From a virus, in the IMG/VR virus record IMGVR_UViG_3300030294_000939, positions 1 to 30,029 of that record: a stretch of DNA of 30,029 bases; one strand, given 5' to 3'. Under the pieces are notes generated by a model. The model had not been told where the DNA came from, made no database searches, and worked only from the letters and a program-made list of their open reading frames with translations. The first letter of the stretch is position 1. Each line of letters begins with the position of its first letter. The position numbers and the translations under genes were made by a program. This document shows, one piece after another, positions 1 to 30,029 of this stretch.

Positions 1-2
1 GA

Positions 3-2768
3 ACTATAGCATTTGGTAAACCTCTTACTTTTTCTACTTATGATATGAGCGACACTAAGAATGCTAAGACTAACTATAAAAAACGTATCAATGCAATGCG
101 TAGAGCGTCGGATCCAGACAAGAAAGCAGGTGATAGGCTTATTCAAATGTCAACAGATTTAAATAGGCAGGCTGATAGTGTTGTTCATGGCACATTTAAT
201 AAGAAATCAGGAGTCTCTCTGTATTATGGATCTGATACCTATAACTCTGATCAGTCTAAAGCTGAGCGTGAACGTAAAGCTGCTGCAACAAAGGCTGCAA
301 GGGAAAAAGCTAAAGAGAAGAGAGAAAGAGAGCAAGAAGCAAAGCAGAACGCTTCTTACGAGAATAAAAAGAATGAAATTGATTCTAAAGGAAGTACAGA
401 GGATAAGCGTTTCATTGAGGATCAGCAAATAAAGATAAGAGAAGATAAGATCGCTGCGATGAAGGACGGTTCTGATAAAGAGATTGCCCAAATGAAACTT
501 AGTCATCAAAAGGAAATATTAGAATTACAGCGAGAGAAAGAAGATCGTTTAAAGAGTAAGGTCGATGAGGCTAGGCAAGAGTTTACTTCTAATCCTAAGA
601 ACAAAAAGAATGTTTTTGACGCTTCTAAAATTACCTTATCAAAAGATGAAGAGAAGTCTTATGCAGACAGAAATAGTGCTTTATTAGAGAGACAAAAATC
701 AGAAACTATAGAATATTATAGAAAGATACTTGAAAATTATCAGACTTATGCTCAGTCGCGATTAGAGATTACTGAAAAGTTTGAAAAACAACGTAAAGCT
801 TTTGAAAATGCCAGCGCATCAAAGGAGCAACTCGCACAATTGACAAAAGACGAGCAAGACGCTTTGAATGCTGTTGACCAGCAATTTGCTAAGAAGCAGG
901 ATTCTTATAAAACGATGCTGGCAACTATATCGGATATGTCAATTACGCAATTGAAAACAGCTATGAAAATGGCCTCTAAAGCATTGTCTGATTATGCGGC
1001 ATCGCATCCAATTTCAGATACAAACGGTATTTTTACAACAGATTATTCTAACGGTATGCCTACCGAAAAATTGGATGCTAAGAGTAAAGTTGCTCCTAAA
1101 GATACAGATGAAATAGCGAATTTAAGAGCTACAATAGAAACATTACGTCAAAAGCTGAACGAGAAGCAAACAAAAGATGTCATTGATGAAACAAATGGCA
1201 AGGCTGGAAAAAATGTTCTAAAAGATTGGAAGAATCTATCTACGATGCTTGATTCTGTGGATAGAAAAATGGAAAGTTTGGGGAATACTATAGGAGGTAC
1301 AACCGGTGAAGCACTAAAGGCTGCTGCCTCAATTTCAACGTCTGCAATTAGTCTGATTTCAGGCATAACCACGTTAACAGATACTTCGAATATATCTGTG
1401 ACAGAAACAGCAACAGCATCTGAAAAAGCTATAAAAGCAGTAGAAAAAGCCTCTATTATTTTAGCTATAGTCTCTGCTGCATTGGAGTTAATACAAAAAA
1501 TAAAAAGTATTTTTTCGACTGATCAATCCAAGGAATATGAGTTGAAATTTGAACAGGAAAAATTACAATTAGCCCAAGACTATAATAAAGCTTTGGTTGA
1601 ACAAATAGCTTTGGAAGATAAGATATTTGATACAGATAAAATAAAGGATGCTATAAAGTATTCGGATGCTTATAAAAAAGCAGTAGAGGGATATCAAAAG
1701 GTTTATGATGAAACCTATACAAAGAGAAAGAAAAGCCATGGGCTTTTGGATAAACTGGCACAAGTTGATTCATTAGGATTTTATGGAGGAAAGAGCAATA
1801 CTTATACTGTAAAAGCTCGTGAAGATATGCAGGTTCAAACGAGTAAAGGTAATTTTTGGAAGCATAGTAAGTATGAGAATTTGGAGCAATGGCTTAAGGA
1901 GAATGGTTATGGCCAATTATTTAATAATGATGGTAGCCTCAACTTAGATTTAGCAAAGTCAGTCTCTAGTATGAGTAGCTTAACGGATCAGACAAAAAAA
2001 TATTTAGATCAATTGATTTCAGCTCAAGAAGAAGTTGATAAAATGAATGATGAAATTGATGATTATATCAATAATGAGTTTGGTTCATTATCTGATGATT
2101 TGATGAATTCATTAGTTGATTCTATTGAAAACGGCACAGATGCATGGACTGAATTTGAAAAGGCCGGAGATGATGTTATCGGTAACTTGGGTAAAGAGAT
2201 TGCTTATACACTTTTCTATGCAGACCAATTTAATGCATTCAAAGACAAAATCAAAACGATACTTAAAAGTGAAGTAAAAGGAGAATCAGATAAAGATCGT
2301 GAAAAGCGCATAGCTGAAGAAGAGGAAAAGGCCATAGAAAACTTCTTTGGTACATTAAAAGATTCCGCAGCTGCTGGGACGAATTTTATGAAGCAATATC
2401 AAAAGGATGCAAAAGCTAACGGCTATGATGTTTATTCAGATACTGATACAAAAAGTGGTTCAACGGGTAAGTTAGAAGCAGCTCTAACTGAAGGAACAGC
2501 CAGTGAGGTGTTGGGTGTTATGAATATGTCTGCCCTTGATGTTCGTATGTTGAAGGATTTAGAGGTCTCTCACTTTAAAGACTATGGTACGGAAATGAAT
2601 TATATCGCTTCGATGCTGGATCAAACTGTACAAATTAATGCAAACACTTATCGGACAGCAAATAATACTGATGGACTTATCAAAAAGCTAGATGAAGGCT
2701 TTTCGGGAATGAGTGATAGGATGGACCAGGTAGTTAAGAATACAAAAGGATATACAGGAAGGGGATAA
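3..2768 (+). CDS. Phage tail tape-measure-like protein (5' end outside window)
   Basis: The reading frame is open from the first complete codon of the window (ACT at position 3) through the ATG at 45 with no stop, so that ATG is probably internal and the true start lies upstream. About 920 residues are visible. The first 400 are very rich in Lys, Glu, Gln and Arg and look like long coiled coils. A mid-protein stretch is Ala/Ser/Ile-rich and hydrophobic, as in the membrane-inserting part of tape-measure proteins, and mixed helical sequence follows. Its place directly before a distal tail protein and a tail hub protein supports a tape-measure role: setting tail length and helping DNA cross the envelope. 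No peptidase motif was seen. The tape-measure call rests on composition, length and neighbours rather than on a signature motif. Confidence 0.75.
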   Translation, partial: TIAFGKPLTFSTYDMSDTKNAKTNYKKRINAMRRASDPDKKAGDRLIQMSTDLNRQADSVVHGTFNKKSGVSLYYGSDTYNSDQSKAERERKAAATKAAREKAKEKREREQEAKQNASYENKKNEIDSKGSTEDKRFIEDQQIKIREDKIAAMKDGSDKEIAQMKLSHQKEILELQREKEDRLKSKVDEARQEFTSNPKNKKNVFDASKITLSKDEEKSYADRNSALLERQKSETIEYYRKILENYQTYAQSRLEITEKFEKQRKAFENASASKEQLAQLTKDEQDALNAVDQQFAKKQDSYKTMLATISDMSITQLKTAMKMASKALSDYAASHPISDTNGIFTTDYSNGMPTEKLDAKSKVAPKDTDEIANLRATIETLRQKLNEKQTKDVIDETNGKAGKNVLKDWKNLSTMLDSVDRKMESLGNTIGGTTGEALKAAASISTSAISLISGITTLTDTSNISVTETATASEKAIKAVEKASIILAIVSAALELIQKIKSIFSTDQSKEYELKFEQEKLQLAQDYNKALVEQIALEDKIFDTDKIKDAIKYSDAYKKAVEGYQKVYDETYTKRKKSHGLLDKLAQVDSLGFYGGKSNTYTVKAREDMQVQTSKGNFWKHSKYENLEQWLKENGYGQLFNNDGSLNLDLAKSVSSMSSLTDQTKKYLDQLISAQEEVDKMNDEIDDYINNEFGSLSDDLMNSLVDSIENGTDAWTEFEKAGDDVIGNLGKEIAYTLFYADQFNAFKDKIKTILKSEVKGESDKDREKRIAEEEEKAIENFFGTLKDSAAAGTNFMKQYQKDAKANGYDVYSDTDTKSGSTGKLEAALTEGTASEVLGVMNMSALDVRMLKDLEVSHFKDYGTEMNYIASMLDQTVQINANTYRTANNTDGLIKKLDEGFSGMSDRMDQVVKNTKGYTGRG

Positions 2769-2770
2769 GC

Positions 2771-3544
2771 ATGTATAAGATTGATGGAAAAGATTTATCC
2801 GAATATGGAGCCATACCATCAAAGAGTGATGGAATGACTGCATTAAGTGGAGTTATGTCGTTACCGAAGCGTACCGGGACAACGGAATATGATTGGGGAA
2901 CATCTATTGAACCGTTTGTTGATGCTGAAGACATAGAATTAGATGGACGTAAGCTAACTTTGTGTGTTACAATCAAAGCGGATGATACAGAGTTATTATC
3001 CAAGATAGAGGCATTCAAAAACGCATGTATTTCATGTACCTCACTAACAAATGATTTTGGAACATTTCAAGTCATTCAAAAGTATGAAATAACCGTAACC
3101 AAATATGTAGGTGTTGCTCTTATAACAGTACCATTTTGGGAGCAGAATTATGTAGTAGCGACTAATGATATTAAGCCAAGTAATTCCGGTTCTTACATGC
3201 TTGATGAATATGACTTGTTTAAAGACTTCGGCATATCAATGTCGTCTTCCAATGGAATAAACAACACCTCGGAGCGCATTGATGTAAGCACCACTCTTCC
3301 ATATATGGCAACGGCATATCGTTCGGCAATGGATTTATCATTGACTTGTAAGATGTTTGGTGAATCACTTGCAGACTTGTATCAAAAGATTACAAAATTT
3401 GAAGCTCTTTGTATCTCTCCGGGGACGCATCAGATAAAATGCAAAAACACTTCCCGAACTATATATTTTAAAGATGGAATAGATGTAAAGGTTGAGGCCA
3501 ATACCGTCCTTTCTTTTGATTTAAAATGTAGAGTTATTCAATGA
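2771..3544 (+). CDS. Distal tail protein-like (Dit-like) structural protein
   Basis: This 257-residue protein starts 2 bp after the tape-measure stop and ends in an ATGA overlap with the tail hub gene. The order tape measure, distal tail protein, hub/fibre is the conserved one in siphophages, and this position is the main basis for the call. The N-terminus (MYKIDGKDLSEYGAIPSKSD) resembles the start of phage distal tail proteins, which form the hexameric ring joining tail tube to baseplate. The sequence is mostly predicted beta strand, with Thr/Val-rich alternating stretches and few charged runs. There is no signal peptide or membrane segment. It could also be another small baseplate ring protein. 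Confidence 0.65.
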   Translation: MYKIDGKDLSEYGAIPSKSDGMTALSGVMSLPKRTGTTEYDWGTSIEPFVDAEDIELDGRKLTLCVTIKADDTELLSKIEAFKNACISCTSLTNDFGTFQVIQKYEITVTKYVGVALITVPFWEQNYVVATNDIKPSNSGSYMLDEYDLFKDFGISMSSSNGINNTSERIDVSTTLPYMATAYRSAMDLSLTCKMFGESLADLYQKITKFEALCISPGTHQIKCKNTSRTIYFKDGIDVKVEANTVLSFDLKCRVIQ

Positions 3545-6500
3545 AGACAATAGATATACTAAGAATGGTTGATGGTGTGGAACAGGTTGTTTATACTGTT
3601 TCCACAAAAGATTCGTCACTTGATCAAGAGTTGATGAAAAAGGATGAGGTTTCTATTGAAGTAACCATAGAGGAACCGATGTATCTAAAGGAAAAGGATT
3701 ATGTTGTTATCGACAATATCCAATATAGAATAAACCGTGATCCTGAAAGCAAACTCTCATCAAGTAAGAAAAATGGATATACTATTACTCTCGAATCTCC
3801 AATATATACCCTCATAGACAAATTTCTATGTGATAAACTAACGGGTAATACAACTATCACCTTAACAGGTAAATTAAAAGACTTCTTGGAGCTCCTTGTC
3901 TGGAATGTAAACTACGATAAAGACAGTAACCCTCTTGGTGTTGATACCGGATGGACTGTAGGATTGTGCCCGGATACGGATTATATGAATATAACGTTCA
4001 CGACAACAAAATGTCGTGATGCCTTGGATACATTGGCCAATAAATTCGGATTGGAGTATTATGTTACCGGTAAGGCCATTAGCTATGTAAAGAACATAGA
4101 GAATGCGACAGGATTGGTATTCACGCAAGGGCAGGGGAACGGGCTTTATGATATAGAAAAAAGTAACATTGACAGCAACGATTTAATCACAAGAGTTTAT
4201 CCGAAGGGTGGCACAGAGAATGTTATTCCCGGTGAAGGTGATTCAGATGGAAGATTGATATTGCCTGAAAAGTATTTGGAGAATTTCAGTGAAAGTAAAA
4301 GAGTTGTTGAGGCTGTTGTTCAGTTTGATAATATACACCCTACTTTTACCGGTACTGTTGGAACGCTAAGTGGTACAAACAATAAGTCTTTTACCAGCTC
4401 GGAGATGGACTTTGATCTTAATGATGTTGCCTATGGTGATGGAAGCGAACGTATCAATTTCCTCACCGGTGATTTGATGGGCAAAAGCTTTGAGTTTAAT
4501 TGGTCCAGCAGTGAAAAGAAAATAACGCTGGTATCGCAAGAAGATACCTTGGCCGCTATTGACACTACGACAGGAAAACGTCCGACTATACCTTCTTCAT
4601 CTAAGTATTTGCGTGGTGGTGAGAAGTTCAATTTTACCGGTATTAAACTTGGTCAGACATACAAGACGGATGCAATAAATAAACTTCGCGATAAAGCTAC
4701 AGATTGGTTGGCATACTATTGTCGTAAACGTGTAAAATTCGTATTGAATGTTGACTATAGATATTTAAGGGAAAAGAATATTGCTCTTCATTGTGGTGAC
4801 TTGGTTACGGTAAAGGCTCCTACACATAGCATTGATATGCTAATCCGGATTATAAAGATTGAGAGAAATTTATATACCGGGAAAGTTTCATGCACTGTTT
4901 CAAACTATTTAGATGAAAGATGGGAGAAACGTATTGAGGATCAGGTAACGGAAATAAAGTCAACGATTGAAACGTCCAATGGTGGTAAATGGGGAGCAAC
5001 AAGCGTTACCATTTTAACTAGAGATGATACTCGGACTCCAACAGATGACAATCTTTTATCTTCTGCACGTTCTTATGAGGACTTTGTATCTAAAAAGGAT
5101 GATGATTCAGTCGGAGGGTTCATCACGTTTGTGAAAGGGCTATGTTCAAAGATTTTATCTACATTTGAAAAAGGGATAAAGGTTCTTGGAGGCATTATAA
5201 CCGATACTTTAGATGTATCTGATAAAGCGACTACAAAAAGCCTCTCAGTGAGTGATCAGGCAATTATTGACAAAATAGTTTCCTCTATATTTAGCTCTGG
5301 TCAACTCGGATCAGGATTTACCCTTTACGCAAAAGATGGTAAATCATACATGGAGGTTGATGAGTTGCTCGTGCGTGTAAAGGCTATTTTCACCTCTCTT
5401 GAAGTCCGCAAATTAAGTTATGTAGGTGATAACTTGTTGATGTCTTCTGCCGGCTGTAAGATTGGCAAGGTCGAGGAAACAGATACCACATACAAATGTT
5501 ACTTTCTAGCAGATGATGGTACAACCGCGACAACTAATGATTTTGTTGTAGGTGACCAAGCACGTTGTCAAACTTTCAACATCAAAGCAGGAAAATATAT
5601 CAATGTTTCAAATAAATACTATTGGCGATTGGTTACAGCTGTCGGAGATGATTACATTGAGTTGAGTAAAACAGATTGTGACACAAATTCAGATGTGCCG
5701 GCTGCTGGTGATGCCCTGATACAATTAGGTAACCGCACAGACACATCACGGCAGAATGCAATGATGTTCGTTGTTACAGGCGAGAATGCACCTGCATTCA
5801 TTCAATACAAAAGCATTAGCTCTTATTCTTTGTCCGGGAAAGATCAAACAGTGATATCCCCTTCAGGAAATAAGTTCACAGGTTCATTTAATCTTTCAAC
5901 CGGTGGCTCTGTTTTGGATTATGCCGATAATGCTGCGAATCAAGCTAAAAAAGATGCTCAAGGCTATGCTAATTCTGCTCTAGCTGGTGCAAAGCAATAC
6001 GCAGATGCGCAAATAAAGGTTCAATCGGATTCTATTACAGAAGCTGTTGGAAAGGTTGATACATTCAATGGGCGAATGAATACGGCAGAGGAGAAGCTTA
6101 CTCCAACCGCAATCAATCTAGCTGTAAAAAGTCAGACAGAGGCGATTGCTGCCACTGCTGCAAATTCAATAGGTAAGTTTTATGTTCGAGGTTCAGGTCT
6201 GAATCATAATATTGTGCCATCTGTACAGCTTAACGGAGTGGAATATGTGAGTTCATATGGACGTGGTCATACTCTTATTACAATCAACAGATCCAATTTA
6301 TCTAAAGTTGAGTTGATCAATTACGATACATACGGCAGTAGTACTTATTGTGATAATCTTGCGGCTAAACTTAATAGTTTATCGAGTGATGTTATAATAG
6401 TACTTGTGTCGTACGATGCATGCAGTATCGATAGTAGTTTAGCGGATGCTTTAAAGAATTGTGGAGGATCCGGCAAAACATTTGGTGCAGATAGAATTCC

Positions 6501-7743
6501 ATATGTGTTTATTGGAATTCAAGGAATTGGTGCAGGCAATGGCATTGAGGTTATATGTGGCAATGGAACAGCTGATCCTTATGCAGAATATTCGACAATT
6601 ATAACAGGAGGTATACCTCAAGGTGTTATGGGGGCAAATTGCGCTTTGAATCGAATGTTATCTTCATTTACTATTGATACTTCAGGTATCAGCCTATTAG
6701 GCAAGAAGATATCTCTTGCCGGAGTCGTCACATTCAATTCACTAGACGGTGATTCACAAAACCGTATTATCAATGCTGCGAATACAGCTAATAATGCACA
6801 AAGTACAGCCAATACAGCAAATGACAAGGCTGGTGCAGCTCAAAGCAATTTAGATACACTTAATGGTAGATTAAGAGGCTTGGCTTTTACAGATAAAGCA
6901 CTCGATGCAATGAGGAATGAAGGAATAATTGCCGGTGCTTATATGAATATGGCATACCTTGATGTGAAGACGATTGTAGCTAATGGCATCAATGCACAAA
7001 CCATTGATGCAAATAATGCAACATTCAAAAATCTTAATGTTGAAAATGCCACATTAAAGAATGTACAAATATCAGGCTCTATAAGAAGTCCGTTTTTATG
7101 GGTTGATGGAAATAATGTACCAGCAGGTGGGTATACATTAACCAATAACATAGCCCTACAAGGTACAAATATGACTATAACTAGTTCCTTGGATAAAGTA
7201 GGCAAACGAGTTACTGTTTCGTCTGTAAGGTACCCTAATGGCAACTATATTGATGGCATTTATACAATTAAGGCAAGTGATGGCTCACCCTTTTATGAAG
7301 ATGGCATTACCAAATCACAAATTACGATATCGCGTGAAATAGTTGAACTCTTAGGATATGGAACTGAGACACAATTCTTTGGATGGATCGTATTAAATCG
7401 TAGGAATGTCTATACCGCTCATAAGTACGGCTATCAGCATTTAGTCATGTATGAGGGGTATGTGAATGATGATGGCAGTATGTATAAGTATAAAAGCTTT
7501 GATGGGCAAGCTGTATCATCAATTCAGACAGGGGATGGCTATTATAGAGTGACCATACCAAGCACTCCGGTAAACGAATATCTTGTTTTGATGGGTAACT
7601 GTTCTCAGATATCAGGAGCAGGAAGATACGCTTCCGTGTATAACAGGCAGCCTACTTATTTTGAAGTATATACCGGTGATGACTCTACGTCCAACACGGG
7701 ACCGTTCTATTTTCAAGTGATCAGTACAGCTGATTGGGTATAA
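3541..7743 (+). CDS. Tail hub / receptor-binding protein with GG (FAM3/ILEI-like) domain
   Basis: This 1400-residue protein overlaps the preceding stop by ATGA. Residues 1 to about 465 look like the tail-associated hub (gp27/Tal-like) fold: beta-rich, ending in a segment on translation of position-dependent chemistry followed by a coiled 'DERWEKRIEDQVTEIKSTIE' linker. Residues 480-560 carry the 'SKKDDDSVGGFITFVKGL' type segment seen in Bacteroides phage tail proteins. Residues 790-880 are Ala-rich helical linker. Residues about 880-1005 contain RGHTLITINR, a tyrosine/serine 'YDTYGSS' turn, a Ser-rich 'VSYDACS' strand and a final IGIQGIGAGNGIEV strand, the pattern of the GG domain shared by FAM3/ILEI proteins and phage tail proteins. 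Residues about 1140-1180 repeat short I/L/N-rich turns like a beta helix, then a unique C-terminus that may contact the receptor. Confidence 0.7.
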   Translation: MKTIDILRMVDGVEQVVYTVSTKDSSLDQELMKKDEVSIEVTIEEPMYLKEKDYVVIDNIQYRINRDPESKLSSSKKNGYTITLESPIYTLIDKFLCDKLTGNTTITLTGKLKDFLELLVWNVNYDKDSNPLGVDTGWTVGLCPDTDYMNITFTTTKCRDALDTLANKFGLEYYVTGKAISYVKNIENATGLVFTQGQGNGLYDIEKSNIDSNDLITRVYPKGGTENVIPGEGDSDGRLILPEKYLENFSESKRVVEAVVQFDNIHPTFTGTVGTLSGTNNKSFTSSEMDFDLNDVAYGDGSERINFLTGDLMGKSFEFNWSSSEKKITLVSQEDTLAAIDTTTGKRPTIPSSSKYLRGGEKFNFTGIKLGQTYKTDAINKLRDKATDWLAYYCRKRVKFVLNVDYRYLREKNIALHCGDLVTVKAPTHSIDMLIRIIKIERNLYTGKVSCTVSNYLDERWEKRIEDQVTEIKSTIETSNGGKWGATSVTILTRDDTRTPTDDNLLSSARSYEDFVSKKDDDSVGGFITFVKGLCSKILSTFEKGIKVLGGIITDTLDVSDKATTKSLSVSDQAIIDKIVSSIFSSGQLGSGFTLYAKDGKSYMEVDELLVRVKAIFTSLEVRKLSYVGDNLLMSSAGCKIGKVEETDTTYKCYFLADDGTTATTNDFVVGDQARCQTFNIKAGKYINVSNKYYWRLVTAVGDDYIELSKTDCDTNSDVPAAGDALIQLGNRTDTSRQNAMMFVVTGENAPAFIQYKSISSYSLSGKDQTVISPSGNKFTGSFNLSTGGSVLDYADNAANQAKKDAQGYANSALAGAKQYADAQIKVQSDSITEAVGKVDTFNGRMNTAEEKLTPTAINLAVKSQTEAIAATAANSIGKFYVRGSGLNHNIVPSVQLNGVEYVSSYGRGHTLITINRSNLSKVELINYDTYGSSTYCDNLAAKLNSLSSDVIIVLVSYDACSIDSSLADALKNCGGSGKTFGADRIPYVFIGIQGIGAGNGIEVICGNGTADPYAEYSTIITGGIPQGVMGANCALNRMLSSFTIDTSGISLLGKKISLAGVVTFNSLDGDSQNRIINAANTANNAQSTANTANDKAGAAQSNLDTLNGRLRGLAFTDKALDAMRNEGIIAGAYMNMAYLDVKTIVANGINAQTIDANNATFKNLNVENATLKNVQISGSIRSPFLWVDGNNVPAGGYTLTNNIALQGTNMTITSSLDKVGKRVTVSSVRYPNGNYIDGIYTIKASDGSPFYEDGITKSQITISREIVELLGYGTETQFFGWIVLNRRNVYTAHKYGYQHLVMYEGYVNDDGSMYKYKSFDGQAVSSIQTGDGYYRVTIPSTPVNEYLVLMGNCSQISGAGRYASVYNRQPTYFEVYTGDDSTSNTGPFYFQVISTADWV

Positions 7744-7779
7744 AGGATTTATTATTAACAATTTAAAAATACAAACATT

Positions 7780-8115
7780 ATGGATTTAAACATTACAAAA
7801 GTGACAAACAGTAAGAATGCAAATGCCTCACTTAACGGCATTGACTATGCTTTAGAGTATACTGTTGACTTAACAGATTCAAGCAAACCACAGTTGACAT
7901 ACTTGAAAAGTACAATCTCAGATAAAGTAGGAGACACTAAAGTAAATGTTGGAAATATTATTCTCAATTGCGGGAATGTTCGCATTGAGAGTCTTATCTA
8001 CACAAGTAATTTAGCACAGTATTTCATAGATTTTCAGGCAATTCTAAAGAATATCTTAGCGGGTGATGGGGCAACCGAAGGTGCAAATTCAGGAGCAGAT
8101 AACGCAACGAAGTAA
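7780..8115 (+). CDS. Small phage protein of unknown function between tail and lysis genes
   Basis: This 111-residue protein sits 36 bp after the tail hub gene and 22 bp before the holin, on the same strand, so it belongs to the late transcription unit. It has no signal peptide, cysteine cluster or membrane segment. Residues 1-85 alternate hydrophobic and polar residues and look beta-rich; the last 20 residues are Gly/Ala/Asn-rich and probably disordered. The position fits a tail-tip accessory, fibre chaperone or minor tail protein, but nothing in the sequence decides among them. Confidence 0.6.
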   Translation: MDLNITKVTNSKNANASLNGIDYALEYTVDLTDSSKPQLTYLKSTISDKVGDTKVNVGNIILNCGNVRIESLIYTSNLAQYFIDFQAILKNILAGDGATEGANSGADNATK

Positions 8116-8137
8116 TTAACAACAAACACAAAATAAA

Positions 8138-8641
8138 ATGAAAGAATTTAATGTATTATTTATTGCCCTTTTCATATTAGTGGGCTTTCTGTTAACTCCC
8201 TTAATTTTTATCGCCTTGGATTTCTGGTCAGGAGTAAGAAAGGCGAAACAACGAGGCGAGAAAATAACTTCTGACGGTTGGACCAGGACAGTAGCAAAGA
8301 TCGGAAGATATTACAACATGTTATTTGCATTTGTCGTTGTTGATTCCATGCAAATAGCCGGTGTTTGGTATCTTGATACTTACTACGACTATCATGTTCC
8401 AATTTTTCCGTGGTTAACGATGATTGGAGCGTGTATCGTTGCGGCTATTGAGATCAGAAGCATTTTTGAAAAAGCAGAGGATAAAGTTAAGAAACAGGTC
8501 TCTGATGTGAGTTCGCTTGCTGAGAATATAGCAAAGAATATTTCTTCTCCGGCTGAAATAGCGCAGGCAGTTGTCAATTATATGAATACTAACGATTTAA
8601 AAACAACACAAGATGAAGGCAAGTCAACTACTGATCAATAA
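8138..8641 (+). CDS. Phage holin
   Basis: This 167-residue membrane protein has a hydrophobic segment at about residues 6-28, a charged 'FWSGVRKAKQRGE' turn, two further hydrophobic segments around 55-75 and 85-103, then a soluble Lys/Glu-rich helical tail. This matches the phage holin family common in Bacteroidetes phages, in which three membrane segments are followed by a cytoplasmic tail. Holins open the inner membrane at the end of infection so that the endolysin reaches the peptidoglycan. The endolysin gene begins inside its last 29 bases, and a spanin candidate follows, which completes a lysis cassette. The family call is firm; membrane topology was judged by eye. Confidence 0.8.
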   Translation: MKEFNVLFIALFILVGFLLTPLIFIALDFWSGVRKAKQRGEKITSDGWTRTVAKIGRYYNMLFAFVVVDSMQIAGVWYLDTYYDYHVPIFPWLTMIGACIVAAIEIRSIFEKAEDKVKKQVSDVSSLAENIAKNISSPAEIAQAVVNYMNTNDLKTTQDEGKSTTDQ

Positions 8642-9047
8642 ATTAAAAGAGTTTGAGGGCTGCAAATTGGCAGCCTATCAAGATGCTGTCGGTGTATGGA
8701 CTATCGGTATAGGTCATACGGTAGGAGTAAAGAAAGGTCAAAAGATCACTTTACAGCAGGCAGAAGTCCTGTGCAAAGGTGATTTGTTGAAAGTTGAAAC
8801 TTACCTCAATAGTTTGAAGATACCTTTTACTCAAGGTCAGTTTGATGCGTTGTGTGATTTTGCTTTTAATTTTGGTACAGGAGCGTTGGCAGAAAGTACC
8901 TTGTTAAAGAAAATCCGGATTAACATAAATGATAAGACTATTCCTTATCAGTTTACACGTTGGATATATCAAAAGGGCAGTGACAAGCCTGTAAATGGAT
9001 TGGTGACACGTCGTAATTGGGAGGCAATGAGATGGCAACAGAAATGA
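8613..9047 (+). CDS. Endolysin, GH24 (T4/P22-type) lysozyme
   Basis: This 144-residue protein matches the glycoside hydrolase 24 lysozyme family in length and motifs. The N-terminal KEFEGCKLAAYQDAVGV stretch holds the expected catalytic Glu15 and Asp24, and Thr30 lies in VWTIGIGHT, giving the E-D-T triad of phage lysozymes. FDALCDFAFNFG and the C-terminal RRNWEAMRW are also typical of the family. It cleaves the N-acetylmuramic acid to N-acetylglucosamine bond of peptidoglycan. There is no signal peptide, so it needs the holin for release. It overlaps the holin by 29 bp and the spanin candidate by 16 bp, indicating coupled translation. No key residue is missing. Confidence 0.93.
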   Translation: MKASQLLINKLKEFEGCKLAAYQDAVGVWTIGIGHTVGVKKGQKITLQQAEVLCKGDLLKVETYLNSLKIPFTQGQFDALCDFAFNFGTGALAESTLLKKIRININDKTIPYQFTRWIYQKGSDKPVNGLVTRRNWEAMRWQQK

Positions 9048-9571
9048 AATCAAAAAGTTACTTTACACTATTGATAGCAGTCTTATTGGCTGCTATCATC
9101 CTTTGCTTTTGCTCCTGTGGATCTAGTAAGCATATCACGAAAGAAAGCCTCAGCACGCAATCTGATTCGATCTACATGCATCATGATTCTACAGCTGTTC
9201 AAGTTGTCTCTAAAAAGATCGAAACCGACACCGGCACTGAAGAAGTGGAAACAACGACAACCACATACGATACGAAGACTACGGATAAAGATGGAACGCA
9301 CCCCGTTCTTTCTAGGACAACATCGACATCTAAGAAAGGGATTAAAAAGAACAAGGAAGAAGCGACATCGCAAGCTAAGCAAACAGTAAATAAGGATAGT
9401 GCTAAGGCTAATAAGAAGTCAGATCATAAAAAGGAAGTGAATAAAGCTAAGACCGAGACAACTGTACCGAAGCAGATATCTCATCTTGTTTGGTCTATAA
9501 TTGTTCTTATTATTATTTTCATTGGCTGGAAGTTTAGGGAAAAAATAAAGTTGCTCTTCCAAAAGAAATAA
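9032..9571 (+). CDS. Candidate unimolecular spanin (outer-membrane lipoprotein with C-terminal membrane anchor)
   Basis: This 179-residue protein starts at ATG 9032, 7 nt after a GGGAGG sequence at 9019-9024; in-frame ATG 9044 and TTG 9017 are alternatives. Residues 10-28 are strongly hydrophobic and end in CFCSC-GSSK, a lipoprotein-type cleavage site with Cys29 as the likely lipidated residue. The next 110 residues are polar, rich in Thr, Ser, Lys and Glu. Residues about 150-172 form a second hydrophobic helix followed by a basic tail. An N-terminal lipid anchor plus C-terminal inner-membrane helix is the layout of u-spanins such as T1 gp11, which fuse inner and outer membranes in the last lysis step. 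It follows the holin and endolysin directly. No acidic surface-export signal follows the cysteine. Confidence 0.6.
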   Translation: MATEMKSKSYFTLLIAVLLAAIILCFCSCGSSKHITKESLSTQSDSIYMHHDSTAVQVVSKKIETDTGTEEVETTTTTYDTKTTDKDGTHPVLSRTTSTSKKGIKKNKEEATSQAKQTVNKDSAKANKKSDHKKEVNKAKTETTVPKQISHLVWSIIVLIIIFIGWKFREKIKLLFQKK

Positions 9572-9616
9572 GTGTTTTTACACTGTAGAAGTTATGCTTT
9601 CTTGAGAGAAGGCTTG

Positions 9617-9653
9617 CCCCGGGTTCTGAAAAGAATTCGGGGATTTCTTTTTG
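9617..9653 (+). terminator. Intrinsic terminator closing the late/lysis operon
   Basis: An 11-bp stem (CCCCGGGTTCT paired with AGAATTCGGGG, two G-T pairs) closes a GAAA loop at 9617-9642 and is followed by the T-rich run ATTTCTTTTTG. It lies 46 bp after the spanin stop and before the accessory genes, so it probably ends late transcription. Confidence 0.9.
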
Positions 9654-9786
9654 TTAAAAATGAAATATTAATTGCTTTTGTGAAAATGTTAATATTACTT
9701 TGTAATAAGCATGAAAATATAAGTTATGGATAATGACATATTTTCAAGAGTTCGCAGGTCCTATGTTTGACTATTTGAGAAATTTA

Positions 9787-9800
9787 TTTCTAATTAGAAA
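9787..9800. promoter_or_regulatory. 14-bp perfect palindrome upstream of the HNH-like gene
   Basis: TTTCTAATTAGAAA at 9787-9800 is a perfect palindrome about 55 bp upstream of the likely start at 9856. It could be an operator for a dimeric repressor. The region is AT-rich, so chance is a real alternative and no regulator is identified. Confidence 0.25.
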
Positions 9801-9855
9801 GAAGAATTAGATGTATAAAAGTTAGTGAAAATATTAATTGTATAACATTAATAAT

Positions 9856-10752
9856 ATGGGAAATTGTGCATTATGTGGAAAGTCAAAAGCAGATAAGAAA
9901 AATACTCATTATTTGACAGATTATATTATAAGAAGTGCATTAAATCAAGATGGAATTGATGGAAGTAAAAATAGAGAAAAAGGTGCTTATTTTGATTTGA
10001 CAACAGGAATTCCGGAGTTTAAATTTCAAAGAAATACTTCTCCAGAAAAGATAAAAGAAATAATAGGGCGTCAACCCACTGATGGGGAAATTGAAGATTC
10101 TAAGGAAAATATAGAATATTCAAAAGACAATATATTTTGTAGCAAATGTGAGGAAAGATTTACTAAGATAGAGAATGATTTTAAGCCAATATGTAATAAT
10201 TTTAGAAATGGAAATTATGTGAATAAGGAAAAAATTGTATTTTCAGACCAAAAAGATATTCTGAAAGTGAAATTATTTTTTATATTACAATTGTGGAGAA
10301 CAGCAGTCTGTGATGCTAATTTTATTGTTGATGATGAAACTATGAAATGCATGAAAGATGCTATTGATGATCCTACTTTAGAAAAAATATGTAAAGTTCC
10401 AATATCTGTATCTTATTTAACCACAAAAGGAGATAATAAAGAATATACAGGGAATATCGTTGGGCATAATACATTAGAGAAAGGCCCCTCAGTCATATTT
10501 ATGAATGATTTTGTGATCCAGTTATATAGCGTGAATTCTGATTTTAGATATGAAAATTTATATGGTATAAATGATGAAAATACTTATTGCGATTTTATTC
10601 ATTCAAAAAACAGTGATTTTAAAATAAAAAATATTTCCAATGAAGGACGGAAAAAAATAAATAAGGCTATCTTTAAGAGGAAATATCAGGAAAGATTGAT
10701 TTTACGGAGAATAGAGTTTTTAAAGAACTGCTGGATGAGTTTGCATGGATGA
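9856..10752 (+). CDS. HNH/treble-clef zinc protein of unknown function
   Basis: The ATG at 9856 is preferred over an upstream in-frame TTG at 9838 because the zinc motif follows it at once; this gives 298 residues. The N-terminus has CALCGKSKADKKNTHYLTDY, a CxxC followed by a His, and a second pair appears near residue 93 as FCSKCEERFTKIE. This 'CxxC...H...CxxCE' spacing is that of HNH_5-like or treble-clef zinc folds. The rest is mixed, with Lys-rich loops, and was not recognised. It stands alone between the lysis terminator and the RhuM gene, is AT-rich and uses codons like the cargo downstream. Being a solitary HNH-like protein in a phage cargo zone, it could be a nuclease effector or a homing-type remnant. 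No motif settles this. Confidence 0.55.
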   Translation: MGNCALCGKSKADKKNTHYLTDYIIRSALNQDGIDGSKNREKGAYFDLTTGIPEFKFQRNTSPEKIKEIIGRQPTDGEIEDSKENIEYSKDNIFCSKCEERFTKIENDFKPICNNFRNGNYVNKEKIVFSDQKDILKVKLFFILQLWRTAVCDANFIVDDETMKCMKDAIDDPTLEKICKVPISVSYLTTKGDNKEYTGNIVGHNTLEKGPSVIFMNDFVIQLYSVNSDFRYENLYGINDENTYCDFIHSKNSDFKIKNISNEGRKKINKAIFKRKYQERLILRRIEFLKNCWMSLHG

Positions 10753-10908
10753 GTACATGTTCTGATGATATCCGTTCACTCTTGTTTCAATATTTATGAC
10801 AGCACTAGTTAGAAGTAAAATAACCAATCATTTTGTGATCATATTATTGTAGTTGTATCCCTTGAGATAAAATTCAAAACTAAAATACGAACATCATAAG
10901 AAAAATAT

Positions 10909-10916
10909 TACCTTTG
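10909..10916 (+). promoter_or_regulatory. Bacteroidetes-type -7 box for the RhuM gene
   Basis: TACCTTTG at 10909-10916 matches the TAnnTTTG consensus of the Bacteroidetes primary sigma factor exactly. It lies 75 bp before the RhuM start. No TTTG -33 element was seen at the usual distance, so strength is uncertain. Confidence 0.5.
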
Positions 10917-10990
10917 TGATTAATTATATGCAACAAAATTAATTTTTTGCTTTGCAATTTTGGCAACTGTTTAACACAAAAAGATGATCT

Positions 10991-12148
10991 ATGGATGAAT
11001 TATATAGCCAATATAACTTTTTATTTTACCAAGGCAAAGATGGCAATACAAAAATACAAGTTTTTTTAGACCAGGAGTCTGAAACCATTTGGACCACACA
11101 AAAAGGTATGGGGGAAATATTTGACGTTGAAACTCATACAATCAATTACCATCTGAAAAATATTTTTGAATCTGGGGAATTAGAAGAAAATTCAGTTATT
11201 CGAAAAATTCGAATAACTGCTCTTGATGGAAAGAAGTACAACACAAACTTTTATAATCTTGACGCAATTATATCTGTAGGTTACAGAGTCAATTCTCAGA
11301 AAGCGACGGATTTCAGGATATGGGCAACGAGTATATTAAAAGAATATATGATAAAAGGTTTTGCCATAGATGATGAACGGTTAAAACAAGGAAGAGATGC
11401 TTTTGGCAAAGATTATTTTGAAGAATTACTTGCCCGTATAAGAGAAATACGCGCAAGTGAAAGACGATTCTACCAGAAAGTAACAGATATTTATGCTACA
11501 TCTATTGATTATAATAAAAATGCCTCAATAACGAATTTGTTTTTTAAAACAGTGCAAAATAAGCTTGAATATGCCGTCACAAAAAAAACTGCATCTGAAA
11601 TAGTTCAGTCAAGAGCGGATTCATCAAAACCGAATATGGGTTTACAGACTTGGAAGAACGCTAAAACACGAGGGAAAGTATTAAAGGGTGATGTGTCTGT
11701 AGCGAAAAATTATTTGACAGAAAAAGAGATAGCTGAACTTAACACCATTGTAAATATGTATCTTGATTATGCTGAGTTACAAGCTAAAAAGAGTAGGCCT
11801 ATGACAATGAAAGATTGGGTCGAGAAATTAGATGTATTTTTACAATTTAATGAATATGATTTATTACAAGATGCAGGACGTATTAGAGCTGATGTTGCAA
11901 AGGCTTTTGCTGAAAATGAATACAAAAAATATAGAGTCATTCAGGATAGAGAATATCAATCAGATTATGATAAATTCGTAGATGAAATAAAATCTACAGG
12001 AAATTTATCTTTGGAATCTAATTTGGAAATAGAAATACAAGAAAAACAAAAATTACCTGATTCCAATAAAGGCATAAATCTTGACCAAAATCCAAACGAC
12101 GGTAAAACGGGAAATAAAAAAAAGAAAAAGCGAAAAAAAAATGACTGA
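10991..12148 (+). CDS. rhuM: RhuM-family protein
   Basis: This 385-residue protein matches the RhuM family (first named from a Salmonella pathogenicity island) over most of its length. Recognisable blocks are IWTTQKGMGEIFDVETHTIN near residue 35, the YNLDAIISVGYRVNSQKATDFRIWAT block at about residues 88-115, and LKEYMIKGFAIDDERLKQG. The N-terminal part resembles the DNA-binding half of phage antirepressors. The biochemical role is not established; genes of this family are frequent on prophages and islands. The last 30 residues are unusual: a poly-Lys/Arg tail (KTGNKKKKKRKKND) encoded by A-runs. It has its own -7 box and an intergenic gap on each side, so it is a separate unit. A 12-bp perfect hairpin lies inside the gene at 11193-11219. 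Confidence 0.85.
   Translation: MDELYSQYNFLFYQGKDGNTKIQVFLDQESETIWTTQKGMGEIFDVETHTINYHLKNIFESGELEENSVIRKIRITALDGKKYNTNFYNLDAIISVGYRVNSQKATDFRIWATSILKEYMIKGFAIDDERLKQGRDAFGKDYFEELLARIREIRASERRFYQKVTDIYATSIDYNKNASITNLFFKTVQNKLEYAVTKKTASEIVQSRADSSKPNMGLQTWKNAKTRGKVLKGDVSVAKNYLTEKEIAELNTIVNMYLDYAELQAKKSRPMTMKDWVEKLDVFLQFNEYDLLQDAGRIRADVAKAFAENEYKKYRVIQDREYQSDYDKFVDEIKSTGNLSLESNLEIEIQEKQKLPDSNKGINLDQNPNDGKTGNKKKKKRKKND
11193..11219. repeat. 12-bp perfect inverted repeat inside rhuM
   Basis: CAGTTATTCGAA at 11193-11204 and its exact complement TTCGAATAACTG at 11208-11219 flank an AAA loop. It lies in the coding sequence for the residues SVIRKIRITA. There is no T-run after it, so it does not look like a terminator. 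Confidence 0.8.
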
Positions 12149-12441
12149 GGGATGTCACATTATGGTAGAACGAATTTACTATATCATTATTAGAATTACA
12201 ACAATAAACTGCCATATTAAAGGTTTTCAATGTTTTTCTAATTAGGTAATGCTTAATGAATAAGGCTCTTCTTGTTTCCTAGAATAGGCCGTAAGAGCAT
12301 TAGCAGTGAAAGGCTTTATTAAAGTGAAAATATATTAAAGTATGTCTAATAAAAGAGGATATTCTGTTTCGCTTTCAAAAAAAAAAGTAAATTACACTCG
12401 TTTTTTAAACAATTTATTTTTAGAATTAAAAATATTAATCG
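12149..12441. other. AT-rich intergenic region before the ABC-3C operon
   Basis: No convincing gene lies in these 293 bases. A weak inverted repeat pairs AATGCT at 12248-12253 with AGCATT at 12296-12301. I saw no TAnnTTTG box close to the operon start, so the promoter of the four-gene operon remains unplaced. Confidence 0.4.
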
Positions 12442-13662
12442 ATGAATAATAACTTAGAGGAATATAGAAAGAAGCATTCTGCTTTAGCGTCTCAAGCTGG
12501 TTTTAACTTCCAGTTCTTGGCTTTTTTGTATATTCTTGTGGCTTATCTTAAAAAGGATGATATAATAAAGTATGAGCAAGAAGATGATATTTCGCGATGT
12601 ACAGCAGAGGATATAACCATACTTATTCAAGTAAAATTTGGAGTGTTAACCGAGGATGGGACAGATCCTAAAGTAACTTTATTGGATGAGGATATATGGA
12701 AGACTATAGGAATTTGGTTAAATCAAGCCCAATTAAGCAGTGATTCTTATTTTTTTATTAAACATAGATTCCAAATTTGGACAAATAAAGATGTAAATGG
12801 AAATGAATTTTTGTCTAAGATTTTAGCTTTCAGTGAAAATTCCATAAAACTAATAGATATAAGGAATGAGTTAGACTATTTATACACAAAAACAAAAAAT
12901 GAAAGTGTAAAATTAGTTATTAAAAAAATGGAAGAATTGTCAGATGAGAATCTAAGTACTTTTTGTAAATATTTTAAATGTGAAAGGTTCGAAGGTATTT
13001 CTATTATTGATAAAATTCAAAAGTCTTTAGTCGATGAACGTAATATTCCTAAAAATTATGCAGAACAGGTTTTTATTGAGCTTTCTGGTCATATGCTCGT
13101 CGATAATTTTCGATCAGAATATTTACATGAAAAAATAGAGTTTTCATGGGTTGACGTTAAGAAGAAGTATAATGGAATATTATCTATGTCCCAGAAGAGA
13201 AACTTGGAATTGAACCGTGATATTGGAGCTTTTATGCCGGATTCAATTTGTTCTGATACATTTGTTAAACAGTTATTAGATATAAAAGTCATTAGCCACA
13301 CAGATGAAGAGAAGATTCGGAATTTATATTGGAAAAGATGTTTTACAACTACGAATCTTTTGGAGCAGGCAACGAATATTTCTGAGACAGAGTGGGCAGA
13401 TCTTGATCGCGAAGCAATGAATAGGTGGGAACAATTGTTTGATAAGTCTTGTTTTAAATTTAAACTTAAATCTTCTATAAAAGAAAAAGAAGTGTTGTTT
13501 GCAGCAAATGGATGTTATTTTGATGTAATGGGATATAATTTGGCAACTCCAATTTTTCAACAGGATCTAGAGTTTAGTCAAGGGTATTTTTTAAATTTAT
13601 CAGATGGACCTGTTATAGGTTGGAGATTCGATTGGAAGGAGAAATATGGCAAAAAAAAATGA
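12442..13662 (+). CDS. ABC-three-component effector protein, Cap4/DUF4297-like nuclease N-terminus
   Basis: This 406-residue protein is gene 1 of a four-gene overlapping operon. Residues 18-67 show the pattern of dsDNA nucleases of the Cap4/DUF4297 type: an N-terminal helix with Gln24, an acidic cluster E45-E47-D48-D49, a further E56-D57, and the strand ILIQVKFG with Gln63 and Lys65. This is a PD-(D/E)xK-style active site. The middle is helical. The C-terminus ends with an IGWRFDWKEKY motif, resembling the 'IGWHPD' end of ABC-3C C-terminal domains. In these predicted conflict systems the C-terminal domain docks the effector onto the ABC ATPase and middle component. Role by family: DNA cleavage once the ATPase is triggered. 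The nuclease assignment is by motif only, and the domain could be a divergent or inactive member. Confidence 0.65.
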   Translation: MNNNLEEYRKKHSALASQAGFNFQFLAFLYILVAYLKKDDIIKYEQEDDISRCTAEDITILIQVKFGVLTEDGTDPKVTLLDEDIWKTIGIWLNQAQLSSDSYFFIKHRFQIWTNKDVNGNEFLSKILAFSENSIKLIDIRNELDYLYTKTKNESVKLVIKKMEELSDENLSTFCKYFKCERFEGISIIDKIQKSLVDERNIPKNYAEQVFIELSGHMLVDNFRSEYLHEKIEFSWVDVKKKYNGILSMSQKRNLELNRDIGAFMPDSICSDTFVKQLLDIKVISHTDEEKIRNLYWKRCFTTTNLLEQATNISETEWADLDREAMNRWEQLFDKSCFKFKLKSSIKEKEVLFAANGCYFDVMGYNLATPIFQQDLEFSQGYFLNLSDGPVIGWRFDWKEKYGKKK

Positions 13663-14095
13663 AATAGTAAATCTGTTTGGAATCTACAATAATGAAGCAC
13701 TTGTTAGTGTTTTAATTGAAAAAATTCTGTATTATCAAAAACGAATGGATATTGCTAAATTAAATCTTATAGTAGCAATTTTAATGGATGAAAAGTTCGT
13801 TTATTCTGATAATTTTGTATTATTTTTGAAAAATAATGCAAGAACGATTTTATGTTTACGATCCTTTTATGAGGCTTTACTTCCTGTATACATTAACTCG
13901 TTAACCTTTTTATTGGAAGCTTGTGATGTAAGTATAGAAGGTACAAATGTAGAAATTAATTCCAGGCTTCAGCCTTCAGATTTCGAAAAAAGCAAAAGAT
14001 TAAATGCAATGATAGAAAATATCCCAATTTTATTAGCATTAGTTAATGATAAAAAGAAAGAAGAACTTTATAAAATATTTGATATTAAATTATGA
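13646..14095 (+). CDS. ABC-three-component system middle component
   Basis: This 149-residue protein overlaps gene 1 by 17 bp and gene 3 by ATGA, so all three are probably co-translated. It begins with an 'NLFGIYNNEALVSVLIEKIL' helix, has a conserved-looking LP/INSLTFLLEA helix in the middle, and is nearly all alpha-helical with no cysteine cluster or membrane segment. Size, helical make-up and position between a nuclease-CTD protein and a DUF3732 ATPase match the middle components described for ABC-3C systems. These are thought to bridge ATPase and effector. The sequence has no catalytic motif, so the call rests largely on operon context. Confidence 0.6.
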   Translation: MAKKNEIVNLFGIYNNEALVSVLIEKILYYQKRMDIAKLNLIVAILMDEKFVYSDNFVLFLKNNARTILCLRSFYEALLPVYINSLTFLLEACDVSIEGTNVEINSRLQPSDFEKSKRLNAMIENIPILLALVNDKKKEELYKIFDIKL

Positions 14096-15972
14096 AATTT
14101 TGGATTAAACATATAACTCTTTGGTTCGGAGAAAAAGAGAAATCTCAGATCCTTGAACTTGAACCTAATAAAATAAATGTTGTAACTGGAGATTCTGGAT
14201 CTGGTAAAACTAATATTTTAGCCATAATTGATTATTGTCTTTTATCTGCAAAGAATCACATTGTTCGAGAAATTATAGATGATAATGTAGATTGGTATAG
14301 TCTAGAATTTTTTGTTGATGACAGAAAAATTTTTATTGGAAGAAGAAGAACCCAGGAAGAATTAACAAGTTCAGAGATTTGTTTTCGTGAAAACTCCGAA
14401 AATAACAATTATCCATGCGTAAATATTGAAGAAAAAGAGGCTAAGGAACGCTTGTATAAATTATTAGGGCCACAGATTTTGAATATTATTCCTAATAATA
14501 AGATGGATAAAAATTTCAAGTTGTCTTTTAGGCAATTTTTAGTTTTTTCTTACTTGACTGAAAAAATTATAACATTAGATGATATATTTCTTGATTTTGA
14601 TTTTTTAGAGGACTTCTGTTATGGAGAAAAGAGTGAATATCGCTCTTATGTATTTAACCAGGCTGCTGGCTTTGATGAGATAGAACTACGTTCTTTAATT
14701 GAAACAAGAGATGAATTAGGGGAAAAAAAAGATATTAATGACAGGCGTTCTAAAAAACAAATTCAAAAGCAGAATGATTTTAAAAAGGAGATGAAAGAGT
14801 TATTTGAGGATTTACAATCTCGTAATCTCATTGAACTTAACAGAACGTATCAGGATGAAAATTTTGTAGTTGAGGACGTCAATAAATTATATCAGCTCTG
14901 CATTAATCAAATAAAGAAAGAAGAAAATAAATTTAATTTAAGGGATTGCAAAAAAACTCTTTCGACATTAAAAAGACAGCTAAAGCAGATAAGAGATACT
15001 GAAGATTGGATAGAAAATTATAATTATCAGATTGAAAAATTGGAAGATAGTCTTGTCCCGATACAAATTTTAAATGACCAAAAAAATCAGATTGCCCGTT
15101 CCTATGAAACAACGCAAATTATCGATGCTCTTACTAAGTCTTTGGCGGAAATAAAAAAAGCAGATCTTTCGAAAGTCCGTAATACAATAATAAGCGATAT
15201 TGATAAAAAAAGAATTGAAATTGAAATAAAAGATTTAGAGATTAAGGTAAAAGAACTATCAGAATCGGATCATTATTTTTCTGTATCAGATAGCGTCTTT
15301 ATCATAGATCGAAAAAGACAAATTGATGAAACATATTCTCAACTTAAAAAATTAGATAAAATTGAAATAATTGAAAACTATATAGAGATAAAGCAGACTT
15401 TGTTGGCTAAAATCGGCAAATTGGAGGAAGTAAAAAACTCAATTAAAGAAAGCATTGAAGAGTCGATACAAAAGTTTTACAATCAACTTAATTATATGGC
15501 AAATTATGCGAGTTGTAAAACTGTATTTGATGAAGATCGTTTTCGGTTGAAATTAAAAGGAAACTCAAATGTAACTAGTTATGAGTATGTTGGTAGTAAG
15601 TCTAATTATATGTTTATGCATTTAGTATTTTTCTTAGGGTTGCATAAATTGTTTTTGGGTCTTGAAAAAAATTATGTACTTCCTTTCTTGTTCATTGATC
15701 AACCTAGTATTCCTTATTATTCTGGTAGTGAAAAAGTGAATGAGGATGATAAAGATAAATTGATGGATGCTTTTAATCTGTTAGATAAATTCATTAGTAC
15801 TGTTAATAATGAAAATAAAGATTTTCAGATTTTGATGATAGAGCATGCTCCTAAAAGTTACTGGATGGATTCAAAAAATAATTATATTCTTAAAAACTTT
15901 CATACAGTGAAAGAATTTGTTAATGGGGAAAAACTTATTCCACAAAATATTATAGACGCTCACAAAAAATGA
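14092..15972 (+). CDS. DUF3732-type ABC ATPase of an ABC-three-component system
   Basis: This 626-residue SMC/Rad50-like ATPase has Walker A GDSGSGKT at residues 33-40, a long Lys/Glu coiled-coil region at about 190-450, a signature-like GSKSNYMFMHL at about 501-511, and the Walker B region LPFLFIDQPSIPYY with Asp536. After it comes MLIEHAPKSYW with Glu584-His585, like the H-loop. The 'FLFIDQPS...YY' and 'IEHA' forms are typical of DUF3732 proteins, in which the Asp-Gln pair replaces the usual Asp-Glu. The family is a core part of ABC-3C systems and is inferred to sense unusual DNA ends or structures. It overlaps both neighbours by ATGA. Motifs are complete and there is no sign of decay. Confidence 0.85.
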   Translation: MKFWIKHITLWFGEKEKSQILELEPNKINVVTGDSGSGKTNILAIIDYCLLSAKNHIVREIIDDNVDWYSLEFFVDDRKIFIGRRRTQEELTSSEICFRENSENNNYPCVNIEEKEAKERLYKLLGPQILNIIPNNKMDKNFKLSFRQFLVFSYLTEKIITLDDIFLDFDFLEDFCYGEKSEYRSYVFNQAAGFDEIELRSLIETRDELGEKKDINDRRSKKQIQKQNDFKKEMKELFEDLQSRNLIELNRTYQDENFVVEDVNKLYQLCINQIKKEENKFNLRDCKKTLSTLKRQLKQIRDTEDWIENYNYQIEKLEDSLVPIQILNDQKNQIARSYETTQIIDALTKSLAEIKKADLSKVRNTIISDIDKKRIEIEIKDLEIKVKELSESDHYFSVSDSVFIIDRKRQIDETYSQLKKLDKIEIIENYIEIKQTLLAKIGKLEEVKNSIKESIEESIQKFYNQLNYMANYASCKTVFDEDRFRLKLKGNSNVTSYEYVGSKSNYMFMHLVFFLGLHKLFLGLEKNYVLPFLFIDQPSIPYYSGSEKVNEDDKDKLMDAFNLLDKFISTVNNENKDFQILMIEHAPKSYWMDSKNNYILKNFHTVKEFVNGEKLIPQNIIDAHKK

Positions 15973-17009
15973 AAATAAATTTTGGCAAGATACAGCATAT
16001 GGTTATGCATCAGGTAGGAAACCGCCATAGAGGAGAAGGTGTTAGATTTTCCTCAGAAGAGACAACGTTGGCTGACGCAGAAGATGATCTTTTGAATATC
16101 ATTAAAAGTTCATTCAAGATGAATGAGCTTTATCAATTTTATTTTGAGCCCCATTTATCATTGAATCCTGTCTTTACACTTGTAAAGCCTATTTTTGATG
16201 ACGACGAATTGTTTATTAAGCAAACTAGAAATATTTCAAAGTATTTGTATAAGAAAACGTTTCATCCTCAAGTAAAGTCAGGAGATCTATGTTTTATCTA
16301 CTTAAAGGATTGCAAAGTAGAAGAGAATTCTTTCGATGCCTTATGCATCTTCAAATCCGAGATGAAAGAAAGCGTTTTGCAGATTCAACCTAGTGAAAAT
16401 GGATTTACTTTAACTAAGCGTCAAGGAATTTCTTTGAATAATATAGATAAAGGATGCCTCATTTTGAACCTTGATTCAGAAAATGGATATAAAATAGCTA
16501 TCATTGATAAAGTTAAAAAAACAGAAGAAATTCAGTATTGGCTAGAAGACTTTCTCTCTGTTCGTCCAATAGAAAATAGTTTTCATAAGACACAAACTGT
16601 AATGAATATGGTAACTTCATATTTAAATGAAGAGTGTGATCAACTTATAGGTAATGATAAAGCTCAAAAGGCTGCAATCACAAATAAATGTCTAGAAATT
16701 TTATCTAAGCCGACAGAGATTAGTCTTTCTATACTGGCGGAAGGGGCGTTTGAAGATCAAACTCTTCGAAATGATTTTTTGCGATATTCAGAATCTTACC
16801 AAGCAGATAATAATGATTATTTGGGAGATGAAAAATGGTTAGTACAGAAGTCTGCCGTGTCAAAAAAAGGTTTAAAAAAATTGCGGGTCATAAAACTAGA
16901 TAAAAATTTTGAAATTTATATTCATGGTGATAATAAATACATAACGAAAGGATATGATGATAGTCTTTCTATGGATTATTATCAGCTGTATTTCAAGAAA
17001 GAAAAATAA
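15969..17009 (+). CDS. 37-kDa nucleoid-associated protein (NdpA/YejK family)
   Basis: This 346-residue protein starts in an ATGA overlap with the ATPase gene and has the usual length of the YejK/NdpA (pfam NA37) family. Family-like features include the opening 'KINFGKIQHMVMHQVGNRH' strand, the 'AEDDLLNIIKSSFKM' helix, the 'SGDLCFIYLKDCKVEENSFDALCIFKSE' beta pair at about residues 98-125, and a GCLILNLDSENGYKIAIID strand. Members bind nucleoid DNA in E. coli. Here it is the fourth gene of an ABC-3C-like operon, which suggests that it is a DNA-recruiting or sensing module for the nuclease complex. The link to the system is from gene overlap; the family match is by remembered patterns. Confidence 0.75.
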   Translation: MKINFGKIQHMVMHQVGNRHRGEGVRFSSEETTLADAEDDLLNIIKSSFKMNELYQFYFEPHLSLNPVFTLVKPIFDDDELFIKQTRNISKYLYKKTFHPQVKSGDLCFIYLKDCKVEENSFDALCIFKSEMKESVLQIQPSENGFTLTKRQGISLNNIDKGCLILNLDSENGYKIAIIDKVKKTEEIQYWLEDFLSVRPIENSFHKTQTVMNMVTSYLNEECDQLIGNDKAQKAAITNKCLEILSKPTEISLSILAEGAFEDQTLRNDFLRYSESYQADNNDYLGDEKWLVQKSAVSKKGLKKLRVIKLDKNFEIYIHGDNKYITKGYDDSLSMDYYQLYFKKEK

Positions 17010-17122
17010 TGATGATAAAGCATTTAGACAAAAAAATTGTGGAAATAGACTATTTAGCGTGAATGTGGTGAATTTTGTATTTCATAATCACGAAAGACGT
17101 TTTTGAGGCTTTAGCTTGACTT

Positions 17123-17152
17123 TTTGTCTAAACTCTTTTTATTGTTAATTTG
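17123..17152 (+). promoter_or_regulatory. Probable Bacteroidetes promoter for the nitrilase-STAND unit
   Basis: TTTG at 17123-17126 (-33) is followed after 18 bp by TTAATTTG at 17145-17152, seven of eight bases matching the TAnnTTTG -7 box. Transcription would begin near 17159, about 43 bp before the start codon at 17202. It implies that this pair is transcribed separately from the ABC-3C operon. Confidence 0.45.
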
Positions 17153-17201
17153 AATTTGTTTTATCCTTTTTAAAAATTATTTTACTTAAAATATTTATAG
17201 T

Positions 17202-17876
17202 ATGAAAGAAAATTTAATTGACTGTGCGAAAATAGCTAAAAACGTAAATTTACCAAATTATTGTAAATTTTGTTTCGGCATATCTGCTTCAAAAGATATA
17301 TATAAGGAGGATCTTTATGAAGAAATAATTCAGAATGTGAATAAGCCTGATCATGATGCTAATGTCCCCGATTTAATTATTAATTATAAAGATGAGGATA
17401 CGAATGATTTTATATCATTTTATAAGGCATGGAATAAATATTCCAATGTATGTCAGGTGGAAAAGATGATAATGGAAGATAAATGTTTATACTACGAATT
17501 TTCTGAGTTTACAGATCAATCTTTGATAATACCTGAAATACGTTATCCTTTATATCTGTTGCTTTATATATTGAAAGCGTATCAAAAAAAATCTTCTAAT
17601 TTTGATGGGTGTACTTTTTCATTGTTTTTTTCAGTTTATAATAATACTTCATCTTATTTTGATTATCGTTATAGTCCAATGATCTGTGATTATAATTGGT
17701 TGTTGAAATATGAATTGTCTAATGGAAAATTGTTAAAAAGTAAAATAGAAAGTGTAAGTGACTTGTACCTTGTAGTTCGTCGATTTTATGAGTTGTTTAA
17801 GACTTCCGTAAAAACGGATAAACCGTATGTCATTTTGGATTCTAACAGTTTTGATAAAGTATATAAATCGATTTAG
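17202..17876 (+). CDS. Unknown 224-residue partner of the nitrilase-STAND protein
   Basis: I do not recognise this family. The protein is soluble by eye, acidic in its first half, and rich in Tyr, Phe and Asn, with an aromatic core 'YPLYLLLYILKAYQKK' near residue 120 and 'YNNTSSYFDYRYS' near 150. CKFCFGISAS near residue 21 gives one CxxC, but no second pair makes a clear zinc site. It is preceded by its own probable promoter and stops 4 bp before the ATG of the large nitrilase-STAND gene, so the two form a bicistron. It may be a sensor, adaptor or antidote-like regulator of that protein. It is AT-rich like the rest of the cargo. Confidence 0.65.
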   Translation: MKENLIDCAKIAKNVNLPNYCKFCFGISASKDIYKEDLYEEIIQNVNKPDHDANVPDLIINYKDEDTNDFISFYKAWNKYSNVCQVEKMIMEDKCLYYEFSEFTDQSLIIPEIRYPLYLLLYILKAYQKKSSNFDGCTFSLFFSVYNNTSSYFDYRYSPMICDYNWLLKYELSNGKLLKSKIESVSDLYLVVRRFYELFKTSVKTDKPYVILDSNSFDKVYKSI

Positions 17877-17880
17877 TCAA

Positions 17881-20766
17881 ATGAATACACGCTATGAAGT
17901 CAAAAAGGTTGTAAGCGATGAGAGTCGGCAAGAGAAAATAAAAGTTATGATTTGTCAGCTAAGATGGGATAATTATACTTTTAATAAAGTGGATGATTTA
18001 TTTTTTCTTGAATATAATGAAAAAATTAGATCTAATATTTTTAGATTGTTAAATATAGCTCAAAAGAAAAATGTAGATGTTATTGTTTTCCCAGAATTAT
18101 CTATACCTGAAAAATTAACAGAGTCTTTATATGAGTTCGCATCAATAAATCATATTTATATTATAGCTGGTACACATTATAAAAAAAATGATGAAAAATA
18201 TATATCAATTTGTCCGGTAATATCTCCAACTAAAATATATTACACTCAGAAAATCAATCCTTCTCCTTTTGAGACATCTTCTTTTCCGAATTGTGGTCTT
18301 CAAGGTGGTACTAGTTCTTTGGTTTTTCAGAATACAAAAATCGGAAATTTTGCTGTGGCAATATGCGCAGATTATATGGATGATCAATTAAAACAGGATT
18401 TAAATATTGATTTTTTAGATTTATTGTTTGTACCAGCTTTTCACCCCTCTTCAGAAATGTATTATTCGCGAATGCAAAATGATACTCAAAATTCAAGAGA
18501 TGGTTTATATATAATATACTCTAATTTCATTAAAGAAAATACGGCTGACGGTCATAGCTCATTATTTGGTATAATGGATCATAAATTGGAGCAACAATTT
18601 GTAGAGCATGGCTGTACAGATATGAATCCAACTAACAAAATATATCAAATGCCCGATGCATCTGAATATGTTATTTTAGAATTAAATTTACAAGATAAGA
18701 AACCTAAAATGGGCAGAAATTTATATTCTGAAAGAAATGTAAATGTTATTGAAGAAGATAATACCATTAATCAAGAGAAATATGACTTTATTTCAACCCT
18801 AGGTGTAAGTGACGATAAGTATAAATTTATTGAAAGACTTTTTGTATTACCTAATGAATATCAGGAAATAAAATTATCTTTGGATAATAAAAATGTGGTA
18901 TTGATACTTGGAGATCCTGGTATTGGTAAAACTTATACTGCTATCAATCTTTTATATGAGTATTTTAAAAAAGGCTATAATATTAGATGGTTTTATGGAT
19001 TGAGTAAAGAGGAAAGGGAAATTCAGAGAGATAATCTTATTAATTTTGAGCCACAGGATAATGAAATTGTTTATTTTGAAGATCCTTTTGGAAGAATTCA
19101 ATTTGAAAAGAAAGATGATCTTATCCAGATTTTTATGCCTCTTTTATGTAAAATAAAAGCTAGTAAATCGAAAATGATAATAACATCAAGAAGTGATGTA
19201 TTTGAAATATTTTCTAAGGAAACTTTAGATGAGCATGATTTGATTGGCTATTCTCAAGAAATGAATATTCGCAAACCGTCATACTCTAAAGATAAGTTGA
19301 AAATGATTGTTGATAAATGTTTAGAGTTCTATACTGATTGGTCTATGAATAAGTCTTTAAAGAATTTAATATATAAGGCTATAGATGACGAAAAGATATT
19401 GGCTCCTCTGGTTATTTATAATTTATTGAGAGAAAATTCTATACATCCAACAGAAATGTATTTACATGAAGTGATAGAGACACAAAGTAGCAATTTGGTT
19501 TTTACCTTTTCTAAGGACATATCAAAATTGTCAATACCGACAAAGATTTTTCTATATGAGGTCTTTTTAATCAGCAATATGCATATAAAAGAATACCAAA
19601 ATATTTTTGAACAAGTTCAAGTTAAATTACTAGCTAAAAATATCAAATTTGAATATTCATCATTATCCTCTGAAATAGATTCACAATTAGGATACAGAGT
19701 ACAACAAATTGGAATAAAGAGGCTAACATATAGATTCTCTCATCCAATTTTTGAAGAAGCCTTATCGAAATTATTAGGTTCGGATTCAACTTGTACTTTA
19801 ATATCAAAGGAAATATATCAAGAGATCTTTAATCTTGATCAGAAATTGGCATATAAAGTACTGATTAGATTAATTATAAAATATCCAGATAAGGCTTTAA
19901 TGCTTTATCATCATATAAAATTATCAACAGCTTTTGGAATGATTGATGAAGAAATTAAAATAGAGATGTGTAGTAAAATGCTTTCATCAAAAAATAAAAG
20001 TTTTGAAGATGAGGCTATAATTCTATTCCCTTTGAATAATTTGTTGATTTCATTGTATAGTGTTAATAATACGGGCAATTTATTGTTATATAAGTTGATG
20101 TTGCTAAAACGAAGACATTGGGAAATTGAAAATGCTAAGATAAAAATTGATTGGAAAAATATTTTTACCAAAGAAAGGATTAAATCTATCCAAGTTACTC
20201 GATTGTTAAATTGTTTAAAAGTAGCGTTGGATGTTGATGATACTGTAGTAAAAAAAATTGAAGATAATTTTTATAAAATTGATATTTTAAAGAAATTTAT
20301 TGTTTTACCATCAAAGAATGAAAGAGAAATATTTGATGAAATGCTAAAAGGTACATCTTTTGGTAATGTATATGAAGAGTTAAAATCCGCTGTTCCTATA
20401 ATTGAAGCAAAATATGGTAGAAAGGCATATATAAAAATATTGAAACAATATGTTGCTGTGAGAAAACGTATAAAAGGAAAAATAGTAATAGATGATGGAG
20501 CTTTATATGCATTAAATAGAAAAGCGAAATTGTATCCTGTAGGGATATTAAATATTAGCGGGCATTTTGAAAGTGGGGATATCGTAGAGTTTATAGGATT
20601 ACATGGAAATTTCTTTTTTGTTGGTATGACTGAACTTTCTTCTGCATTTTTAGATAAATTTAAAGGCTATAGAACACAAGAAATTAATGAACAAACATCT
20701 GATTTTCAATCAACAATAGTTTCTAGAGATATTTATCGTTATAAAAAAAGATATAAATTTGCGTAA
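17881..20766 (+). CDS. Nitrilase - nSTAND NTPase - PUA multidomain protein
   Basis: The ATG at 17881 (4 bp after the previous stop) is preferred over one at 17827 inside the previous gene; it gives 961 residues. Residues 20-300 match the carbon-nitrogen hydrolase (nitrilase) fold with its triad: Glu72 in FPELSIP, Lys124 in YTQKINPSPFE, Cys162 in AVAICADYM. Residues 335-480 form an nSTAND3-like NTPase: Walker A GDPGIGKT (344-351), Walker B IVYFEDPFG with Asp401, and sensor IITSRSD with Arg437. Residues 480-840 are helical, with no clear repeat by eye. Residues 865-945 resemble the PUA domain at the end of glutamate 5-kinase: KIVIDDGALYAL, PVGILNISGHFESGDIVEF, then a Gly-turn and VGM. STAND proteins oligomerise on sensing a target; here the nitrilase would be effector and PUA or helices the sensor (inference). 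Confidence 0.75.
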   Translation: MNTRYEVKKVVSDESRQEKIKVMICQLRWDNYTFNKVDDLFFLEYNEKIRSNIFRLLNIAQKKNVDVIVFPELSIPEKLTESLYEFASINHIYIIAGTHYKKNDEKYISICPVISPTKIYYTQKINPSPFETSSFPNCGLQGGTSSLVFQNTKIGNFAVAICADYMDDQLKQDLNIDFLDLLFVPAFHPSSEMYYSRMQNDTQNSRDGLYIIYSNFIKENTADGHSSLFGIMDHKLEQQFVEHGCTDMNPTNKIYQMPDASEYVILELNLQDKKPKMGRNLYSERNVNVIEEDNTINQEKYDFISTLGVSDDKYKFIERLFVLPNEYQEIKLSLDNKNVVLILGDPGIGKTYTAINLLYEYFKKGYNIRWFYGLSKEEREIQRDNLINFEPQDNEIVYFEDPFGRIQFEKKDDLIQIFMPLLCKIKASKSKMIITSRSDVFEIFSKETLDEHDLIGYSQEMNIRKPSYSKDKLKMIVDKCLEFYTDWSMNKSLKNLIYKAIDDEKILAPLVIYNLLRENSIHPTEMYLHEVIETQSSNLVFTFSKDISKLSIPTKIFLYEVFLISNMHIKEYQNIFEQVQVKLLAKNIKFEYSSLSSEIDSQLGYRVQQIGIKRLTYRFSHPIFEEALSKLLGSDSTCTLISKEIYQEIFNLDQKLAYKVLIRLIIKYPDKALMLYHHIKLSTAFGMIDEEIKIEMCSKMLSSKNKSFEDEAIILFPLNNLLISLYSVNNTGNLLLYKLMLLKRRHWEIENAKIKIDWKNIFTKERIKSIQVTRLLNCLKVALDVDDTVVKKIEDNFYKIDILKKFIVLPSKNEREIFDEMLKGTSFGNVYEELKSAVPIIEAKYGRKAYIKILKQYVAVRKRIKGKIVIDDGALYALNRKAKLYPVGILNISGHFESGDIVEFIGLHGNFFFVGMTELSSAFLDKFKGYRTQEINEQTSDFQSTIVSRDIYRYKKRYKFA

Positions 20767-20978
20767 GTTTTCGGCGAACCCCGTATTTCAAAATCCTTGA
20801 AGACTATCAAAAGTCTACAGATATTCTTCAAGGATTTTCATTATTTTTCAAAGATATATTCAAAAACTCCGTAAGCATTCGGCGAACCCCGTATTTCAAA
20901 ATCCTTGAAGACTATCAAAAGTCTACAGATATTCTTCAAGGATTTGTATTATTTTTCAAAGATATATTCAAAAACTCC
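20763..20978. repeat. Two tandem copies of a 108-bp repeat with nested hairpins
   Basis: Copy 1 is 20763-20870 and copy 2 is 20871-20978, differing at only a few bases (TTTTCGG against CATTCGG; GGATTTTCATT against GGATTTGTATT). A short third start (AACATTCGG) follows at 20982-20990. Copy 1 begins over the TAA stop of the nitrilase-STAND gene. Each copy holds an inverted repeat, AAATCCTTGAAG and CTTCAAGGATTT, at 20791-20802/20826-20837 and 20899-20910/20934-20945, with an inner AGACT/AGTCT pair. T-rich sequence follows each stem, so they may serve as tandem terminators between converging transcripts. Confidence 0.9.
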
Positions 20979-21122
20979 TAAAACATTCGGAGACAGTTAG
21001 GAGACTTTCAGAGAGATCCCTAATACTATTAATATTTTCTATTAAACCTGTCAGTATATCTGATCTTCCTAATTTTCATGGGATTATCACAGTTCTATTC
21101 AGATTTTTTAGGAAGAAGATCC
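20979..21122. other. Gene-free stretch between convergent units
   Basis: No gene is seen here. An 8-bp inverted repeat, CTTCCTAA at 21065-21072 and TTAGGAAG at 21108-21115, spans a 35-base loop and is not a typical terminator. Confidence 0.5.
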
Positions 21123-21545
21123 TTATATTTTACTTTCATTTTTCATAAAATAATCTAGCATAGTTTGTAATTCTTGCAACTTAGGCAATATATAGCTTCT
21201 ATTTTGAACATAAAAATTAGCAATATCTCCTAATTTATTTTTTGAAAATGTCGTTAATTTAAGTGATGTTTGCGGATAAGATGGCATGCCTGCACTTAAG
21301 AGTATGGATTCTAAAATTGTTGTGCTTAAATCTATAACTCTATGTAGTGGTAATTCTTCACTTTGTCTACTCCACTGTGTACCTGTATTTCGAAAAACTT
21401 TAGCAGATATTTCGTCACTGTTATATTGAGCTTCTCCAATTGACAATGATTCTACATCTGTGTTTGTTCCATTGAATCCATCATGGAGTTTATAGTCGTC
21501 TACTGCAACTATGGGCTTATGCGATAAATGAGTTGGTGTTGTCAT
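21123..21545 (-). CDS. Small protein downstream of Mrr, possibly DUF6530 family
   Basis: This 140-residue protein has a distinctive central block, WSRQSEELPLHRVIDLSTTI at about residues 58-77, preceded by 'HLSHKPIVAVDDYKLHDGF' and 'SLSIGEAQYNSDEISAKVFRNTG'. From memory this resembles DUF6530 proteins, whose role is unknown; the match is tentative. The C-terminal third is helical. The gene lies 45 bp after the Mrr gene and follows it in the same direction, ending toward the tandem repeats. The tight position suggests a restriction partner or regulator, but there is no catalytic motif. There is no signal peptide or membrane segment. Confidence 0.6.
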   Translation of the reverse strand: MTTPTHLSHKPIVAVDDYKLHDGFNGTNTDVESLSIGEAQYNSDEISAKVFRNTGTQWSRQSEELPLHRVIDLSTTILESILLSAGMPSYPQTSLKLTTFSKNKLGDIANFYVQNRSYILPKLQELQTMLDYFMKNESKI

Positions 21546-21590
21546 GAATTCTTATTTTAAATTGTGATTTAATTTCTTGATAATTATATT

Positions 21591-22508
21591 TTATTCTTCG
21601 TCAAAGAAGTCTTCATCAATTTCTTTCAGTTCATAAGCGTGTTGAGTTGTACAACCAATATTGTTGTCAACCATGAGTTGAGCAAGCATTTTACCGTCAA
21701 TAAGAACAATTTTGGTCTCATTCCTAGGAATATAGCTTTTTGCTTCATTCGTGTAGTCAGCTGTAGTAATAAATATGCCTTTTTTGGCACCTTGACCAGC
21801 TAATGCACCAACAAATTTCTGAATTTCTGGGCGTCCTACGACACTACCTGGAGCCCATCTTTTAGCCTGAATATAAATTATATCAAGTCCTAACTTGTCT
21901 TCCTTGATTGTTCCGTCTATGCCTTCATCTCCACTTTTCCCAATAGCTTTACCGGCATCTGTAATTGAACCTCCGTAGCCCATACTAACCAAAAGTTTAA
22001 CAACTAACCTTTCAAAAAATGCCGGTGATAGTTCCATAACTTTATTTAATAAGTCAGAGGCCAGAGACTTACGTATTTCTTGATATGCGTTGTCAAGTGT
22101 TTCTGCTGGAGTTTCATTATTAGATATGTCAATAGATTCGTCAGAAATATTGCCTGATTCCTCATGACTAGGATGTACAAACTCTAAAAATGAAGGAAAC
22201 TTCCTTAGATATTTGGCATCAATTCTATTTAATCCCTCTTTTAGTGTTTCTTGCCCGAGATCTGTAATAATAAATGTGGCTCTTTGGGGAGAGGATATGA
22301 GTCCCGCTTTCTTTAAATAGGATTTAGCCCAGCCAACTCTATTGTCAAATATTCCTTGGTTGCCACTAGTTAGAAGTTCTTTGCGCTCTTCATCGGTTAC
22401 ATTGAATTCCTCGGCTAATAGATCTGTTAGATCTCTTGCTTTATATTCTTTCCCATCTGCAAAAATTTTAAGCAATGGGAGCATTATTGATTGGTAGTCT
22501 GGTATCAT
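21591..22508 (-). CDS. mrr: Mrr-family type IV restriction endonuclease
   Basis: This 305-residue protein has the two-part Mrr architecture. Residues 1-95 form a winged-helix Mrr N-terminal domain (AKSYLKKAGLISSPQRATFIITDLG, near residue 61). Residues 155-285 are the PD-(D/E)xK catalytic domain: FFERLVVKLLVSMGYGG, GDEGIDGTI with Asp198, and YIQAKRWAP with Gln214 and Lys216. These are the core Mrr active-site residues. Mrr enzymes cut DNA containing methylated bases, so the phage or host lineage carrying it would restrict modified incoming DNA. It lies between two small unknown genes on the same strand. Codon use and composition are closer to the early operon than to the AT-rich cargo. All key motifs are intact. 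Confidence 0.92.
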   Translation of the reverse strand: MIPDYQSIMLPLLKIFADGKEYKARDLTDLLAEEFNVTDEERKELLTSGNQGIFDNRVGWAKSYLKKAGLISSPQRATFIITDLGQETLKEGLNRIDAKYLRKFPSFLEFVHPSHEESGNISDESIDISNNETPAETLDNAYQEIRKSLASDLLNKVMELSPAFFERLVVKLLVSMGYGGSITDAGKAIGKSGDEGIDGTIKEDKLGLDIIYIQAKRWAPGSVVGRPEIQKFVGALAGQGAKKGIFITTADYTNEAKSYIPRNETKIVLIDGKMLAQLMVDNNIGCTTQHAYELKEIDEDFFDEE

Positions 22509-22560
22509 ATTGAATTTTTTAAATGTATTATTGCTAAATTAGGTTTTAGCAAAATCATAA

Positions 22561-22872
22561 TTATTTTTTATTTGCTTTTTCTATATCATTAAGTGTTTTA
22601 TATATTTCATCTTCTTTGTAACGTCCAATACTTATATCATCTTCATTTATGACGTCATAAAAGTTACAAAGTTCATAGGCATCGTCTGCTACTTTTACGG
22701 GTTTAAGTTCTCTTGGAGAAGTTCCTACTAGGACTGTCCCCTTACGTTCAGGTTCTTCCGGTGCAATTTTTCCTTTTACCTTTTCTCCTTTGTACATTAC
22801 ATATACTGGATCTCCCTTTGCGTATTTTGGCATAACATCAAACTCAGTTTCTTCCATCATATTACTTCCCAT
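22561..22872 (-). CDS. Small acidic/basic protein upstream of Mrr
   Basis: This 103-residue protein is unrecognised. Residues 13-60 look beta-rich: YAKGDPVYVMYKGEKVKGKI followed by 'EPERKGTVLVGTSPRELKPV', which has the rhythm of a small SH3-like or Tudor-like barrel, although this is only a visual impression. The C-terminus is helical and charged. Methionines at residues 1, 5 and 6 all could start translation. The gene precedes Mrr by 52 bp in the same direction and follows a candidate -7 box at 22958-22965, so it may head the restriction unit. Confidence 0.55.
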   Translation of the reverse strand: MGSNMMEETEFDVMPKYAKGDPVYVMYKGEKVKGKIAPEEPERKGTVLVGTSPRELKPVKVADDAYELCNFYDVINEDDISIGRYKEDEIYKTLNDIEKANKK

Positions 22873-22957
22873 AATATTTATTTTAATTTTTTTTATTTTC
22901 GGGTTGATTCTTTTCTTAATATACGATCAGCCCCTCATTGACATTAAATAGTTGAGG

Positions 22958-22965
22958 CAAAGTAA
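22958..22965 (-). promoter_or_regulatory. Candidate -7 box for the Mrr unit
   Basis: On the minus strand TTACTTTG matches seven of eight bases of TAnnTTTG and lies about 85 bp before the 103-residue gene. No -33 TTTG stands at the usual distance. Confidence 0.3.
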
Positions 22966-23005
22966 CGAAATATTTTAGATAAATATTATATAATGCAAAT
23001 GTATT

Positions 23006-23098
23006 TTATTCTTGCTTGACAAATCTTACGACATATTTACTGCCACAAGCCTCAGCCTGTCGTTGAATTTCTTTCTGTTTGTCTAGCTTTTTCCTTTC
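23006..23098 (-). pseudogene. Remnant 3' end of a second VRR-NUC nuclease gene
   Basis: Read on the minus strand, these bases encode KLDKQKEIQRQAEACGSKYV followed by VRFVKQE and a TAA at 23006-23008. The intact VRR-NUC gene downstream in coordinates has SDEQKEFQRQIEACGSKYVV in its last third. The upstream frame hits a stop within about 10 bases, so no start or catalytic part remains. The two copies differ at many third positions and the remnant has a shorter end, so it is a diverged allele, not a recent duplicate. Confidence 0.8.
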
Positions 23099-23105
23099 GT
23101 TTTAT

Positions 23106-23145
23106 AAAAAAAGCAGGTACACATAAATTATATTTGTGACCTGCC
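23106..23145 (-). terminator. Intrinsic terminator of the lipoprotein gene
   Basis: On the minus strand GCAGGT pairs with ACCTGC (23139-23144 and 23113-23118), the stem continues with CAC/GTG-type pairs around a small bulge, and seven T residues follow (23106-23112). It lies 24 bp past the lipoprotein stop. Confidence 0.85.
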
Positions 23146-23168
23146 TATTTAATATTGTGCTAGAAAAA

Positions 23169-23558
23169 TTATGGCTCCAATATTCCTACTAGCGTAGTAC
23201 CAGCGAATTCTATGGTAGTATTATCATTTTTTTTGAGGTAATAAATTTGCTGAATCCATCTTGATGCTGCTTTTGAATTTGCAGCTTTGACGGTCAAATA
23301 TAATTTTACCTTTTCTGTATTGGGGTTAGCTGTAAATGTTTTTGATAAACCATTTTTACATTCGATGTTGTTATTTGCTATTTGCTCTCCTTTGCTATTG
23401 TATTCAAGTATAGTCATTGAAGCGGATATATCTGATAAATCATCCATTGAGTAAAGGAAAGTGTAGGTAGTAGGACTTACTGAATCATCTTTAGAGCAAG
23501 ATGTTAAACTTACGACAGATGCCATTATGAGCATCAAAAAAAAAGAAATTTTTTTCAT
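23169..23558 (-). CDS. Small surface lipoprotein (phage moron)
   Basis: This 129-residue protein begins with a textbook lipoprotein signal: KK, a hydrophobic core, and LTSC with Cys21 as the lipidated residue. The next residues, SKDDS, match the Lys plus acidic pair of the Bacteroidetes lipoprotein export signal, which predicts display on the outer face of the outer membrane. The mature part (about 108 residues) is beta-rich (TYTFLYSMDDLSDISASMTI) and has no recognised domain. It is bracketed by its own promoter and terminator and interrupts two VRR-NUC sequences, the classic make-up of a moron expressed by a lysogen. A role in superinfection exclusion or host surface change is inference. Confidence 0.75.
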   Translation of the reverse strand: MKKISFFLMLIMASVVSLTSCSKDDSVSPTTYTFLYSMDDLSDISASMTILEYNSKGEQIANNNIECKNGLSKTFTANPNTEKVKLYLTVKAANSKAASRWIQQIYYLKKNDNTTIEFAGTTLVGILEP

Positions 23559-23663
23559 TTTATGTAATATTTTATTTAGAAAATAGATAGTAAAGTTCTT
23601 TTAGTAATAGTCAAGCATGAGTATAAAATATAGAACTTTGCTATATCTTCATGAATTTTGTTG

Positions 23664-23694
23664 CAAAAATAATGTATTTGATATTATTTTACAA
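23664..23694 (-). promoter_or_regulatory. Promoter of the lipoprotein gene
   Basis: On the minus strand TATTTTTG (23671-23664) matches TAnnTTTG exactly, and a weak -33 TTGT lies about 20 bp upstream near 23691-23694. The start codon at 23558 would follow a leader of about 100 nt. Confidence 0.5.
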
Positions 23695-23760
23695 GGCATT
23701 AATAAATATTTTAATTCTATTTTTAATTAATTGTAACATAATTGTTTAATTACCATGAAG

Positions 23761-24219
23761 TTATACTAAGTATTTTTTTACAATTTTTATTGTTTGAGCA
23801 ACTGATCTAACAACAACATACTTACTTCCACAAGCCTCAATTTGCCGTTGAAATTCTTTCTGCTCATCGGATTGTTTCCCTTTGGCCGTTTTAAATTCAA
23901 GACAAAGAGAAGCATATCCATGTTTAGGGATAAGAAGAATTACATCAGCTACACCCGGAACAACGCCTTGGTATTTCATGTTGCGTGCTTCAATGATATT
24001 GCGTGAACCACCATTTGGAACAGCAAACAATAGTTTACTTGGAAGCTTTGGGAATAATATCCGAACTTGCTTAAAGAACTCTGATTGTATTTGAGCCTCT
24101 TCGTTACTATGCTTCTTTTTACCCTTATGTGAAGAATAGCAGTTTAAGCATACAGGCCCGTTCTCCGTTTTAATGAGAGAACGAGTCGTTTGGCCACAAG
24201 CCGTACATTTATTTGTCAT
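23761..24219 (-). CDS. VRR-NUC domain nuclease with N-terminal zinc ribbon
   Basis: This 152-residue protein has a four-cysteine zinc ribbon (Cys5, Cys8, Cys24, Cys27), then the VRR-NUC fold: EEAQIQSEFFKQV, PNGGSRNIIEARNMKYQGV, PGVADVILL with Asp92, and CLEFKTAKGKQSDEQKEFQ with Glu108 and Lys110. That is the full PD-(D/E)xK active site. Stand-alone phage VRR-NUC proteins are thought to act as Holliday junction resolvases or structure-specific nucleases in replication. It overlaps the ASCH gene by 11 bp. An extra zinc ribbon is common in Bacteroides phage members. A diverged fragment of the same family lies at 23006-23098. Confidence 0.9.
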   Translation of the reverse strand: MTNKCTACGQTTRSLIKTENGPVCLNCYSSHKGKKKHSNEEAQIQSEFFKQVRILFPKLPSKLLFAVPNGGSRNIIEARNMKYQGVVPGVADVILLIPKHGYASLCLEFKTAKGKQSDEQKEFQRQIEACGSKYVVVRSVAQTIKIVKKYLV

Positions 24220-24595
24220 AATTCCAAAGTCCTAGTTTACCTTTAATGTTAGTGATAGGTTCTTCAAATAAAATCGGGTTAGCCAATACCCAATTGTATG
24301 CGTCTTTCTCTGCCCATATAGAAGAATGACCCTTTACACAATTTACTATCTCAACACTTCCTATTATCTGTGAGCCGTTAGTGTATGATTGCAAGAAATC
24401 AACCCCTTTGCCTGATTCTTCAATAGCCTTATATTGTTCATCGTTAAGTATCATGTATGGTTTATTGGCCGGCTTCGCACTTGCATGAATTAATATCCGG
24501 CCACGAAATTTAGTTGCCCAAGTTCTATTCTCAATATCTTTTATCCCCGAGCATATCAAATATGCCCAGGGTTGCTTTACGGTAAGTACTTTCAT
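24209..24595 (-). CDS. ASCH domain protein
   Basis: This 128-residue protein begins KVLTVKQPWAYLICSGIKDIE followed by NRTWATKFRGRILIHAS, the signature start of ASCH domains, a beta-barrel related to PUA with a predicted RNA- or nucleotide-binding groove. GSVEIVNCVKGHSSIW is the later conserved strand. ASCH proteins may act as RNA-binding or base-processing proteins, such as the YqfB amidohydrolase. In this early operon it could act on phage or host nucleotides. It overlaps the VRR-NUC gene and lies 7 bp after the 30-residue membrane peptide. No catalytic residue was assigned. Confidence 0.88.
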   Translation of the reverse strand: MKVLTVKQPWAYLICSGIKDIENRTWATKFRGRILIHASAKPANKPYMILNDEQYKAIEESGKGVDFLQSYTNGSQIIGSVEIVNCVKGHSSIWAEKDAYNWVLANPILFEEPITNIKGKLGLWNYDK

Positions 24596-24602
24596 TTGTC
24601 TT

Positions 24603-24695
24603 TTATATTAGTAAGTAAGCCATCCCATATACAGCTATCGAAACAATGGCTACAAGGGATAAATAGGCGATTATTGTAAGTAAAATTTTATTCAT
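24603..24695 (-). CDS. 30-residue single-pass membrane peptide
   Basis: A short frame starts ATG at 24695, inside the end of the HNH gene (GATGAATAA), and stops TAA at 24603-24605, only 7 bp before the ASCH start. The 30 residues start MNKILLTIIAYLSLVAIVS and are hydrophobic throughout, one membrane helix. It fills the only gap between two operon genes and is tightly coupled to both, which makes it a credible small gene. There is no close family to cite. Confidence 0.5.
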   Translation of the reverse strand: MNKILLTIIAYLSLVAIVSIAVYGMAYLLI

Positions 24696-24993
24696 CGTAT
24701 AGTTTAAAATATCTGTTTGCGGCCATAGTGTCGAAAGACTGTACGCGTTTAATAAGTTTTGTTTGCCTCCTTCTAAAGCTTAAGTCATTGTCATATCTAT
24801 GATGGCATGTAGGACATAGGGGAGCGATGTTCTCCGGTTTTGTGTAATATTCCATATACAGACTTCTTGGAAGTAAATGTGCTCCTTCAATAGGTCCTGA
24901 CTTGCCACATATGGCGCATACATGCGGCAGATTCTTTCTTATGTTTGCAAGGGCAGTATCCCTTGCTTTTTGTTTTTTACTCTTTAAATTCAT
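24688..24993 (-). CDS. HNH endonuclease-like zinc protein
   Basis: This 101-residue protein carries an HNH-type treble clef: CAICG (Cys26, Cys29), GAHLLPRS with His39, and LCPTCHHRYD (Cys60, Cys63, His64/His65). The N-terminus is a Lys/Arg-rich helix likely to touch DNA. It overlaps the methylase gene stop by ATGA. Small phage HNH proteins are often tied to terminase or to nicking in replication; which applies here is unknown. Confidence 0.82.
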   Translation of the reverse strand: MNLKSKKQKARDTALANIRKNLPHVCAICGKSGPIEGAHLLPRSLYMEYYTKPENIAPLCPTCHHRYDNDLSFRRRQTKLIKRVQSFDTMAANRYFKLYDE

Positions 24994-25751
24994 AACTGAT
25001 CAAATAAACTTAGTTGTTTCGGTTGATATGTTTTGGTAGGTTGGGAGAGAGGAGCTGCCTTTGTCTGTTTTATATTTTCCCATATTTGCCATGTTCTTGA
25101 TTCTTGCTGAGTGCAGCTTCTTACACTTGGGAAACCTGTTTTTGTTAGATACTCGTTCGTTTTCCACGCACCATAAAAAGAAGTAGGATCTAATGAATTG
25201 TGCCAAACGACTTCACCGATGCACCCGTGAATGATAAAGTTGCATACACACATTAGGCAACATGTATGGTCCATGTCTTCAGCGCATAAATAGTTACCGG
25301 GATGTATCGCATTAAATGCAAGTAGTATGCGACCACTTCCACATGTTGGATCGGAAACGTCTTTGCCTACCATGTTTTTTTCAGGACAATTGATTTGTAC
25401 CATGAAGTCGCAAATGGAGGTAGGGGTGAAGAATTGGCCACTATTGCTTTTTCTTGATTGGCTGGCCACACATGATTCATATAAACTACCGAAGCAATCG
25501 TACCAACCTTTTGTTCCTGTTTCCCGGTGCATGATGTTAATCCATTCAATAAGCATTTGATAAAAGACAGCATCCTGTTCTTTGGTGTATTCCCATGTTG
25601 TGACCGGCTTTAAATTGGGTGTAAAGAAGTATATAATGTATTGAAGGAAATCATCAAAGACACTGCTCATTTCAAATCCATTGCTATATGAGAAGTCTTC
25701 TATCATTTTTTCAAGAGTCCTTACTTCTGCAGGTGCTTCATATTTTCCCAT
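24990..25751 (-). CDS. N6-adenine methylase-like protein lacking an evident catalytic NPPY/F motif
   Basis: This 253-residue protein has a methylase N-terminal helical part and SGQFFTP at residues 104-110 (motif X), then DPTCGSGRILL with Asp134 (motif I, S-adenosylmethionine site) and AEDMD near 157 (motif II). After HNSLDPTSFYGAWK near residue 184, where an (N/D)PP(Y/F) motif IV is expected, none is visible and the protein ends about 70 residues later. This makes it short against HsdM-type enzymes. It may bind the cofactor without methylating, be a regulatory subunit, or use a degenerate motif. It starts 2 bp after the SNF2 stop and overlaps HNH by ATGA, so it is part of the early operon. 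Confidence 0.78.
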   Translation of the reverse strand: MGKYEAPAEVRTLEKMIEDFSYSNGFEMSSVFDDFLQYIIYFFTPNLKPVTTWEYTKEQDAVFYQMLIEWINIMHRETGTKGWYDCFGSLYESCVASQSRKSNSGQFFTPTSICDFMVQINCPEKNMVGKDVSDPTCGSGRILLAFNAIHPGNYLCAEDMDHTCCLMCVCNFIIHGCIGEVVWHNSLDPTSFYGAWKTNEYLTKTGFPSVRSCTQQESRTWQIWENIKQTKAAPLSQPTKTYQPKQLSLFDQL

Positions 25752-25753
25752 AT

Positions 25754-27409
25754 CTATTCCTCATTAAAGATGTTGGCAATCATGTCAACGACATTCTCGT
25801 TAATATTCTCAACTGTTCCGGTCACGGCATTTGCGATTGACTTCTTTGCCTGGATGATCTGATAGACTTTTTCGTCTATTGTTTTTCTCCCTAAGAAATA
25901 GTAGCAAGTTACAGAGCTCTTTTGACCTATTCTGTGTGCTCTATCTTCACATTGAAGGCAATCTGCATAAGTCCATGGGAACTCGACAAAAGCAACGTTG
26001 CTTGCCGCTGTCAGGGTTAAACCAACGCCGGCCGCTTTTATGGAACAGATTATAATGTCTGTCTTAGGGTTGTTTTGGAATGAATCGACAGCCGCTTGTT
26101 TCTCTTCACTTGTTTGTCTACCGGTCACACATACGGCATTTGGAAAAGATTTCATTAGGGCATCCACAATTTCATGCAGTGCACAGAATAGAATAATCTT
26201 TTGGCCATTCTCATGGAAATCTTTAACGAAGTCGATAACGTCTTTTATCTTCCCTCGAGCTGATACTTGCCTAAGGATATTGATGCGAACCATTACTTCT
26301 CCACGCATGGCTCTTTGAATCTTTTCATCATCTGCATTTTGGTACTTCTGTAGATAAGTGATCAAATCATTCTCGGCATCGTTATACTCTTTTCGGTTTA
26401 TTATCTCACAAGTAAGTACTTGACGTATCTTTTCCGGTAGATCTTTCAGTACGTCTTCTTTCTTGCGTCCGAACAAGCAGATCGTCCTTAGTTTGTAATT
26501 CAGCTCTTTTAAATTGCTTGCTTCACGGGGGCCGGAGCAATAGCGTTCAACAAAATGCTTGTATCCGCCAAAATCTTCCATCCTGTTTAGTATAGAGAGT
26601 TGAGGTACTAAGTCTTTGGGCTTGTTTACTACCGGTGTTCCTGTAAGTTCCAATACCCATTCTTTATCTTTGGCTATTCCTTTACAGAACTTCGCCTGTT
26701 GTGTAGAGGCTGATTTACAACGGTGGCTCTCATCAATGATTATCGATTTGAAAACGTTGATTGTTTGTCTGAAGACAACATCCCGAAGCGTCCAACGATC
26801 GGCTTTGGTTATTCTTTGTACAAAATACTTTTTGAGTGATTCATAATTGACAATGAATACTTGATACATTCCTGTTTTCCAAAAGAAAGGCCATGTGTCA
26901 CGGACTTTATCAGTGAGTACCATTGCTTTTTTATCTGTGAACTTATGCCATTCACGCTCCCAATTGATTTTTAATGATGAAGGGCAAATGACTAGGCAAG
27001 GGAATACATTTGCCAAGTTTACTGTAGCGATGGATTGCAAAGTCTTTCCTAAGCCTGGGGCATCCGTGTTCATGAAGCGTTTGAATTGAAGTCCTTGTGC
27101 AATTCCTTCTTTCTGATAATCGTAAGGTTTGATCTTTAATTGTGGATCTATTTCTAGTTGGGGCATGTCAGGAATATCATATACGATGTCCTCTGCTTCC
27201 TTTGTCTCGTTGCATCCCCAAGAAACAGGCTCGAAATGACTTATATATCGTACTAGGTGATCAAGCTCGGCCCGTCGTTCAGCAGGAATCGTCCACGTCT
27301 TTCTTTGGTAATTATAGCGACGTCCATCTATGTCTTTTATTTTGTCTACAATTACTTTTCGATATCTGAATTGTAGCTCGTATTCGTTTGATTTTAATAC
27401 TATATTCAT
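25754..27409 (-). CDS. SNF2-family helicase (SMARCAL1-like)
   Basis: ATG 27409 is preferred over an upstream GTG at 27436, which lies inside a terminator-like hairpin; this gives 551 residues. An N-terminal HARP-like region (YNYQRKTWTIP at about residues 32-42) is followed by RecA1 with Walker A DAPGLGKT (116-123), DESH (226-229) and ELTGTP. RecA2 has IICSIKAAGVGLTLTAAS and the final CEDRAHRIGQ (Arg490 to Gln496). These are the SNF2 motifs. SMARCAL1-type proteins anneal and remodel DNA forks, so a role in phage replication or recombination is likely. It sits 2 bp before the methylase gene. No motif is missing. Confidence 0.93.
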   Translation of the reverse strand: MNIVLKSNEYELQFRYRKVIVDKIKDIDGRRYNYQRKTWTIPAERRAELDHLVRYISHFEPVSWGCNETKEAEDIVYDIPDMPQLEIDPQLKIKPYDYQKEGIAQGLQFKRFMNTDAPGLGKTLQSIATVNLANVFPCLVICPSSLKINWEREWHKFTDKKAMVLTDKVRDTWPFFWKTGMYQVFIVNYESLKKYFVQRITKADRWTLRDVVFRQTINVFKSIIIDESHRCKSASTQQAKFCKGIAKDKEWVLELTGTPVVNKPKDLVPQLSILNRMEDFGGYKHFVERYCSGPREASNLKELNYKLRTICLFGRKKEDVLKDLPEKIRQVLTCEIINRKEYNDAENDLITYLQKYQNADDEKIQRAMRGEVMVRINILRQVSARGKIKDVIDFVKDFHENGQKIILFCALHEIVDALMKSFPNAVCVTGRQTSEEKQAAVDSFQNNPKTDIIICSIKAAGVGLTLTAASNVAFVEFPWTYADCLQCEDRAHRIGQKSSVTCYYFLGRKTIDEKVYQIIQAKKSIANAVTGTVENINENVVDMIANIFNEE

Positions 27410-27424
27410 GATTCTTTTGTTATT

Positions 27425-27449
27425 AAAAAGGGGCACCGGTTGGTACCCC
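27425..27449 (-). terminator. Terminator-like hairpin just upstream of the SNF2 helicase gene
   Basis: On the minus strand GGGGTACC (27449-27442) pairs with GGTGCCCC (27437-27430) around an AACC loop, with one mismatch, and TTTTT follows at 27429-27425. It stands between the 207-residue gene and SNF2, only 15 bp before the SNF2 start, so it may partly reduce (attenuate) downstream transcription. Confidence 0.75.
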
Positions 27450-27461
27450 CGTAATGATATC

Positions 27462-28085
27462 TTAAGAAGCTAAAGCCATCTCGGCTTTTCTTTTTCTTGT
27501 CTTCTTTTGTGGCTTTTCTCCGAGTTCAGCTGCAATTTTTTCAAGGTTAGCCTCTTCCGGTACATCAAAATCAAGTGTTTCTTGTTTGATGCCGGCTTTA
27601 CCTTCAAATAGATATTCAGCGATTTCATGGTCGCAAATATCAATGGCAGAGCTTAGCTGATTGCCATAAGAGTAAGCATCCGGACTTTCGTCTTCAAATT
27701 GTACAAATGGGCTACATAGGTTGAGGACTTTACCTGTCTGAAGGATCTTTTGTCCTATAAGCGTAATACCGGCAGATTCATCGCTTCCACCTTTTGAATA
27801 ACCTGTTACTACATATTTCTCAATCTTTAGCTTATCTTCCTCGGAGAAGATTGTAGCACTGTCAATGTTGCCCGCATTGAAGAGTGTTTCTTCCGGCTGT
27901 TCCGTGATAGTAATAAGGAACGGGATAAGCGCGTCGAAAGCAGCCTTTAAGTCCGGATGGATTATTTGATTACATTTCTTGGAAACGTCATTTGTATAAT
28001 TCTCATCAAGGACATTTTCTTTGAAAATAACTTCGCAACGTTCATGCTTGAGTGTTGCTTTTTGGATTTCATTTTTGATATTCAT
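27462..28085 (-). CDS. Conserved-looking phage early protein, unknown function
   Basis: This 207-residue protein has an acidic middle (FSEEDKLKIEKYVVTGYSKG) and a strongly basic tail ending KPQKKTRKRKAEMALAS. The N-terminal third is helical, with 'HPDLKAAFDALIPFL' near residue 43. Its start overlaps the 65-residue membrane protein by 17 bp and it is followed by a hairpin before SNF2. I cannot assign a fold. The basic tail suggests that it contacts nucleic acid, and the operon position suggests a role in DNA metabolism; both are inference. Confidence 0.72.
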   Translation of the reverse strand: MNIKNEIQKATLKHERCEVIFKENVLDENYTNDVSKKCNQIIHPDLKAAFDALIPFLITITEQPEETLFNAGNIDSATIFSEEDKLKIEKYVVTGYSKGGSDESAGITLIGQKILQTGKVLNLCSPFVQFEDESPDAYSYGNQLSSAIDICDHEIAEYLFEGKAGIKQETLDFDVPEEANLEKIAAELGEKPQKKTRKRKAEMALAS

Positions 28086-28266
28086 CTTTTTTACAATTAT
28101 GTGAGTTACTATTTCTACTTTGTTTGTTTTCTGGATCTACTATGGTTAGGAAGGTTGTAACCATAATGATGCATCCGCCTATTATTGCAGATATGCTTAG
28201 AATGTCATTGTCACCAATGAGTATGGCTCCGAGAAGGAGCATTATTAAGCGTTTAATATCCTTCAT
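28069..28266 (-). CDS. Small two-helix membrane protein
   Basis: This 65-residue protein has two hydrophobic helices, RLIMLLLGAILIG (about 6-18) and IIGGCIIMVTTFLTIV (about 28-43), then a polar basic tail. It overlaps the previous gene by 14 bp and the following one by 17 bp, so it is embedded in the operon. Its job in the membrane is unknown. Overlap on both sides argues that it is real and not a shadow. Confidence 0.6.
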   Translation of the reverse strand: MKDIKRLIMLLLGAILIGDNDILSISAIIGGCIIMVTTFLTIVDPENKQSRNSNSHNCKKDEYQK

Positions 28267-28684
28267 TCTGATTTGGTTTATTATTGTACATTCCGGCCAT
28301 TTGCATTTCTGCTTTGGCTTTACTGATAATTGTCACACACCAAGAGAGTTGATGTGTCGCTGTTCTGTTAATCCTTTCACACCAATCAACAAGGTATTTC
28401 TCTTCCTTACACATTGAATCAATGAGCGCGTTTGTTGCCTTGGCTGTTGCTTTTGCATTTTGGGCTGTTTCTCGTAAGGCACTAAGTACTTCTGATTTCA
28501 TTTCTTCATTCAGCCAATATTTAGAATCGGCTAGAAGCTTTCCTGAGCGTGCAATGTAAACCGCCAAGTCGTTACCTCTTGTTACGGCTTCTTCCGGTTG
28601 TTCACTTGTTGTAATATTCAGGAATATATCTATCTCAGTAAGCTCGGATAGAATGTTGTCTTTTGATGTGATTTGTAAATTCAT
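28253..28684 (-). CDS. Conserved helical phage early protein, unknown function
   Basis: The ATG at 28684 (MNLQITSKDNILSELTEIDI) is preferred over an upstream in-frame start at 28723 that lies inside the nuclease gene; this gives 143 residues. The protein is almost all helical, with an Ala-rich stretch 'LRETAQNAKATAKATNALID' near residues 75-94 and two pairs of Cys/Trp residues (DWCERI, LSWCVTI). It follows the PD-(D/E)xK gene by 17 bp. Proteins with this type of N-terminus occur beside RecE-like nucleases in Bacteroides phages as far as I recall; no function is known to me. Confidence 0.7.
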   Translation of the reverse strand: MNLQITSKDNILSELTEIDIFLNITTSEQPEEAVTRGNDLAVYIARSGKLLADSKYWLNEEMKSEVLSALRETAQNAKATAKATNALIDSMCKEEKYLVDWCERINRTATHQLSWCVTIISKAKAEMQMAGMYNNKPNQNEGY

Positions 28685-28701
28685 TTTTACTATAAAATAT
28701 A

Positions 28702-29364
28702 TCAAGCAAAGAGTTGCCACCATTTAAAAGCAAGATCATCGTATTTTTCTTTTCCTTTTTTATATGTTGCATCATCCCGTTTGATAAATGCTTTGAAGAT
28801 TTTGAAATTCTTTTTTGAGATGGCATATATAAAGTCTTGCTTGCTGCCAGCAATATCCATATACCAAGCACGGCTTCTGTCCCAATCGAAAAAGTCGATC
28901 GCTTCATTGAATTGTTGTTGAGATTCGGCAAATGTTGTTTTTAAATCTCCGCCAAATCCGAATTGAGGAAGCCACCAATCCCATTTGCAACGTGTATCAA
29001 GGAAGTAGGAGAATGAGCCGTATTGAAATTCTTGTTGTTTATTGACCATGAACTTTTGCGTATCGGAACTTTCTAATACTAAAGCAAGGAATTTGTCATG
29101 CTTGGCCTCAGCTCTTAATGATTTCCTCATTTCCAGCCCTTTATTGAAGTCTTCCGGGCTATAAGGAACTTCATCAACCTTCATCTTATCATACCGTACA
29201 CGATTGTTTTCGGTAATGAGTGCATCTACCAATGTACCGAACTTGAAAGCGGCCTCCTTATCCCCATATTGAGTATGGGGATGAAGGAGATTTTTTAATT
29301 CCGTAAGATCGGAGTTGCTCACTTCCGTGCGTAAATAATAAGTATCTGGATTACCCATCGTCAT
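28702..29364 (-). CDS. RecE-like PD-(D/E)xK exonuclease
   Basis: This 220-residue protein resembles the phage/RecE-type (DUF3799-like) nuclease. FKFGTLVDALI at 40-50 is the first conserved helix, RCKWDWW at about 125-131 and GFGGDLKTT with Asp140 and Lys142 form the PD-(D/E)xK core, and QQFNEAIDFFDWDRSRAWYM is the following helix with a typical Tyr-Met end. Enzymes of this group chew 5' strands to start single-strand annealing recombination. It begins in an ATGA overlap with the upstream gene. The usual His in the first motif is Asp here, which is tolerated in some members. A partner annealing protein was not identified, although the upstream partial gene is a candidate. Confidence 0.8.
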   Translation of the reverse strand: MTMGNPDTYYLRTEVSNSDLTELKNLLHPHTQYGDKEAAFKFGTLVDALITENNRVRYDKMKVDEVPYSPEDFNKGLEMRKSLRAEAKHDKFLALVLESSDTQKFMVNKQQEFQYGSFSYFLDTRCKWDWWLPQFGFGGDLKTTFAESQQQFNEAIDFFDWDRSRAWYMDIAGSKQDFIYAISKKNFKIFKAFIKRDDATYKKGKEKYDDLAFKWWQLFA

Positions 29365-30029
29365 TTAGCTTTTACGTTTTCCTCGTATTTGATGAATTGG
29401 GATTCAATATGCTTGTCTTCCTTATTGGCCATCTTCTCACAGAATGTGATCATCTTTTTATGTATCTTGGTCAATTCCTCTATACTAAGAGTTTGACCTT
29501 CGTTGGTCCACCACATTTGGTAAATTTGCAAGAAGCCAGCCTGGTTATTAATCGTAATTTTCTCTGTTACTTTTGCTTTAACCGGGGTCGGGACTATCGT
29601 TGCTGAAGCAGCATCAAATAAAGTATTGGCAATATTCATTTGTTTAGAAGCCGCGGCTTCCGTGGCTTGTTTCTCTGCACGTTCCTTAGCTTCTTTTTCA
29701 AGCCTTATCCGTTCCTCTTCATCACGTTTCTTCTTTTCTTCTGCGGCCAAGGCTGCTGCTTGTGTATTGCTACGACGGAGTTGTTCAGCTTCTTCTACTT
29801 CTACTTTTTTACTTGGGAGTTGATCTATGTAAGTTTGTTTAAGATCTTCCATTTCTGAATGAAATACCCTTTTTAGGGCTTCACCTTTTTCAGTAAAAGC
29901 ACTTCGTCCGATAATATTCCGGTCATTCTGTGATAAGTATATTGTGGTAATGGTTTTACTATTGAATTTCTTAAACACATAATCAGGGATATCGGTAGGG
30001 AATTCTTTAATGTATTTGGCATTTTCATT
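29361..30029 (-). CDS. Coiled-coil phage early protein (5' end outside window)
   Basis: The frame is open to the right edge of the window, so the visible GTG start near 29978 is probably internal and the gene begins beyond 30029. The visible 222 residues start NENAKYIKEFPTDIPDYVF, then a long Ala/Glu/Lys coiled-coil at about residues 80-135 (EEKKKRDEEERIRLEKEAKE), and a C-terminal helical domain with QIYQMWWTNEGQTLSIEELT. It precedes and overlaps the RecE-like nuclease, so it may be a partner in recombination. It resembles no family that I can name with confidence. Confidence 0.7.
   Translation of the reverse strand, partial: NENAKYIKEFPTDIPDYVFKKFNSKTITTIYLSQNDRNIIGRSAFTEKGEALKRVFHSEMEDLKQTYIDQLPSKKVEVEEAEQLRRSNTQAAALAAEEKKKRDEEERIRLEKEAKERAEKQATEAAASKQMNIANTLFDAASATIVPTPVKAKVTEKITINNQAGFLQIYQMWWTNEGQTLSIEELTKIHKKMITFCEKMANKEDKHIESQFIKYEENVKAK

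Follow-up and report, generated by a model that had tools for sequence, protein, structure and literature searches.

Organization of the locus

The stretch analysed here, referred to as the window, is a 30-kb IMG/VR record (30,029 nucleotides) of a Bacteroidales phage. Because relatives of this phage are embedded in chromosomal contigs assigned to named species, B. ihuae and Phocaeicola plebeius among them, the group is most likely temperate. The early genes (SNF2-type helicase, methylase-like, HNH, ASCH and VRR-Nuc) are transcribed on the minus strand, toward the structural and lysis genes, which run against them from the other side. An intact VRR-Nuc nuclease gene (23761..24219, minus strand; Pfam VRR_NUC, 1.7e-7), present in nearly all relatives, is the last of the early operon and marks the edge of a cargo hotspot. 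The interval 23101-23760 is exactly a lipoprotein unit extending up to the VRR-Nuc stop. Its gene (23169..23558, minus strand) encodes 129 amino acids: a signal peptide (residues 1-20) ending in a lipobox (MKKISFFLMLIMASVVSLTS-C), a lipidated cysteine at position 21, a C-S-K-D-D export signal and a mature domain of about 105 residues. The product opens with MKKISFFLMLIMASVVSLTSCSKDD, and its N-terminus reads MKKISFFLMLIMASVVSLTSC followed by SKDDSV; its only cysteines are at positions 21 (the lipidated residue) and 67. At 9017-9571, adjoining the holin and endolysin genes, the window encodes another product with a lipobox, which has no export signal and carries a C-terminal transmembrane-like stretch; it looks like a single-protein spanin.

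The element is of a known kind; the lipoprotein family is new and is not covered by the curated libraries searched. Pfam, PHROGs and NCBIfam yielded only weak or sub-cutoff matches, mostly to signal peptides; tblastn against phage and plasmid records gave no match, and a PDB sequence search with the family profile gave nothing convincing. An AlphaFold2 model of the mature domain is all-beta with a mean pLDDT of 67.6; Foldseek against PDB and BFVD returned nothing at E <= 0.001, and the best VIA-align Z of 5.6 is at background level. With structural scores at background and a model of this pLDDT, no function is claimed from the fold.

Transcription signals

The first-pass annotation had credited the gene with its own -7 box and T-run terminator, and both a Bacteroides-type promoter and a hairpin terminator were found. 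The promoter (23664..23694, minus strand) consists of TTG at -33, a spacer of 20 nucleotides and TATTTTTG at -7, and lies 113 nt before the ATG. The pattern TTG-N19-21-TAnnTTTG occurs once when both strands of the 30-kb window are scanned, and in only 0.15% of shuffles (frequency 0.0015) of the 250-nt upstream stretch. A sigma-70 scan found nothing exceeding chance, as expected because the promoter is of the Bacteroides type. Within the 5' untranslated region an inverted repeat (23592..23639, minus strand; AAAGTTCT paired with AGAACTTT; z -2.6) may form a regulatory leader hairpin. Downstream of the gene, an intrinsic terminator made up of a hairpin and T-run (23106..23146, minus strand) has a folding energy of -14.6 kcal/mol (z -3.7), and the hairpin at the equivalent spot in the sister phage L002 (z -5.4) carries one compensatory stem change. 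The promoter was also considered as a family-wide trait and rejected as such, the strict pattern standing upstream of only 3 of 10 homologues.

Predicted surface display

The optimal export signal of Capnocytophaga surface lipoproteins is C-X-K-(D/E)2-X (PMC5080379), and in B. thetaiotaomicron a CS(D/E)2 motif is required for surface exposure of SusG (PMC6222051). The reading of LTSC followed by SKDD as a Bacteroidetes export signal holds up, in that LTS/C-SKDD matches the optimal C-X-K-(D/E)2; C-S-K-D-D also resembles the B. thetaiotaomicron motif. An adjacent acidic pair at positions +2 to +6 is found in 8 of 10 family members and in 1 of 16 other lipoproteins encoded in nearby Bacteroidales DNA, a comparison based on a small sample and a crude lipoprotein predictor. 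The lipobox and export motif thus support, at the level of sequence, the earlier prediction that the lipoprotein is displayed on the surface of the host cell. Another moron candidate lies on the reverse strand within the early operon of a Bacteroides neonati prophage (L014, 14203-14613); its product is a lipoprotein distinct from that of the window and carries the acidic export-type motif CSNDDDD.

The same combination of lipobox and acidic C-X-K-(D/E)2 motif is common to SusG, MucG and other Bacteroidetes export-signal lipoproteins. Those that have been studied are mostly chromosome-encoded nutrient-acquisition enzymes, whereas the window lipoprotein is prophage-borne, with a mature domain of about 105 residues and no known domain.

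A variable cargo slot at the end of the early operon

The cargo slot is bounded by VRR-Nuc, which closes the early operon, and by the convergent lysis genes; the lipoprotein gene comes first in it. The rest of the cargo block (9838..22872) encodes RhuM, a Lamassu-like LmuA/LmuB pair with a 149-aa middle gene and NA37, a nitrilase-nSTAND3 protein, DUF6530, an Mrr restriction enzyme and a 103-aa protein. In L002 the slot holds the lipoprotein gene, a gene for a 211-aa protein and a Qat system (QatA, QatC, QatD); in L016, DRT3b and a SIR2-type protein; and in L024, a Lamassu-like protein. In L013 and L017 the VRR-Nuc gene abuts the convergent late genes without cargo. On the basis of these slot contents, the lipoprotein gene marks the boundary of a prophage defence hotspot on the side of the operon. 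Temperate-phage defence hotspots are known from P2- and P4-type elements, in which a fixed slot carries exchangeable defence systems. The window slot is likewise fixed with exchangeable defence systems, but in this group of Bacteroidales prophages it is flanked by VRR-Nuc and convergent lysis genes and opens with an envelope lipoprotein gene. At 17202-20766 lie the gene for the nitrilase-nSTAND3 product, a 979-aa protein with carbon-nitrogen hydrolase, nSTAND3 NTPase and PUA domains, and just upstream a 224-aa gene that had no PADLOC or Pfam match; the two may together constitute an uncharacterised defence system.

Among phage records related through the helicase, a full lipoprotein homologue is present only in the window and L002, being absent from 16 of 17 relatives, several of which are fragments. 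Its own promoter and terminator, its variable cargo position, its absence from these 16 of 17 relatives and the occurrence of homologues on other mobile elements bear out the suggestion that this gene, which forms a unit of its own in the cargo of a temperate Bacteroidales phage, is a moron.

Divergence from a sister phage

In the comparison of the window with L002, early genes other than VRR-Nuc share 93.5-97.9% DNA identity (helicase, 97.0%) and VRR-Nuc 89.0%. The L002 lipoprotein gene occupies the same place as the window copy. Its leader (codons 1-25) is 98.7% identical to that of the window at the nucleotide level, and its mature domain is 65.7% identical with saturated synonymous change. 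Given this fall in identity behind the leader, the mature domain was exchanged or has diverged while the export leader remained fixed. A 150-bp stretch that includes the promoter (23588..23737, minus strand) is missing from L002 in the alignment of these two genomes; the L002 lipoprotein gene begins 52 nt after VRR-Nuc on the same strand, with no promoter of its own recognisable. In the absence of the promoter stretch, the L002 gene is probably co-transcribed with the early genes.

Behind the lipoprotein terminator sits a 96-bp remnant of the 3' end of a second VRR-Nuc gene (23006..23101, minus strand), which is 84% identical in DNA to the intact gene over 50 nt and whose best match outside the window is in L015 (85.7%). 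The remnant suggests the scar of a recombination join between modules at the hotspot edge, and that the module encoding the 103-aa protein, Mrr and DUF6530 once followed the VRR-Nuc gene of another phage.

Distribution of homologues

The first-pass annotation had named common chromosomal housekeeping homologues as a finding that would refute its reading; the homologues are not lipoproteins of that kind. Relative to the reference Bacteroides, strong homologues occur in 2 of 399 genomes sampled at family level, 2 of 393 at order level and 4 of 159 at genus level, a frequency below 3% of sampled Bacteroidales genomes, and mostly in differing surroundings; among 345 class-level genomes, none of the matches found was strong. 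A DNA search with the whole lipoprotein unit against the 159 Bacteroides genomes gave only short, chance-like matches. Family members share the pattern ..YT...EYN..G...FTA...KVK.Y...WVQQ(I/V)YYL...I..G...G..EP.

A look for homologues beside other phage genes had been suggested, and one (L077) lies in an unrelated prophage by tail genes, on the opposite strand. Two (L103 and L105) are on integrative elements that also carry integrase, HTH_17, AAA_25 and primase-like genes; others are near a PtuA-type ATPase (Septu-like) and Fic (L104), adjoin AbiEi/AbiEii of an AbiE system (L081), AbiH (L079; Pfam 2.7e-16) or an IS1595 transposase (L076), or are near an integrase-like gene (L080). Three distant homologues (L078, L083 and L106) have ordinary chromosomal surroundings, the latter two adjoining SusC/SusD-like genes. 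PADLOC models matched numbered 150 for 86 neighbours of homologues and 39 for 78 neighbours of unrelated lipoproteins; this comparison is no more than suggestive, since overlapping models were counted rather than loci, many control hits come from one model group and the control lipoproteins were unmatched for genome.

Possible functions of the lipoprotein

Superinfection exclusion, as the first-pass annotation proposed, is the best-supported mechanism for this moron, although we place it a little short of an even chance. The promoter would be read in the lysogen by the main sigma factor of the host; the product would be lipidated, sent to the outer membrane and, judging from the motif, flipped to the surface by means of its export signal; the small beta-rich domain would there most likely bind or shield either a phage tail protein or a receptor in the outer membrane, preventing adsorption or injection by related phages. 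A fixed export leader with a mature domain that is replaced or diverges would be expected if different alleles exclude different phages. In favour of this reading are the dedicated promoter and terminator, the hotspot of defence genes, the homologues on mobile elements or beside defence genes, the break between leader and mature domain, and precedents among phage lipoproteins; expression in the lysogen, surface exposure, a target and exclusion itself are inferred.

In E. coli, phage lipoproteins of several sequence types have been found experimentally to exclude phages by receptor group (PMC11893012), and Llp of phage T5, acting on the periplasmic side, jams FhuA, a TonB-dependent transporter (PMC9586334). 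Like the window protein, the Cor/Llp type (phages T1, phi80 and T5) and the Lpp types of mEpimmI coliphages are small phage-encoded outer-membrane lipoproteins that come in several allelic types and have a proposed action at the level of the receptor. The window lipoprotein has no detectable sequence similarity to them, and neither Cor/Llp nor any known exclusion protein was among the PDB and NCBIfam hits, the structure query being a model of pLDDT only 67.6. It is predicted to face outward, whereas Llp faces the periplasm, and its mature domain does not have the cysteine pair that would form a disulfide of the kind described for Llp (PMC9586334). Position differs as well. Exclusion lipoprotein genes of E. 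coli sit next to the tail receptor-binding gene, whereas the window gene lies in a defence hotspot and adjoins VRR-Nuc, which counts against exclusion, as do the missing promoter in L002 and the ordinary chromosomal surroundings of L078, L083 and L106.

The same observations admit other explanations. Immunity and resistance genes are often spread by mobile elements, and a small, mobile, rare lipoprotein with a diversified mature domain could protect the lysogen by neutralising the antibacterial toxin of a competitor (BSAP-type, type VI secretion system (T6SS) or bacteriocin). NCBIfam includes small Bacteroidales immunity lipoproteins such as BSAP-5i, a model that the homologue L044 matches weakly (E 0.037), but only in the signal peptide; no mature domain matched an immunity model, no toxin gene was recognised beside the homologues examined, and T6SS immunity proteins usually face the periplasm rather than the surface. 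We consider a role in immunity unlikely. We give a similarly low probability to a lysogenic-conversion lipoprotein that aids the host itself through adhesion, glycan or metal binding, or as vesicle cargo, unrelated to exclusion. Among the export-signal lipoproteins enriched in Bacteroides vesicles, nutrient hydrolases predominate (PMC6222051), there is a weak structural likeness to beta-sandwich carbohydrate-binding modules (Z 4.4-4.5), and L083 and L106 lie beside SusC/SusD-like genes; these structural scores are, however, at background level, and the closest homologues are on mobile elements and by defence genes, not in utilisation loci.

The arrangement in L002, where the gene is 52 nt downstream of a co-directional VRR-Nuc and lacks a recognisable promoter of its own, would fit an early lytic protein like T5 Llp, made from the replication operon and blocking receptors during the lytic cycle so that debris does not trap progeny. 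We regard this as improbable: a promoter of its own precedes the gene in the window, and no expression of the early operon is expected in a lysogen.

Implications for temperate Bacteroidales phages

The gut is rich in temperate Bacteroidales phages. In the literature searched, no envelope-level exclusion lipoprotein has been described for them, and the text of the Hankyphage literature yielded no known exclusion lipoprotein. Extending superinfection exclusion from the single gene to the family, it is conceivable, though we think it rather doubtful, that this undescribed mobile family of Bacteroidales surface lipoproteins serves at the border of the prophage defence hotspot as an envelope layer of exclusion, in which a fixed leader carries interchangeable, target-specific mature domains and which, unlike Llp, would depend on an export signal and act from outside. 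If the lipoprotein does exclude phages, one exchangeable slot of these prophages would hold both intracellular defence systems and a barrier facing outward, and the lipoproteins would provide a testable family together with a marker position, 3' of VRR-Nuc, at which more of them may be found.
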